Shown here in pieces: positions 1 through 64,000 of a DNA stretch of 64,000 bases (position 1 is its first letter; each line of letters starts with the position of its first letter). The notes beneath the pieces were generated by a model, which did no database searches, was not told the origin of the DNA, and saw only the letters and a list, made by a program, of their open reading frames with translations. The stretch lies in assembly GCA_020342235.1 (NCBI GenBank), contig CP073217.1:1240001-1304000 (forward strand). The letters run 5' to 3'. Both the position numbers and the translations under genes were made by a program. The stretch is from Saccharomycopsis phalli (Eukaryota > Ascomycota > Saccharomycetes > Ascoideales > Saccharomycopsidaceae).

Positions 1-460
1 CAAAAACATACACCTCCCCGGCATTGTTGATACTACAGATTAAATCGGGGTTCTGTGGCATATACCGTGCCTTGTTCACGTCCCCTCTATGAAGAATGTC
101 TTGCACATTCAGTAGCTTCTTAAACCCCGCCTTGGTGCTGTCATTGGCAAGAAATTCCTGGGTGTCGGGATCGTACTTGTCCACGGACGCAAGATTCTCC
201 AACCTCCGCAACGCCACGCTGGATATTTTCAAGTTCTCTGGAGCACACTGGGAGGTAAACGTGCCGTACAAGAGCCTGTAGGTGGAGCTCTGGTCATGAG
301 TCTCTGCGTCTGGGAACCACTCAATGGACAATGAGGGCCATATCAACGAGGAAGTCAGGAGATATGAGTATAGATACGGCACATTTTTCTTCCACACGCG
401 GTAATTACTATGCAGCTTATCCGTAATCAACACCTCTTCGTCTTGGACAACCACTTGCAT
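1..460 (-). CDS. RbAp46/48-type WD40 histone chaperone (Msi1/Hat2 family), partial
   Basis: The start codon is at 460 and the gene runs off the left edge of the window, so only the first 153 residues are visible. They carry the family's N-terminal helix signature (WKKNVPYLYSYL), then WPSLSIEWFPD, and then the start of the first WD40 blade (NKARYMPQNPDLI followed by GEVYVF). Proteins of this family bind histone H4 and work in CAF-1 (Msi1/Cac3), in the Hat1 acetyltransferase (Hat2), or in deacetylase complexes. Spacing and the TFTSQ segment resemble Msi1 slightly more than Hat2, but the propeller needed to decide is outside the window. An in-frame ATG at 490 would add ten residues; 460 gives the more usual N-terminus. 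It is divergent from ATP4. Confidence 0.85.
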   Translation of the reverse strand, partial: MQVVVQDEEVLITDKLHSNYRVWKKNVPYLYSYLLTSSLIWPSLSIEWFPDAETHDQSSTYRLLYGTFTSQCAPENLKISSVALRRLENLASVDKYDPDTQEFLANDSTKAGFKKLLNVQDILHRGDVNKARYMPQNPDLICSINNAGEVYVF

Positions 461-494
461 TACTAGCCAGATGGATCGACGCGTCCACATTATA

Positions 495-528
495 CCAGTG
501 TGGCGGTGAAATATCACGTGTACACTGG
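495..528. promoter_or_regulatory. CACGTG E-box framed by a 7-bp inverted repeat, ATP4 promoter
   Basis: The short divergent promoter between the histone chaperone and ATP4 holds a CACGTG core at 515-520, typical of Cbf1/Tye7-type bHLH factors. Inverted arms CCAGTGT (495-501) and ACACTGG (522-528) flank it. A role in respiratory gene control is inference from the motif and position. Confidence 0.4.
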
Positions 529-616
529 CCAATGAGCGGCTCATAGAACAGGGCCGCCGAACCGGGAAAAATGCTTGAAAACCCACCCTCTAAAATCGAC
601 AAACACTTTTACAGAA

Positions 617-1336
617 ATGAGTTTCCGTGCTTGCAACAAGGTTGTCTTGAGAACCATTCGACCACTCAACACTCTTCGTGTTGCTCCAGTTGGCGTCAGA
701 ACTTTCTCGTCCTCTCCTCTCGCCAAGCAGGAGGACCCAAAGGCCAAGGCCAGCTCAATCATTGATGTCTTACCAGGTAACAGCATTGTCTCCAAGACCG
801 GGATCTTGGCCACTGCTGCTGCTGGATCCATCTACGCTGTCTCCAACCAGTTGTACATTGTCAACGAGGAGACTATTTTGGTTGGTACTTTCTTTGCCTT
901 TGCCGGAATCGTGGCCAAGTTCGTGGCTCCATTGTACACTGAGTTTGCCGACAACAGAGTCAAGTCCATCTCTGACATCTTGAACAGCTCGAGATCCACC
1001 CATGTCGATGCCGTCAAGGGAAGAATCGAGTCTGTTGCTCAATTGAAGGACGTCGTAAGCACCACCAGTGCCTTGTTTGACGTCTCCAAGGAGACCGTCG
1101 AGTTGGAGGCCAAGGCGTTTGAGTTGAAGCAAAAGGTCGACTTGGCCAACGAGGCCAAGGCCACCTTGGAGTCGTGGGTCAGACATGAGTCCAACGTCAG
1201 ACAATTGGAGCAAGAACAATTGGCCAAGTCTGTCATTGCCAAGGTCCAAAAGGAAGTCACCAACCCAAAGTTCCAAGACAAAATTTTGCAACAGTCAATT
1301 GCTGAAATCGAGAAAGTGTTTAGCCAAGCTAAATAA
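617..1336 (+). CDS. ATP4: Mitochondrial F1Fo ATP synthase subunit b (subunit 4)
   Basis: A 239-residue protein, close to the 244 of S. cerevisiae Atp4. It starts with a basic, Ser/Thr-rich mitochondrial presequence (about residues 1-35, ending near VRTFSSSPLA). Two inner-membrane helices follow (about 58-80 and 85-105), then a long charged helical stretch to the C-terminus, the peripheral stator stalk that holds the F1 head. An ATG lies in frame at 575, but 617 is preferred because it puts the presequence at the N-terminus. The coding region avoids CTG entirely, as expected for a highly expressed gene of a CUG-Ser yeast. Confidence 0.95.
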   Translation: MSFRACNKVVLRTIRPLNTLRVAPVGVRTFSSSPLAKQEDPKAKASSIIDVLPGNSIVSKTGILATAAAGSIYAVSNQLYIVNEETILVGTFFAFAGIVAKFVAPLYTEFADNRVKSISDILNSSRSTHVDAVKGRIESVAQLKDVVSTTSALFDVSKETVELEAKAFELKQKVDLANEAKATLESWVRHESNVRQLEQEQLAKSVIAKVQKEVTNPKFQDKILQQSIAEIEKVFSQAK

Positions 1337-1473
1337 TCTATAATGCATCTGTTTAATATTCTGCTAAAGTTTTGAATTGGTCTTATATGAAAATAAACGA
1401 ATAAAGCAACTGTAGCGTGTGCATCGGCCCCGTGCATGGATTAAGCACTGTCAATTTCCATCGCTTGCTATAC

Positions 1474-3456
1474 ATGTCCGAGGAGCAACTGTTGTTGACA
1501 GACACCATCCCCGGAAACAATGACATCGGTCTAAACCCCACTCCCAATCCCCGACAGGTGCTACGGATCGCCCTCAATTTGAAATTGTTGATTGACAAGA
1601 TTGTCCCGGTACAATTTGAGGCTTCCCTAATCACTCAACCCTTCTCGGAGATTCTATCCGGCAAGGTCGTGGAATTGGCTTTGGAGGCTGCTGGAGGCAA
1701 GGGAAACGGCAGGGTCGACACAACCTCACGAAAGTATAGAGCATGTTTAATTTTCTGTCTTCTCACCTGCACCAGGTGGTATGGAAGCATGTCTGTATCG
1801 GAGCTTCATGACAGCGAGTTGTACGCCAGTAGATGTATTGCTGCACAACGGCTCGCTGCAATCATCATTGAGAACGAAACAGACTCGTATTACTTGTTTG
1901 TGGAGATGCTCTGCCACAGATACTCAATCAATTTGAACGATAAGGACTCCGAGCCGACCAATGCACTTGAACTTGCTGTCGACTTGCACTCCACCATTGT
2001 TATTGGTTCCAGCGGGTATCAGCGGTGTGTAAAGTGGCTCTGGCGCGGCTGGATCATTCAGTCCGACGAGGATCCTAAGAAATACGAAATCTACAAAAGT
2101 GTCAGCAAGCCCGGATTCTGGAATCATTTTGATACCGACAGAATCAAGACCCCAATGTACCAGAACTTTGTGCAGATCTTTGTCTCGTTGGTGTACTTGG
2201 GGTTTTACTCGGTGATTATCAATTCACTTCAATACGACTCTACTCTCGCGGCTTCGGAACTTGTCTTTTACCTCTTGACGTTGTCGTTTGTCATGGACGA
2301 AATCGTGAAATTGTACCATGTGGGATACTATTACATTGGCTTTTGGAACGTCTTTAACGATTTTATGTACTTGATCATTGCAATAAGCTTTGCCACAAGA
2401 TCAGTCGCCTTGGTTAATCCTCCAGACAGTCACATCAGACAAGCTTACAATGAAATTGCCTTCAAATTACTCTCTTGTGCTGCGCCATTCATGTGGTCTC
2501 GGTTACTACTATATTTGGACTCAGAGAGATTCGTCGGGGCCTTGTTGGTGGTTCTCAAGGTGCTTTTTAAAGAATCGTTCTTGTTCTTTTTCTTGCTTAT
2601 TGTGATCATCATTGGGTTCTTACAGGCGTTCTTGGGCCTCGACTCTGCAGACGGCAAGCGGGATCTCACCAAGCTTTTGCTCAAGATAATGTTCACTACT
2701 ATTATTGGTGAGGGCGATATGGAATCCATTTCCAGTATTTCCTCTCCCTACGGCGAGATCTTGTACTATATATACTCCTTTTCGGTCACTGTGATTTTGC
2801 TAAACATTTTGGTTGCATTATACAACACTGCATATGAGAATATCATCGAGAATGCAAATGATGAATACCTAGCCCTTGTCGCACAAAAGACTCTTAGATA
2901 TGTTAGGGCTCCGGACGAAAACGTGTTTGTTCCTCCTTTGAATCTTATTGAGTTTTTTGGGTTGCACTTGCCCTTTGGCTGGTGGATGGACCGGGATAGC
3001 TTTGAGTACGTGAATGAAAAGTTGATGCGAGTTTTATATGCTCCATTGCTTTTGATTGTGGCCGTAACAGAGTCCAGGAATGCAAAACGGGTGCACTATA
3101 ATCGGATCAATGGTATGGATGATGATTCCAACGAAACAGACCAGGAATGGGATCTTAATGATGGTTATGACGGTGATGATGTGGACGCAAATAACGTGTC
3201 ACTGAGAATCAACAGGGGTTGGAAGTCGCAAAGACTTGCAGAGGCCGAAGATCCTGAATTTTCCATTGACATTGATCAATGGGTGAGTAAAGTAGATAAA
3301 CTATGTCCTCCTCTTGAGATTGCCAATGAGATTGGCATTAGATGGGACCAGTACGGTCTATTCAAGGAAGTAAGGGAGTTGAAAAGTGTGTTGAAAGATT
3401 TGGTGGAAGAAAATAAGAGTCTTAGAAAGCGATTGGAGGCTACAAATTCAGCTTAG
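1474..3456 (+). CDS. YVC1: Vacuolar TRP-type cation channel Yvc1
   Basis: A 660-residue protein (S. cerevisiae Yvc1 has 675). A soluble N-terminal half is followed by six hydrophobic helices at about residues 230-252, 262-278, 288-308, 330-350, 365-390 and 428-452. A re-entrant pore segment lies near 400-415 (TTIIGEGDME), between helices 5 and 6. After the membrane part comes an acidic patch (about 548-570, DDDSNETDQEWD) that fits the calcium-sensing region of Yvc1. A coiled coil at about 630-656 ends the protein. Yvc1 releases calcium and other cations from the vacuole on osmotic shock and is mechanosensitive. An upstream in-frame ATG at 1417 would add 19 residues; 1474 (MSEEQ) is the likelier start. 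Confidence 0.9.
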   Translation: MSEEQLLLTDTIPGNNDIGLNPTPNPRQVLRIALNLKLLIDKIVPVQFEASLITQPFSEILSGKVVELALEAAGGKGNGRVDTTSRKYRACLIFCLLTCTRWYGSMSVSELHDSELYASRCIAAQRLAAIIIENETDSYYLFVEMLCHRYSINLNDKDSEPTNALELAVDLHSTIVIGSSGYQRCVKWLWRGWIIQSDEDPKKYEIYKSVSKPGFWNHFDTDRIKTPMYQNFVQIFVSLVYLGFYSVIINSLQYDSTLAASELVFYLLTLSFVMDEIVKLYHVGYYYIGFWNVFNDFMYLIIAISFATRSVALVNPPDSHIRQAYNEIAFKLLSCAAPFMWSRLLLYLDSERFVGALLVVLKVLFKESFLFFFLLIVIIIGFLQAFLGLDSADGKRDLTKLLLKIMFTTIIGEGDMESISSISSPYGEILYYIYSFSVTVILLNILVALYNTAYENIIENANDEYLALVAQKTLRYVRAPDENVFVPPLNLIEFFGLHLPFGWWMDRDSFEYVNEKLMRVLYAPLLLIVAVTESRNAKRVHYNRINGMDDDSNETDQEWDLNDGYDGDDVDANNVSLRINRGWKSQRLAEAEDPEFSIDIDQWVSKVDKLCPPLEIANEIGIRWDQYGLFKEVRELKSVLKDLVEENKSLRKRLEATNSA

Positions 3457-3787
3457 CCAGGTACACCATAGCCTTTTTGGCAATGTATTAATTAAAATGT
3501 TTGGTTGGTAAATTGCATGTATGTTGTGCCGGGTAACTCGGGTGTTTTGGCTAAACTCTGACTCGATTCCATTGTCCCATCCAACAGGAACAACACCATC
3601 AGGTTGGTATTCTGGAGAAAGTCAATAAGTGCAACGCGATTTGAGATAGTACAAGTTATTTTTTTTGTATCACTTGTCAAATATTAGCGACATATTATCA
3701 ACTGATTAAACTCTAATTACGGGAATTCCCTGAGCAACTTTGGTTGTTTACATTTTAATTAATATATTATTGCAGGCAACGTGAACC
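3457..3787. other. Intergenic, upstream of the velvet gene
   Basis: AT-rich sequence between YVC1 and the velvet-domain gene. A 62-codon open frame on the minus strand (3492-3680) resembles nothing I know. AT-rich stretches near 3715-3770 may belong to the velvet promoter. Confidence 0.5.
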
Positions 3788-4979
3788 ATGGCCAAGACAT
3801 GCTACCAACTAAAACCGGTGCCTGAGGGTACGATAAAGCCCATCAATGCAAATTACCAATTGGAAATAGTACAGCAGCCGCTCCAGGCTAGAGCTTGTGG
3901 AAGCACAAAATCTTGTAAGTACAATTTGTGCCTGCTACTTTGGCGTCACCAAGGGTCAGTATTACTAACAAACAGTCGCCGGACGTCGATCGATAGACCC
4001 ACCACTGATAGTAAAAGTGGCCTTGTACACCGGGCGAGGATCGGATGTCGTTGATCACTCGTACAATTTTTTGATCATGACGGTCACGGCTGAATTGGTG
4101 GACCAGAGCGAAGAGAACCTCGGGACACCTGCAAGTAAAAAGAATTTTAAAAAGAGAAAGCCGAACCTTGAGAAAAACAAAAACAATCTTATATTTGGAA
4201 CTACCAGTGTGGCTGCTAATATTTTGACCAGCACGGGTAAGCCTGATGACGAAGATGCTGGCCTAAAGGCGTATTTTGTCTTCAGTGATATCTCCGTGAG
4301 ATACGAGGGATATTACAGGTTAAATTTCAGATTATTCGAGTTCCCTTTGACTAGGCAGAACATCGTCCCTGGAACCACTGGCCTTATATACCGAGGAGGT
4401 CTCAAGACCGAAATCTTCAAGGTGTACAACGCCAAGTATTTCCCGGGATTGACGGCCTCTCCAAAGCTAACAGTGGTGTTGAAAAAGATGGGCTCAAGAA
4501 TAAGAGTGCGAAAGTCTGCAAAACGACCTTATGAAGTCGATGGCCAAGAAAAGATGGGGCAGGACGGCAACATTGTACCGTCGAGCAACTTGAAAGTACT
4601 TTCCGAAATATCATCGGCCTTGCGGTCGGAGCAGGGCGCCGACGGGCAGAAAAACGGAAACAATGGCACTCAGTTCCAGCCAAATTTCTATTCACAGCAA
4701 GCAAGTTCCGCGGGCTATTCTGGTACATATCCCTATGGCCAACAATATTATACGTTTGATTACTCCCAAACAGGACAGAGCACGTATGGAATGGAAAGTA
4801 AAACTGCAGACGGTATACCCATTCCTCCGCCAAATATTGTGGCAGCTGCAACAGAGGCAGCTAATGCTGCTGTAAATGCACAGCAGCAGCAGCAACAGCA
4901 CCAGGCAAAAGAAACCTCTGACGAAAATATAGATGACGAATTTAAAAAAGACGCACATAATCTTATCAAGGGCGAATAA
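3788..4979 (+). CDS. Velvet-domain transcription factor-like protein (spliced)
   Basis: Two exons, 3788-3914 and 3976-4979, joined across a 61-nt intron (donor GTAAGT, branch TACTAAC, acceptor CAG), give 376 residues. Splicing rebuilds an unbroken velvet domain: YQLEIVQQPLQARACG at 23-38, RRSIDPPLIVKV at 46-57, YFVFSDISVRYEGYYRL at about 142-158, and FKVYNAKYFPGL with GSRIRVRK at about 190-222. Velvet proteins are fungal NF-kB-like factors (VeA, VelB, VosA, VelC) that control development and secondary metabolism. As in VelB, a basic, low-complexity insert (about 88-135) splits the domain. The C-terminal third is Gln/Asn/Tyr-rich with a CAG-encoded glutamine run. The CTG in the DPP-x-IV motif would be Ser in this yeast. 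The gene is convergent with its right neighbour. Family call is strong; VosA/VelB placement is open. Confidence 0.9.
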
Positions 4980-4998
4980 AGAGAATGATTGGGGTACA

Positions 4999-5964
4999 TT
5001 AGCGGACTATGTGCTGTTTTGTAGTGTTGTTTGAATTTATGGACTCACTGTCCTTCCAGGATATTGTATCATTGATACTAGATAATTCTTCTTTAAATTC
5101 CTCCTTCTTCATTAATTCACTAACGGCAACCATCTCCTTTCTCACCTCTTCAATGCCGTTTTTGACAATCTCAAAGTGTTCTTTGTTGTACAAATGCTTC
5201 AAGTTTTCTATCTTGTCTAAATCAATATCTGATTCAAACCACACGTCTTTGTTGTAGTCCGCGTCTAACCGCTTTTCCACCTTCTTGATGGAATTCAATA
5301 AACTGATTTGGGACTGCTTCAAGTCTCGGAGATTAGACTCGTAGCTCGAGGTGAAGAACGACCGATTTCTGATCGCATCATCCGACATCCGCTTGACGTC
5401 ATCCAACACATCAATTTGTGTCCACAACTTATCTTGATAGTTGACGCTTGGTCGTATACTAGGCACCTTGTCCGTCTCTCTTGGGTACTCTGGATCTGCA
5501 ATGTTAAGGTTACTGCGTGACCCCTCAAGAAAAGATTCTCGTTTGCCGGCAAGCGAATGTTGGAGATAGCTCTCATTTGATTCGCTGGGAGCCAATGGAG
5601 CAAGAAGATCCTTCAAGTTTTCGTCATAAAACAGAGTGTCTAGTTGGCTATCGTTTTCTTCGTACAACGTGCCAATGTGCTTGTTACTGCCGATTGACTG
5701 TTGAGGCGAAAGACTGAAATCATAGTGGCCAAGGGTATTTCTTCTATTCATTCTGGTTCTGTTGATGCTCTTCTGTGGCGAATATCCTGCTGCTTTACTG
5801 GGCAGTGACACCGTTCGCTTCAGGTTCACGCCTACGAGATAGTTGTCGTCTCTAGCGCGCTTCACTGATATTCCTGAATAACTAGATGTCGCGTCCATTT
5901 CATTGGCACTTATATTCTCTGTGTCTCCTATAGGAGACGTCATTATTCGTTCCAAGTGTGCCAT
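4999..5964 (-). CDS. Unknown protein with C-terminal coiled coil
   Basis: A 321-residue protein I do not recognise. The first 150 residues are Ser/Asn-rich and look disordered, with basic-Ser motifs such as KRTVSLPS and RRNTLGHYDFSLSPQQ that could be phosphorylated. The conserved-looking core is around residues 180-200 (LWTQIDVLDDVKRMSDDAI). It is followed by mostly charged heptad-like helix (about 210-300), suggesting a coiled coil. No signal peptide or membrane segment is seen. It resembles fungal disordered or coiled-coil families of unknown function, a resemblance I cannot verify. The gene ends 20 bp from the velvet gene, tail to tail. The start at 5964 is the first ATG; a second (MTSP) lies seven codons on. 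Confidence 0.75.
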   Translation of the reverse strand: MAHLERIMTSPIGDTENISANEMDATSSYSGISVKRARDDNYLVGVNLKRTVSLPSKAAGYSPQKSINRTRMNRRNTLGHYDFSLSPQQSIGSNKHIGTLYEENDSQLDTLFYDENLKDLLAPLAPSESNESYLQHSLAGKRESFLEGSRSNLNIADPEYPRETDKVPSIRPSVNYQDKLWTQIDVLDDVKRMSDDAIRNRSFFTSSYESNLRDLKQSQISLLNSIKKVEKRLDADYNKDVWFESDIDLDKIENLKHLYNKEHFEIVKNGIEEVRKEMVAVSELMKKEEFKEELSSINDTISWKDSESINSNNTTKQHIVR

Positions 5965-6632
5965 GTTCTCAACACTATATCTAGTGTACAGTGGGCATCC
6001 AAATAATTTATGTGATGCCTTACGTAATCCGAGTTTGCCGTTATACGAAATCGCCTTGATTTACGAGCGAGTTTAATTAAAATAATCGGATACATTAAGA
6101 ATCTTTATATTTTAATTTAAATAAGTTGAATATTTCTTATCCGTCAGCGTAGTCTTATCCATGAAGCCATCTACATTGTAATTATTTGCACTTCATAACC
6201 ACCATAGCAAATTGAAGCAAACAATTCTTGAGGCAGTCCCTCAATTAGAAATTAATATTTTCAAAATGGTAAAGTGTATTTAGCTATTATTTGATTTTAT
6301 CTAGCCAGTATTTGTGTTTCTACAACTTTTAATTGTATTTTCCAAGTGTATGTTTACACAACCATTAGTAAACTATCGACAAGCTGCTTTTAAAAATATC
6401 AACCATATTTTAAATAGGTCATTATTTGGGTTTAATTATTAGTTTATTTTTATTGAATCATCGACTTTCAAACTGCACCAACAGTTTTACCATCAAGGCA
6501 TGAACGAGTCTCTACAAATCAATTTTAAAACTAACACTATAACAAACAAAGATTCCAATGGCATTAAATATAATATAGAAAGTGGAATGCTTCCGAAGTA
6601 CATAGATATACACAATAAAAGACTAAAAGCAG
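5965..6632. other. AT-rich intergenic region upstream of the coiled-coil gene
   Basis: Very AT-rich, with no recognisable protein or RNA gene. It holds a 47-codon open frame at 6500-6643 that overlaps the 3' end of GPI2 on the opposite strand, described among the findings. The left part must contain the promoter of the minus-strand coiled-coil gene. Confidence 0.5.
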
Positions 6633-7565
6633 TCAGATATTAGGCTTTGCAGGATCCCAAGGACCTTGAAGTTCGTTTTTATACTGCTGTAGAAAAATGA
6701 AATAGGCAGGACAAAAAACAACAATGAAGAAGTTAACAGATGACCATATGACTATAATAATATAGTTCTCTATGATAACATACACTAGCAAGGTTACCAC
6801 TGCAAAATAGAGTAACCCCAAAAGCGAGCAAACGGTAGTAGAACATTTCTTTCTGATGCGAAACTGAAACACAGGAAACAATCCATGAATCTGTATTGCG
6901 ACCAATATAAAACAAAACACTTCCAAATTAGAGTTCAACCTAGAGGATAGCACAATAACATTGGCAAAGATCAAATTTGTAGATAGGACCGACGATTTGA
7001 ATTTCATGTCTTTTATTATATCATACTCATAATTATTGCATATCACATTAAAGATAGTGAGCCATGTTGAGAGAGCCCATATGGAGTCAGAAGCAGTGGA
7101 TATGGTGAGGGATCGAAGCACAGGAGATAGTGTGAGAATGGTAAACACAATTAAAAAAGCAGACTTAAGCGTCACTATTCGACCTGGTGAGGAACTGCTC
7201 TCCAATGCCGAGTTCCATATTAGATAGCCAATCACCGTCAACAAAGAACACGATAAAGTTGGGATAATTGGTGGCCAATTGCGATTGTAAAGCCCGAAAA
7301 AAAGCACAAACACGACACATGTGTTGCATAAATGCAAACTAATCAAGCTAAAGTCGCCAGCAAGTCTCCAATATGAGTATTTTGCCACAGTAGTGTTTCT
7401 TCTTAGCTGTGACAAGAAAGAACTATCGACATAATTATCCGGATAATCTTGGCGCAACCATAGCAATTTCTTCCAAGGTCCCTGTATGACGCGCTTACTG
7501 CCAACTTGGGCCTCCGAGTATTCCAATAAATTACTCGACGATTTAAAATGCCGGTCTGTCGCCAT
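6633..7565 (-). CDS. GPI2: GPI-GlcNAc transferase subunit Gpi2 (PIG-C)
   Basis: A 310-residue polytopic ER membrane protein. The family signature is clear at both ends: WKKLLWLRQDYPDNYVD then SFLSQLRRN at about residues 31-56, and QGPWDPAKP at the extreme C-terminus. About eight hydrophobic helices lie between. Gpi2/PIG-C is part of the GPI-N-acetylglucosaminyltransferase complex that starts GPI-anchor synthesis on phosphatidylinositol. Two GPI-anchored cell-surface proteins are encoded further right in this window. The gene is divergent from the TMEM115 homologue. Confidence 0.93.
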   Translation of the reverse strand: MATDRHFKSSSNLLEYSEAQVGSKRVIQGPWKKLLWLRQDYPDNYVDSSFLSQLRRNTTVAKYSYWRLAGDFSLISLHLCNTCVVFVLFFGLYNRNWPPIIPTLSCSLLTVIGYLIWNSALESSSSPGRIVTLKSAFLIVFTILTLSPVLRSLTISTASDSIWALSTWLTIFNVICNNYEYDIIKDMKFKSSVLSTNLIFANVIVLSSRLNSNLEVFCFILVAIQIHGLFPVFQFRIRKKCSTTVCSLLGLLYFAVVTLLVYVIIENYIIIVIWSSVNFFIVVFCPAYFIFLQQYKNELQGPWDPAKPNI

Positions 7566-7586
7566 CAGAGAGTAAATCAGAATTCA

Positions 7587-7592
7587 CACGTG
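7587..7592. promoter_or_regulatory. CACGTG E-box in the GPI2/TMEM115 divergent promoter
   Basis: The sequence reads CACACGTGAC in the 173-bp gap between the two start codons. It matches the Cbf1-type core plus the flanking GAC. Which gene it serves is unknown. Confidence 0.35.
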
Positions 7593-7738
7593 ACAAAAAT
7601 TCTTCCTCAGGTTATGTGCCCATTCCACATATAGGGATACTCCTGACACTGATTTGAACCACAGGTAAATAAACATTCAATCTGGGCTTGTTATTATTTT
7701 TAATTTCTTCTTTTATAATCAAGAAGTTTGCGCCAGTA

Positions 7739-8728
7739 ATGCCGTCTGTCAACTACAAGAATGTGTTGAATCTTCCAACACTTACTCGAGGTGTGGTGTT
7801 GGTGAATATATTAGGGTCGCTATTTGTTTATTATACCAAATACACAGGAAGAAAGATACTTGAGAAAGAGACCAACGGCGGGACCATCGAGTTGGTGGTT
7901 CCATTGCTTGAGCTTATACCTTCATCTGTGATCCAGTACCCTTGGGTGTTGGTAATTTCTTCAGTTGTTGAGAGTACAATTCTTGGCATGTTTTTTGCTG
8001 TGGCTAACACGGTAATAGCTATGAGATATTTTGAAAAAGTCTGGGGCACAAAGGAGTTGGCCAAGTTCCTTTTAATTGTGGCCACACTTTCTAACTTGTT
8101 GGTCTGTGTCTTTGCTATTCTTTTTGCTGATGCTAGTAGCTTACGCCAATCTATTGGTGGATGCTTCTCGTTAATCATGGGCTTTATTGTGGCATTTAAG
8201 CAAATGATTCCAGAGCATAACCTTAATTTCTTCCAGGGCTTATTCCATTTACGCGTGAAGCACGTTCCGTTTCTTTTCCTAATAGTCACAATCGTGGCAT
8301 CGCTAATATGTCAGAGTTTCTACCCTGGGGTAAACTCGTTGTTCAGTTTTTTCATTTCTTGGATATACTTAAGATTCTATCAGTCTACGATTATCGAGCC
8401 ATTGATCCCATTAACCTCCGATGATCAGTCAGCCAATAATCACTCCATTGGTATCCAAAGAATCCGAGGTGATGCCTCTGATACCTTTGCATTTGCCTAC
8501 TTCTTCCCTGATTCAGCACATCGATTCATTTCTCCTGTGACGGACGCTGTATACACGCTACTTACTGGCTGTGGCCTAGTTCCAAGCTTCAATGAGGAAG
8601 ATGTGTTACAGTCCAACGAGAGAGCAGCTAAGCGGACGATAACTGAGTCCGGTGTTAGTAGTAACATTGCAGAAAGAAGAAGACAAGTTGCCCTAAAGGT
8701 TCTCGAAGAAAGAATTGGAAATAATTAG
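7739..8728 (+). CDS. TMEM115/YOL107W-like Golgi membrane protein
   Basis: A 329-residue protein of the eukaryotic TMEM115 family (DUF1751), rhomboid-like in fold but without a catalytic Ser/His pair that I can see. Several hydrophobic helices fill the first 210 residues. Conserved-looking spots are AMRYFEKVWGTKELAKF at about 100-116 and QSIGGCFSLIMGF near 137-149. The tail is hydrophilic and ends in a charged helix (about 295-329). In animals TMEM115 is a Golgi protein linked to the COG complex and retrograde traffic; the yeast homologue is little studied. The ATG at 7739 is the first of this frame. Confidence 0.82.
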   Translation: MPSVNYKNVLNLPTLTRGVVLVNILGSLFVYYTKYTGRKILEKETNGGTIELVVPLLELIPSSVIQYPWVLVISSVVESTILGMFFAVANTVIAMRYFEKVWGTKELAKFLLIVATLSNLLVCVFAILFADASSLRQSIGGCFSLIMGFIVAFKQMIPEHNLNFFQGLFHLRVKHVPFLFLIVTIVASLICQSFYPGVNSLFSFFISWIYLRFYQSTIIEPLIPLTSDDQSANNHSIGIQRIRGDASDTFAFAYFFPDSAHRFISPVTDAVYTLLTGCGLVPSFNEEDVLQSNERAAKRTITESGVSSNIAERRRQVALKVLEERIGNN

Positions 8729-8935
8729 TAACAAGTACTGAAATATATGACATGTATATATATGTATATTAATGTACAATGTGCATGTCACTATTAATCC
8801 CTCCTAAGCCATGACGCAAGTGCCAGGACTCCACTCCTTTGCTCAAAGCCTTTGACCAAACTTTGATATACATCAAAACCATCCGATTCTTAAAGGTTTT
8901 ATTTAGTGATACCGATTCAATATACAAGGCAAATA

Positions 8936-11900
8936 ATGTCTACCGCAAGTTCATCAAGTCCCGGACTATCTCCTACTTCCAGTGTTTCCAGCTTGGGGTT
9001 GAACTCCTCATATCTCCACTCGGAATTATCAAACATCGCGTTTGAAAACCAAATCACATTCTACTTAAATGGTAGAAAGGCGACTTTGAAGAACCCAAAT
9101 CCCGATGGCTCGCTATCAGACTTTATCCGCTCGGGGAAGTACATGAATCTCACCGGGACTAAAATAGGATGTAACGAGGGGGGTTGTGGAGCATGTACCG
9201 TTGTGATTGGTAGCTTTGATAAAGTCAAGGGAAAGGTGTATTATAAAGCTGTTAATTCCTGTATTGTCCCACTACTTGCTATTGACGGTACGCATTTGAT
9301 TACTATCGAAGGCGTGGGTTCAGTTGATAAACTACATCCAGTGCAAGAACGATTGGCGAAATTCCATGGGTCACAATGCGGGTTTTGCACCCCGGGGATC
9401 ATCATGTCAATGTACGCGTTGCTTCGTAACAATCCCAAGCCTCATAAGGAAGAAATTCTAGAAGCATTGGATGGAAACTTGTGCAGATGCACCGGTTACA
9501 TTACCATTATCCACTCTTTGATCACTTTTGCTAGTGACTATGATCCAGAAACCAACTCATTGACAGAATTAAGCAAGAATTTGACGCTTGGGTCTTCAAA
9601 TGGTCTGGTTTGTGCTAAAGGGGATCAATGTTGTAGAGCTGACCAAAACAAATCACATTGTGCCTCTCCAAACACTGAAATTGACATGAACGATAAGTTC
9701 TCATTATTTTCGCCAAACGGATTACCATTGAAAAAGTACGATCCAAGCGACGACTTGCCATTCCCTGCTGAGTTATTGAGGTATAGCCAAGTCCCAATTT
9801 TCTACGGGAACGATCACAAAGTCTGGATCAAACCTGTTACCAAGACCCAGTTGCTTCAATTAATTGCCTTTTACAAGAAGTTTCCCAATGTTTCGTACAA
9901 GTTGGTATCCGGTTCGTCAGAGTTTCAAGTTGAGAGTTATGTTAACCCATTGCTAGACATTCAAGTCATGATATACATAAACCACATCCTGGAATTGAAC
10001 TCATATTGGAAATTTGATTCCCGTGGACTAGAGATTGCTGGAAATTTCAGTTTGACTAACTTGGAAGAGGTATGCGAGTCTTTGTATTTGGATCAAGTAA
10101 ATAAAAAGGGATACAGCGGACCAGCACAAGTATTCGGTGCTATAAAGGACCAGCTTAAACTCTTTGCAGGTAGACAGATTAGAAATGCGGCGACTGCACC
10201 AGGAAACATTGTTACTGCGTCTCCTATTGCTGATTTGAATCCTTGTTTGGTAGCTTCTGGAGCCACCTTTACTTGTGAGTTTTTGGACCCTGAAAAGTCC
10301 GTATTTTCAGAAAAGAAGATATCTTTACACGATTTCTTTGTGGGATATAGAAAGACTATGCTCCCACCTGATTCTCTCATCACCAAGATCAATATTCCAG
10401 TGACAAAATACAGTGACCCTGGTACTTTGACAGAAGCCAGTGAGTTTGAATTCATAAAAGCATATAAACAAAGTAAGCGGCGTGATGATGATATTTCTAT
10501 TGTCAGTGCCTGTCTTAAATTGGGGTTTAAGTATAATATGACTGCTTCTGGGGATGGCATCAACAGGTTTACTATTACTGGCTGTACTCTTGTATATGGC
10601 GGGATGGCACCTATGACGGTAGTTGCTAAAAAAGCAGCAGAGAAATTGATTGGAAAGACAGTTTCCGTTCCCTCGGACCAGGTAAATGTTGAAAGATGTT
10701 TGGAAGAGAACAGCGAGATATTGGAGGAAGGCATAAGCGCATTATCTGAAGAGTTTGATCTTCCTTTTGGGGTCCCTGGGGGCATGAGTAATTACAGAAG
10801 GTGCTTGACTGTATCTTTCTTTTATAAATTTTTCCAGTATACGTTAAGTGGTTTGGAAAACATCACCAATGGTGCTGAGATTGCTGATATTCAAGCCTTG
10901 GACACTATAGAGAGACATGTTCCAAAGGGGAATAGAGATCTTACGCAGCCATTCAAGGAGAAAGTGGTAGGGGGCTCGGATGTACATCTTTCAGGGTTGA
11001 AGCAGGTCACTGGAGAGGCAATTTACGTTGAAGATATGCCTATCCAGCATAATGAACTACATGGTGCATTGGTGATGTCCACGCGGGCCCATGCAAAAAT
11101 TGTCAGTGTGGACTACTCGGAGGCATTGGCATATAGTGATAGCATTATTGGATACCTTGATGTTAATGATGTTGAAACCAAGGAAATGAATCTCTGGGGC
11201 AACTTTGATTTTGGAAGAGAGGAGTTCTTTGCCGATGGCGAGGTGAAGTTTTACGGACAGACCATTGCCGTGATTATCGGTGAGGATAGGCACAAGTGCT
11301 ATGAAGCAGCCAAAAAGGTCAAAGTTGTATACGAGGATTTGAAGCCCGTAATCAGTATTGAGGATGCAATTGAAGCGGGATCTTTCTTTGACGATGATAG
11401 AATCACTGAAAAAGGGGACTGGGAGCTGGCATTTAAAAATGCAAAGTATATTTTTGAAGACACTACGAGAATTGGGTCACAGGAGCAGTTTTACTTTGAG
11501 ACTCAGAACTGCTTGGTGGTACCAGAAGAAGACTCGGAGCTAAAGATATACTCTTCTACACAGAATCCAACAGAGGTGCAAGAGTATGCGTCGCACATTA
11601 CTGGAGTTCCCTTCCACAAGATTGTCTGTCGGGTTAAGAGACTAGGGGGAGGATTTGGTGGAAAGGAGTCGAGATCGGTTATCTACTCTTCGATTGCGTC
11701 GTTGGCAGCACTCAAGTATAAAAGGCCTATTCGGATAGCCTTGACGAGAATGGAAGACATTCTTACCACCGGACAGCGGCATCCGTTTTTGATGAAGTGG
11801 AAGGTCGCAGTTGATGGCGACTACAAGTTCACTGCGATTGATGCCAAGTTGTACGCCAACGCAGGCTGGTCTATGGATTTGTCACGAGGGGTCATTGACC

Positions 11901-13279
11901 GTGCGGTTTTCCATGCTGCCAATTGCTACAACTTTCCAAATGCTCGATTGCACGGGATTCCTTGCAAGACCAACACGATTTCCAATACTGCGTTCCGTAC
12001 GTTTGGCGGGGTGCAAGGATGCTACTTGGCGGAGAGTATTGTGTATCACATCAGTGAAAGAATGCTGATTACCCCTGAAAGGTTGAGAGAAATCAACTAT
12101 CTTGGCCTGGGGGATACTACGACGTACAAGCAACTAGTTGGCGACGACTATTCGGTTCCGGCATGCATAGCGGAAAACCAGCAGCAAATTGGGTACGATG
12201 CGGCCCGGCAGGAGATTGAGGAGTTCAATAGGAAAAGCAAGTGGATCAAGCGGGGAATTGCCCAGGTTCCTTGTATGTTTGGCATTTCTTTTGGCGTCAA
12301 GTTCTTGAACCAGGCCGGGGCACTCGTGCATGTGTATAAGGATGGGTCGGTGTTGGTGTCACATGGAGGCACAGAAATGGGACAAGGGTTGCACACCAAA
12401 ATGGCCATGGTAGCGGCCGAGGAGTTGGGTGTTCCATTGGAGAAGGTTTTCATTTCAGAGACGTCGACTCAGGTTGTGGCCAATACGTCGCCGACTGCTG
12501 CTTCAGCTTCGACGGACTTGAACGGTATGGCGGTGCAATATGCGTGCGAGAAGATTAAAAAGCGGCTTGAAGCGGTGAGAGTAACCATGGACGAGGGAGC
12601 GACGTTTGACCAGGTTGTGAACAAGGCGTATTTTGACCGAGTGAACATGTCTGCGAATGGGTTCTACAAGACGCCTGATATTAACTACGAGTGGGGTGTT
12701 CCGAATCCTGGGCCGGTGTTTTCGTACTACACGCAAGGCGCTGCTGCCTCTATAGTGGAAGTTGATACGCTTACAGGCGACTGGACGTGTCTCCGGGCGG
12801 ATGTGAAGATGGATATTGGCAGGTCCATCAACCATGCGGTGGACATGGGCCAGATTGAGGGGGCGTTTGTACAGGGAATGGGCTTGACCACGATTGAGAA
12901 CTCGCTCTGGATGCGACGCACTGGGGCACTAGCCACCACTGGACCAGGGTCGTACAAGATTCCTGGGTTCAAGGACGTGCCGCAGCAGTTTAATGTGTCG
13001 TTCTTGACCGACCGGGACTTTACGCACTTGAAGACGGTGAAGTTTTCCAAGGGGATTGGCGAGCCACCGTTGATTTTAGGCATGCTGGTGCATTTTGCGA
13101 TCCGAGATGCCCTTGGCTATGCGAGACGGGAACATGGTATTGTGCTGGGGAGCAGGGACGTGCCGATGGTGAGTCCCTTGACTACGGAGCGGATTAGAAT
13201 TGCCGTGGGCGACGGACTAGTTAAGCGTACTGAGACGAAGCCACATGGTGACGAGGCGAGCTTTTTCATGGAGGCGTGA
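8936..13279 (+). CDS. Xanthine dehydrogenase (molybdenum hydroxylase)
   Basis: A full-length 1447-residue enzyme oxidising hypoxanthine to xanthine and urate. Domains in order: plant-type 2Fe-2S cluster with Cys79, Cys84, Cys87 and Cys109; the second 2Fe-2S cluster with Cys148, Cys151, Cys183 and Cys185; an FAD domain (about 290-620, with GRQIRNAAT and GNIVTASPIADLNP at about 412-436); and a molybdopterin domain from about 680 to the end with GGGFGGKES and EMGQGLHTKM. The catalytic base is Glu1376 in GIGEPPLILG (codon 13061-13063). No peroxisomal C-terminal signal is visible. A CTG at 13085-13087 falls where other fungal enzymes have serine, evidence for the CUG-Ser code. Nothing suggests decay. 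Its downstream neighbour on the same strand begins only 30 bp on. Confidence 0.96.
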   Translation: MSTASSSSPGLSPTSSVSSLGLNSSYLHSELSNIAFENQITFYLNGRKATLKNPNPDGSLSDFIRSGKYMNLTGTKIGCNEGGCGACTVVIGSFDKVKGKVYYKAVNSCIVPLLAIDGTHLITIEGVGSVDKLHPVQERLAKFHGSQCGFCTPGIIMSMYALLRNNPKPHKEEILEALDGNLCRCTGYITIIHSLITFASDYDPETNSLTELSKNLTLGSSNGLVCAKGDQCCRADQNKSHCASPNTEIDMNDKFSLFSPNGLPLKKYDPSDDLPFPAELLRYSQVPIFYGNDHKVWIKPVTKTQLLQLIAFYKKFPNVSYKLVSGSSEFQVESYVNPLLDIQVMIYINHILELNSYWKFDSRGLEIAGNFSLTNLEEVCESLYLDQVNKKGYSGPAQVFGAIKDQLKLFAGRQIRNAATAPGNIVTASPIADLNPCLVASGATFTCEFLDPEKSVFSEKKISLHDFFVGYRKTMLPPDSLITKINIPVTKYSDPGTLTEASEFEFIKAYKQSKRRDDDISIVSACLKLGFKYNMTASGDGINRFTITGCTLVYGGMAPMTVVAKKAAEKLIGKTVSVPSDQVNVERCLEENSEILEEGISALSEEFDLPFGVPGGMSNYRRCLTVSFFYKFFQYTLSGLENITNGAEIADIQALDTIERHVPKGNRDLTQPFKEKVVGGSDVHLSGLKQVTGEAIYVEDMPIQHNELHGALVMSTRAHAKIVSVDYSEALAYSDSIIGYLDVNDVETKEMNLWGNFDFGREEFFADGEVKFYGQTIAVIIGEDRHKCYEAAKKVKVVYEDLKPVISIEDAIEAGSFFDDDRITEKGDWELAFKNAKYIFEDTTRIGSQEQFYFETQNCLVVPEEDSELKIYSSTQNPTEVQEYASHITGVPFHKIVCRVKRLGGGFGGKESRSVIYSSIASLAALKYKRPIRIALTRMEDILTTGQRHPFLMKWKVAVDGDYKFTAIDAKLYANAGWSMDLSRGVIDRAVFHAANCYNFPNARLHGIPCKTNTISNTAFRTFGGVQGCYLAESIVYHISERMLITPERLREINYLGLGDTTTYKQLVGDDYSVPACIAENQQQIGYDAARQEIEEFNRKSKWIKRGIAQVPCMFGISFGVKFLNQAGALVHVYKDGSVLVSHGGTEMGQGLHTKMAMVAAEELGVPLEKVFISETSTQVVANTSPTAASASTDLNGMAVQYACEKIKKRLEAVRVTMDEGATFDQVVNKAYFDRVNMSANGFYKTPDINYEWGVPNPGPVFSYYTQGAAASIVEVDTLTGDWTCLRADVKMDIGRSINHAVDMGQIEGAFVQGMGLTTIENSLWMRRTGALATTGPGSYKIPGFKDVPQQFNVSFLTDRDFTHLKTVKFSKGIGEPPLILGMLVHFAIRDALGYARREHGIVLGSRDVPMVSPLTTERIRIAVGDGLVKRTETKPHGDEASFFMEA

Positions 13280-13309
13280 CGGGCCGGGTAATCGCAGTGT
13301 AAATGGAGA

Positions 13310-13705
13310 ATGGAGCGAGGGAGTGGCATGTCATTGGAAGAGCAGTCCTTGAGGCGAAAGAGCCGATTGGAAGATCTCCGGAATCGGAAGAAGCGACGGG
13401 AGGACGTTGTGGAGGCAGTGCCTGTTGCGCGGAACTTTGATGCGAGCACGAGCATGCCGGTGAACTCGTTTACGTCTGGGGTGTTGAAGATGGAGTTGGA
13501 TGGGGAGACGGTGGAGGTAATGTCTGGGGAGATTGAGCGGCGGATATTGAAGCGGTTGTCTGAGAAGTATATGGAGGAGGCTGTGGAGGAGAAGGTGCCG
13601 AAGCCGCGGAGCGAGTTTGATGCGGACATGGAGCAGTATAATAAAGAGCTTGAGCGGCGGACGGGCCGGGCGATTCGGAGTTTATTGAAAGAGAGGTTGG
13701 CCTAA
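13310..13705 (+). CDS. cwf18/CCDC12-family pre-mRNA splicing factor
   Basis: A 131-residue, highly charged, mostly helical protein. The N-terminus (LEEQSLRRKSRLEDLRNRKKR) and the C-terminus (LERRTGRAIRSLLKERL) match the two conserved ends of human CCDC12 and S. pombe Cwf18, proteins of the activated spliceosome associated with the Prp19/Cdc5 complex. The middle ARNFDAS segment also fits. A second ATG six codons downstream (13328) is possible. The start is only 30 bp after the xanthine dehydrogenase stop, so its promoter must lie at least partly inside that gene. I know of no S. cerevisiae counterpart. Confidence 0.8.
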   Translation: MERGSGMSLEEQSLRRKSRLEDLRNRKKRREDVVEAVPVARNFDASTSMPVNSFTSGVLKMELDGETVEVMSGEIERRILKRLSEKYMEEAVEEKVPKPRSEFDADMEQYNKELERRTGRAIRSLLKERLA

Positions 13706-13767
13706 GGGTGTATAGGGTGTTGAGACTAGCCGGTATGTATATCTAGGTATTGAGAGGTTACATAGTG

Positions 13768-13979
13768 ATGTATGTGGTATGAAAGTTTACCTTGTAATGT
13801 ATGTGGTATGAAAGTTTACCTTGTAATGTATGTGGTATGAAAGTTTACCTAGTGATGTATGTGGGTATGAAAGGTTACCTTGTAATGTATCCGGGTATAA
13901 AAGTCACCTAGTGACATCTGGGTATAAAAGTCACCTAGTGACATATCTGGACATAAAAGTTACCTAGTGACATATCTGA
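13768..13979. repeat. Minisatellite, about seven 27-30 bp units
   Basis: Tandem copies of a unit close to ATGTATGTGGTATGAAAGTT followed by TACCTTGTA (29 bp). The first three copies are nearly identical. Later ones drift to forms with GGTATAAAAGTCACCTAGTG, in which TCAC-CTA-GTGA makes a small palindrome. It sits between the convergent 3' ends of the cwf18 and GDT1 genes, so it could affect transcription termination. The function is unknown. Confidence 0.9.
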
Positions 13980-14001
13980 GCCGATACCAGCCATTTCTAT
14001 A

Positions 14002-14976
14002 TTAGTGTTCTCCATATATAGCCTCATATAGGTATAAAATGGCAAAGATGAAAAACGTCGCAGCCCCGCCAAGCGTAACCTGCCGCATGCTGATCTTGGA
14101 CGCAAGGAGCATCCCGCCCACGACGGCAACGGCGGTACAGCACGTGTGTCCCACGCAGCCGCCGAGAATCACGAACCAGTAGTCGCTTCCCGCTGCCATG
14201 GCAATGGTAGCAATCTGCGAGCGGTCGCCCCACTCGCCCAAAAAGGTGAGCACAAACACCTGCACCCAGGTCGGCGAGAGCACAAGCGCAGCCAACAGCT
14301 TGAGCTCGTGCGCGTACTGGCGCCAGCCCGTGACACGTGCCTCGGGACCTGCCTCGATGTCGTCGTTCTTGGCGTTGATCGAGCTGAGAGCAATCTCCTC
14401 CTCGACCTCGGCCATTTCGTCGTTGACCCCAATCTCGTTCGACATCTCCAAGCCCTCGCGCAACAACCGGTAGCCAAACACCACGAACAACGCACTCGCA
14501 AGAAACTGCGTAAACTGCTGCGGAATGAGCGCAGGCAACGCGTGGCCCACTACCCCTGACAACACCGTCATGATTACCAACGCACTCGACGCCGCACTGA
14601 ACACCACGAGCCGCGGCGACCGCATCGCCATCAACGCCGCGATCAAAAACGTCTTGTCGCCAATCTCCGACACCGTGATCATCGACACCGCCATGATAAA
14701 CGAGTGGAAGTCCGACGACGGCGTACCCACCTCAGGCTCATCCCTGCTCCCAGCCTTGTCGTTTATATAATCAGGAACCTTCTCCACCGCCGACTCAACC
14801 TTGCCTGGCTTGAGCTCAGTGACTACTCGGTCTCCTCGCGAATCGGCAATCACCTCCTTTACCTGCTTATCCAACGTCTTGGTCTCCAAGCTCGACTTGA
14901 CATGATCTGCGACAATGACTTCGCTGGCTACACTGCCTAGCAACACACTGCAGACGAGTATTCCAGTCCCTTTCAT
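14002..14976 (-). CDS. GDT1: Golgi cation/Mn2+-Ca2+ transporter Gdt1 (UPF0016/TMEM165)
   Basis: A 324-residue membrane protein. A signal peptide (about 1-18) is followed by a variable luminal stretch. Then come two homologous three-helix modules, each with the family's E-x-G-D-[KR]-[TS] motif: SEIGDKTF near residue 103 and GEWGDRSQ near residue 248. The acidic loop between them (about 175-215) is cytosolic. Gdt1/TMEM165 exchanges manganese and calcium for protons in the Golgi and supports glycosylation. The C-terminus is short and hydrophobic. The local base composition is GC-rich compared with the repeats on both sides. Confidence 0.94.
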   Translation of the reverse strand: MKGTGILVCSVLLGSVASEVIVADHVKSSLETKTLDKQVKEVIADSRGDRVVTELKPGKVESAVEKVPDYINDKAGSRDEPEVGTPSSDFHSFIMAVSMITVSEIGDKTFLIAALMAMRSPRLVVFSAASSALVIMTVLSGVVGHALPALIPQQFTQFLASALFVVFGYRLLREGLEMSNEIGVNDEMAEVEEEIALSSINAKNDDIEAGPEARVTGWRQYAHELKLLAALVLSPTWVQVFVLTFLGEWGDRSQIATIAMAAGSDYWFVILGGCVGHTCCTAVAVVGGMLLASKISMRQVTLGGAATFFIFAILYLYEAIYGEH

Positions 14977-15891
14977 GATGAATCAGGTGTCGACATTTGA
15001 AATTGTTTTTCTGATAACGCCGCAGCATCCGGCAGATACTGGCAGCACAGCCAAGGCCACGCCTCGTGGATATTGTGTGACAATTGCTTTCCAGTGTAGG
15101 TTGCAGTGGTTTAAATATGCTTTAGGTGTGGTTTGAATATGTTTAGGCGTGGCTAGAATTATGCAATCTGTTGATGTGGTGTAAATTATGCATTTTGTTG
15201 ATGCAGTGGTGTAAATGTACCTTTCCAGTGTAGGTCTTGAATATACTGATTTGGACAGTTGGTTTCCAGTATAGGTTGTGGTTTGAATATGCTTTAGGTG
15301 TTGACGTGGTTAAAATTAATTCTATCAGTGTTAAATTGGTTTAAATTAATTCTTTAAGTGCTGAATATGTAATTTCATCAACAGTTTCCCAGTATATTGA
15401 ATATAGTAGTTTGAATCATGAATTTAGATATTGAATGGATAATTTAAATTATGATTTTAGGTATTGAATATGTAATTTAATTCAATATCTTCAGGTGTCG
15501 AATATATAATTCAATCAACGCTTTCCTATATAGTCTTGAATTTATTAATTTTAAACCAACAGCTTCCCAATATATCTTGAATATAGTAGTCTAAATCAAT
15601 ACTTCTAGAAACTGATATAATAATTATAATCTACACAATAGTACATTTCTCATCATCACCATCCCCTCAGTAGATTATCCATCACCCAAAATCCCTCTCA
15701 GACCACTCCCTCTAGTCCTCAACACCAACCTCAACCCGAGTACAATTCACAAATAAACATCACCATAAATATCCATCGATATCGCATGGCCTCAACACTC
15801 TACAATGCATCGCAAAATGCCAGGACACACCATTCTACAGCACTATCGTAATACATGGCTATTGAAACGTGTAACTATGCTTGCTATTTGT
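14977..15891. other. Long intergenic region upstream of GDT1
   Basis: 915 bp between the GDT1 start and the 3' end of the complex I gene. No coding potential is visible. Most of it is the degenerate repeat field listed separately; the last 250 bp are C-rich on the plus strand with short pyrimidine runs. The GDT1 promoter must lie in the left part. Confidence 0.6.
15086..15610. repeat. Degenerate AT-rich repeat field
   Basis: Diverged copies of a few short words recur. CTTTCCAGTGTAGGT is found at 15086 and 15221, with later variants near 15262, 15385, 15520 and 15565. GGTTTGAATATGCTTTAGGTG occurs near 15108 and 15286, and TTGAATATGTAATTT-type words follow. The pattern looks like an old tandem array that has drifted. 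No element ends, coding remnant or target duplication are seen. Confidence 0.6.
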
Positions 15892-17355
15892 CTAATGACT
15901 AGACGGAACTGGGTTGTCTATAACCTTGCCATCCTTGACATGGCCCTCGGCGACCCAGCCACCGTACTTAACTGGCTCACCCAACTTGCTTTCATAGCTG
16001 CCAAACTTCTTGACAATCTCCGGCCGGAACTGTCTAATTAATCCCTGAACTGGCCAGGCGGCAGCGTCACCCAAGGCACAGATTGTGTGCTGCTCAATCT
16101 CCTTGCTCACCTCCCATATCATGTCAATCTCCTTCTCAGTTCCCTGGCCGTTGGCAAACCGGCGCATCATCTTGTCCAACCAGGTGGTTCCTTCTCTGCA
16201 TGGAGTACATTGACCACACGACTCGTGCTTGTAAAACGCAGAGAGCCGTTGGATCGCCCGGACAACATCAGTCTTCTTGTTCATCACAATAACCGCAGCA
16301 GTACCCAACCCAGACCCAACGTCCTTGAGCGCATCAAAGTCCATCAACACATCGGAGCAGGTGCTCTGTGGCAAGATCGGAACAGACGAACCACCAGGTA
16401 TAATCCCCAACAAATTGTCCCAGCCTCCAATAACACCTCCACAGTGCTTGTCAATTAACTCTCTGAGCGGGATCGACATTTCTTCCTCAACGACACATGG
16501 GTTATTCACGTGTCCTGAAATACCAAACAATTTGGTTCCGGCGTTACGTGGTCGGCCAAAAGACGCAAACCAGTCCCCACCTCGTCTCAAAATGGTAGGC
16601 GCAACTGCAACTGTCTCGACATTGGTGACAGTAGATGGTCTTCCAAACAATCCCACACCAGCTGGGAATGGTGGCTTCAACCGCGGCTTACCGGCCTTGC
16701 CTTCTAACGATTCAATCAAGGCAGTCTCCTCACCACAAATATAGGCACCAGCCCCTCGGTGGATATACACATCGAAATCGTACCCCGATCCACAGGCATT
16801 CTTACCAATCAACCCAGCACGATAAGCCTCGTTAATGGCAGTTTGCAATGCCACGGCCTCGTTATAAAACTCACCTCTAATGTAAATGTAAGCAGCAGTG
16901 GCATTCATGGCTCTTCCTGCAAGCAAACATCCCTCGACCAACTTGTGGGGGTCCTTTCTCATTATTTCTCGATCCTTACAGGTCCCTGGCTCTCCCTCAT
17001 CGGCATTGACCACCAAGTATCTTGGTCCTGCATTCTTCTCCCATCCCGGTGGGTTCATAAACGACCACTTCAATCCTGAAGGGAATCCTGCTCCTCCTCT
17101 TCCTCTCAAACCAGACTTCTTCATCTCGTCAATGATCCAGTTGTCCCCCTTCAAAATAATCTCTTTGGTTTTGTACCAGTCGCCCATCTTCATTGCCGAC
17201 TTGAGATCTCCACCATAATCGTCATACAAGTTTTGGAAAATTCTGTCCTGATCACTCAAATTACCATAGGTACGTGGCGCCGCATCACCAGTAACAGTGG
17301 CCAATCCCCGCTTCAACACTCCGGTGGAGTATCTTTTAATTGGAGTTCGTAGCAT
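15892..17355 (-). CDS. NUBM: Complex I 51 kDa flavoprotein subunit (NDUFV1/NUBM)
   Basis: A 487-residue subunit of mitochondrial NADH:ubiquinone oxidoreductase, the entry point for electrons. A presequence (about 1-25, [10 protein letters not shown]) precedes the glycine-rich NADH site [14 protein letters not shown] at about 84-97. The FMN-binding [14 protein letters not shown] follows at 117-130. The N3 4Fe-4S cluster is held by Cys380, Cys383 and Cys386 in ESCGQCTPC plus Cys426 in HTICALGDA. All ligands are present. The gene shows that this yeast keeps a proton-pumping complex I, which the Saccharomyces lineage has lost. Confidence 0.97.
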
Positions 17356-17571
17356 TTTGCTGTATAACTACACTTTGGTTTTTCCAATGCTTAATATTTG
17401 CAGCTCTCTCATTGGTAGACAAATTGTGTTATGGGCCCTGCTTTATTTGTGCAATCGGCAAGTGGGGGTCTACTATTAAGACGCGTTACCCTGCTATTGA
17501 TTATGATTGCGGCATGGGCGATTAGAGTTGACCTCAAGAATCATTCTAGTACCAACCTCTAGCGAATCAAC

Positions 17572-19134
17572 ATGGTGGTTGAGCAGGAGGTTTTGCACTT
17601 TGGTGGGTTTAAGATTTTATGTGTTGCCGAAGTCAGAGGAGAGTTGACAAAGTTGAATGACTTGGCAGCCAAGGTTGGTGCATCTATTATTATACATACA
17701 GGCAACTTTGGGTTCTTTGATAAGGACAGTGTGGCCAAAATTCATGAGAGTTACTTGCGGCATATGATAGCCTTTTCCCCCTTGATAAATGAAGAGCTAA
17801 AGGCTACAGTCAATCAATTATCCAAGGTGGAGCCTTCTAACAAAGTAGATGACATGCGAATTATAGACTATGTTAAGGATGAAGTGCTCTCGGAGATGCA
17901 CTTGTTTTTGACGGGCGAATTGAAGTTTAATATACCCGTATACTCTATCTATGGCATGATTGAAGACACCTCTGTTGTAAATAAGTTCAAGTTAGGAATT
18001 TACAATGTGCCTAATTTGTACTTGATTGACGAAAACAGCCACTACACTATAACCACACCATGCGGAACAGATGTGTGTCTTTTAGGTTTGGGCGGGGCTC
18101 TCAACATCACAAAGCTTTTCTTTCACGGCACATATGACGAGTCTATCCAAAGCGAAGTCTCCAAGATATCCAAAGAGAAGCAGGAAGCCAAGTTTTTTGT
18201 GCCAACCTCAGGGGACCCAGGTAATATTTGGATTACTTTGCTACAGATAGGCCAGTTAATTAAGACCGTGGGTTCCCTGTCAGCTGCAATCTCCAAGAAA
18301 TCGGTAAAAATATTTGTAACACACTCGTCACCCTCCAAGGAAAGCTTACTTGAACACTTGGCAATCTTTTTGAAAGCTGACTATACAATATCCAACTCAT
18401 TACACTTTTTGTATAGTTCATCGTATAATGAGTTATCCATCTGTCCAAACTATGAGTTTTTTAAGAACAAATTTATCGACTCAAAACTACAGTTAATAAA
18501 AATATGGAAAAACATCAAGTCAACCATTGAGCTCATTACAAATCGTGACGATAATCCAAACAAAACAGAGATCTCAGATTTGTTTGAAATAGCGTTGAAC
18601 TGCTTTGACAGGATCCCGATATCGTCATCTACATTGGCACCTAATGTCTCACTAGTGGCAGAAGACAAAAAAGATCAGCAGAATAATCTTAAAAATATCA
18701 CACCTCTTTCATTATATAATAAGACCTCGTTGGCAAATAGTGCAGCCGTGTCCAAGCAGCAAAACGATGACTACTACTCTGCATTCCAGAATCTATGGCA
18801 CTTTAACTTGTGCGACTTTGAAAAGGGGCATATGCTATTAGAAGTGGATGACGGGAAATTCAAAATGAGCAGCGTGTCTTCAGGTTTTGATTTTAATTTT
18901 AGGAAGATGGCTTTGGAGGATGAAGAAGAGGATGAAGATTATGACACCGAAACGAAGGAAGATTTTAGCGACATGAAACTTGAGGATGATGATGCAAAAA
19001 TTCATGGAAAATATTATCGACGCACGGCTACATATCGTGGTAAATCTAAAAGCCGTGGTCGGGGCAATGGTGGAAGGGGAAATAGAGGGACTGTCAGAGG
19101 AAGACTTGGCAGAGGAGCTAAAGACAAAGTTTAA
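17572..19134 (+). CDS. DUF2433-like metallophosphatase-fold protein with RGG tail
   Basis: A 520-residue protein. The N-terminus reads FKILCVAEVRGELTKLNDLA and then IIIHTGNFGFFD, which resembles the fungal DUF2433 family, a calcineurin-like phosphoesterase fold with eroded metal motifs (VAEVRG for the usual D-x-H; GNFGFFD for GDxxD). Whether it is enzymatically active is doubtful from these residues. An acidic stretch at about 443-475 precedes a C-terminal Arg/Gly-rich tail (RGKSKSRGRGNGGRG, then RGRLGRG), typical of RNA-binding proteins and arginine methylation. The protein is probably involved in RNA metabolism, but this is inference. Confidence 0.7.
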   Translation: MVVEQEVLHFGGFKILCVAEVRGELTKLNDLAAKVGASIIIHTGNFGFFDKDSVAKIHESYLRHMIAFSPLINEELKATVNQLSKVEPSNKVDDMRIIDYVKDEVLSEMHLFLTGELKFNIPVYSIYGMIEDTSVVNKFKLGIYNVPNLYLIDENSHYTITTPCGTDVCLLGLGGALNITKLFFHGTYDESIQSEVSKISKEKQEAKFFVPTSGDPGNIWITLLQIGQLIKTVGSLSAAISKKSVKIFVTHSSPSKESLLEHLAIFLKADYTISNSLHFLYSSSYNELSICPNYEFFKNKFIDSKLQLIKIWKNIKSTIELITNRDDNPNKTEISDLFEIALNCFDRIPISSSTLAPNVSLVAEDKKDQQNNLKNITPLSLYNKTSLANSAAVSKQQNDDYYSAFQNLWHFNLCDFEKGHMLLEVDDGKFKMSSVSSGFDFNFRKMALEDEEEDEDYDTETKEDFSDMKLEDDDAKIHGKYYRRTATYRGKSKSRGRGNGGRGNRGTVRGRLGRGAKDKV

Positions 19135-19688
19135 TTATAGTCTAGTACTTTTTAGCCTAATTGTAAAATATATAATATGAATTAACGAAATGCATCTGTT
19201 AGCACGCTTAAAAATAAGTTCTTGGCTATTGTAACAAAACGTTATGTCACTGTACTCAAACTAACTGAGTACTGCCACTCTTAAACCCTGGGAAGGCAAT
19301 TTATTAAAGTTTAATGACCTTACAGCAACCTAAAACCGTAATCAGATGATGTTGCAAAAATAGACACTATATTACGTCAGAGACAATAGTAATTCAAAAA
19401 AAATTCAGATAGAAAAACTTTAAGAGGAAAATATTTGATGTGAACTTTGCTTTTCTCGTTCTGTAAGCTTACGGGAACTTCCCTAAATTCAATGTACACA
19501 GTTATAATACTTCAAGCGGTCCCAGGTATTGGGGCGAGTTTCAGCCAGTGTCCCGTGCAGGGAAATTCATGTTTGATGTGCGCAATAATGTAACTAAAAA
19601 GGAAAGTCCAGAAAATGCATATAAAAGGGACACCTTTCCGAGGACACCGTTTATTTCTAATAGATACTGTGTTTGTCTTTGCTGTCAA
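19135..19688. other. Chitinase promoter region
   Basis: 554 bp without a gene. It carries the TATA element listed next and AT-rich stretches (19375-19435) that could bind regulators. No other structure was recognised. Confidence 0.5.
19620..19627 (+). promoter_or_regulatory. TATA box of the chitinase gene
   Basis: A TATAAAAG sequence 62 bp before the chitinase start codon. The spacing fits a regulated, TATA-dependent cell-wall gene. Confidence 0.6.
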
Positions 19689-20786
19689 ATGAATTTGATT
19701 CTTGCACTCTTCACATTTTTGATCTTTGGCTGGTCCAAGGCCTTTGACATTAACTCCAACAATAACATCGCCCTTTACTGGGGACAGAATACACTTGGAA
19801 CTAAAACTGGGAACCAGGCTAGTGAACAAAATTTGACTTTTTACTGTGACAATAATGATGTAGATATTGTCTTGTTGTCGTTTCTCAATAAGTTCCCGGG
19901 TCAAAATGGCGTGCCTACACTTACATTTCATAACTTCGAATTCTCTAATCTGTTCCGCAATCAATTAACTGACTTGGCCAATCAAATTAAACAATGTCAA
20001 GCCAAAGATAAATTAGTTCTTCTTTCTTTGGGAGGTGAAGGTACCGGTTATGGATTTCAGAATGATTCGCAAGGTACTGAATTTGGAAATAAACTATGGA
20101 ATATGTTTGGCCCAAAAAACACTTCTACCAACAGCTCTGAGCTTAGACCTTTTGGCGATGTTTTGGTTGATGGTTTTGATTTGGATGCAGAAAACCACAA
20201 CGAGACTGGTTATATTAACTTGTTGTACACATTAAACCAGTATGCCAATAAAACCGAAGCCAACGGCAAGAAGTTTTACCTTTCAGTTGCCCCACAATGT
20301 CCATCTGACAAAAACAACCTTGTTGAAGTCTTGAGTAGCAACTTCTTTGACTTTGCTTTTATTCAATTTTACAACAATGAATTTAACTGTGATGCTAATA
20401 CCGACAAATTCAACTGGGCGTGGTGGGCTGATTGGGCTGCTAACCAATCGAGAAATAAGAATGTGAAATTATTCCTTGGTCTTCCAGGAAGTTCAAGTGC
20501 CGCGGCAAGTGGATACATTTCAAATTCAACAGTTCTTGGCGAGAAGGTATACCAAGCCTCCAGAAACAGTTCTTTTGGTGGAATTTCTATATATGATGCG
20601 TCTACAGCGTTTCACAATAATGATACAAGTGATGGAAACTACTTGGAGACTGTCCAAAGTGCCTTCAGTTATCAGCCTCCTGCTGCTAAGTCCACTTCCA
20701 AGTCAAAGGGTGCGGCAGCTACCTTGGGCAGTAGCAGTGGTTTCTCCTTGAGTGTCTTACTTTTTGCTATACTCAGTGTGTTTTAG
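19689..20786 (+). CDS. GPI-anchored GH18 chitinase
   Basis: A 365-residue family 18 chitinase of the Cts1/Cht type. A signal peptide covers about residues 1-18 and mature sequence begins near FDINSNNNIALYWGQN. The chitin-site motif LLSLGGEGTG is at about 111-120. The catalytic DGFDLDAE motif has Asp161, Asp164, Asp166 and the acid Glu168. Many N-glycosylation sequons are present. A Ser/Ala/Lys-rich stalk precedes a C-terminal hydrophobic tail (about 350-365), consistent with a GPI signal, as in C. albicans Cht1/Cht2. The enzyme remodels chitin at the cell wall or septum. There is no separate chitin-binding domain. An ATG 47 codons upstream in frame would hide the signal peptide and is rejected. 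Confidence 0.93.
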   Translation: MNLILALFTFLIFGWSKAFDINSNNNIALYWGQNTLGTKTGNQASEQNLTFYCDNNDVDIVLLSFLNKFPGQNGVPTLTFHNFEFSNLFRNQLTDLANQIKQCQAKDKLVLLSLGGEGTGYGFQNDSQGTEFGNKLWNMFGPKNTSTNSSELRPFGDVLVDGFDLDAENHNETGYINLLYTLNQYANKTEANGKKFYLSVAPQCPSDKNNLVEVLSSNFFDFAFIQFYNNEFNCDANTDKFNWAWWADWAANQSRNKNVKLFLGLPGSSSAAASGYISNSTVLGEKVYQASRNSSFGGISIYDASTAFHNNDTSDGNYLETVQSAFSYQPPAAKSTSKSKGAAATLGSSSGFSLSVLLFAILSVF

Positions 20787-22627
20787 ATACAATTTAATCG
20801 TTGATGTTAAAACTTATGTGCGTAATTTAATCACATATGAGTCTAAACTCAAAGATCGAGAATAGCCTTTGCTTGAATATTGGTGATAAAAGCGAACCTT
20901 TGCAATCCACGCGAATTTGATCTTTCTGTCTGGTCATATTGACACACACACAATTTGACTTTATGCCTGGTGAATATACCAATTACATTCTTTTGGTATT
21001 CTAATTTAGGTCTAGAAGTCTTGCGGTTATTCTGTAACGGTACTATAAATAGATCTAAAGCAATGTCAATTGCCTTGCTGCCAACTTACAGCGTGCTGCT
21101 AAATTTAGCGTGTCAATTATGACATGGTTGTTCATTTCAAGGGTTTTACGAGATTTGTTTAACTGCTAGCAGGGCATTATTATTCGAAGTTTTTTGAAGC
21201 CCCTTTGGCTTATATGGTATACTCGACAGCATATATGTTTATAATAATGGAGCAATAACATAATATAGAAGGATTAATTGTAAAATTATGACGGAAATAA
21301 TAATATTTTTTTGATGGCACTAGTTTAGTCTTGAGCTCCAGTGTGTTTCAGTCTAATGGCACAAGTCCTGCCCTAGCTTACTTCTCACTGGTTTGCAGCA
21401 GGGCATGAGTCGGACAGGTTGTGTCTGAAATTAGACCTTCAGGTCCAATAACGTGCAATTATAAACATACGATGTATTAGGTACAAAGGCCGCGTACATT
21501 CACGAAAAGGATCTAAATGGTAAGTAGCAAATTTTTCTGACTCCTTTCCTAGGTGGGTCAAAAATAGAACGAGCCAGACCCACCCATGTGTGTCGCGTCA
21601 GGAGGGGCGATCAAACGATTAAGTGTACAGTTAACGTAGCGGGTATTCACCAAATGGTTTTTAGCTCAACTTTTTGCCGAGCAACTTTATTGCTCTGAGA
21701 CTTACCGCCACCTGCAGGCCCACAATTGCTCGACGACCAATTCCGAAACAGCTATCTCCCAGGGATACCTTGGATTTGCCCACTATTAATGTAAAAGTGA
21801 GTTGCAATGATATTGAATTCAGTTTGAGCACTCGGATAACCAAATCGCATTCGCGCAACCTAGTCACATGCGTCGTGCCTCCCACGCTTAGTTACCACAG
21901 CAAACCTATCGACAAAACTTTAATACGCGATTCTAAGACAATACTGATGAAACCTTAAAGCGTACTGCATATAAAATTTTAACAACGGCAAAGAGAGGTT
22001 AATGTTTACAAGCACACCAACAAGGAAATATCAAACAAGCAGGTGTAAATAAAGGGCCAGCCACAAGGAAACAATAGTACTTTTTTTTTTCTTGATTCAC
22101 GGTAATTAACTTTATACTGAACAATCACACACTTTACAACTCTAAAAATAGAACTATAAGCTTGTATTAAACTACTTAACATAGTTTTGCTCACCAGGTA
22201 TCTGCTATTTCTTCTGGTGGTAAAATAGTCACGGTGATAAACGTGCTGGAAGGCATAAACTACAGATGCAATCTAAGTATAAAATTTTGCAGTGCTAATC
22301 TCCAAGGGCCAGTGAGCACTGGCCTACGCAAGGCTTTCTTTATCAGTTCCCAATGTAAGACATGCTATCTGATTTGGGTTGCCGAGCCCCCTAAACAGTC
22401 CGACTCCGAATCTCTTAATCGTGCGATCAGCTGTTAATGTCTCAGATGATTTATCGTGTATCACAGAATGTAAGAACAGTGGTTGTTAAAACATACATTG
22501 TACGTTGGTCGCAATTCATTGTCAAAGTACGACAGAGTGGAATATAGCACAGGCAACTCTGTAAACTTTTCTACTCGGAAAACAATCGCTTTGCCGTAGT
22601 TTAGGCGTCAAAATCGGCATTTATCGT
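20787..22627. other. Gene-poor region between chitinase and tRNA-Ser
   Basis: About 1.8 kb with only short spurious frames. It contains an 8-bp hairpin (GGTGGGTC at 21552-21559, GACCCACC at 21577-21584) and moderately GC-rich islands at 21340-21460 and 21540-21900 inside otherwise AT-rich DNA. I could not match it to a known ncRNA, LTR or gene. Confidence 0.5.
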
Positions 22628-22709
22628 GGCAACGTGTCCGAGCGGTTAAGGAGAAAGATTAGAAATCTTTTGGGCTTTGCCCGCGCAGGTTCGAGTCCTG
22701 CCGTTGTCG
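22628..22709 (+). tRNA. tRNA-Ser, anticodon AGA
   Basis: An 82-nt type II tRNA. The acceptor stem GGCAACG (22628-22634) pairs with CGTTGTC (22702-22708) with one G-U pair, and the discriminator base is G. The anticodon stem AAAGA/TCTTT encloses loop TTAGAAA with anticodon AGA at 22661-22663, which reads TCN serine codons. A long variable arm (GGGC-TTT-GCCC) and a T-arm GCAGG-TTCGAGT-CCTGC follow. There is no intron. A T6 run at 22713-22718 is the Pol III terminator. This is not the CAG tRNA-Ser that reassigns CUG. Confidence 0.97.
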
Positions 22710-22712
22710 TAC

Positions 22713-22718
22713 TTTTTT
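22713..22718 (+). terminator. Pol III T-run terminator of tRNA-Ser
   Basis: Six consecutive T residues start four bases after the mature 3' end of the tRNA. Confidence 0.8.
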
Positions 22719-23554
22719 GCAAACTTGGTATCCAACTTGATAGAATGCAACCCTTTCTGGAAGTTATGCTACTCCGTCTGTATGTCTCGTATCATTTTTT
22801 TTAAAAAAAAAACAATTAATACACTACACGTGCAATAAAACTTACGAGTTTCAACTGAAACGAGTCTGACTTGACAGAGATATAATTTATTGTTTGCTAG
22901 TTTCCGAAATGCAGGACTGACTTGTGTTTACCAGGGAAATCTAACGCTGTACTCCTTAAAAAAATACAGTTTGAAAAATTGCCAAGATACGGAGGATTTC
23001 CCAAACAGTATCACGGAGGGTAACTTTGTTCCAGATTATTCAAATTTTGCACACTCCGAACTGAAAATATCGATGGTGGCCCTAAACTTGTAAGAATTAC
23101 TTGTATGACATTATGTCTTAGTGACAACCTGGGGGTCCATAATGACGTTATTGGCAGTGGATTTGCGCCAATGCGATACGAATCAAGTGTTAAAAAAACT
23201 GCGCTAGTTGGTACGTCCTGTAATAGAAAAGGGGGATTGCGTTCTAAATTATGCTGTTCCACTTTCTTTTTTTTCTTCTTGCATCGGCAAGTTATTTACC
23301 TAATGGCAGAATATCTGCGTCACAATGCATAGGATACACGAAAAAGATGCATAAAACCCCAAAATAGTGGTGGTCGCGCTTGGAGACTTCCCTGTCGGGA
23401 GTCGAGATTCCTAAACTAGAGGATGATTGAAATTTCCATGCAGTGAGGGCCAAACTCTACATGTGTTTATTCACCTCACAAAATTTTAATATAAATACTG
23501 GATCACCTCTAGGGGTTTTATCATCATCACACACACAATCGTTTTTAATTAATA
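22719..23554. other. Intergenic region upstream of the cell-wall protein gene
   Basis: 836 bp with no supported gene. It ends in a clear promoter: a TATA element (listed next) followed by a CA-rich leader before the start codon. The unusually long upstream region fits a strongly regulated, abundant wall protein. Confidence 0.5.
23490..23497 (+). promoter_or_regulatory. TATA box of the PGA-like gene
   Basis: A TATAAATA sequence 58 bp before the start codon, followed by a short leader containing CATCATCACACACACA. Confidence 0.6.
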
Positions 23555-23974
23555 ATGTACGCTAAGACTATCGTTGCTTCTACTTTGGCTGCCGTTGCTG
23601 CTGCTTCTTTCAACACCACCACTGTTGCTGATGTTTCCACCACTGTCGTTACCATCACCTCTTGCGGAACCAAGACTTGTGTTCCAGTTGAGGTCACCAC
23701 TGGTGTCACTGTTGTGACTGTCACCTCTGACTCTGTTGTCACTGAGTTCACCACTTACTGCCCATTGCCAACTACCTCTGCTGCTCCATCCTCTAAGGCT
23801 TCATCCTCTGAGGGTCCAGTTGCTCCATCTACCTCTTCTAAGGCTCCAGCTCCATCTCCAGCCCCAGAGGGTCCAAAGAACAGCACTGTTCCAGTTGTCC
23901 CAACTGGTGCTGCTAACAAGTTGACCGTCGGTGCTGCTGCCGCTGCTGGTGTTGCTGGTCTTTTCTTCTTATAA
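23555..23974 (+). CDS. Small GPI-anchored cell-wall protein, PGA59/PGA62-like
   Basis: A 139-residue protein with a signal peptide (about 1-18). One copy of the wall-protein module follows: VSTTVVTITSCGTKTC, then TTYCPLPTT, with its paired cysteines. A Ser/Pro/Ala-rich stalk and a C-terminal hydrophobic GPI signal (about 120-139) complete it. This is the layout of Candida Pga59 and Pga62, abundant wall proteins, except that Pga62 has two copies of the module. Codon choice is strongly biased (GCT, TCT, ACC, CCA), pointing to very high expression. Confidence 0.88.
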   Translation: MYAKTIVASTLAAVAAASFNTTTVADVSTTVVTITSCGTKTCVPVEVTTGVTVVTVTSDSVVTEFTTYCPLPTTSAAPSSKASSSEGPVAPSTSSKAPAPSPAPEGPKNSTVPVVPTGAANKLTVGAAAAAGVAGLFFL

Positions 23975-26193
23975 GTTTTTTGTTTATCATTTAGACTAAT
24001 AATTTAGGGGAACCATACATTTACAATGTACAATAACAACGTAATCAAATACGTTGTCATACATACATACCCTTTGCACTTCTTTTATTTCTTTACTTCT
24101 TTGTTTTTCTATTATAAATGTGTTGCTTGCAATATAATTTTTCATTAATAACTACTGTAGTTTTAGTTGAGTGGAAAGCAAGTTGATTTTTTATGATGGA
24201 AATCCATTGTGCCAAAGGGTATATCTGTGTTGAATATGGGCGTGTCATGATAGAGCCATATTGGTCGTAGAACGGGCATGTATTCGGCGTAATAGGCCAA
24301 TGTGTTTCGGACAAACTTCTTGGCGTGCCGTGAAGTAGTATCTAAGTAGAAGCTTTTGATTTTGGGTTTATTATGTTATTGTTGTATAACGTGACTATTT
24401 TAGCTTCGCATCAATATGTACGCTCTGTCCCTAAATAGTTTACTAATGGCATTGCAAATTTGTTGTATTTTTTTGACAGGAATAAATTGTTCTAGTGAGA
24501 AATATATCTAGCCCAAATACATCTTTGTAATATAAACTATGACTATTATTTTTTTAGATGTTGACAAGCTATTTGTTTACATTGCGAGATTTTAACCAAC
24601 TGTACCCTGTCTTCAAATTCTCTATGCGCTGCGCGTCATACCTTCACAGGCACGTATGTCGCAATCAGCGAGGCCTAATTCTAGGCTGGCAAGCCTGAAC
24701 CCAAATTATTCAAACAATACATGAATATAGGCAGTTGCGACATAAATCCTGATTAGGAGTAAGCCGGCGTCATTGTTTACGTATCGGTGAGAACCTTGGC
24801 CAATGGGCCTTGGCAAAGGTATCAAAACGGCTAGTCAAATGGCTAGTTTATAAATGTGCCAACAATGTGGCATCTACACGACAATTTAATGAGAAATGGT
24901 CTGTTCGATATCAAGGCAATCTGGCTGATTTAGGGGAGCAAAGGTCTATCAGCAGGTCAAGGTACTGTCGTGACGTCAGAGGATTGCAAGGGTTGACAGA
25001 AGACATTATTGTTGATTAAGAGCGTAGAAATATATGAATTTTATTCTCCCATTTTAATTCAATAATTGTTTATATTCATCTGGTCAAATCGAAGACCTAC
25101 TTGAACTTTTATATGGTGATTCCTCAACTTTGACGTTATTAACTGCAGAGCCGAGTTATTTATAGAAGTGGGGTTATTACGACAGTAATTGTTTAACTTA
25201 GCTGTGGTTCCTGGTTAGTTATGAAAGTTGTATTATTATAATCAACATTAATATATATATACTAGTAGCTTAGTATTTGGCTAGATGTATCTTGATGATT
25301 AACAAAAGGCCGGAACTGTATCAGTTTAGCAAATAAAGTACCGATAAATTTTGTTGAAGTAAATTTGAAAGTAGTGCTAAACAAAAATTGGAAGAATAAA
25401 CCTATAATAGATTTGTAAATAATTATAATTCAACGGATATTCGATTATCATGCCTGATAATTTCGATGTATTAGGCTGCCTATAGTTATAGATCCAGATT
25501 AAAATTTTATAACAAGACAGTATACAATGGAAATCCAGCAAAACCAAGAAAAAAAAATAAACATTATAAGAATCAAATATTGTATAAATGAAGGATTAGC
25601 AGGTCAAAAATTTCACTAGTACTTCTGCTGAGCTTAGATTCATGTTAACATAGAAATGCGGCAATGAGTAAAGATTAGAGAAATCCTAAGAATTACACAA
25701 CACAGGTTTTTATAACGCAAATATTGACCTGTAACAAAGAAATAAATCTTGATTAAATTTTATTTATAATTATATACTTCTTGTTCATGTATGTGCTCTG
25801 ACTGTGCAAATTACATGGCTGAATTTTGTTCTCGTAGAACTCAAGTGTAGCAACACAAAACTCCTTGACTGAGTCTAATTGTTGGTAGTAACTTGTAAGT
25901 TTCTTAATAATTTCTATTAGAATCCATTACGCCATAGCTTATTTTAAACAAGACTTTTCCGTTTGCAACTGTGATGAAATACACAGTAGTAATATATTCA
26001 TCAACATACCAAGAACATCTAATTATAAGAAACAAAAGGGAAAATATTTTAGACGGTATCACGATGTTTTTTCAAGATATCCTTATCGATTGTAAGGTCA
26101 TATCAATGTTGTAGCATTGTATGACTAATAAAACACATTGCATGACTAATCAAATTATAGTGTTGAGGTACAGGCGGCAGTCTTTATCTCCCA
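23975..26193. other. 2.2-kb AT-rich gene desert
   Basis: No coding or RNA gene was recognised on either strand. The left third has mixed composition, with a small GC-richer island at 24600-24830. From about 25020 to 26160 the sequence is strongly AT-rich with many A and T runs. Candidate roles are a centromere core, a replication origin or plain long promoter sequence; none can be shown here. Confidence 0.5.
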
Positions 26194-26508
26194 ATGTCCA
26201 AAGATACAACCAGTGAGTTGATACCCACGGCAGAATATTCTTCTCCCGACTCAAGTAAGGAATTTCATCCTGGAAAGGGCCCTCATTATACAAATGGAAA
26301 AACTACTGGTCCAAGCGACTACATATTAGGTGCCGGAATGGTAGACAAAGACACAAATTCAGAGGCGTCGAATTCAAATTTAGGAAGACTTAGAGCCCAA
26401 TTGACGACAATACAAGACAATGTGAATATATTTTTAACGGAGAGAATGAAACAAGATGGAAATACAAGGACTCCTTCAGCACATGAGAGTTCAGAGGAAG
26501 AAGACTAA
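26194..26508 (+). CDS. GON7: KEOPS/EKC complex subunit Gon7
   Basis: A small acidic 104-residue protein matching S. cerevisiae Gon7. The N-terminal YSSPDSSKEF is followed by KTTGPSDYILGAG and VDKD, then the helix LGRLRAQLTTIQDNVNIFLTERM and a Ser/Glu-rich tail. Gon7 is the fungal accessory subunit of KEOPS (Kae1, Bud32, Cgi121, Pcc1), which makes the t6A37 modification of ANN-decoding tRNAs and supports telomere maintenance. The gene is convergent with INO4. Confidence 0.92.
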   Translation: MSKDTTSELIPTAEYSSPDSSKEFHPGKGPHYTNGKTTGPSDYILGAGMVDKDTNSEASNSNLGRLRAQLTTIQDNVNIFLTERMKQDGNTRTPSAHESSEEED

Positions 26509-26627
26509 TTATCGAAAGCTTTAATAGTGTAAATTTAACTTATATATGAAAAATATAAAAACGGAAAACAAATAAAACAAGGAATTAATATAATCTACTT
26601 CAAGTAGTAATTTACAAGTTGAATTCA

Positions 26628-27078
26628 TTACTTTTTGTCGTGGCCAGTTATTTGCTGCGGTGGTTTGCTAAAAGCGTCCAACAAATGCTTAGGTATCTCC
26701 ACGTTCTCCTTCTGCAAGAGTTCTATTAGGTTTTGATTCTCAGCTCTCAACTGGTCAATGAAACTGGCAGACTTGGTCAAGACTGCCACTTCAGTTCGAC
26801 TTTCTGCTGGAGTCAAGTCGGGCACCAACTCCACAATACGATCGAATGCAAGTCGTATAGTTTCTCTTCTCTTCTTCTCAGAGGCAATATGCCGAGCCTG
26901 ATAGTCAGCAGCGGACAATAAAATGAGCCAATACACTTACCTTCTTTTCTTCCTCACTTAGAAAGTTACCCACTGTCTTTCGCTTTTTAGCGGATTTATT
27001 TCCCCCATCGCTGCTGCGCTTATTGTTGACGGTATCTGCCACAGAATCGGCACTGTTATCTCGTGATCCTTGGGCCAT
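26628..27078 (-). CDS. INO4: bHLH regulator Ino4 (spliced)
   Basis: Exon 1 is 27078-26941 (46 codons) and exon 2 is 26897-26628, joined across a 43-nt intron (donor GTAAGT, branch GCTGAC, acceptor TATCAG). The product has 135 residues. The intron ends exactly where the DNA-binding basic region starts (ARHIASEKKRRETIR). The helix-loop-helix follows, with LVPDLTPAESRTEVAVL, very close to S. cerevisiae Ino4, and then a short leucine-rich helix. Ino4 pairs with Ino2 in S. cerevisiae to activate inositol and phospholipid genes; in Candida-type yeasts the same proteins have been linked to other targets. Exon 1 carries a basic KKRK motif. Confidence 0.9.
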
Positions 27079-27588
27079 GCCTGATATCTAAAAGTATGTC
27101 GCTTACTGTATTAGTAAAGTTCCTAGTATAGTAACAAGGCTGTCAAACTGAGTGCTCTGCACCGGCCAAGTCAAGGAAAAAATCAAATGCCAAAATATGT
27201 CAGTCCGGGTTATTTATATAGCAGCATGGGGATGACGTTCAAGACAGATTTCCACCGGCTAATCTGCTATGATATATAAATATTTTCCCTAAATAGTCTG
27301 CTCCACTGATCAACCACATTGTTCGAAGAACATGCAGGCGTGTCTTTGTAGGTTAGTCACGCATGGTGGTAAATTGACATGCTTTGGAGAAGCGTACATT
27401 GTGTGACTTTACCAGAGTGTCGATTTAGTTTGGAAAAAATGACTTGCTACAAGACTAAGAAATTAAGGTTCTATAGCGAAAGCATATATTGGTATGTGAT
27501 GTCATTTATTAACATATCGTCATCCGCCACACCTTTTAGTTCCCTAAATCGATCATGCACGCACCTTATCTTGACAATGGTCGATCCA
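27079..27588. other. INO4 upstream region and NUG1 3' flank
   Basis: 510 bp. A TATA-like element (TTATTTATATAGC, about 27211-27223) lies some 135 bp before the INO4 start on the minus strand. No gene is supported. Confidence 0.5.
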
Positions 27589-29174
27589 TCACTCCTCATT
27601 AATTCCAGTACTGGCAAACAAACCATCGAGGTCAAACTCCTTGGACCATTCTTGCACGATCGTGGTCTGTTCAACCTTTCCTGAAACCTTAACCGTATTC
27701 TCCGAGAGTTTGGCTTCAAGTGGCACCTCCGGTGGTACAGTCCATCCCACAAAACGTCCATCTTTCCAGTCATTGAGTATACACAATCCCGCGCTATGCA
27801 AGTTAGGTACACCCCCCTTGCCTAATCTGCCTCGTTTTCGGGCAACGTTTATCAAGACTTGCTTGCTGAACTCTTCAAGGTCAGTGTTTGGGATCTCTGG
27901 AAGATCGTAGTGCTTTGTGAATGACTCCCAACTCTCAGCATTCTTCTGGAGCCGCTTGATAAGCAACTGTATGGCCAACGAAGTATCCTTGATCTTTCTA
28001 ATCGGAACAGCATTGAGCAATATCAACTTTGCGTCTTGCTGCAACTTAAGCTTCTTGGTCTTGACTCCCGTAACCAGCGGAGGAAAGACAATACCTGGCG
28101 AATCAATGATTTTCAATTTATTATCAACCTTGATTTCCCTAAGCGAAGTAGTAATACCTGGCTGGTTTCCAACAGGACACACTTTACTCGAGCCTCCATG
28201 CTTGCTGGTTAAGGCATTTATAATCGACGACTTTCCAACGTTTGGAAATCCACATACACCCACGACAATGGATCTCTTCAAATTAGACTTGTTGGCGTAA
28301 CTCTTTAAGGAAGTGATCAAGTCACCAGCAGTCACAGACTGACTCAAGTTCTTGTTGAAATTGTTTCCCACAGCTAGCGATGAACTCGAACTGCCCTTGA
28401 CAGGAATGATAGGAAATCTCCCTTTGTAAAAATCAAGCCATCTCTTCATAACGTCGTTTGGCACCAAGTCAACTTTATTCAAGAGCAAAATCAACTTCTT
28501 GTCTTTGGTGCTCAAGATGCTTTCCTCCAAGCTCTTGGATCTGGTACCTTCTGGATCACGTGCGTCAAGGACATACAAAATCACATCAGACGCCTTCAAA
28601 ACCGCCTTGAAAAATTTGCTAAACGCCTTCATAGACGTCTCTGATTCATTGTCATTGCCTTGATATTCATCTTCATCCTCACTAGCCACCTCAATATCTT
28701 CAAACTCCAAATCCTCAGCTTCATCTTCAACCATTTCGTCTCCACCCTCCCCATCATATTCCTTGGCAGCCTTTTGAGCTGACTCCACGAGTGCAGCTAA
28801 TCCTCCTTGAGAATCGTCTTCGTCTTCATTATCTTCATCCATTGCATCATCATCAGCCTCTTGTGCTCTTTCCTCCAATCTCTTCTGCTTGGCCAAGAGT
28901 TTCTTTTCAGCTGCTTCTCTTCTCTTATTCTCAACCTCATTGATTATCTCTTCCTTATACGGAAAACTTGAAGGGATTCCCAATTCTTTTGGTTTTCGAG
29001 ACTTCCATTGTGGGTTCTTCTTAGCATGCTTGGCTTCTTTTCTCTTTTGAGCCGCAGCCTTCTTCTTAATCCCTTCCCTCATACGAGTAGAGGTACGCTT
29101 ACTAGTTGGTTCTAAAGTCAGTAATTTTCCTTTATAAATTCGGCTAGACCATTCAACTTACTTCTCACTCTCAT
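27589..29174 (-). CDS. NUG1: Nucleolar GTPase Nug1 (spliced)
   Basis: Exon 1 is only 13 nt (29174-29162). A 50-nt intron (29161-29112; donor GTAAGT, branch ACTGAC, acceptor TTTAG) leads to exon 2 (29111-27589). The 511-residue product then begins MRVRKPTSKRTSTRMREGIKKK, nearly the same as S. cerevisiae Nug1, which strongly supports the tiny first exon. A basic, helical N-terminus and an acidic coiled region (about 90-165) precede a circularly permuted GTPase domain: NKVD (216-219), P-loop GFPNVGKS (292-299) and DSPG (341-344). Nug1 binds pre-60S particles and helps recruit Dbp10 during 60S subunit maturation. The acidic region uses many GAT/GAA codons. Confidence 0.94.
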
Positions 29175-29285
29175 CTGCCTATACTACTATGCTACCTAGT
29201 TTGAAAATTTTTTTTCTCCTGGGATGAGATCCGACCCGCCATAATGGTATACACTGCTACAATTACAGGATCATTAGAACATTTA

Positions 29286-30509
29286 TTACGAAGCCCTACT
29301 AGTACCACTCAATTTAACAGCAGCACCGTATTTCTGTAATTTTGTCAACAATGCATCTCCCTGCTTGATTAACAATTGATATTGTGCGTTTTTATTGTCT
29401 GGTCTATTGGTTTCCACAATGCCATTGACTCGATCAATCACACAGTTTAACTTCTTGTTTGGAATGTACTTGCACAAATCATTATCCAAAAAATTTACAG
29501 AAACTCCAAATTGCTCAGCCATGGACTTCAAGGACAAGGCTTTATAAGAGTCTAGCAACTGTGCATACGCCTTTCGTCTCAACTCTCTGACATAAAAGTT
29601 GGCGTGGACAGACAAATACTTGGAAGGAATCAATATCTCATCATAAACACGTGCCAATGATGGGAATAACTCTGGATAGTTGGCATAATATAACGCATTA
29701 CTCAAATCAGTCACAACTTTCAACTCAGGCGAAGTGGTGATGAGAGACAATATTTCTGGCGAGTCGACAACTTTCTTCTTCAAGTCTTTTCTTTCAAACG
29801 ACAAAAGTCCCAAGATGACAGAATATTGGGCAATCTGCTCATAAGTTGCCACCTCGGAAGACGTAAAAGTGGACATGGCATCTATTAAAAGCTTAGCCGC
29901 CTCCTCAAAGTTTCTAATAGACATTAAATGAATCCCATAGTAAGTCTTATATCTGTTTCTTCTTTCCCAGTCCCCTCCCTTATCAATTAATAAGTTTGCC
30001 TCTGCCAAAACTTTGCCAGTGTTATTCAAGTCATTGAAGAAGAACCCGATACGAGAAATAGTCAATAGAATATCTATCTTGGTTCCCGTGGACGAACTTA
30101 ACTCCAATGCTTCTCTTAATTTCGCAGTGGCATTAACCCTATCACCAATCTTTGCGTAATATTCACCCAACTTGGTTATGGCATTTACCTTGTCTAATTC
30201 ATTGTCCTCGTCTTCCTCTTCAATAGTCTTAATTTTATCATTCAACTCTTGGATCTCCTTTTCATTATTAGCCTTTAACTTTAAGTACAAGCTTTCATCC
30301 CAGGGCAATTTAGTCGTGTCCTTTTTGAAATATTCATGGTGAAGATAGTAGTAATATGGGGCCAAGTTTTCCTTTTCAATTTCATCCACTATGTACTTTC
30401 TCGCATTAGAGTGACGTGTTTTTAGCTCGCTCTTAGTTAATTCAAAAGCATACTGTGACAAATAGAAATCAGGTACTCTAGGTATTTCGGTAGCTTGAAA
30501 ATCACTCAT
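29286..30509 (-). CDS. RPN7: 26S proteasome lid subunit Rpn7
   Basis: A 407-residue PCI-domain protein. It starts with IPRVPDFYLSQYAFEL, typical of Rpn7/PSMD6. A helical TPR-like solenoid (GEYYAKIGDRVNATAKLREAL at about 115-135) follows, and then a C-terminal PCI domain (about 215-385). Length matches the family (S. cerevisiae 429). Rpn7 sits in the lid and contacts Rpn3 and Rpn11 neighbours. The upstream 60 bp hold a palindromic GTGGTCGCCAC (a possible variant proteasome element, unproven) and a CACGTG site. Confidence 0.95.
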   Translation of the reverse strand: MSDFQATEIPRVPDFYLSQYAFELTKSELKTRHSNARKYIVDEIEKENLAPYYYYLHHEYFKKDTTKLPWDESLYLKLKANNEKEIQELNDKIKTIEEEDEDNELDKVNAITKLGEYYAKIGDRVNATAKLREALELSSSTGTKIDILLTISRIGFFFNDLNNTGKVLAEANLLIDKGGDWERRNRYKTYYGIHLMSIRNFEEAAKLLIDAMSTFTSSEVATYEQIAQYSVILGLLSFERKDLKKKVVDSPEILSLITTSPELKVVTDLSNALYYANYPELFPSLARVYDEILIPSKYLSVHANFYVRELRRKAYAQLLDSYKALSLKSMAEQFGVSVNFLDNDLCKYIPNKKLNCVIDRVNGIVETNRPDNKNAQYQLLIKQGDALLTKLQKYGAAVKLSGTSRAS

Positions 30510-30564
30510 TGTAACTGTACTATCGTGGTGGTCGCCACTGGGAAATTCGTCACTTTTCCGACAT

Positions 30565-30570
30565 CACGTG
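30565..30570. promoter_or_regulatory. Cbf1-like TCACGTGAC site upstream of RPN7
   Basis: The nonamer TCACGTGAC centred here matches the extended Cbf1 consensus and lies 56 bp from the RPN7 start codon. Confidence 0.45.
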
Positions 30571-30781
30571 ACAATGTTTTCCACATGTACATACATTCGT
30601 CTATGGTTGTTAATATACTATCCAGAGGAGTCTAATATCGCATTAACTCTATATCCAGTCTTATTATGACCAAGGCAATGGACATACTGGTTCGGAAGAT
30701 TGTGTATCTACAAAAGTTCACAAAATTTCTCCCAAAACGGAATCAATCAAACCCAAAGGAAAAAAAAAGTCTATTGTAACA

Positions 30782-33166
30782 TTAATGAAGTATACTCGAA
30801 GAGAACCGCTTCGTCAGTTTTTTGCCAAACCAAAATTTTCCGCTCCACTGGCAGATTATTGTTTGGAGATCTTGAAGCTGAACCTCTGCAGACTTGAGTT
30901 CATCGCCGATTCGAGATTTTAGGAGGATATGATATTCCTCAATAGATGGAAGGAATTTCTTGAAATGCTTAAAGTCATCCAACGCTGTCTGTAGCTCCAA
31001 CCGAGTTAGTTGGTTTTTATTAGTCAATTGGCTGGAAAAATGTTCTAAGCTGAACTGACTGTCACTTATATCGCCGGTCACTCCGTAACTCTCACTATAG
31101 AAGTTCTCCTTCAATCGGATGTGGTCTTTATGTATGTCACGAAGTTCAGATATGAAGTCTGTACTCATCATAAACTTCACATTAGTTAAAATTTTTGTGT
31201 ATATCTTGATGCAGCTCTCATAGTCTCCCAAGTTTATATAATTAGTAAGAAGCGTGAGATATAGAAGCTCTGTTGACGTGCTGTCAATATTAATGTGTAT
31301 ATTCTTTTGTGACTTGGTGGTCACAATGTTTTCGCATTTCGTAAGGAGTTTGTTCAGATAATCATACCGGTCGAGGTTAGAGGCTAGCTGGGCTAGTTCA
31401 ATATAGTTTTGGAAATTCATATCACTTTGATGTGTTATGTAGAATTTCTCTAGCATACCAGCAACCAAGCTCAACCTGGATGTGTCCCGAAAGTACCTTA
31501 GCTTTTTAAAATTGTAATTCAAAGATCTCTTAAAATGATACAGATCAATAGAGTGCTCCATCACTGCATTGTATTCGGGGTGAACTGCTATTAGTTGGTT
31601 AACGATCTCGTGCTTCAAATCAAATATCCGCAATTTGACTGGAATAGTGTAGTTCAATTGATTCATGATTTCTAAAATTCTACTAGCTTCTTCCTCGCTT
31701 CCTTCGATTTTCGTCACTTTGTATGTTCGAAATAGTTCAGAGAATCTCGGTTGTATGCCTTCTCGGAGCATTTTATTAATCTGTGTAATGGAACATGCTT
31801 GGCTGGAAAGCTCCCGGCCATGTTCTCCGAGATCAAGATAGTCCACATATGGATTGTTAATCATGGCCTTTAGCCAGTTAAATTCTATCTTATCGTTTAT
31901 CGCCTTTAAAGTATTCTTTAGTGCCCCGACAGATGATCTATTAGTTACGGCAAAACAATGCACAGCCAAACTTAATAATATCAGGTCAAACTTAGGTTTA
32001 GAACGTTCTAAATGGGCTTTTAGTACAGTTAGCAACAACCCAAACTGCTGGGTTTTGATACAGTACACCGCAAACGAACGGATGTAATATCTGTCAGAAA
32101 GTAAGTCAATGTTCTTGACTTTGGCCAACTTTAACATCTTTATTATTTCAGGATGGTATTTTATGTAGCTAAAGGCCAAAATATAACGCCTTAGAATCAA
32201 AGTCAATGCCTTTCTTTTGCTTTCCTCATCCATTTCGCTGTTGGCTATATCAATGAGAATCTGATGAAGTAATTGATATGGTTTGAGTGTTGCAGCTTTT
32301 AAATAGTCTTCTAACTGCTCCTGGTTGTTATCCAAACTGAGCAACACATCTTCTTGTCGTTTTAACTTACCTATGGCAAATTCAGCCCTTAGTGTGTTCA
32401 CTTCCCGATCACTTAATTGATTACTTAACTGATCGAAATAGCGATACACTTGTTCATTCGAGCCCATTCTCTTGTACCCATCGTAAAGAATTCTATAAGC
32501 GGCGTTTGTTATTTCAAGGTTATTGCTTTTGTATAGGTTGAAGCCAAATTCTAATAAGGACAATTGACCATTCTTCTTTAGCAAAGATTCCAAGTAGCGC
32601 TCCAAAAATAAAGGAACTTGGTTTGGACGCAACACTTCTCCGGAGATAAATTGATAGAATACCTCCCTTGCGAGGCCCAAGTTGCCATTTTCAATGATAG
32701 CTGCAATACAGTAACCAGGTGTCTTTGGATCCAACTGAATATCAAGGTCCTCTATTAGGGATAAATATAATGGAAAATATTTGGATTCAATTGTATCGCA
32801 TTTGCCAAAGCGATGATAGGCCTTGATAAGCAATTCAACTGATTTTACCTTTGTGATTCTGTCCTCGTTCAAGTAGCCAGAAAACTGGGTTAAGATCCTC
32901 ACAGCACGCTTGCTTTCGAAATTATCAATTAAAAACGCAGCGAACTCCACCAATTCAGCACGACTGAGTCCCGGAGAGTTTTTGTTTGCCTTGTTAATGA
33001 GATCAAAGTAGCCTACCTTTTTCAACATGTCCATTTGACTGTCAAGACCCGACCACTCGGGCTGTGCGGCAGGTAGAGAGATACAGGATCTAGAAACAAT
33101 CCTATATACCTGGCATCTGACGATATGCCACGGAACAGGACGTCTTAGAAACCTATAGCTGATCAT
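30782..33166 (-). CDS. Probable mitochondrial PPR-like RNA-associated protein
   Basis: A 794-residue helical protein I cannot assign to one family. The N-terminus is basic and Ser/Arg-rich with no acidic residue in the first 35 (MISYRFLRRPVPWHIVRC), as in mitochondrial presequences. The body consists of repeated helical hairpins, with PPR-like spacing around residues 75-260 (for example ITNAAYRILYDGYKRMGSNE) and again around 585-660 (TLLTNYINLGDYESCIKIYT). Fungal PPR proteins (Ccm1/Dmr1, Aep-type, Rmd9) act on mitochondrial mRNA or rRNA and evolve fast, which would explain the lack of a clear match. Rpn7 is its downstream same-strand neighbour. Confidence 0.6.
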   Translation of the reverse strand: MISYRFLRRPVPWHIVRCQVYRIVSRSCISLPAAQPEWSGLDSQMDMLKKVGYFDLINKANKNSPGLSRAELVEFAAFLIDNFESKRAVRILTQFSGYLNEDRITKVKSVELLIKAYHRFGKCDTIESKYFPLYLSLIEDLDIQLDPKTPGYCIAAIIENGNLGLAREVFYQFISGEVLRPNQVPLFLERYLESLLKKNGQLSLLEFGFNLYKSNNLEITNAAYRILYDGYKRMGSNEQVYRYFDQLSNQLSDREVNTLRAEFAIGKLKRQEDVLLSLDNNQEQLEDYLKAATLKPYQLLHQILIDIANSEMDEESKRKALTLILRRYILAFSYIKYHPEIIKMLKLAKVKNIDLLSDRYYIRSFAVYCIKTQQFGLLLTVLKAHLERSKPKFDLILLSLAVHCFAVTNRSSVGALKNTLKAINDKIEFNWLKAMINNPYVDYLDLGEHGRELSSQACSITQINKMLREGIQPRFSELFRTYKVTKIEGSEEEASRILEIMNQLNYTIPVKLRIFDLKHEIVNQLIAVHPEYNAVMEHSIDLYHFKRSLNYNFKKLRYFRDTSRLSLVAGMLEKFYITHQSDMNFQNYIELAQLASNLDRYDYLNKLLTKCENIVTTKSQKNIHINIDSTSTELLYLTLLTNYINLGDYESCIKIYTKILTNVKFMMSTDFISELRDIHKDHIRLKENFYSESYGVTGDISDSQFSLEHFSSQLTNKNQLTRLELQTALDDFKHFKKFLPSIEEYHILLKSRIGDELKSAEVQLQDLQTIICQWSGKFWFGKKLTKRFSSSILH

Positions 33167-33454
33167 ATTGCAGCTTGTGGATGGTCAAAAAAGTTTGATG
33201 TTACCAGCCACATGTGGCGGAAAAAAAATGTCAAATGCGCGCCACAAAATCAGGTGATTGCGCCACAGCACTCACCAGCCACGGTGCCACCCCCACGAAA
33301 TCCTTAATCACTCATGTGCTTATAACAAGCAAGTTGATAGGCTATTTCCTCCGCAATATAAGGCGGCCCGGGAGGTTTGACACACAATAGACTACTTTCT
33401 CGAGAAACGACCATTTACATATAAGAACTTTTGTGATTCAATTCTCCTATACAA

Positions 33455-35383
33455 ATGTCTGACATCCAAGAATTAACAAACATTCCCAAGAACCCTGTCA
33501 TTGTTGTTGGTGGAGGACTAGCAGGACTTTCTGCAGCCCACCAGGCATACATCAACGGAGCCAATATCGTTGTGTTGGACAAGCAAGGGTTCTTTGGCGG
33601 AAATTCCACCAAGGCCACCTCGGGTATTAACGGAGCATTAACCAGAACCCAGGTCGACTTGGGTATAAAAGACTCGGTGCAGCAATTCTACAACGACACC
33701 ATTAAATCTGGTAAGAACGAGGCAGACCCTAAATTGGCCAAGGTGTTGACGTACGAGTCTGCCAGTGCGGTTGAGTGGTTGCAAGATATTTTCGACTTGG
33801 ACTTGACCTTGGTCTCGAGATTGGGAGGCCATTCCCAGCCAAGAACCCACAGAGGAAGGGATGCAAAGTTCCCGGGGATGGCCATCACGTATGCGTTGAT
33901 GTCTAAGTTGGAGGAGCTTGCCGAATCGGACCCTAGCCGGGTGTACATTTCGAAAAAGTCCAAAGTGGTTGACTTGATCAAGGAAGGAAACGTGTGCAAG
34001 GGATTGGTGTTTGTCAAGAACAATACTGAAAAGTTCAAGGTGCACGGCCCTGTTATTTTGGCTACCGGAGGATATGCTGCCGACTTTGACTCCAAGGACT
34101 CTTTGTTGGCCAAATACCGTCCTGATGTGATGAAATTGTCCACGACCAACGGCAACCATGCCACAGGCGATGGCCAGAAGCTCGTTATGAGATACGGAGG
34201 CGTGGGCATTGATCTCGACAAGGTCCAGGTGCACCCTACTGGACTAGTTGCGCCAAACGACCCGGAGTCGAAGTTCAAGTTCTTGGCAGGTGAGGCACTT
34301 CGAGGCGAGGGGGCGATCATGTTAGATGCCACTGGTAAGAGATTCTGCAACGAGCTAGGCACCAGAGACTATGTGTCTGGTGAAATGACCAAGGTCAAGT
34401 ATCCAATCAGATTGATTTTGAATTCCAAGGGGGCCAAGAAGTTGCCGTTCCACGTGTCGCACTACGAGTCTCGAGGTTTGATGAAGACTACCTCGGGAGC
34501 TCAGTTAGCCAAGGACCTTGGAGTTTCCATCACTGCATTGCAGGGCGAATTGGACAAGTACAACAAGTCTGCAGACTTCCTTGCCAAGAACCCAGACAAG
34601 AAGACCATCGACCCATTTGGAAAGAGCTTCTTTGACGGGGCTCCATTCCAGGTCTCTGACACATTCCATGTGTCTTTGATTGACCGGGTGGTCCACTTCA
34701 CCATGGGTGGTGTGAAGATCGACCCAGACTCCCGGGTCTTGACGTACAAAGACGAGGCCAAAAAGGAGTTTACGCCTATCTACGGGTTGTATGCTGCCGG
34801 TGAATTGGCCGGTAATATCCATGGATTCAACCGGTTGGGTGGCTCGTCATTGCTTGCGTGTGTGGTGTTTGGAAGAGTGAGCGGAAGAGCTGCCACAAAC
34901 TACTTGTTGAATAAGTTGTCGACTACTGGTGGGTCTGGTGCTGGGGAAAGATTGAAGCAGATTTCTTTACACTTGGACCCTGACTTTGATGGGCAGCTCG
35001 TGATTGATTTTGGAGCTAGCCAAGCCCCAGCCACACTGGCTCCAGCCACACCAGCCACACCAGCCAAGGCCGAGGCAAAGAGTAGTGTCAAGACAATTAC
35101 GACCAAAAAAGGATTTAAAATTCCCGAGCGGTACATAAGTATGGAAGAATTGGCGCAGCACAACAGCGAGAAATCTTGCTGGATAGCTGTGAAAAACGTA
35201 GTGTTGGACGTAACCAACTTCTTTGACGACCATCCAGGTGGAAAGCAGTCGCTCCTCAACTTTGCGGGGAAGGACTCCACTGAGGCATTTGAGATGCTCC
35301 ATGACGACGACGTGATTCCAAAGTATGCCGCACAGACGGTTATTGGGATAGTCAAGGGCAAGAAGCCAGGTTTGGACATATAA
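33455..35383 (+). CDS. OSM1: Soluble fumarate reductase with C-terminal cytochrome b5 domain
   Basis: A 642-residue flavoprotein. The FAD dinucleotide motif VVGGGLAGLSAA lies at about 17-28 and the family marker GFFGGNSTKATSGING at about 48-63. The active-site region follows (GGHSQPRTHRGRDAKFPG; later VHPTG and GEALRGEGA). It resembles S. cerevisiae Osm1/Frd1. After an Ala/Pro/Thr linker (about 522-545) comes a cytochrome b5 domain from about 560, with heme ligands His593 (HPGG) and probably His616. S. cerevisiae Osm1 and Frd1 lack this domain. The enzyme reduces fumarate to succinate and reoxidises reduced flavin or NADH; the heme domain may be its electron entry. No mitochondrial or ER signal is visible, so it is probably cytosolic. 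Confidence 0.92.
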   Translation: MSDIQELTNIPKNPVIVVGGGLAGLSAAHQAYINGANIVVLDKQGFFGGNSTKATSGINGALTRTQVDLGIKDSVQQFYNDTIKSGKNEADPKLAKVLTYESASAVEWLQDIFDLDLTLVSRLGGHSQPRTHRGRDAKFPGMAITYALMSKLEELAESDPSRVYISKKSKVVDLIKEGNVCKGLVFVKNNTEKFKVHGPVILATGGYAADFDSKDSLLAKYRPDVMKLSTTNGNHATGDGQKLVMRYGGVGIDLDKVQVHPTGLVAPNDPESKFKFLAGEALRGEGAIMLDATGKRFCNELGTRDYVSGEMTKVKYPIRLILNSKGAKKLPFHVSHYESRGLMKTTSGAQLAKDLGVSITALQGELDKYNKSADFLAKNPDKKTIDPFGKSFFDGAPFQVSDTFHVSLIDRVVHFTMGGVKIDPDSRVLTYKDEAKKEFTPIYGLYAAGELAGNIHGFNRLGGSSLLACVVFGRVSGRAATNYLLNKLSTTGGSGAGERLKQISLHLDPDFDGQLVIDFGASQAPATLAPATPATPAKAEAKSSVKTITTKKGFKIPERYISMEELAQHNSEKSCWIAVKNVVLDVTNFFDDHPGGKQSLLNFAGKDSTEAFEMLHDDDVIPKYAAQTVIGIVKGKKPGLDI

Positions 35384-36361
35384 TCAATATATGAAATTCG
35401 AGAGTTTGTCAATAGTAACTTGTGCAAATGATTCACTTTCTTTTAGGACGAAGCTATGCGTAAACTGCCTTGTACTGTCTATTTCGCAAGTGTATTGCGA
35501 CCCCCGGCCGTCAAAATACCGTTCTACAATGTACTGTCTGGTGTTATCGGCTACCCAGTGGTCATCTTTTGCAAAATAGCACCAAATATCGCAGGCACTG
35601 TCGCTTTCCAAATGAAAGAAGCAGTCATTGAACTCAATGTCGTTGTTGATTGTGTGCATCTCGTGCTTGGCAAGCCCAAGAACCTGGCGCACAGCTTCAC
35701 TGCTGGCCACCAACTTCCTTGTGCCTTGAATGGAGTATTCAGAACCACCGCTCATCCAGAGTTTCACCAAGTGATCAATTACTGCATTTGGCAATAAGTA
35801 GTTCATCCAGGTGACAAGTCGGGCCACATGGTGGTGGAGGTTGGGGACATAATTAAACATCCGAGTAAACTTAACCCCGCTGGACGACTTTGCAATATCG
35901 ATAATTGTCGGGAAGAGCAATCCAACAAATGATATCTTCACGCTCTCTTTAGTCAATGTAGTTGCGATTTTTTGAGCCATGTAAGCCCCCACCGAATGGC
36001 CGAGGAGGATCACCTCTCGGTTATCGCGGTTCCGTTCGCCCTCGGTGTTGCCTTGTTCAAACGCAACAAAGTTGCGAATGATTTGCTCCTTGTGCAATAT
36101 TTGTGACGGCAAGTCAAACACATCAAACTGGGCCTTAGCTAGGGGCTCGGTGATGGATGCCGAGTCGTGACAAGTGTGGGAAATGCATAGAATTTCAAAC
36201 AGCGTTGCTTGCTGGACCAGGTCCAAGTAAGGGACGTAGTAGTCGACAATGCCTGGATTTCCTGGAATAAACACCAAGAGAGGACGCTTTGCCGAGGATT
36301 TGACGTGGTAAATGGTGGTTGGGAATTTACTGGCTGTGTAAGGTCCTAAATAGCCCCTCAT
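35384..36361 (-). CDS. LDH1: Lipid droplet hydrolase Ldh1/LDAH-like
   Basis: A 325-residue alpha/beta hydrolase of the UPF0554/LDAH group (S. cerevisiae YBR204C). The oxyanion-hole segment FIPGNPGIVDYY is at about 31-42. The nucleophile is the serine in LLGHSVGAYMAQ near residue 119. A candidate acid lies in the FAKDDHWV segment (about 268-275), and the catalytic His is probably that in QFTHSF. These enzymes sit on lipid droplets and have esterase or sterol-ester activity. The stop codon abuts the fumarate reductase stop with no spacer (35381-35383 and 35384-35386), so the two transcripts must overlap. Confidence 0.88.
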   Translation of the reverse strand: MRGYLGPYTASKFPTTIYHVKSSAKRPLLVFIPGNPGIVDYYVPYLDLVQQATLFEILCISHTCHDSASITEPLAKAQFDVFDLPSQILHKEQIIRNFVAFEQGNTEGERNRDNREVILLGHSVGAYMAQKIATTLTKESVKISFVGLLFPTIIDIAKSSSGVKFTRMFNYVPNLHHHVARLVTWMNYLLPNAVIDHLVKLWMSGGSEYSIQGTRKLVASSEAVRQVLGLAKHEMHTINNDIEFNDCFFHLESDSACDIWCYFAKDDHWVADNTRQYIVERYFDGRGSQYTCEIDSTRQFTHSFVLKESESFAQVTIDKLSNFIY

Positions 36362-36451
36362 GCTGTCGATGTAAGGTTATTTTCAACGGGCTCAAAACAT
36401 TTGCGCTAGGTTTCTACGCAGGGCACTCTACAAGTAATCACATCAACAAAC

Positions 36452-37477
36452 TCATTGCCATATTTTTGACTTGTCCACCGGTCGTTCCTTAGGAAGCGAG
36501 ACGTAGCCGGCCTTTTCTTTCAACTTGAACTGGACAATCAGACACAAGCTGTAGATGACGTCCAAGGTAGGAGTTGGCACGTGTAGCTCTCTGGCCACAC
36601 GCAACAAGTTACCCAAGATCACCTCGATCTCCAACGGATTGCCCTTTTGTAGGTCCACTGCCATGGAAGGGGTGAAGTAGTCGCCATCATCATCGTGCAA
36701 CATATCGTTAATTGCTGAGGCTGGAAGGTCTACGCCATCGGCCTTTGCCACGGCGATGATTTCTTTCATTGCCGGGATGACGATCTTGCTGTTTCCCCCC
36801 GACACCTCCACTCTACCGACGTCGGTGCCAACCAAGGTGCAGATGGGGTTCAATGTGCCGTTGTAAATAAGTTTCTTGTAGCGAGCGTACTTTGAGTCTG
36901 GCGAGTACGTGACGGTGTTTTTGTCGGTGGAATAGACGTCAATGAACTGCTTGGCCTTTTCCTCCTGGATCTCGACCGGCAAGTTTTTATTGGGGAAGTA
37001 GCTGATCTGGGTGATCTCGTGCTGGGTCTGGTGGATGACTCCGTTGAAGTTGTGCGAGCCGACATATGTCACGCCCGAGATGCAGACGTTGTTTGGGTAC
37101 TTTGCAATGATCGGGCGGCCAATGTCAAAGCCGTTTTGGATCAACACAATTGTGCTGTGTCCATGCACCACCACTGGCTCAATAATGTCCTCGACCTTGA
37201 CAATGTCAGGCAAGTTTTTCGTGGTGACGACAATGAAGTCGAACTTGACGCCCGACTGGCCGGCTGCCTCGACGGTGGGATAAATCTCGTCTGGGGACCA
37301 GTTCTTGACCACGCCATGGTCTGCGGAGTTGAACTCGTAGCCGTTGTTTTTGACGGTTTCGTAATCGCGGCGGACCACCAACGACACGGTGGCGTGTTTT
37401 TTGTAGGAGATGCTGTGTGCGACAACGGCGCCGACGCCGCCCGCACCAATTAACAAGACCTTGGAGAGTTGAGACAT
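36452..37477 (-). CDS. Ketopantoate reductase (ApbA/PanE)-like oxidoreductase
   Basis: A 341-residue protein beginning MSQLSKVLLIGAGGVGAVVA, the Rossmann fold of the 2-dehydropantoate 2-reductase family. It binds NADPH. The family's central helix shows YARYKKLIYNGTLNPIC at about 203-219, with the catalytic lysine and the NxxxN-like pattern, and SMAVDLQKGNPLEIE at about 270-284. S. cerevisiae has several relatives (Pan5, YDL144C), so the true substrate is uncertain; pantothenate synthesis is one option. The same frame stays open far upstream, antisense to TED1, but family alignment places the start at 37477. Confidence 0.85.
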   Translation of the reverse strand: MSQLSKVLLIGAGGVGAVVAHSISYKKHATVSLVVRRDYETVKNNGYEFNSADHGVVKNWSPDEIYPTVEAAGQSGVKFDFIVVTTKNLPDIVKVEDIIEPVVVHGHSTIVLIQNGFDIGRPIIAKYPNNVCISGVTYVGSHNFNGVIHQTQHEITQISYFPNKNLPVEIQEEKAKQFIDVYSTDKNTVTYSPDSKYARYKKLIYNGTLNPICTLVGTDVGRVEVSGGNSKIVIPAMKEIIAVAKADGVDLPASAINDMLHDDDGDYFTPSMAVDLQKGNPLEIEVILGNLLRVARELHVPTPTLDVIYSLCLIVQFKLKEKAGYVSLPKERPVDKSKIWQ

Positions 37478-37612
37478 GTGTTGTGAAATCTGGGGGAGCC
37501 CCCGCCTTAATATATGCGATCCATCTGCCCAGGGAAGTACGCACATCTGCAGGTCGGGTAGTGCCTCTTTTGGATTGGCTAGTAGGTATCGACTACCTTC
37601 ACAGTTTGCAAC

Positions 37613-39025
37613 ATGAGCTTTGGTGAGCCGCTCCGAGTGATCAACTACTTTGTGGGCACTGTGTTTGCAGTGTTGACGTTGTTTATCTATACGTACCCGT
37701 CCTTGAACCCTGCCGGATGCTCGTGGACCGTGACCCGCGAGTTTGAGGATCAAAACTCGGTGGAGTACACGTTGAAAAGTATACCGTACGTGGGCGACTT
37801 GATCAACACATACTATTACCGTCAGTTTGACCATGTCAAGAGCAGTGCTGTCGACGACGTCAAGTTGATGGCCGTCGGCGACCCCCAGATCAACGGGAAT
37901 TGGCCAAACACCCCGTATATCAAGCGTCTCGACAACTTTGGCAACGACTACTACCTCGGGCACATTTACAACGTGATGAAGACTCGCACCAAGCCGACCC
38001 ATGTGGCCGTCATGGGCGACTTGTTCTCGTCGCAGTGGATTGGCGACAGCGAGTTTTTTAACCGGACACGTCGCTACCTCACCCGCTTGTTCCCGCAGCC
38101 AGAGAACCACACCCGGCACGCGTTCGACGTCATTGACAAGCATCAGGACTTGGACTGGAACGCGCATATCCAAAAGACCGTCAACACCCCGTTGGAGGAC
38201 TTCTCCTACGGGTACAATGACGTGTACGACTGGGTCGACCCGCTGGCCAAGAGCTACACCGGTGAACCGTTGTTCATCAACATCACTGGGAACCACGATA
38301 TAGGATACAGCGGCGACGCAACCTGGCAGCACATGACACGGTTCCTCGAGTTGTTTGGCAAGGACAGCTACTGGATCGAGTACGACACCAACACCGACCA
38401 TGCATGGCGTTTGGTGGTGCTCAACGACTTGTTCCTAGAAGGCCCTGCGCTCCAACCAGAGTTCTTGGAGTACACGTGGAACTTCTTGTACAAGTTGCAG
38501 GCCCAGGATTTCCAGGGCTCAACGGTGTTGTTGACCCACATTCCGTTCTACAAGGAAGAAGGCTTGTGCTATGATGGACCTCGGCACGTGTACTACGACG
38601 ACGAGTCGTCCAAACGAGAGCCGTACAAAAACGGCTTGCTCAGAGCCCAGAACCACATTTCAAAAAACGTGTCCCAGGCCGTCTTGGATATTGTGTTCAA
38701 AAACGGCAAGCCTGGCGTCATATTGACCGGCCACGACCACTACGGCTGTCACAGCATCTACAACAAGGACCCAGAGTCCAAGGAGTGGTCTGCGTCCAAG
38801 GAGCGAACCTCGGACCAATACATCCAGGAAATAGTTGTCCGGGCAATCATGGGCGACTTTGAAGGTCACATTGGATTGTTGACAGGCCACTTCAATGAAA
38901 ATGCAAAACACTGGGATTATTCCTACAATTCCTGTCCGTTTGTCGTCCAGCATATATGGTGGGCCACCAAGGTCGTTGGGGTATTGTTCGTGCTTCTCCA
39001 GTCCTACTTGTTTATTACTCGTTAA
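37613..39025 (+). CDS. TED1: ER GPI-glycan phosphoesterase Ted1 (PGAP5-like)
   Basis: A 470-residue type II/polytopic ER protein with an N-terminal membrane anchor (about 10-30) and a hydrophobic C-terminal helix (about 448-468). The lumenal metallophosphoesterase domain has all blocks: MAVGDPQ (87-93), VMGDLFSSQW (about 133-142), ITGNHDIGY (about 223-231), THIPFY and TGHDHYGCH. Ted1 removes ethanolamine phosphate from the second mannose of GPI anchors, allowing p24-dependent export of GPI proteins such as the two encoded in this window. Base composition is GC-richer than flanking intergenic DNA. It is divergent from the reductase gene with a 135-bp promoter. Confidence 0.92.
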   Translation: MSFGEPLRVINYFVGTVFAVLTLFIYTYPSLNPAGCSWTVTREFEDQNSVEYTLKSIPYVGDLINTYYYRQFDHVKSSAVDDVKLMAVGDPQINGNWPNTPYIKRLDNFGNDYYLGHIYNVMKTRTKPTHVAVMGDLFSSQWIGDSEFFNRTRRYLTRLFPQPENHTRHAFDVIDKHQDLDWNAHIQKTVNTPLEDFSYGYNDVYDWVDPLAKSYTGEPLFINITGNHDIGYSGDATWQHMTRFLELFGKDSYWIEYDTNTDHAWRLVVLNDLFLEGPALQPEFLEYTWNFLYKLQAQDFQGSTVLLTHIPFYKEEGLCYDGPRHVYYDDESSKREPYKNGLLRAQNHISKNVSQAVLDIVFKNGKPGVILTGHDHYGCHSIYNKDPESKEWSASKERTSDQYIQEIVVRAIMGDFEGHIGLLTGHFNENAKHWDYSYNSCPFVVQHIWWATKVVGVLFVLLQSYLFITR

Positions 39026-39049
39026 TAACCACTTGGCTATATATATCGT

Positions 39050-42000
39050 TCACGATGAAATCAATATAAAACTAGTAATCTTGTCAAACCGCTCGCTCAA
39101 TAGGTTGATTTCAACAAGCAACAACTCGTTGGCAATATCATTGTAGTCCTCTAATAGCTTCTCAAAACTCTCAAGCGTCAACGTCCAGATCTTCGAGTTA
39201 CTGAGCGCAGAAATCTTCAAATTTCTAGTACTTCTGCTCATGAGCGTGTCACGCTCCACCCCCAAAGACCCAAACGCCGTCTTCGGCACCAACGTTTCAG
39301 ATATCTTCCCTTGGCTGTAGTCGTAGCTAAGCAGAATCAACCCCGATTCAATGATAAAGAAAAACTCCTTGGAATCACTAAAAACACTTTTATTTTGAAC
39401 ATCAGCCGGCGAGACTACCGGCGAGTTGTTCGAACTTATTGAGTAACTCGAACCCTTTGTGAGCACAGACTCGCTCAAGTACGGTATCAAGGGCTTCCAA
39501 AACTCACTTGGCTTGTGTGATATCCCTTTAAATGTAGTCTTGATCAATTTGGCAAGGTTCATCTCAGGGTCGTCTTTCACAGTATGCGAAACAGTTCTAT
39601 TCAAATCTCCACTCTCATTCCGCGTGGCCAACTTGTTATAAAAGCTATTTTCCTCATTGACAGATTTGGTAATAGCCTTGAGGATATTTTTTTGTCTTGG
39701 CGATCCCATTCCACTGTGATTATTGATTAGCGACATTGGATTTAAGTAAGATTCCGTCAAATTATACTTGAAATCATCAGAGTTGGCACGATGGCCATGT
39801 ACGGGAATTGCCAAATTTGTAGGCGTTTGACGTTGCGCTGTGCCGTAATTCAACAATGGATTCCGAACGGATACTGTAGAGTTAACACGGTCTTTTCGTT
39901 GATTGTGTGCATTCCGCAAGTTGTAAATACTAATCAAGTATTCGTTTTCACACCATTCCAAGGCCGAGTTCAAGTCATGGAACAACTGGGTAGGGTTCTC
40001 ATCTTTTGACTCATATACATTGATCAAGCCAACATTGAACAACGACTTATAAATGGCATCATTATTTATCGATGAAATTATCAAGTAACAGTTGTTTCTT
40101 CGGGTGAAATTCTTGATAGATTGAAACCCTTCGGCAGCAGTGTAGTCCACTGAAAAAACCGAATTCAAATCCAACACCACGTAACGAAAGTTGTACTCGT
40201 TGACGTTGTTTTCAAAATGTCTCTTAATTTCCTGTTCAATTTTTCCAATAGTTCCAAAAAAGATGTTCCCTTGCAACTTAAAAATCAAAGTTTGACTGCC
40301 AACATTCTTTAGGAATATATTCGTCAAGTGATTTCTATTGGTGGTCAGTCTGATAAACTCACCTGTCAATATCTTCTTAATTGGGTCTTGGCTGGCATTC
40401 TCCACCACAAAAGAAATGAATGCAATCAAAATACCCAAGATAATCCCATAGACAAAGTCCCACACTCCCATGGTTAAAATAATAATGATAATTGTGCAAT
40501 AGTCAAAGGTAGACAACTTGGAGTAAGAATCAACCAAAGACTCTTTCAACAACTCATACCCGAGTAAAAAGATCAAAGAGCCCACGACACAAACGGGGAT
40601 GAATTTGATCAACGAAGGTCCAATAAACATGACAATAGCCGTGGTTCCAGCTAGTAAGATACCAGCCAATTTTTTCTCCCCAACTCCCGATCTGATGAAT
40701 AACAAGGAATTGGAATAAACTAAATAGTTTTGGATAGATCCAACCATACCTGAAATAAAGTTTGAGTACCCATGAGCGATCAATTCATGATTGACGTCAA
40801 AATCATCCTTTTGTAAGGAAATTGCTAATGCAGGGACATTGATAGGCACATGCAAGATTCCAAAGAAGGTCAACGCAAGCATGGAAGGAATTTCGCCGGC
40901 AATCAAAGACCACCTGACCTTGTTAAACTTAAACAATGTATAAAAGTAGTACCAAGAGTCACTATTGACAGCAGTAGTTACATCTTTAGTAGTTACTCCA
41001 ACTGAAGGCACATCAAATACAAATCCATGATCTCTAGCTGATTGCAAGTCCCAAGATGGAACTATCCAGATGAGAAGGTGTATTAATCCGAATATACCCA
41101 TAAAATATACTGGAAGCAACAACGAGTACGACGCCAATCTTTTTGAACACGTCTGCATTAAAATGAGCACTGCAGTCATCAAAACAGAAGAAAACCACTT
41201 GACAAAGGTGATGCCAGTAAACAAAAACAGTAATGTATCCCACGAATAGGTAAACGTACTTGTCATTCTCGAGGTGACTTCAATGCCAGTGATCATCAAG
41301 AAATAGCCCACTCCTCCAATACAACCGATCAAAATATGCCGAGGAAAGAAGCCAATCAATTGACCCAACTTGAACTTACCTAGAAGAAAAAACGTTAATC
41401 CGGTAAGCAAACATGAAATGCAGTAGCATGTAATTGTTGTAGCAACAATAGCGTCTTTGTTGGCGAATGACAGATCAGTGCCAATGGTATTCATAATATT
41501 AATGGCCATCGAGTGAAAAAAGGGCGTAACTTCAATCATTTCGGAGCCAACCGCAGAGACAAAGGCAGAGCCACCCAAACTAAACACCAACTGGGACACA
41601 ATGCAAGAAATATAGAACATAGACAATCCAGCGGGCCCTAAATCAGCAAACAACGGCTTATTAATGGGGAATATGATCATCCCGTAGGATAATGCGTCAA
41701 GGATGTTCAACAATAGTCCGAGAAAGACACTAGGCATTAAGCTTATACATTCAGAGGCAAGCTCGTTTAAGGAGCCAAATTTCCCAGAGGGCTCCACTGG
41801 ATCTAAAATATAACCACTATGACTTGCGTTGTCCTTGCTGATGTTTAAAAGCTTGTTTGACACTGAGCGATTGATTTTCTTGGTGAAGTTTAAAATGGAG
41901 GATGTCTTGGATGCAGAATGATTATCAGAATTAGAATATTGGTTAGCGTCGTAGTAGTCAGAGCCATTTGCACTATGACCAAGCAACGCGTTGAATGACT

Positions 42001-42361
42001 CCAAGTCTTGTGGTTGGTCTTCGGTGGTAAGCAATTGGGTGTTTTCGGTAGGTTGCTTGTAGTAGTTTGCAGATGTCGTGGGGGCTAATTGAACACTGCT
42101 AACATCATCAGTAAGAATCTCCTCCGAACCATCGCCAACAAATACAGGGAATCCAACTATGTTTTCTTCGATATTTCCGGCTTCAAAGTCTATCGAGGAT
42201 AGCTCTGCAGTCTTGGTGTGAATTTGTAGCTCATTATTTATGAGTTGTATGTCCCTCGAAGGTTCCGAGGACCCAACACTCTCAGCCAAGCCCTTTCCAC
42301 TACCTAAAACCCTAGAGGACCTCCGAAACCTACTTTCGTTTTTAAGCGAATTACTCAACAT
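39050..42361 (-). CDS. VSB1: Vsb1-like vacuolar SulP transporter with STAS and cNMP domains
   Basis: A 1103-residue protein like S. cerevisiae YGR125W/Vsb1. A long, acidic, disordered N-terminus (about 1-190) precedes a SulP/SLC26 membrane core of roughly 10-12 helices (about 210-640). A STAS domain follows (about 670-800; IFFGTIGKIEQEI and YVVLDLNSVFSVDYTAAEG). The C-terminus holds a cyclic-nucleotide-binding-like fold (about 940-1080; FFFIIESGLILLSYDYSQG). Vsb1 is required for storing basic amino acids, arginine especially, in the vacuole; transport of sulfate is not implied. It stands near the TANGO2 and UTP8 genes, as in S. cerevisiae. Confidence 0.9.
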   Translation of the reverse strand: MLSNSLKNESRFRRSSRVLGSGKGLAESVGSSEPSRDIQLINNELQIHTKTAELSSIDFEAGNIEENIVGFPVFVGDGSEEILTDDVSSVQLAPTTSANYYKQPTENTQLLTTEDQPQDLESFNALLGHSANGSDYYDANQYSNSDNHSASKTSSILNFTKKINRSVSNKLLNISKDNASHSGYILDPVEPSGKFGSLNELASECISLMPSVFLGLLLNILDALSYGMIIFPINKPLFADLGPAGLSMFYISCIVSQLVFSLGGSAFVSAVGSEMIEVTPFFHSMAINIMNTIGTDLSFANKDAIVATTITCYCISCLLTGLTFFLLGKFKLGQLIGFFPRHILIGCIGGVGYFLMITGIEVTSRMTSTFTYSWDTLLFLFTGITFVKWFSSVLMTAVLILMQTCSKRLASYSLLLPVYFMGIFGLIHLLIWIVPSWDLQSARDHGFVFDVPSVGVTTKDVTTAVNSDSWYYFYTLFKFNKVRWSLIAGEIPSMLALTFFGILHVPINVPALAISLQKDDFDVNHELIAHGYSNFISGMVGSIQNYLVYSNSLLFIRSGVGEKKLAGILLAGTTAIVMFIGPSLIKFIPVCVVGSLIFLLGYELLKESLVDSYSKLSTFDYCTIIIIILTMGVWDFVYGIILGILIAFISFVVENASQDPIKKILTGEFIRLTTNRNHLTNIFLKNVGSQTLIFKLQGNIFFGTIGKIEQEIKRHFENNVNEYNFRYVVLDLNSVFSVDYTAAEGFQSIKNFTRRNNCYLIISSINNDAIYKSLFNVGLINVYESKDENPTQLFHDLNSALEWCENEYLISIYNLRNAHNQRKDRVNSTVSVRNPLLNYGTAQRQTPTNLAIPVHGHRANSDDFKYNLTESYLNPMSLINNHSGMGSPRQKNILKAITKSVNEENSFYNKLATRNESGDLNRTVSHTVKDDPEMNLAKLIKTTFKGISHKPSEFWKPLIPYLSESVLTKGSSYSISSNNSPVVSPADVQNKSVFSDSKEFFFIIESGLILLSYDYSQGKISETLVPKTAFGSLGVERDTLMSRSTRNLKISALSNSKIWTLTLESFEKLLEDYNDIANELLLVEINLLSERFDKITSFILISS

Positions 42362-42475
42362 GTTTTCCAGCTAATGGTATTTTCAGCTGGTTTTGGCTGG
42401 TACATGAGGGAGTGATCACCCGGCGCGCGATAAGAAACCTTAAAAAATTGCATTAGAACCAAACTCGATGCTCTT

Positions 42476-43336
42476 ATGTCTCCGGTGTTAATAGACCTCA
42501 ATATCCCGTGGCCTACCACAGATTTCCAAGGTGATATCAGTGCCGTTGAAGTGAAACGATTGAAGAGCATCCTATGTGTGGCCATTGAATTAAAATATAG
42601 CCATGTTGCATTGAATCTCCAGTTGGATCCTAATGTTAAAGTGACAAAGAAGGTAGCCAACCCAATAAGTCTCGGATTATTTCTGGAATTTGAAGGAAAG
42701 CTTAAAATTTATACAAGAATCACAATCACAATTAACGAGCCTTCCGAGTTTCAAGGCTTACGGTACTTTAACGAAATATTTGACATTATCGCCATACAGC
42801 CCAACAATGACAAGGCCCTAACCATGGCCCTCACCAACTTGGAGCCTGACATAATAACCTTCAACTATGATTCGTTTTTGCGATTCTGGCTTAGAAACAA
42901 AGCGGTGCATAGCGGGATTGCCAAAGGATTGAAGTTTGAGATTATATATAAGAACCTATTCGACCCTTCCTCTAGACTAGATTTCTTCTCTGTGGCTAAA
43001 CATATTATAAGAGCTTCCATGTCGGTTGGCCTACTAATTTCTAGCGGGGCCACCAGCCCGCTTCATTTGAAGTCCAGATTCGACATTATCAATTTATTGA
43101 AACTTTTAAATGTTCGCCAGAACCACATCCCAGCTATACTAAACACAGCTCCAGTCCAAGTTCTTCTGAGTGGACGTCTTAGAACGTTCAGCTACAAGCA
43201 GGCAGTGTCCATCACAAAAGATATTTTTGAGTCCGAGGGAAGCGATCCAAATAAAAGAAAACATGTTAGCCATTTCAAAAGGAAGGCCGACTCGGAAGAT
43301 CCCGAACAGAAAATATTAAAAAAGTTGTCAAACTAA
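42476..43336 (+). CDS. RPP1: RNase P/MRP subunit Rpp1 (p30)
   Basis: A 286-residue protein starting VLIDLNIPWP, the family's N-terminal strand (VDLNVPWP in S. cerevisiae Rpp1). Other shared blocks are LKIYTRITITINEPS, FDIIAIQPNNDKALTMA, DIITFNYDS and a GLLISSGATSPLHL segment (about 183-196). The fold is a PHP-like TIM barrel. Rpp1 is an essential subunit of RNase P and RNase MRP, used for tRNA 5' processing and pre-rRNA cleavage. The Lys/Arg-rich C-terminus is probably a nuclear signal. Confidence 0.93.
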   Translation: MSPVLIDLNIPWPTTDFQGDISAVEVKRLKSILCVAIELKYSHVALNLQLDPNVKVTKKVANPISLGLFLEFEGKLKIYTRITITINEPSEFQGLRYFNEIFDIIAIQPNNDKALTMALTNLEPDIITFNYDSFLRFWLRNKAVHSGIAKGLKFEIIYKNLFDPSSRLDFFSVAKHIIRASMSVGLLISSGATSPLHLKSRFDIINLLKLLNVRQNHIPAILNTAPVQVLLSGRLRTFSYKQAVSITKDIFESEGSDPNKRKHVSHFKRKADSEDPEQKILKKLSN

Positions 43337-43740
43337 GTAAACATAGAAGCAGATTAAATATCATGGCACGTCGGTGCAATATTTTATTTTGGAATATATC
43401 AATAGTACCAAAGACTTTAAGCAACGTCTTCAAATTGGAGGAGTTATGTTGTACTTTGTATATCTTATTACATACGCTGTGGGCCTTTAATTTGGTCCTG
43501 CACAACATAGTGATGCTGATAGCCTAAATGTTGATGAATTCAATTTAATTGACCTAATTTTTAAATTATCGTAAATCAAATTATGATTCTTCGCTCGCGA
43601 GTCTCATACATCCAGCTTCAATGACCCCATTGATTGGTATATGCAGATTCAAATTTTCATACCAAAAATTTTCCTTCTATAATCTCTGAAAAAGCTTCTT
43701 TGATTCACTTAGCGATCCATCTTGAATCTCAAGCTTTAAA
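43337..43740. other. Intergenic, UTP8 promoter region
   Basis: 404 bp between two genes on the same strand. No RNA or protein gene is supported. AT-rich with a short run of GATGAATTC-like words; UTP8 promoter by position. Confidence 0.5.
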
Positions 43741-45870
43741 ATGCTGTCATTAGCAGATTTATTTCCAATTGTTCGGTTGCCTAGAATTTCAGATATTGAT
43801 ATTCGCAACCGATGTGTCATTGCTTTGAACAACGAGGGAAGTCAGGATAAGTACCTACACTTGGCGATATCGTCTTCGATCATCTCCACATATGTTCTCG
43901 TTCCTTCCCCAAAGTTAGTATGGTCGCACTCATTATCTCCTTCAATGATTGTAGACAGCTTGGCGGTTTATGAGCATCAGGATACTGCGAGATTTGCAAT
44001 CGGGTTGCACAACTCCACTACCAAAAAAAACTATTTGAAATTAATAATAAACAATTATTCTGCAGATAAGGTCGAAATTGCCGATGTTGAAACTTCCAGC
44101 AAGATCACAGGCATAAAGTTCTCCAAGAATGGTGAGTATATCTATGCAGTTTTGGAAGATGGAGAAGTTACATCCTTCAAATTTTCAATGGATGTCAGCA
44201 ACTATCAAACTGGATTGAATAGTATCAAACCGAGTGAGACAGAGATCTTATACAAGCAATTCATTCAAACTTTTGAGAACAACAAGTTACTTAATAATGA
44301 CGGCTTCTTATTGGCAATTAGAAAAGGGAAAAAGACAGTGATAACCAGCCTAATCATGCTCAACAATGGCGAGCTTACGGAAATTTCTAGTAACAAACTA
44401 TCGACTGCTGTTGGTAAAAATGCTTTATTCACCTATAATTCAGGGATATTATACCAGTTATCAGCCACCAACCAGACTTTGCAACTCTTGTCTTTGGTGA
44501 ACAACAGAGTACTCAAAGAGGTGGACATCAGTCCCTTGTTCGATATGAAGGCCAGTTCGCAGGATGTTGACTTGATCTCTCCTGCAGACAACAGGGTAGT
44601 ATTGAATGTGTTTGATAATCTTTACTTGATCAATACCAAGTTTGAGACTGTTCTAAATAAATTCAAATTGCAGAGTGAAGACAATAAAAAGAGCTGCATA
44701 TTGTTGAACTGTGGTCCGGTGAAAAACGCAACCAGTTCATTAAATTTACTCAGTTTGAATAGTCAAGACAACAATTACAGTCTAAACAATATGGCCATAG
44801 ACCTTGGTAACAACACATTGATTGAGTCCTTGGGAAAGGGAATTAACACATATGGTAAGCGTGAAAAAGGAGACTTGGTTGTAAAAAACTTAGTTGATGT
44901 GGATTTCGGCACAAGCATAGACAAGAATGAAGCGAGTGCGGTTAAAAACTGGTTGACTAAATTGACTGGTGCAAAGAAAGACAAAGATTTTGATTTGATT
45001 TTCATTAATTTCATCAAGTCTAAAGAATATAAACCAGAAGACATTCAGAGGTTGTACAAGGCTAGCCAAGATGACGTTTCCAAGTTTGTGTTTGGGAAAA
45101 GCGATTATAAATTATCCAGCAACTTATACACTGAGATCATGAAGTTGATATTCAATGATGATCAATCTTTTAAGAGCAAGAAATTCATTCCTAAGCTTAG
45201 TTTGGTTTATTTGTTGAATAGCCACCTTTTGCCGGTGAGCTATAGTTTGAACTTTTTGTTATCGAGATTTCAGTCATATGACATAATCTTCAAGTCATTA
45301 GTAAATAATCAAACCTCAGAATTCGACTGCCAGGACTTGTTATTGGCATTATCAAAATGTGAAGATGAAACAATGTTCAGCAAGTTAGTCCAATTGATTG
45401 TCAAGACAAAATCAGATGCCCAAGTTACCAGCGCTATAAAAGTATTATTGAATGGATCGGATGAGTATCAAGAATTCAGCGACAACTTTGAGAACTTGAT
45501 TTTCAAAATAATATCAGTTAGCCAGGGGGTCAAATTACTCCGTATATTAATCGATGGTATAGGTATCCTAAATTTCAAATTCAACAGCAGTGAGCAGACA
45601 TTGAATAAGCTTAACAAGTTTGCAGATCAAAAAATTGCAGAGATTATAAAATTTGAGCCTATTGAAAGTTTATTGGATGATGTTATCGATAATAGTAAAC
45701 CAAGCACTTCAAGCGACGAAATCATTCGCAATAACACTGAACCGCATATCATTGCAATTAAGAATAATAAAATTGATAACAAAATCAGTGCGATTGTCGG
45801 GACAACTAGCAATGATAGCCAAAATAAGACTCCTATATATTCTTTAGAAAAATTAGTTAACTTGTACTAA
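43741..45870 (+). CDS. UTP8: t-UTP/U3 snoRNP subunit Utp8
   Basis: A 709-residue protein (713 in S. cerevisiae). The N-terminal half fits a beta-propeller-like domain (IISTYVLVPSPKLVWSHSLSPS near residues 48-69 matches Utp8 closely). The C-terminal half is helical. Utp8 belongs to the t-UTP/UtpA complex that binds the 5' end of nascent 35S pre-rRNA and links transcription with small-subunit assembly; it also takes part in tRNA export. The protein has no invariant short motif, so the call rests on overall pattern, length and on its position next to VSB1 and the TANGO2 homologue, as in S. cerevisiae (YGR128C). Confidence 0.82.
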   Translation: MLSLADLFPIVRLPRISDIDIRNRCVIALNNEGSQDKYLHLAISSSIISTYVLVPSPKLVWSHSLSPSMIVDSLAVYEHQDTARFAIGLHNSTTKKNYLKLIINNYSADKVEIADVETSSKITGIKFSKNGEYIYAVLEDGEVTSFKFSMDVSNYQTGLNSIKPSETEILYKQFIQTFENNKLLNNDGFLLAIRKGKKTVITSLIMLNNGELTEISSNKLSTAVGKNALFTYNSGILYQLSATNQTLQLLSLVNNRVLKEVDISPLFDMKASSQDVDLISPADNRVVLNVFDNLYLINTKFETVLNKFKLQSEDNKKSCILLNCGPVKNATSSLNLLSLNSQDNNYSLNNMAIDLGNNTLIESLGKGINTYGKREKGDLVVKNLVDVDFGTSIDKNEASAVKNWLTKLTGAKKDKDFDLIFINFIKSKEYKPEDIQRLYKASQDDVSKFVFGKSDYKLSSNLYTEIMKLIFNDDQSFKSKKFIPKLSLVYLLNSHLLPVSYSLNFLLSRFQSYDIIFKSLVNNQTSEFDCQDLLLALSKCEDETMFSKLVQLIVKTKSDAQVTSAIKVLLNGSDEYQEFSDNFENLIFKIISVSQGVKLLRILIDGIGILNFKFNSSEQTLNKLNKFADQKIAEIIKFEPIESLLDDVIDNSKPSTSSDEIIRNNTEPHIIAIKNNKIDNKISAIVGTTSNDSQNKTPIYSLEKLVNLY

Positions 45871-45927
45871 ATAAATGATTAGCAAGGCACCTCTGTACAT
45901 TGGCCACAGGCGAATTAATAGTGGTCA

Positions 45928-46965
45928 CTATTTAGTATCATCAGCATAATGCGTATCCAGCTTAGGAGAGGTGGATTCACCGGCGGCATCTTCATATATG
46001 TTAAAAGTAAATGTAGTATCAAAAGGCTCCTCTTCCACCTGGTCTTTTGTGTGCAATGTCCTCTCTATATATTTTAGGGTACCATCTTTCCTTAAGAGTA
46101 TAACGGTTTGAGTTCTCGTTCCATAGTAGTTTCCCACCAAATTGCTGTGTTTGTAGTCAGGATCATCAAAGTACTTTGTTCGGAGAGGAGGAATGAAGAT
46201 TGAGGATCTCATCTCTTTGTATATTTTCTCCAAAACCATTAATTCAGATGGTGACTTGGCGTTGTTTATGTTTTCAGGTATGACATGTTTAATACTGTTG
46301 TATGACAATAATTTGAACAATTCCTTTATGAGTTTTTGCTCAGACCAGTTTTCACAAGTGGAGTTCATGACTAGGTTGTTCAATAAGTTCTCGCCAATCA
46401 ATACTTTTGGCCAAGGGTCTAGGAAAAGTGAATTGGATAAGCCAATGTAGCACTTGTGTTCTCTTAGCATGGACATGTCTTGGGTTTCATTCCTCACTAC
46501 TTCTTTGCCATTTGAAGGAAGGAATATCTCGGAGGTTGCTCCGCGGTTGGACACGATGCGCAAAGGATTGATTTTGCCGTTTGTGATTTTCAAGTCGCCA
46601 AACAAGAAGCTGAATCCCCCTACGGAATCGAGATCCAGGGAATGGTGCTCAAGCAACTCGGACTCAAACTGCTTGGGATCAAGTTTGGAGATCAAGAATT
46701 CTTTTACCATCGAGCCTCTAGAGAGCTTCAAGTTGTTCTTTGCGTCGTCTGTCTTGTTCTCTTGGTAATTCACCAAGACGCCGATCCGTCCTTTCTTGCT
46801 GACACCGATCCAGCTTCCGTGGGACGATTTCGCCAAGTCAAACGGCGAGATGATATTGTCATGCAATTGTGCCATGGATGTGGGCCTCTTGAAGTACTCG
46901 TCTCTATTAGAGATTAAGATAAAGGGAAATTCCTCATGTGCTGAAGTGGTTAATAGGATGCACAT
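45928..46965 (-). CDS. TANGO2/YGR127W homologue (NRDE protein)
   Basis: A 345-residue protein with the diagnostic start MCILLTT and SNRDEYFKRPT (about 19-29), the NRDE motif of the TANGO2 family. GSWIGVSKKGRIGVLVNYQ at about 51-69 is the second conserved block, and GNYYGTRTQTVILL near residue 279 the third. Cys2 could be an N-terminal nucleophile after methionine removal, as in NTN hydrolases, but this is inference. TANGO2 proteins are implicated in Golgi organisation, acyl-CoA and heme handling in mitochondria; the reaction is not settled. Convergent with UTP8. Confidence 0.92.
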   Translation of the reverse strand: MCILLTTSAHEEFPFILISNRDEYFKRPTSMAQLHDNIISPFDLAKSSHGSWIGVSKKGRIGVLVNYQENKTDDAKNNLKLSRGSMVKEFLISKLDPKQFESELLEHHSLDLDSVGGFSFLFGDLKITNGKINPLRIVSNRGATSEIFLPSNGKEVVRNETQDMSMLREHKCYIGLSNSLFLDPWPKVLIGENLLNNLVMNSTCENWSEQKLIKELFKLLSYNSIKHVIPENINNAKSPSELMVLEKIYKEMRSSIFIPPLRTKYFDDPDYKHSNLVGNYYGTRTQTVILLRKDGTLKYIERTLHTKDQVEEEPFDTTFTFNIYEDAAGESTSPKLDTHYADDTK

Positions 46966-47305
46966 ATTTTCATGTATATAATAAAATACAGTGGGTATGA
47001 CTAGGTGATGCTATGCTGAGGTGAGGGTAATCGCTTAGTATTAACAATACTAAATCGGCATGGTATGATCTGAATGAGACAGGGCACCTATCGTAAATAA
47101 CGTATGCGAGTGACCACGCAGAATATCAATTAATTGGTGGGATGATGGAAACTTATATTGTAAGAATTAAATGACTGTTTTCTACGCCTGGAGTCAATCA
47201 GCGTGGCAAAAGTGGGTACGAAGTCAATAATAAAGTGTTCATTACTCTACTCCAAAGCCCAGGAGTAATCTATACTATACAAATCCGTGTCTCATTTATG
47301 CATCG
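46966..47305. other. Intergenic between TANGO2 homologue and orphan gene
   Basis: 340 bp, no gene seen. It should contain the promoter of the TANGO2 homologue on its left side. Confidence 0.45.
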
Positions 47306-47860
47306 TTAATGTAACATTGAGGAAGGCACAATGTCAATATTGGTGTCAATCACTATTCTAATATTATAGTCTGTGTTCGTGCTCGTGGTGGTTTTGTCGG
47401 TGACTCCAGAGTGATTGGAAATTGCTCTTGCCAAATCGTTTGACATTGTCACCAACTGAGGATCGCCTGTCTGACTCGGTGCACCGATACCTCGAGTGGT
47501 TTCCAAGTTGTTGTTTGTGACTCTATAAGTCGGTATTGGGGCGTATAATCCCTCAGTGATATCTGCACGGGTCACGACTCTGTTTGGACCCTGTGGGTTG
47601 ATTCGTTCCTTCATGAGCAGATGGCCTCGGCCCACTCTGGTTGTGACTTCATTTTTCATACTGCTGATGATTTCCACGCCTGCAATTGTCATTCGCTTAG
47701 ACCGCTTCATTTCCTTGGTGATGCCGTCATTGATATTCTGCTGGATATTTTTGAGGTTGTCCGAGGTCATACAACGCATAATATTCAGTATACCCAGTTG
47801 ATGCTCATCATCATTGGCAGAAGACTTGTGTTTGAATGGAGCCACAAAGATTCGAAACAT
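47306..47860 (-). CDS. Hypothetical protein, orphan
   Basis: A 184-residue frame starting at an ATG with AT-rich, TATA-like sequence about 40 bp upstream (TTTAATATAAAG read on the minus strand). The protein has no signal peptide or membrane segment. The N-terminal half is basic (MKRSKRMT; MLLMKER-like patches) with predicted helix. The C-terminal half is Thr/Asn-rich and probably extended or disordered. I recognise no family. Length and a normal composition argue for a real gene; the lack of relatives argues for caution. Its position between the TANGO2 homologue and FUM1 gives no functional hint. Confidence 0.5.
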   Translation of the reverse strand: MFRIFVAPFKHKSSANDDEHQLGILNIMRCMTSDNLKNIQQNINDGITKEMKRSKRMTIAGVEIISSMKNEVTTRVGRGHLLMKERINPQGPNRVVTRADITEGLYAPIPTYRVTNNNLETTRGIGAPSQTGDPQLVTMSNDLARAISNHSGVTDKTTTSTNTDYNIRIVIDTNIDIVPSSMLH

Positions 47861-48261
47861 TTCCGTGATCCCTGTGCGGATTCGAGCTAGTCCAAGTCTT
47901 TATATTAAATTTAAGTATAGACTTTTTTTTTTTAATTCTCGGAAGGCAACTATTTAGTTGTGGTATCCGGAACCTTGCATGAGACAAGAAAAATTATGCC
48001 TGGTCATATGTCGCAGTGACAAACCCTAAAAGCTAAACGGGTGAGATTTTAAGCGAACCACAGCAAAGGTAAAGTTTGTCAAACACAATTATAATTACAA
48101 CTTGAATCTTTGAATAGGCAATCCAGCATACTGCTTCGCCGCCCAAGGATACTCAAGACTAGATCTTGGTAACTGCATCGGGCATAAATACCGGATTGGT
48201 GTGCTATTCCGTGAGGCGCATGTCACTACGAGACTAGACCCATCTTGTAGATCATTTATTA
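47861..48261. other. Intergenic region between orphan gene and FUM1
   Basis: 401 bp. It holds the orphan gene's TATA-like stretch and a T9 run near 47924. No gene seen. Confidence 0.45.
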
Positions 48262-49741
48262 TTAATTAGGCCCAAGCATCTTCTCTGGGCGGACCCATTG
48301 GTCAAACTCCTCTGAGGTCAAGAGCCCAAGCTCCAAGGCAGAAGCCTTCAATGTAATACCCTTTTTATGGGCATTTTTCGCAACCTTGGAGGCATTGTCG
48401 TACCCGATTTTAGGATTGAGTGCAGTCACCAACATGAGCGACTCATGTAGCAACTTGTCGATCTTGTCCTTGTTTGCGACGATTCCCTCGACACAGTGGA
48501 TTCTAAACGACTTGGCCGCGTCGGTGATAAGTCTGATGGACGAAAGCAAGCACTTGGCCATCACCGGCTTGAAGACGTTCAACTCAAACTGGCCGCTGGC
48601 CCCGGAAAAAGTAATAGTGGTGTTGTTGCCAAACACCTGGGCACACACCATTGTAAGGGCCTCGCATTGCGTGGGGTTGACCTTTCCCGGCATAATCGAG
48701 GACCCCGGCTCGTTCTCGGGCAACGACAATTCGCCGTATCCGCAACGCGGACCGGAGCCCAAGTACCGGATATCGTTTGCGATCTTGTTGAGCGACACTG
48801 CCACTGTGTTCAACGCGCCAGAAGCCTCGACAATCGCGTCGTGGGCAGCAAGGGCTTCGAACTTGTTTGGCGCGGTGGAAAACTCAATTCCCGTGATTTT
48901 CGAGATCTCGGCAGCAACTGCGACGTCAAAACCCTTTTTGGTGTTGAGCCCGGTGCCGACGGCCGTGCCTCCTTGCGCCAACAACTTCAAGCGGGGCAAG
49001 GTGTTGCTGATCCGCTCGAGGCCAAACGTCAACTGTTGCACATAGCCCGAAAACTCCTGGCCCAAGGTCAAGGGCGTCGCGTCCTGCAAATGGGTTCGTC
49101 CAATCTTGATAATGTCCTTGAACTCAACTGACTTTTGCTCGAGCGCGTCGCGCAACGCAGTGAGCGAAGGAATAAGCTTGGTGACGATCTCAACTACCGC
49201 AGCAATGTGGATCACCGTAGGAAACGTGTCGTTGGACGACTGCGACATGTTCACATGGTCGTTTGGGTGCACCGGATCCTTGGACCCCAACTTCCCACCC
49301 AACAACTCAATGGCTCGGTTGGAAATAACCTCGTTCGAGTTCATGTTCGACTGGGTACCGGAGCCGGTCTGGAACACCACCAACGGGAAATGGTCGTCGA
49401 GCTTCCCCTCCAACACCTCGGTGGCAGCAGCCTGGATGCTGTCACTGATTTTAGGATCCAACCCATAGGACTTGTTGACAATTGCGGCCGATTTCTTTAA
49501 CACCCCAAAGGCCCTGATCAACGGCTCAGGCAATCGCTCGACTGGACCTCCAATGTCAAAGTTTTGCAACGACCGTTGGGTTTGCGCACCCCAGTATCTA
49601 CACACTGGCACTTGCTAAAGTTAGTATTGAGGCTGGGGTTCCGTAGACACTCACAATCTCTCCGAATGCGTCGGTTTCAGTTCTGTTGGCAGACTAGTAT
49701 TAGTATATTATTTCCTGGCGTTCATTGCGGCGACTTACCAT
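48262..49741 (-). CDS. FUM1: Fumarase, class II (two introns)
   Basis: Three exons: 49741-49739 (the ATG alone), 49693-49655 and 49614-48262, with introns of 45 nt (donor GTAAGT, branch TACTAAT, acceptor ACTAG) and 40 nt (donor GTGAGT, branch TACTAAC, acceptor TTTAG). The spliced 464-residue protein begins [17 protein letters not shown] and joins [11 protein letters not shown] without a gap, which confirms both introns. Class II motifs are complete: the signature [15 protein letters not shown] and the substrate-site SSNDTFPT. The enzyme hydrates fumarate to malate. S. cerevisiae Fum1 has a mitochondrial presequence before the [10 protein letters not shown] block; none is seen here, so this form looks cytosolic unless another upstream exon exists. 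Confidence 0.94.
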
Positions 49742-49872
49742 GTTTATAGAAAAAAAATTTTTTGTTGGACTCTCTTGACATGACTCCTTGCCCAGATGCT
49801 GGCTTTACCCGCAACTGGGCAGGCCCACAGTTTACAGGATGACATTTGGTATATTTACAATGTATATGCCGG

Positions 49873-50317
49873 TCAGAGCCACTCCTTGGCAGAGTCCGCC
49901 TGGTTGACTTGCTTCTGCCGTTCTTGCTCAAGCTTCATTCTGATTCTGCCCTCGATCAATCGATGTGGAGGCTCAACCTAGATGTTAGCAAGCGTAGTGT
50001 AACTCACGATAACTTACCTTGGCAGTGTACCAGCCGTATTTGAACCCGATTTCGTGGGCCGCAATCTCGCCAAACCCTAGCATGAGCCCGTTGATAAACG
50101 GCAACACCAAATTGATGGCCACCGAGCTGACAAAGTTCCATACCGAAAACGGGTCTTCCTCTTCAATCGACATGAGTGACTCGGTCTGATCAGTGACGTC
50201 CAATTCCTGTCCTAGAGGGTTGTGGTTCGGGTCCTCTAGTTGGTTTGTCTTGATCAAGTCAATATATTCCTGGAGCGTATGGGTGCTGAGGTTGTCTTGC
50301 TTGAGTTGGTCGGCCAT
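49873..50317 (-). CDS. MIM1: Mitochondrial outer membrane import factor Mim1 (spliced)
   Basis: Exon 1 is 50317-50018 and exon 2 is 49977-49873. The 40-nt intron (donor GTAAGT, branch GCTAAC, acceptor ATCTAG) gives a 134-residue protein. An acidic N-terminal cytosolic part precedes one transmembrane helix with the family signature INLVLPFINGLMLGFGE at about 69-85, very like S. cerevisiae Mim1 (INLLLPFLNGMMLGFGE), and then AAHEIGFKYGWY. Without splicing the frame would stop within the intron after ten extra residues. Exon 2 adds a basic, helical C-terminus (EGRIRMKLEQERQKQ). Mim1 with Mim2 forms the MIM complex that inserts alpha-helical proteins into the outer membrane. Divergent from RTG2. 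Confidence 0.93.
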
Positions 50318-50657
50318 GGTTTACAGCTGTGGGGCAAAACGCTGCAATACAATTTGCACGCCCCGAGGTTCGGGTAATGATCCAGCATCAGCACGGAGTG
50401 CTGGACCCGCCCCTGTGGACAAATTGAGCGGCATGTCCGAAATAATTATTGTACCACCCCCAGTCAAGAGGTAGTTGTAGGTTTTCCATTTTTAATAACA
50501 GCCTGGCCTGGTTTCCCCAGCATGTCCAATGATGTAGGGAAGTGCCCTGAAAAAAAAAATATTGCCTGCGTTTACCTTTCTCGACATCATTGCCTTCTCT
50601 ACAGATCCGGGCAGGCATTATTTACCGTCTGTCAAAATACCATTTACACTGTACGAT
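50318..50657. other. MIM1/RTG2 divergent promoter
   Basis: 340 bp between start codons. It includes an A-rich run at 50549-50558. No RNA or protein gene is supported. Two mitochondrially connected genes share this region. Confidence 0.5.
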
Positions 50658-52601
50658 ATGAGCGGGAAAAGCGAGCATAACGACGACGAAGGCGTGTCGT
50701 CGACCCGGCCGTTGATGGCTGCGGCGCAGACCGAAGAGCCCGAGATGGTAGGCGAGTCGCTCGTGGCGGTTGTTGACATTGGGTCCAACGGTGTGCGGTT
50801 CTCGATCTCATCGATTGCCCCTCACCATGCCCGATGCATGCCTTGTGTGTTCAAGGACCGGTTGAACGTGTCGCTCTTTGAGTCGCAGTACCGGGACGGC
50901 GACTGCAAGATCAGCGAGAAGTCGCCCATCCCCAACGAGGTTATCTACGAGGTGTGCAAGGCCATGAAACGCTTCCAGATCATTTGCACCGACTTTGGCG
51001 TCCCTGGCAAGGCCGTGCGTGTGGTAGCCACCGAGGCCACGCGGGAGGCCAGCAACTCGGAGTATTTCCGCAAGTGCATCTTTGAGACCACCGGATGGAC
51101 GGTGGAGTTGCTCTCGAAGCAGGACGAGGCCAAGATCGGCTCGTACGGCGCGATCTCGTCGTTCCACGAGGTCAGCGGGTTGTTCATGGACTTGGGCGGC
51201 GGCTCGACCCAGATCAGCTGGATCCACACTGACAGCTCGGGCGCAATCCTGTTTGCAAAGAAGCCGGTGTCCTTGCCCTACGGGGCTGCGGCCCTCACGC
51301 GGCGACTCCGCACGGAAAACAGCCGCGACGTGTTTCTCGAAATAAAGGACGCCTACGCCAAGGCGATCAAGGAGATTGACATCCCGCAGTTTTTGTCCGA
51401 CAAGGCCCAGCTCGACGGCGGGTTTTCGGTGTTCTGCTCCGGCGGAGGGCTCCGGGGGCTCGGCAACTTGTTGTTGTCTCAGAACCCCGAGTACCCGATC
51501 CGGGCGATTATCAACGGCTACGCCTGCGGATACAAGCTCGTGTCGTCCATGGCCAACTTCTTGTTTGTCAAGGAACGCGTCCCGGAGCCCGAGGCTAACA
51601 TCTTCAGAGTGAGCGAGCGTCGCAAGCTGCAGCTCCCAGCAGTGGGGCTTCTCATCTCCGCTGCGTTCGAGTCGCTTCCCCAGATTCGCACCGTGCACTT
51701 CAGCCAGGGTGGGGTCCGTGAGGGTGCGTTGTTCGAGCGATTGCCCACATCGATCCGCCTGGAGGACCCGTTGATCGTCGCCACCAAGCCCTACGCCCCG
51801 TTCTTGGTAAACAAGTACCTCAGCTTGGTCCGCTCGGCACTTCCTCGGGCCCAGGTTCCAAGCGACGTGTGGTCGAGAATCGCACCTGCGCTATGTAACT
51901 TGGCGTTCGTCCACTGCATGTACCCAAAGGAGCTCCAGCCTACAGCCGCGCTCCTTGTGGCCGTCACCGGCATCATTGCCGGCGCCCATGGGCTTAGCCA
52001 TCGGGCCCGTGCGTTGATTGGCTTGGCCTTGTGCGAGCGGTGGGGCGCGGAGTTGCCCGACGTGGAGCGGAAGTTGAGGGACGGCTTGGCCAATGGAGTG
52101 TTGAAGGAAAGCTACAAGGACACGGAACTCTCGGACGCGGTGTTTTGGACATTGTACATTGGCAAGATTATGTATTTCATCTGCGGGATCTATCCTGGCG
52201 GGAACATCAGCGACGCAGAGGTGCCTTTCCGGTTCCAAGTGACGGCCAAGGAGTACAATGACGACGACGAGGGCCTGGAGAGACCCACCTCGTCAAAACA
52301 GTCGTCATTTTCCAACAACAGAAACAGCATGATGCCACCGGGATACGCTGATGACCTTCTCGAGTCCGAGTCTGTTGCGGCAGATGTCGGGACGCAAGGC
52401 GGGTCAGCCCACAAAAAACAAAAATTCAAATATGAGACAACATTGGTGATCGATGCAGACAACGTCAAGGTGGGCTCAGGTGCCGGCAATAGAATCAAAT
52501 CAATTCAAAAGAAAATCAAAAAATTGGCGCGCCAGTATGACGTGAAATTTAAATTCGAGATACAATATGGCGGGAAGAGCTTGGTGGGAGGCCAGGTATA
52601 A
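50658..52601 (+). CDS. RTG2: Retrograde signalling sensor Rtg2 (Ppx/GppA family)
   Basis: A 647-residue protein. The Ppx/GppA phosphatase-like actin fold begins at VAVVDIGSNGVRFSISS (about 36-52). It continues with HHARCMPCVFKDR, RVVATEATREA (about 116-126), LFMDLGGGSTQISW (about 176-189) and INGYACGYK. All match S. cerevisiae Rtg2 almost block for block. Rtg2 is a cytosolic ATP-binding regulator that senses mitochondrial status and frees Rtg1/Rtg3 from Mks1, and is part of the SLIK complex. Compared with the 588-residue S. cerevisiae protein, it has a longer acidic N-terminus and an extra Ser/Asn-rich insertion (about 535-600). The ATG at 50658 is chosen because upstream sequence lacks family resemblance. 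Confidence 0.95.
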   Translation: MSGKSEHNDDEGVSSTRPLMAAAQTEEPEMVGESLVAVVDIGSNGVRFSISSIAPHHARCMPCVFKDRLNVSLFESQYRDGDCKISEKSPIPNEVIYEVCKAMKRFQIICTDFGVPGKAVRVVATEATREASNSEYFRKCIFETTGWTVELLSKQDEAKIGSYGAISSFHEVSGLFMDLGGGSTQISWIHTDSSGAILFAKKPVSLPYGAAALTRRLRTENSRDVFLEIKDAYAKAIKEIDIPQFLSDKAQLDGGFSVFCSGGGLRGLGNLLLSQNPEYPIRAIINGYACGYKLVSSMANFLFVKERVPEPEANIFRVSERRKLQLPAVGLLISAAFESLPQIRTVHFSQGGVREGALFERLPTSIRLEDPLIVATKPYAPFLVNKYLSLVRSALPRAQVPSDVWSRIAPALCNLAFVHCMYPKELQPTAALLVAVTGIIAGAHGLSHRARALIGLALCERWGAELPDVERKLRDGLANGVLKESYKDTELSDAVFWTLYIGKIMYFICGIYPGGNISDAEVPFRFQVTAKEYNDDDEGLERPTSSKQSSFSNNRNSMMPPGYADDLLESESVAADVGTQGGSAHKKQKFKYETTLVIDADNVKVGSGAGNRIKSIQKKIKKLARQYDVKFKFEIQYGGKSLVGGQV

Positions 52602-52801
52602 CATTATATACGTTTTCTATTACATACCTCAAATTGGTAGATTTTCCGGCGCTTTTTCCGAGTGAAGCCCGCTAACGCCCCATGGCATCAGGTAATGTGC
52701 ACGGGGAAAAAATTCCCATTGGCTGCTGTGTGAATTTCGCTGGTATAAGACGAGCACTGTAAAAAAAAAAAAAGATTAATCTATAGAAGTAATAATAGAA
52801 A

Positions 52802-54297
52802 ATGGTACACCTTGGTCCAAAAAAGCCACCTGCAAGAAAAGTAAGTAGGATATTTATATTAACCACCTTAGCTAACATCCAAAGGGCTCTCAATTTGAAG
52901 TGTCTCAAGACTTGAAAGACCAGATTGAACAGTTACGCATCTTGTTCAATGTCAGCGGTGACAAGTTGAAGCAAATCACCGACCACTTTGTTACCGAGTT
53001 GGAGAAAGGTCTCTCCAAGGCTGGAGGAAATATTCCTATGATCCCTGGCTGGGTTCTTGAATACCCTACTGGTAAGGAAAAGGGCGACTATTTGGCCATC
53101 GACTTGGGCGGAACAAACTTGAGAGTTTGTCTCATCAAGTTGGCTGGCGACTCCACATTTGATACCATCCAGTCCAAGTTCTCCTTGCCAAAGAACTTTA
53201 GAACCACCACTGCTGAAAATTTGTTCGACTTCATTGCAGTCTCGTTGAAGGACTTTTACAACGAGGAATTTCCAAACGGAGTCGACAAGAACTTGCCATT
53301 GGGATTCACATTCTCCTACCCAGCCACACAATACGCCTTGAATCACGGTATCTTGCAAACCTGGACCAAAGGTTACGACATTGACGGTGTCGAGGGACAC
53401 GACGTCGTGCCAATGTTGCAACAGGCCTTGAAGAAACACAACTTGCCAATCGAGGTGACTGCTCTTATCAACGACACCACGGGTACATTAGTTGCCTCTG
53501 CCTACACTGATCCAGAGACCCAAATGGGCTTGATCTTTGGTACGGGATGTAACGGGGCGTACTACGAGAAAGTCAACAAGATCCCAAAATTGGAAGGAAA
53601 GTTGTACGACGACGTTGACCCAGAAGGATTGATGGCCATTAACTGCGAGTACGGTGCCTTTGACAACGAGCACAAAGTGTTGCCAAGAACCAAGTACGAT
53701 ATCCAAATCGACAAGGAGAGTCCAAGACCTGGCCAGCAGTCGTTTGAGAAAATGATCTCGGGATACTACTTGGGCGAAGTCATCCGATTGGTGTTGTTGG
53801 ACTTGTACGAAGGCGGGTTCTTGTTCAAGGACCAAGACGCAAGCAAATTGCGTGTGCCTTTCATCTTGGACACCTCCTTCCCAGCAAAAGTGGAAGAAGA
53901 CCCATTTGAGAACTTGAGCGACACCAACGATCTTATCCAGGAGTTGCTTAACATCAAGACTACCCGAGGCGAACGAGTCTTGGTCCGTAGCTTGGCCGAG
54001 TTTGTTGGTATCAGATCCGCCAGACTTTCAGTCTGCGGAATTGCTGCCTTGGCCAAGAAGAGAGGAATCACAAAGTGCCATGCTGCCGCTGACGGATCTG
54101 TCTACAGCAAGTACCCTAACTTCAAGGAGAGAGCTGCCCAGGGCTTGGACGATATCTTCTCCTGGAACTTGCCTCAGAAGGACCATCCAATTATCATTGT
54201 TCCTGCCGAGGATGGATCAGGTGCAGGTGCCGCTATTATTGCTGCATTGGCAGAAAAGAGAATAAGAGAGGGGAAATCCTTGGGTATGAAATATTAG
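52802..54297 (+). CDS. HXK2: Hexokinase, Hxk1/Hxk2 type (spliced)
   Basis: Exon 1 (52802-52840, 13 codons) encodes MVHLGPKKPPARK, almost the S. cerevisiae Hxk2 N-terminus. A 44-nt intron (52841-52884; donor GTAAGT, branch GCTAAC, acceptor CAAAG) separates it from exon 2 (52885-54297). The protein has 483 residues (486 in yeast Hxk2). Motifs are LAIDLGGTNLRV (phosphate 1, about 91-102), LGFTFSYPATQ (sugar site, about 154-164), LINDTTGTLVA (catalytic Asp, about 206-216) and GTGCNGAYYE. It phosphorylates glucose and fructose in the cytosol. The N-terminal RKGS motif is the region that in yeast Hxk2 is phosphorylated and used for nuclear/Mig1 function. No CTG codon is used; codon bias is strong. 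Confidence 0.96.
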
Positions 54298-54404
54298 ATA
54301 AATGTATTCTCTAGTTCGAGACTGAACGCATTTTAACCTTGTAGTGCTTTATGCATGTCTGGCAATGTTAGATTTAAACCTATTTTCTGGCTGACGATTC
54401 CACC

Positions 54405-56143
54405 ATGGATACAGACAAACTATTCTCAGTAAGTGTATATCGTGGTCCTGTATTATACTAACTTAGGCTTCAAAACGAAAGGCAGAAGATGACATTGATA
54501 CATCCAATAAAAAACCGCATAATAAGCAGCCCATAAACAAGCACCAGGATATCATTAGCAAAATAAATAAACAGCTAGAGCATGAGAATGACAGCAAGTT
54601 GACGTTGAATTGGTTCAAATTAAACTTGGAGAATTTAAAAGACATTTATTTAATCAACACCGAGATTCGGAAAGATTTGAGCCACGACAAGGTATTGCAA
54701 CTATTGCCAGTTGAAGAGTTGTTGAATAATCTTATCAAGCAGTTTAGCAGCATCACGCTAATAGAAGACAAGGCTGTGAAAAAAGAAGTCGACCAATGGT
54801 TAGTTGATGGAGCTTTGTTGATTGAGTTTTCAATTATCTTGAATGAGCACCCCAACTATGATATCAAGCTACAAATTATGACGATATTGATTGATATGGT
54901 CGAAGATAAGGACAGTGAAGAAGAAGAAACAGAGAGAGAGCAGGAAGGACGCATGTTAATCATTGATAAACTAGTCAACCAAGTCCAAATGCCAAGCATG
55001 CTACTTGATTTGATCCAACAGTTAAATGATGAGGATATTATACTCAAAGAGAAAATCACAGATGCGGAACGACTGGAGTTTGTCACTTATAGTATGATTA
55101 TGATAATTTACTTTATACCAGAATTGAGTGATTCTGAATTGGACAAGAAGATTGTCGATGGAATCAGCAATACCAAGGCATTGAATGAGTTTTTTGAGAG
55201 CTACTTGATGATTGACTCTGTTGACAGCATAAATACATTATCGCAGTACAGCAGTGAGTATTACTACAAATTAGTGTCTTGGAAAGTAAAGCAGGATTCC
55301 TTGGAAGATGCCCAAGCGTTTACAGAGAAACTATTGATTATTCTATCAAAGTTCAAAAAGACTCGTCCAAGGGCAGGAAGTGAGCAGGAGGAGTATTTTG
55401 AGAATTTCCAAAACTTTTTTGAATTGTTGATAATCAACAATGCAATAGTAAAACAATCCTTTGTTGAGTATGAAGGATTGGAGTTGTTGATGTTGATGTT
55501 CAAGAACTACGCCAAGCTGGATGACAAGAGCATCAAGTGGGTGTTCAACAAGTGCTTGGCAATAATCAATGGATTGTTGACGAGCACTGGTGACGATGAA
55601 ATTATTTTGCATATTTCCAATCAGTTGATTGAGTTGGGGTTTTTGAAGTATTTGTTCAAGTGTCTTGGTCAGTATTCATTGTTGAAGAGGAGCTTTTCTA
55701 GGTTTTTAGAAATTTTAACCAAGCTTTTGAATACCTTGTCGTTTGAATCCACCGAGCGATTGCGGCTAGTGAATAAATTGACCAAGGAAAGTTCGTTGAA
55801 GCAGTTGATGGATATTCGACGGTGGTACAGCAGTAAAATAGAACAAGCCACGCAAGGAGTCGAGCCGGAGGCGATTGACCAGGAGTATGTGGTAGGTGAG
55901 CAGCACCAGGTGGAAATCTCGCTTGGATTCGATACGATAAAGTACATAGATTTGGCCATCTGCTGGTTACTAATGGAGGACTCATCGGTGTCTCAGATTG
56001 TGAGACACCATGTAACTAGTGTGGGTGATATAAAAACGAGTTTGCTCAAGTTTAAATACGAATTGCAAGTTATGGACGAGAAACAAGTGCTGGCATTGGT
56101 GGACTATTTTCTAGATTCAGGCATCCTTGAAGATGATCCCTGA
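54405..56143 (+). CDS. CTNNBL1: Beta-catenin-like protein 1 (CTNNBL1) homologue, spliced
   Basis: Exon 1 (54405-54428, eight codons) and exon 2 (54467-56143) flank a 38-nt intron (donor GTAAGT, branch TACTAAC, acceptor TTAG), the shortest here. The 566-residue product equals human CTNNBL1 (563) in length. A Lys-rich nuclear-signal-like N-terminus (SKRKAEDDI, NKKPHNKQ) precedes an armadillo-type helical solenoid through the rest, with family-like blocks such as STERLRLVNKLTKESSLKQ near residue 430 and DLAICWLLMEDSSVSQIVRHH at about 500-520. CTNNBL1 associates with the Prp19/Cdc5L complex and binds nuclear signals of splicing factors. I know of no S. cerevisiae counterpart. Confidence 0.85.
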
Positions 56144-56322
56144 TGCATACACCCACGAAAATTTTTCCATGTAGTGCCTGTAAAAAATAAATGACTAACA
56201 CTAGACTGCCGCCTGGAGGTCAATAAAGAACAGACAGCTGGAACGTTGTAGAATTTGCACATTTCGCCAATTTTTCATACCAAACACCTTCAAATTAAAC
56301 AGGAAGCTCATTAATATCAGCC

Positions 56323-57924
56323 ATGTGTGGGGTTATAGGTATTGTGCTTGCCAATCAAAAGAAGTTGGTTTCCCCGGAATTGCTCGAGGCGACTACGTAT
56401 TTGCAGCATCGAGGGCAGGATGCTGCCGGGATGGTCACAAACGGCCATGGGGGACGGTTGTACCAGTGCAAAGGGAACGGAATGGCCAGCAGCGTTTTCA
56501 CTCCACAACGGTTGGTGGGGTTGTATGGAAGTATGGGGATCGCTCATTTGCGGTATCCGACTGCTGGATCGAGCTCCAACTCGGAGGCCCAGCCATTTTA
56601 TGTGAATTCGCCATATGGGATTGCAATCTCTCACAATGGCAACTTGGTGAATGCCAGCTACTTGAAGGAGTACTTGGATCGGGAGGTGCACCGTCACATT
56701 AACACCGATAGTGACTCGGAATTGTTGTTGAACATCTTTGCGGCCAAGTTGGACGCCTACAACAAGGCCAGAGTGAACAACGAGGATATATTCAATGCCT
56801 TGGAAGGGGTCTACAAGGAGTGTCGTGGTGCGTATGCCTGTACCGGGATGATTGCCGGTTACTGTGTGTTTGGGTTCAGAGACCCGCACGGCATCCGGCC
56901 GTTGTTGTTTGGTGAGAGACACAACGACGACGGCTCCATCGACTACATGATCGCCTCTGAGTCGATTGCCTTGGAAGCACAGCATTTCACCAACTTGAGA
57001 GACTTCAAGCCGGGCGAGGCGGTGATCATTCCTCGGGAAACTATGGTTCCGGAATTCCGCCAGATTGTAGAGCCAAAGGCATATGCTCCCGACATCTTTG
57101 AGTACGTGTACTTTGCCCGGCCAGACTCCATCTTGGACGGCATTTCAGTATACCGTGCCCGAATCGCCATGGGCGAGAAACTCGCCGACAATATCAACAA
57201 GAAGTTCAACGGCGCCGCCAAGGACTTTATCGACGTGGTAATCCCGGTTCCAGACACCGCCAGACACTCTGCACTTGCCTGTGCCGTGCAACTTGGACTA
57301 TCGTACCGGGAAGGGTTCATCAAAAACCGATATATTGGCCGGACGTTTATCATGCCCGACCAGAAGGAACGTGTGTCCTCGGTGCGAAGAAAGTTGAACG
57401 CCATGCCGTTGGAATTCAAAAACAGAAACGTGTTGTTGGTCGACGACTCCATCGTCAGAGGCACCACCTCCAAGGAAATTGTCAACATGGCCCGTGAGGC
57501 CGGCGCAAAGAAGGTCTTCTTTGCCTCCTGTGCGCCTGCAATCCGGTACAACCACATTTACGGAATCGACTTGGCCGATACAAAGGCATTGGTGGCTTAC
57601 AACCGGTCGGACGAGGAAATCGGCGAGGCAATCGGGGCAGACCGCGTGTTTTACCAGGACTTGGACGAGTTGAAAGAGTGCTGTGCGTATGGACACATTG
57701 ACAACTTTGAGGTCGGGGTGTTTACCGGTGACTACATAACCGGAGTGGAGAATAACTATCTCCAAGAGTTGGAGAAGGTGAGGGCCCAGAACCAGCGCAT
57801 CAAGGAGCTTCACGAAAAAAGAAGGGCGACCGAGGCCAGTCACATTGTGGAAATGCACCATTTAGATACCCCAGCCAAGTCTGCCGACACCGATATTGGG
57901 CTATACAACCCAGGAGACTACTAG
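56323..57924 (+). CDS. ADE4: Amidophosphoribosyltransferase Ade4
   Basis: A 533-residue enzyme for the first committed step of purine synthesis (glutamine + PRPP to phosphoribosylamine). The N-terminal nucleophile glutaminase domain begins directly with Cys2 (MCGVIGIV), so the propeptide and Fe-S cluster of bacterial-type enzymes are absent. YLQHRGQDAAGM (26-37) and SHNGNLVNA (about 104-112) are glutaminase motifs. The phosphoribosyltransferase domain has NVLLVDDSIVRGTTSKE at about 365-381, the PRPP loop. The coding sequence contains essentially no CTG codons. It sits at the opposite end of the window from xanthine dehydrogenase, the purine-breakdown gene; there is no purine gene cluster. Confidence 0.97.
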   Translation: MCGVIGIVLANQKKLVSPELLEATTYLQHRGQDAAGMVTNGHGGRLYQCKGNGMASSVFTPQRLVGLYGSMGIAHLRYPTAGSSSNSEAQPFYVNSPYGIAISHNGNLVNASYLKEYLDREVHRHINTDSDSELLLNIFAAKLDAYNKARVNNEDIFNALEGVYKECRGAYACTGMIAGYCVFGFRDPHGIRPLLFGERHNDDGSIDYMIASESIALEAQHFTNLRDFKPGEAVIIPRETMVPEFRQIVEPKAYAPDIFEYVYFARPDSILDGISVYRARIAMGEKLADNINKKFNGAAKDFIDVVIPVPDTARHSALACAVQLGLSYREGFIKNRYIGRTFIMPDQKERVSSVRRKLNAMPLEFKNRNVLLVDDSIVRGTTSKEIVNMAREAGAKKVFFASCAPAIRYNHIYGIDLADTKALVAYNRSDEEIGEAIGADRVFYQDLDELKECCAYGHIDNFEVGVFTGDYITGVENNYLQELEKVRAQNQRIKELHEKRRATEASHIVEMHHLDTPAKSADTDIGLYNPGDY

Positions 57925-57946
57925 TTTTACATAGAGAGTATATTGC

Positions 57947-58540
57947 CTAATCTAGGGATAAGTGCCACAAGCCGTCGCCCAAGTAATGAACCAACTCAAT
58001 ACCAATGCCCTTGTTTAGACTCTTGATCTTCTCCGTGTCCATCAAAAACTTTCCAATGGCCATCGCATTCTCCTTTCCTTCCGCATTTATAATCCCATAG
58101 GCGCCTTCTTCAAGTGCCTCTTCTTTAGGAGGAAGCTCCGCCCCCTTGGAAGTAAGCCCAGGACACATGATGTTGGCTCCCGACAAGACAAACTTGATTG
58201 CACCTCGATCCACTTGCACACTAGGGAAGCACTGTGGATATTTTTGCACGACCTTAAGGGTGGGAACCAATTCATCAAACTTCTGAAACACTACCACCTC
58301 ACCATCGATGGCAAACAACGTAAGTTTGTCTTCACACTTGAGCTGTACCAACTGCGACTTCTTTGGTATAATATCGTCTATCACTGGTGCAAGCTTTGGA
58401 AATTTTTCCACAAGCTTAGTTTTCAAGCCTCTTTGAACCGAAGATTTTATATTTGAGCGCGAATGAATATCATCCTTATCAAATCTAAAAGTCAGTATTT
58501 TCCCCTGCTTTCCATACCACTAAACTTACCTCTTGAACAT
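57947..58540 (-). CDS. TMA20: Ribosome recycling factor Tma20 (MCT-1, PUA domain), spliced
   Basis: Exon 1 (58540-58530, 11 nt: MFK plus two bases) and exon 2 (58484-57947) flank a 45-nt intron (donor GTAAGT, branch ACTGAC, acceptor TTTTAG). The product has 182 residues (181 in S. cerevisiae) and begins MFKRFDKDDIHSRSNIKSSV, a close match that validates the tiny exon. The DUF1947 N-terminal domain (about 1-90) is followed by a PUA domain with GAIKFVLSGANIMCPGLTSKG at about 96-116. Tma20 with Tma22 releases tRNA and 40S subunits after termination. Convergent with ADE4, 22 bp apart. Confidence 0.94.
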
Positions 58541-59052
58541 TATGCGTATTGGTATGCAATGGTTCCCAGATTTATTCCCACAGGCTCAAAAATTTTTGAT
58601 AGGGTAACACTGGGCGAAATGTTCATCGACGCTTTATAGACTACAAATGTGATAAATTAATTGTATTAACATATACCAGTCCTTCTCTTACACTGTAATT
58701 ATGGCCTCATAATAGCAGAATAAGAGAAAAAATGAGATTGATTGAAATATCAACGAAACGGTTCCAAAAATTCCCTCAAGGTCCAAAGACAAGCAATAAA
58801 CCAGGAGGAGAGGTCAGGTTAAAATTTTCAACCAGCAAAAACACAATCTCGGACGAATCCTCACTGATATGCGTAATTCCCTTGCATAAGGATAAAGAAA
58901 AGAAGAAAGGATCGATTCAAATCGGCCTTTTATACCTCTGGCGGGTAAATTGCTATGAGCACGCCATACTAGTTGGCGTGTTCACGCGACCACGGCAAAG
59001 GTAATACAAAGCTTCGTAGGGCATTATGTAATATCATATGTAGTTTAAAAAG
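58541..59052. other. Intergenic, TMA20 upstream
   Basis: 512 bp. An open frame of 90 codons starting at 58732 resembles nothing and is not supported (see rejected items). No other structure seen. Confidence 0.45.
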
Positions 59053-59727
59053 CTATTTCGGTGGCAATGATACTTTCAGTGGCTTTATTTTGCTCGAATT
59101 TCCTTCAAAATTGAGCTCTTCATGTTCCGGGGCCTCAAGCACTATTATCGGGCTGGTTAATTGGTAGCTATCCAATAGAATCTCATGAGATGGTGATTTT
59201 GACTTCTGTTTAGCCTGTTCAGTATCGGTTGGATCGTCGACCATATCACTGAAGACCCTCTGTACCTTACTGCCATCCACCCGCTTATAGAGCAACTCGG
59301 CTAGTTCCTCCGTCGAGTATATAGCCCTATTATCTGGTGCTTCCTCACTACCAGAAACCCAGCCATTTGGCGGCGAAGGCGGAGGCGATATGATAAAAGT
59401 ATTTCCATGCAGAGGCAACTTAAGATACTCACGGGTATCAAACTTGTAGCCGTCCTCGGTAAGGATAAAGTCGTCATAGTTGTTTTGGGAGCTGAACCCC
59501 ACTTTGAACTCGGCTTCCTTTAAGATCTTGTAGAGGGTAGCACTGGAGTCTATTCTTTCAAAAACGATTAATATTCTCCTGAAAGACTTTAAGATGGAGA
59601 ATTTGATTGTCTCTAGGCTGGGTGTGTGTTTGATTATTTGCTCCTGGAGTGACTTTATGATTTCCCCATCGTTGATTTCAGTGTCCGTGAACCCTGTGAT
59701 AATTAAAGTATTAGTCGCATCCGACAT
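59053..59727 (-). CDS. RCN1: Calcipressin Rcn1 (calcineurin regulator)
   Basis: A 224-residue RCAN protein. An RRM-like N-terminal domain (TLIITGFTDTE at 7-17; FRRILIVFE near 50) precedes the family signature LKLPLHGNTFIISPPPSPPNGW at about 102-123, in which the Ser residues of the SP repeat (FIISPPPSPP) are phosphorylated to control calcineurin binding. The C-terminal part is variable and ends in a Lys/Pro-rich tail. Rcn1 both inhibits and supports calcineurin and links to stress calcium signals, with which the Yvc1 channel gene of this window is functionally connected (known biology, not adjacency). Confidence 0.95.
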   Translation of the reverse strand: MSDATNTLIITGFTDTEINDGEIIKSLQEQIIKHTPSLETIKFSILKSFRRILIVFERIDSSATLYKILKEAEFKVGFSSQNNYDDFILTEDGYKFDTREYLKLPLHGNTFIISPPPSPPNGWVSGSEEAPDNRAIYSTEELAELLYKRVDGSKVQRVFSDMVDDPTDTEQAKQKSKSPSHEILLDSYQLTSPIIVLEAPEHEELNFEGNSSKIKPLKVSLPPK

Positions 59728-61307
59728 TTTAAAAGTATAATTATAAAGTATATAAATAGGTGAACAATTCTAGCAGGTATAGCCCCAATCTGAATATAGA
59801 CACTCTAGCCTGTCGCAAATATCCCAGGAAATGGGACTGATGGAAAAAAAAAGAGGCTATACTGTTTGATATTTTGGTAGACGTGCATAGACCACGCCAA
59901 AGGTATAATAGAACTGCCAGACATTTTGCCCAGGCCCTGCTGATCGGGAATCGATGCCCGTATTAGTGTATTTTATGTCTTTTGGCTTCCAGAGTGAATT
60001 AATGTAGAAATATTTGTATATTGTGACATGCACCAGATTACATTCTGTGGTATTGATAGGGTTCCTTCGCAGGGGTCAATCGTAGCCAGAATACTTGTCA
60101 ACATATCCATCTGACCAGGCCCCTTGAATACCAGCTAACGGGGGTGTGATGTCTCAACTCTCAGCACTGTGTCTCAGGACAATGGCAGCTTGTAACATAT
60201 GAGTACAGAGGCAGTTAAGCCACGTGTTAGTTGGCGATTGTTCAAAGTCTAATTTCAAGAAATTGCTGAGTATAACACGGTGGTATTGCTACCTCCATGC
60301 ATTGCTTATATTGAGTTGATATAACTATCACTAGTAATTATCACTAGCAAATTTGTATGCTATGCAGTGGGCCGGAGCCACTACCGGATGGTTTTCTCGT
60401 ACGCGTTTAGTGAGGCTTCAGTGATGACGCCAACGGAAGCTATTTTCCATAATTGTTGAACGAGATATTTCAGTGTAGCCTAGACCCTTTAAAATCGCCC
60501 AACGCCACTTGTGGCTAAAACCGGGTGGAAAACTGCTCCTCTAGTATAAATTACAGCTAGCCACATGCATATGGGTGAGTCAGGTGGGGCAAACATAACG
60601 ATAAGTTCTTGAGGGAATCGTCTTGGAATTAATGGGCCCCACCGCGGATCCTGTGCTGATGTTAACATTTATTGTAAATAAAGCTTGCTTGACATTGTGA
60701 GTGTCTTTTGGAACAATGGTGTTCACTTTCATCTGATGGAATGTACAGGCCAACACTGGGTCACTGTCGTGATTTAAATCAATTCCTAGAATGTACTCGA
60801 TAACAAGGAAAATTATTTTAACCACGTTGAACGGAATTTCAAGGATCATTTCTTCATAACCAGGTTTTGAGGTTACATATATATACTACCGACCCTTAAT
60901 AATGATAAAACCTAGCCCTGAAAATCGGACATTTGAAGTCACGAAATTAATTTATTAAGGTACTTACAGGTGGACTACCTTTTTCACTTCTATAGCATGC
61001 GCCGAAGCATTTAGGCCATACAGAAGTACAGACGTGAAGGGCGGAAGAAGTCCGAGGGAATGCCTATTCAGCGTGCTATATATCGACCCAGTGGTTCACA
61101 AGCTTAAATAATTGGAAGCCGTCCTAGATCATAATCGACTGTGTTCCTTAGTTGCCCGATAAATATCGCGGCTGAGACTTATTCTTCTGGCTGCAGTACT
61201 TACAGGCATGGACAGACATATACATGGAATGACAGCATGTGGGGTCAAGGCATTATAAAAGAATTAGGCCTGGTCCGATATTCAATTTTGCAAAACTTGA
61301 AATTAAC
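59728..61307. other. Gene-poor region right of RCN1
   Basis: 1.58 kb with no supported gene on either strand. Short frames such as the one at 60580-60849 show no family resemblance. A TATA box for the next gene lies at its right end. Confidence 0.5.
61254..61260 (+). promoter_or_regulatory. TATA box of the small orphan gene
   Basis: A TATAAAA sequence 48 bp before the ATG at 61308. Confidence 0.5.
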
Positions 61308-61685
61308 ATGTTGGCTAATGAAGTTAACCAGATTCCACAGAAGGAATTAGACTGTATGCCTGACATTGATAGCATAATCAGTGATAAATGGTCGCCCAAT
61401 GAACAAGAGACTGTGAGCAAGAGCAGTTTTGAGGTTGAATCATTAAATAAAAGTTTAATATTAGATAAACAGGACGATCGAAAAGGTCCGATGGAGCCTA
61501 TATCCAGGAGATTGTCCCGACAGCTAACTAGCCTGGTGGACCAGCAAAGTACTCAACAAAGAGTCACCAAAGTGAGAACCGCAGAATTAACAGAGAAGGG
61601 AACTACGTATTCGTCGGAAAACACACATGACGGGTTGATTGATAAAGTGAAGAATAAATTTAAAAGAATCAGTAAACGGAATTGA
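61308..61685 (+). CDS. Small hypothetical protein, orphan
   Basis: A 125-residue hydrophilic protein starting MLANEVNQIPQ. The middle (about 85-105, EPISRRLSRQLTSLVDQQST) looks like an amphipathic helix with Ser flanked by Arg, a possible kinase site. The C-terminus is strongly basic (KVKNKFKRISKRN). No signal peptide, membrane helix or cysteine pairs. I recognise no family. A TATA box at the right distance supports expression. The frame extends upstream to 61239, but that part lies in the promoter. Confidence 0.5.
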   Translation: MLANEVNQIPQKELDCMPDIDSIISDKWSPNEQETVSKSSFEVESLNKSLILDKQDDRKGPMEPISRRLSRQLTSLVDQQSTQQRVTKVRTAELTEKGTTYSSENTHDGLIDKVKNKFKRISKRN

Positions 61686-62254
61686 TTCAATATACACCGA
61701 GTAAATATTCTAAGTATACAATGGATTTGCATGGATAATTGTAGTGTCTCAAGATTTGTTGGATATACCATGATTTGATTGCTTGGATGACCTACAACAA
61801 ATACAACCGGACCTACCCCACCAACGTACTTTTATTTCTATACTATTTACAGTTGGGCCAAGTAGGTCATTCATGAATTTGCGGACGAGTATTTTTAATA
61901 TTTACATCCATAGATGATACAGCTAAGAATGCACGTGTTGTGTCGACACTATCTCAATAAAAGAATATGTAGTGCATATGATGAAGCTTTTGCTAATAAA
62001 ATTTATATTGCCAAGTTTAGGAATGCCCTGACCTCCAAGCATGGATGTGATACTCAAGACAGCCACTTAGCGAATAACAATGACGCAGATGCAAGGAAAG
62101 AGCCACTAGAAAACATGCCGTAAACAAACCATGTCGTGAAATATTCCTGGAACCAGTCCGGCTAATGCACTCAAAGGATACTTAGTGTCAAGCCACTCTA
62201 CAAAGGATTGTTAAAAATGACTAATTAATATGCAATGATTATATAAGATTAAGA
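61686..62254. other. Intergenic between orphan gene and protease
   Basis: 569 bp. An ATG-started 69-codon frame (61914-62123) has no recognisable features. Nothing else seen. Confidence 0.45.
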
Positions 62255-63397
62255 TTATTTGGACTGTGCAAGTCCAATGGTGTATGCTTCGAGGTCATAA
62301 TATACATAGGCGGATCGAAGAAACTCGTCGCCTAAGCTGTACAAGTTGGCAGAATTTTGCTTGATGCCCAACTGACAGCTGTTATCAGAAGATTTATAAA
62401 TGAAGTTGGTAAAAGGTACCAGAATGATTTTGTTGTTAAACTTGAATTCAATTGGGTCTCCGGTAGCATCACAAGCGATGTTATACAAGTCCGCACTCTT
62501 GGTTCCAGAAGTACCATACTTTGCTACAACTTCGTTGTAAACTGCTGGTGGGAATTTCACCATGGTGAGCCCAGAATCAAGCAATGCTGGGTATGAGTTG
62601 CTGCTGAACGCCTTGCCGCTCTGTGAAACACTGGCAAGATCCACATAAAACTTGCTAGGCTTGCCATCAATCATAAAGTCTGGCACTCGTGCAATTGGAA
62701 GAGTCTCCAAATTGCCATCATACTTGGATCCCTCTGGGCTTCCGAAAGTTACGGTACCGTATGTCTTTTCTTGTCGATCAAGGTAGAGGGCGTAAGCGGC
62801 CTTACTAATGTATCCTTGTGCTTTGAGTGCCAAGGGGAAGTTGTTGTACTGTTGCCCGTTGATTCCCATCTCAAGGCTCTGCAAGCCTATACCCAAGATA
62901 CCTCTTCCGGCAGTTTGGCTGAGTCCCACGCCAAAATTAAAGTCCTTCAAACTCCAATTTCCCCCAAAGCTCACTGTGTCTGATCCCCATACCCCTTTCG
63001 CATAGGTCAGATCGCTGTAGGAAATGTTGAACCCATCAGCTACTGTTTTGTATGTGTTGGATTCGGATTTGTCAAACGTGCCATAGCTAGAATCTGTTCC
63101 TACGGCAGGAACCCAAAGATCAGAGGAGCCGGTGTCGAGACTGACCTGGACCTTTTGGCCATTTGAGCCTATTTCGAGCTCAGCAAGATACTGTGTGTAA
63201 TAGTTTTTGACATCCAAGGTAATAGACTTGTCCTGCACACCTTCAGGAGTAGCAAGTACCTGCTGTGCATGCTGTTCTTCATGTTGAACTGCGAATTGAA
63301 ATGAAATCAGGTCTGAGTCCCTTGTCTGCAAGTCAATTGGCCGAGCTCTCAAGACTGTTAGCTGTACGAGTGAAATTACTAGTATGATCAATTGCAT
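62255..63397 (-). CDS. Secreted aspartyl protease (SAP/candidapepsin family)
   Basis: A 380-residue pepsin-fold protease. Signal peptide about 1-18 (MQLIILVISLVQLTVLRA), then a short propeptide. The first catalytic Asp is in LDTGSSDLWVPA (about 86-97) and the second in ALLDSGLTMVKFP (about 275-287), where Candida enzymes usually read DSGTT. The flap region is ahead of VWGSDTVSFG. Two C-terminal cysteines (near NIACDATG and DNSCQLG) can form the standard disulfide. No Lys-Arg Kex2 site is clear before the mature start. There is no GPI signal, so the enzyme is probably released. Upstream ATG codons would place residues before the signal peptide and are not used here. Confidence 0.92.
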   Translation of the reverse strand: MQLIILVISLVQLTVLRARPIDLQTRDSDLISFQFAVQHEEQHAQQVLATPEGVQDKSITLDVKNYYTQYLAELEIGSNGQKVQVSLDTGSSDLWVPAVGTDSSYGTFDKSESNTYKTVADGFNISYSDLTYAKGVWGSDTVSFGGNWSLKDFNFGVGLSQTAGRGILGIGLQSLEMGINGQQYNNFPLALKAQGYISKAAYALYLDRQEKTYGTVTFGSPEGSKYDGNLETLPIARVPDFMIDGKPSKFYVDLASVSQSGKAFSSNSYPALLDSGLTMVKFPPAVYNEVVAKYGTSGTKSADLYNIACDATGDPIEFKFNNKIILVPFTNFIYKSSDNSCQLGIKQNSANLYSLGDEFLRSAYVYYDLEAYTIGLAQSK

Positions 63398-63423
63398 TTT
63401 GATGTCTATGATAGTTACAAATG

Positions 63424-63440
63424 TAGGCACATTGTGCCTA
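63424..63440. promoter_or_regulatory. Perfect 7-bp palindrome upstream of the protease
   Basis: TAGGCAC-ATT-GTGCCTA lies between the TATA element and the protease start codon, 27 nt from the ATG. It could be a dimeric factor site or a 5' UTR hairpin. Confidence 0.5.
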
Positions 63441-64000
63441 TTATAAATACTGTTGATTGTTATATAAATAGACAGGTATTCACTTCATGGCTCTGTCCCC
63501 CATTCTCAAGTACCATAATCCACTATGCGCCTTACGCCGGTTCCTCACCCACAGTCCAGTAGGCATGTGCCGAATGTGTCACCTGGAATGGGGAGAATTA
63601 ATATACTAAATATAGAATGTAAACTCACAGACAGCGGAGATGTTAGCGCTATTTTAAATCTCCGACAATTTATTTCTCACAGTGCCGTAATCTTAGCCCT
63701 ATACCTTGGCTCTATACCTTGTCATTACTAAGCCCCCGCTTGTGATTTCTATTAAGCCATTTTCTTTGATTTGTATTATATTTCTGTGAGAAGTATATAT
63801 TTCTAATCAATTTCACGATCCGCTCTAAATAAAGGGGTATCTTTTGGTGGTAGGTATAGTATTATTAGCATAGAGTTATAGATTTCATTGGTTATACGAT
63901 TTACCATCCTTCCAGACTAAAAACAAAAACAAAATATACCCTAGCATTACATTGATCTACATCATCTTGAATTAAGGCGTCCTCATAGTATGCTCAGTTG
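63431..64000. other. Right-edge intergenic region, protease promoter
   Basis: 570 bp with no gene supported on either strand. Contains the protease TATA elements at its left end and AT-rich sequence further out; an outside gene could begin beyond the window. Confidence 0.45.
63461..63470 (-). promoter_or_regulatory. TATA element of the protease gene
   Basis: Read on the minus strand it is TATTTATATA, 64 bp upstream of the start codon. A second AT-rich TATTTATAA lies at 63441-63449. Confidence 0.5.

Follow-up and report, generated by a model that had tools for sequence, protein, structure and literature searches.

The window, the whole 64-kb stretch of Saccharomycopsis phalli DNA analysed here (43.4% GC), carries on its plus strand a two-exon gene (Table 1) whose exons (3788-3914 and 3976-4979) join into an open frame of 376 amino acids. 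Velvet (PF11754) was the only Pfam family recognised in the spliced protein, with an E-value of 7.1e-36 and a score of 124.8 bits, far over the cut-off of 25; the match falls into two stretches, the best covering residues 106-222. The earlier note on this DNA had claimed a velvet domain and named this profile search as a check, and the claim was borne out, as was the presence in the spliced protein of the four sequence blocks that it had listed (QQPxxARACG, RRxIDPPxIVxV, YFVFxDxSVRxEGxYRL, and FPG...IRVRK). The predicted fold of the orthologue P0002 is a Rel-like beta-sandwich. The bounds of the domain in Table 1 were drawn by us from alignments.

Table 1. Features of the velvet gene, in window coordinates
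Feature	Position	Strand	Residues or basis
Exon 1: start codon (ATG at 3788), first velvet strand, start of DNA-binding region	3788..3914	+	aa 1-42 and first base of codon 43
Intron: 61 nt, GTAAGT donor, TACTAAC branch site, CAG acceptor, phase 1	3915..3975	+	
Exon 2: remaining velvet domain, tail, stop codon	3976..4979	+	
Velvet domain, interrupted by the intron	3851..4523	+	aa 22-225; PF11754 match; fold of orthologue P0002
Sole CTG codon of the gene, in DNA-binding region	4005..4007	+	aa 53; column has proline in 10/12 other family members, alanine in 2/12
Basic patch KKNFKKRKPNLEKNK, variable region	4137..4181	+	aa 97-111; identical across P0001, P0002, P0003
G117, counterpart of A. nidulans VelB G240	4197..4199	+	alignment
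L207, counterpart of VelB L331	4467..4469	+	alignment
Conserved segment NLKVLSEISSALR	4587..4625	+	sequence conservation; helix at aa 256-270 of orthologue P0002 predicted, low confidence
Acidic segment DENIDDEFK near C-terminus	4920..4946	+	identical across P0001, P0002, P0003

Without splicing, the frame of exon 1 departs from the velvet frame and runs into a stop. The combination of donor, TACTAAC, and YAG occurs three times on the two strands of the window, the intron in question included. In the annotated S. crataegensis orthologue (P0002, DASC09_008290), the segment ARACGSTKSFAGRRSIDPP runs uninterrupted over the exon junction and is identical to the spliced window protein, and in the paralogue C5:388k, as modelled, a 46-nt intron follows the corresponding codon with identical phase. 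The orthologues P0001 and P0003 begin within exon 2, as would be expected if gene callers had overlooked the intron. The P0002 junction and the C5:388k intron lend the splice independent support, the open frame agrees with them, and on these comparisons the 61-nt intron claimed in the earlier note is very probably real.

Two residues, G240 and L331 of A. nidulans VelB, are described as critical for velvet dimerisation in passages of a published study (PMC12077163), and the alignment shows both to be retained in the window protein, as G117 and L207. In the DNA-binding loop, residues for part of the DNA contact are conserved: VosA R41 and K42 have R46 and R47 as their counterparts in the alignment, and T40 and S42, with K41 in the middle, stand where VosA has K37 and K39; the A. 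nidulans VeA loop likewise reads KS...RR. The basic patch KKNFKKRKPNLEKNK is a possible nuclear localisation signal, and the acidic segment DENIDDEFK a possible activation or docking motif.

The single CTG codon of the gene stands in a column where the S. crataegensis orthologue has proline, and differs from CCG by one base. The lineage of the Ascoideales is called CUG-Ser2 and stands apart from the Candida clade. NCBI taxonomy places Saccharomycopsis in the Ascoideales. An origin in the Candida CTG clade was ruled out, the nearest named protein being that of S. crataegensis. The earlier description of the organism as a CUG-clade yeast thus fails as to the Candida clade and stands as to decoding in the genus, in that passages of PMC6508603 report CUG to be serine in S. 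schoenii, and it is from that paper that we take the serine reading here. No CAG tRNA was found by ARAGORN among 41 loci, namely 11 resembling the tRNA-Ser(AGA) of the window and 30 of the 64 listed tRNA places, with L063 and L065 giving no call.

The gene does not stand by itself, and here the earlier note was incomplete: profile and single-protein searches of the same genome (14,148,124 bases in 8 contigs) found 13 velvet-like genes in all, a lower bound. The Velvet profile matched 14 pieces that make up 10 genes, and single-protein searches added C5:926.9k, C6:617.5k, and C6:618.5k. Eleven of the 13 exceed the Pfam cut-off of 25 bits; the other two, at 20.8 and 23.7 bits, were counted as family on the strength of their matches to C5:920k (E 1.2e-17 and 1.3e-15). 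The 13 genes were sorted into one clear VelB, four VeA-like genes (the window gene, C5:388k, C1:1856k, and C1:727k), one unplaced gene (C8:291k), and seven divergent genes. Introns are present in three gene models (the window gene, C5:388k, and the VelB gene C5:374k), and in the other ten the start codon and the domain lie within one open frame. The VelB gene C5:374k matches solved VelB at 7.9e-53, shares 72% identity with S. crataegensis DASC09_046630, and has relatives in Wickerhamomyces ciferrii and Trichomonascus; it lies on the same contig as C5:388k, about 14 kb away. The tail of the C1:1856k product contains a run of KQDYGM-like repeats. A like expansion exists in another species of the genus, S. 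fibuligera, for which passages of PMC5106798 give 12 velvet genes and call the family extended; there the number comes as a count without classification, whereas the 13 of S. phalli divide into six canonical and seven divergent genes.

Sequence comparison places the window protein closest to VeA. Among solved relatives, A. nidulans VeA came first (5e-14), followed by VelB (2.1e-10) and VosA (2.5e-9), and VeA was likewise the top solved relative of C5:388k. With A. nidulans VeA (9i2s) the window protein has in common the velvet fold, the QQPxxARACG start, the long basic loop preceding RRxxDPP, and the FxVYxAKxFPGLT motif. By our count in the alignment, the DNA-binding loop has 7 residues between G and RR in the window protein, 8 in VeA, and 5 in VosA and VelB. 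The window protein is shorter than A. nidulans VeA, which has about 573 residues. In the trees, the window gene forms one group with P0001, P0002, and P0003 (support 100/99), adjoined by C5:388k and by the C1:1856k/C1:727k pair, which itself groups with P0124-P0128 at 100/99. A clade of the latter group with VosA was rejected (p 0.0049), and one of C8:291k with VosA was compatible (p 0.15); neither result helped with placement.

The tree with VosA, VelB, and VeA that the earlier note had called for, built without VelC and with A. nidulans VeA and VosA as the sole references for their clades, set the window orthologues apart from VelB and did not decide between VeA and VosA. VelB and the window gene both have the velvet domain, but VelB is a separate, clear gene at C5:374k, and a clade of the window orthologues with VelB was rejected (p 0.0013), whereas for the wider VeA-like set the VelB clade was compatible (p 0.089 in the 16-row tree). 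The whole VeA-like set was compatible with VeA in two trees (p 0.23 and 0.13); VeA with the window group only was rejected (p 0.0086), as was the same clade with C5:388k added (p 0.017). The trees are shallow, since a wider profile search for references, in which 7993 candidates were scored, returned just eight proteins, all near the Saccharomycopsis set. The protein could instead be of VosA or VelC type and act, for example, in spore maturation: the whole VeA-like set was also compatible with VosA (p 0.137 and 0.066), and in fold comparisons VosA was first by E-value in Foldseek (3.1e-9) and tied with VeA in VIA-align (immunoglobulin-like folds, which rank after the velvet matches in the fold searches, are without meaning here). 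Against this stand the lead of VeA in the sequence searches for both the window gene and C5:388k, the long, VeA-type loop spacing, and a tree rooted on VelB, from which four divergent rows were dropped, where VeA is grouped with the yeast set (95/90) and VosA falls outside, with a program warning of long branches. We consider a VosA- or VelC-type protein unlikely.

Most likely, the product of the window gene is a velvet transcription factor of VeA-like type that Saccharomycopsis has retained by descent. Retention is the expected reading given the 12 S. fibuligera genes and the already published VeA clade of the Saccharomycotina (passages of PMC5106798 and PMC10845976). The latter source describes a Sac-VeA clade of 31 proteins, of the same subphylum and type as the window gene, which is probably a further member. 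According to the same passages, velvet genes were present in the ancestor of the Saccharomycotina and are not seen in most genomes of the group, and this absence is what a horizontal transfer from a filamentous fungus would have in its favour. The window gene, however, has orthologues within the genus, one in S. crataegensis (55% identity over 98%) and two more at 83% over 86% and 48% over 77%; its paralogue C5:388k has the same intron position; and VelB occurs in further yeast genera. Its composition is native (GC3 0.485, against 0.42-0.78 in 14 window ORFs that we picked), as are its neighbours, ordinary nuclear genes that include GPI2 and those for ATP synthase b, a DUF5315 protein, and a YVC1-type channel. 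Filamentous VeA was absent from both window-gene searches, which gave 3 and 8 matches and reach only relatives sharing exact words. The genus orthologues and the VelB genes of other yeasts favour descent, the earlier note's preference for retention over transfer is upheld, and we judge transfer very improbable. That the gene is a decaying or non-functional duplicate might be suspected from the large family, its long branches, and the tandem copies elsewhere, but the open frame with its canonical intron, the orthologues at 83% and 55% identity, and motifs conserved beyond the domain speak against decay, which we hold to be the least probable of these explanations.

The seven divergent genes (C8:42k, C5:67k, C5:920k, C5:922k, C5:927k, C6:617.5k, and C6:618.5k) form a clade with 98/94 support in the 16-row tree. 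Five of them lie in two tandem groups, C5:919.9k/922.5k/926.9k and C6:617.5k/618.5k, and the C5:926.9k gene has WREEK repeats in its tail. In all seven, Rx(F/Y)Y replaces KxFPG, with tyrosine at the position of the FPG proline, where four of the six canonical genes have proline and two have aspartate. The terminal basic strand is not recognisable in the divergent proteins. At the position of VelB G240, glycine is found in 12 of the 13 velvet-like genes and cysteine in C5:67k. The position of VelB L331, at which the alignment is loose and A. nidulans VeA itself has isoleucine, is leucine in all six canonical genes, arginine in C8:42k and C5:67k, phenylalanine in C5:920k and C5:922k, and isoleucine in C5:927k, C6:617.5k, and C6:618.5k. 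Since G240 and L331 are critical for velvet pairing in the passages of PMC12077163, the divergent proteins may pair differently; as read in one genome, the C-terminal half of the domain, which serves dimerisation, may be altered in this class. That budding yeasts have velvet genes, and that the family is expanded in Saccharomycopsis, is already known (passages of PMC5106798 and PMC10845976), and the seven-gene clade may be the part of the finding that is new.

As to function, the earlier note had suggested control of filamentation, sporulation, or stress; the gene may have such a role, or it may just as well act as a switch for starvation or predation. The protein would enter the nucleus via its conserved basic patch, pair with the VelB of C5:374k and perhaps also with its sister VeA-like proteins, and bind promoters through its N-terminal basic loop. 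It could thereby switch starvation-linked gene sets for sporulation, filament or peg formation, and enzyme secretion, and would do so independently of light, which is a known input in moulds. Profiles for phytochrome (PHY), photolyase/cryptochrome (FAD_binding_7), and PAS_9 had zero matches in the S. phalli genome, so light input looks unlikely, which would set the system apart from that of A. nidulans VeA. Methyltransf_23 matched 14 places in the genome, 11 of them above the cut-off and none distinguishable as LaeA. The sequence TGAAACA, which we take to be the Ste12-type element, is absent from both strands of 3461-3787. A more tentative proposal, which we think rather doubtful, is a velvet network of Saccharomycopsis' own, in which a core of VelB and VeA-like proteins is joined by the seven proteins with a rebuilt half, these serving as selective partners or inhibitors that adjust, with no input from light, the change to growth that attacks other fungi.

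It is in moulds that velvet factors have been studied, and there light, multicellularity, and secondary metabolism are intertwined. Saccharomycopsis, a genus that attacks other fungi, has retained VelB in an enlarged family and gives a simple setting in which to study velvet dimers where fruiting bodies are missing and no light sensors were detected, and to ask whether these dimers take part in predation. S. phalluae (S. phalli) is the agent of yellow rot of a cultivated mushroom. We found no functional study of any Saccharomycopsis velvet gene in the open-access literature that was searched. Regulators of predation that have been shown, in the published passages, are Kil1 and Ste12, and the response also takes in further transcription factors; gene deletion works in S. 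schoenii according to passages of PMC11392346.

Several other genes of the window were noted. A SulP permease of 1103 aa with a STAS domain and a weak cyclic-nucleotide-binding match (39050-42361, minus strand) is presumably of a different, vacuolar type from the sulfate uptake genes. The latter are reported missing in three Saccharomycopsis species in passages of PMC6508603. A GH18-family protein (19569-20786, plus strand) and an aspartyl protease (62255-63397, minus strand) are also encoded, and endochitinase and aspartic protease genes are among those described as expanded in S. schoenii in the same source (PMC6508603). At 8936-13279 on the plus strand lies a gene for a molybdenum enzyme of the xanthine dehydrogenase/aldehyde oxidase type, with seven Pfam domains matched. 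Such enzymes are, to our knowledge, missing from many budding yeasts; the genome also has, at C3:1262917, a MoaC gene, which serves synthesis of the molybdenum cofactor.
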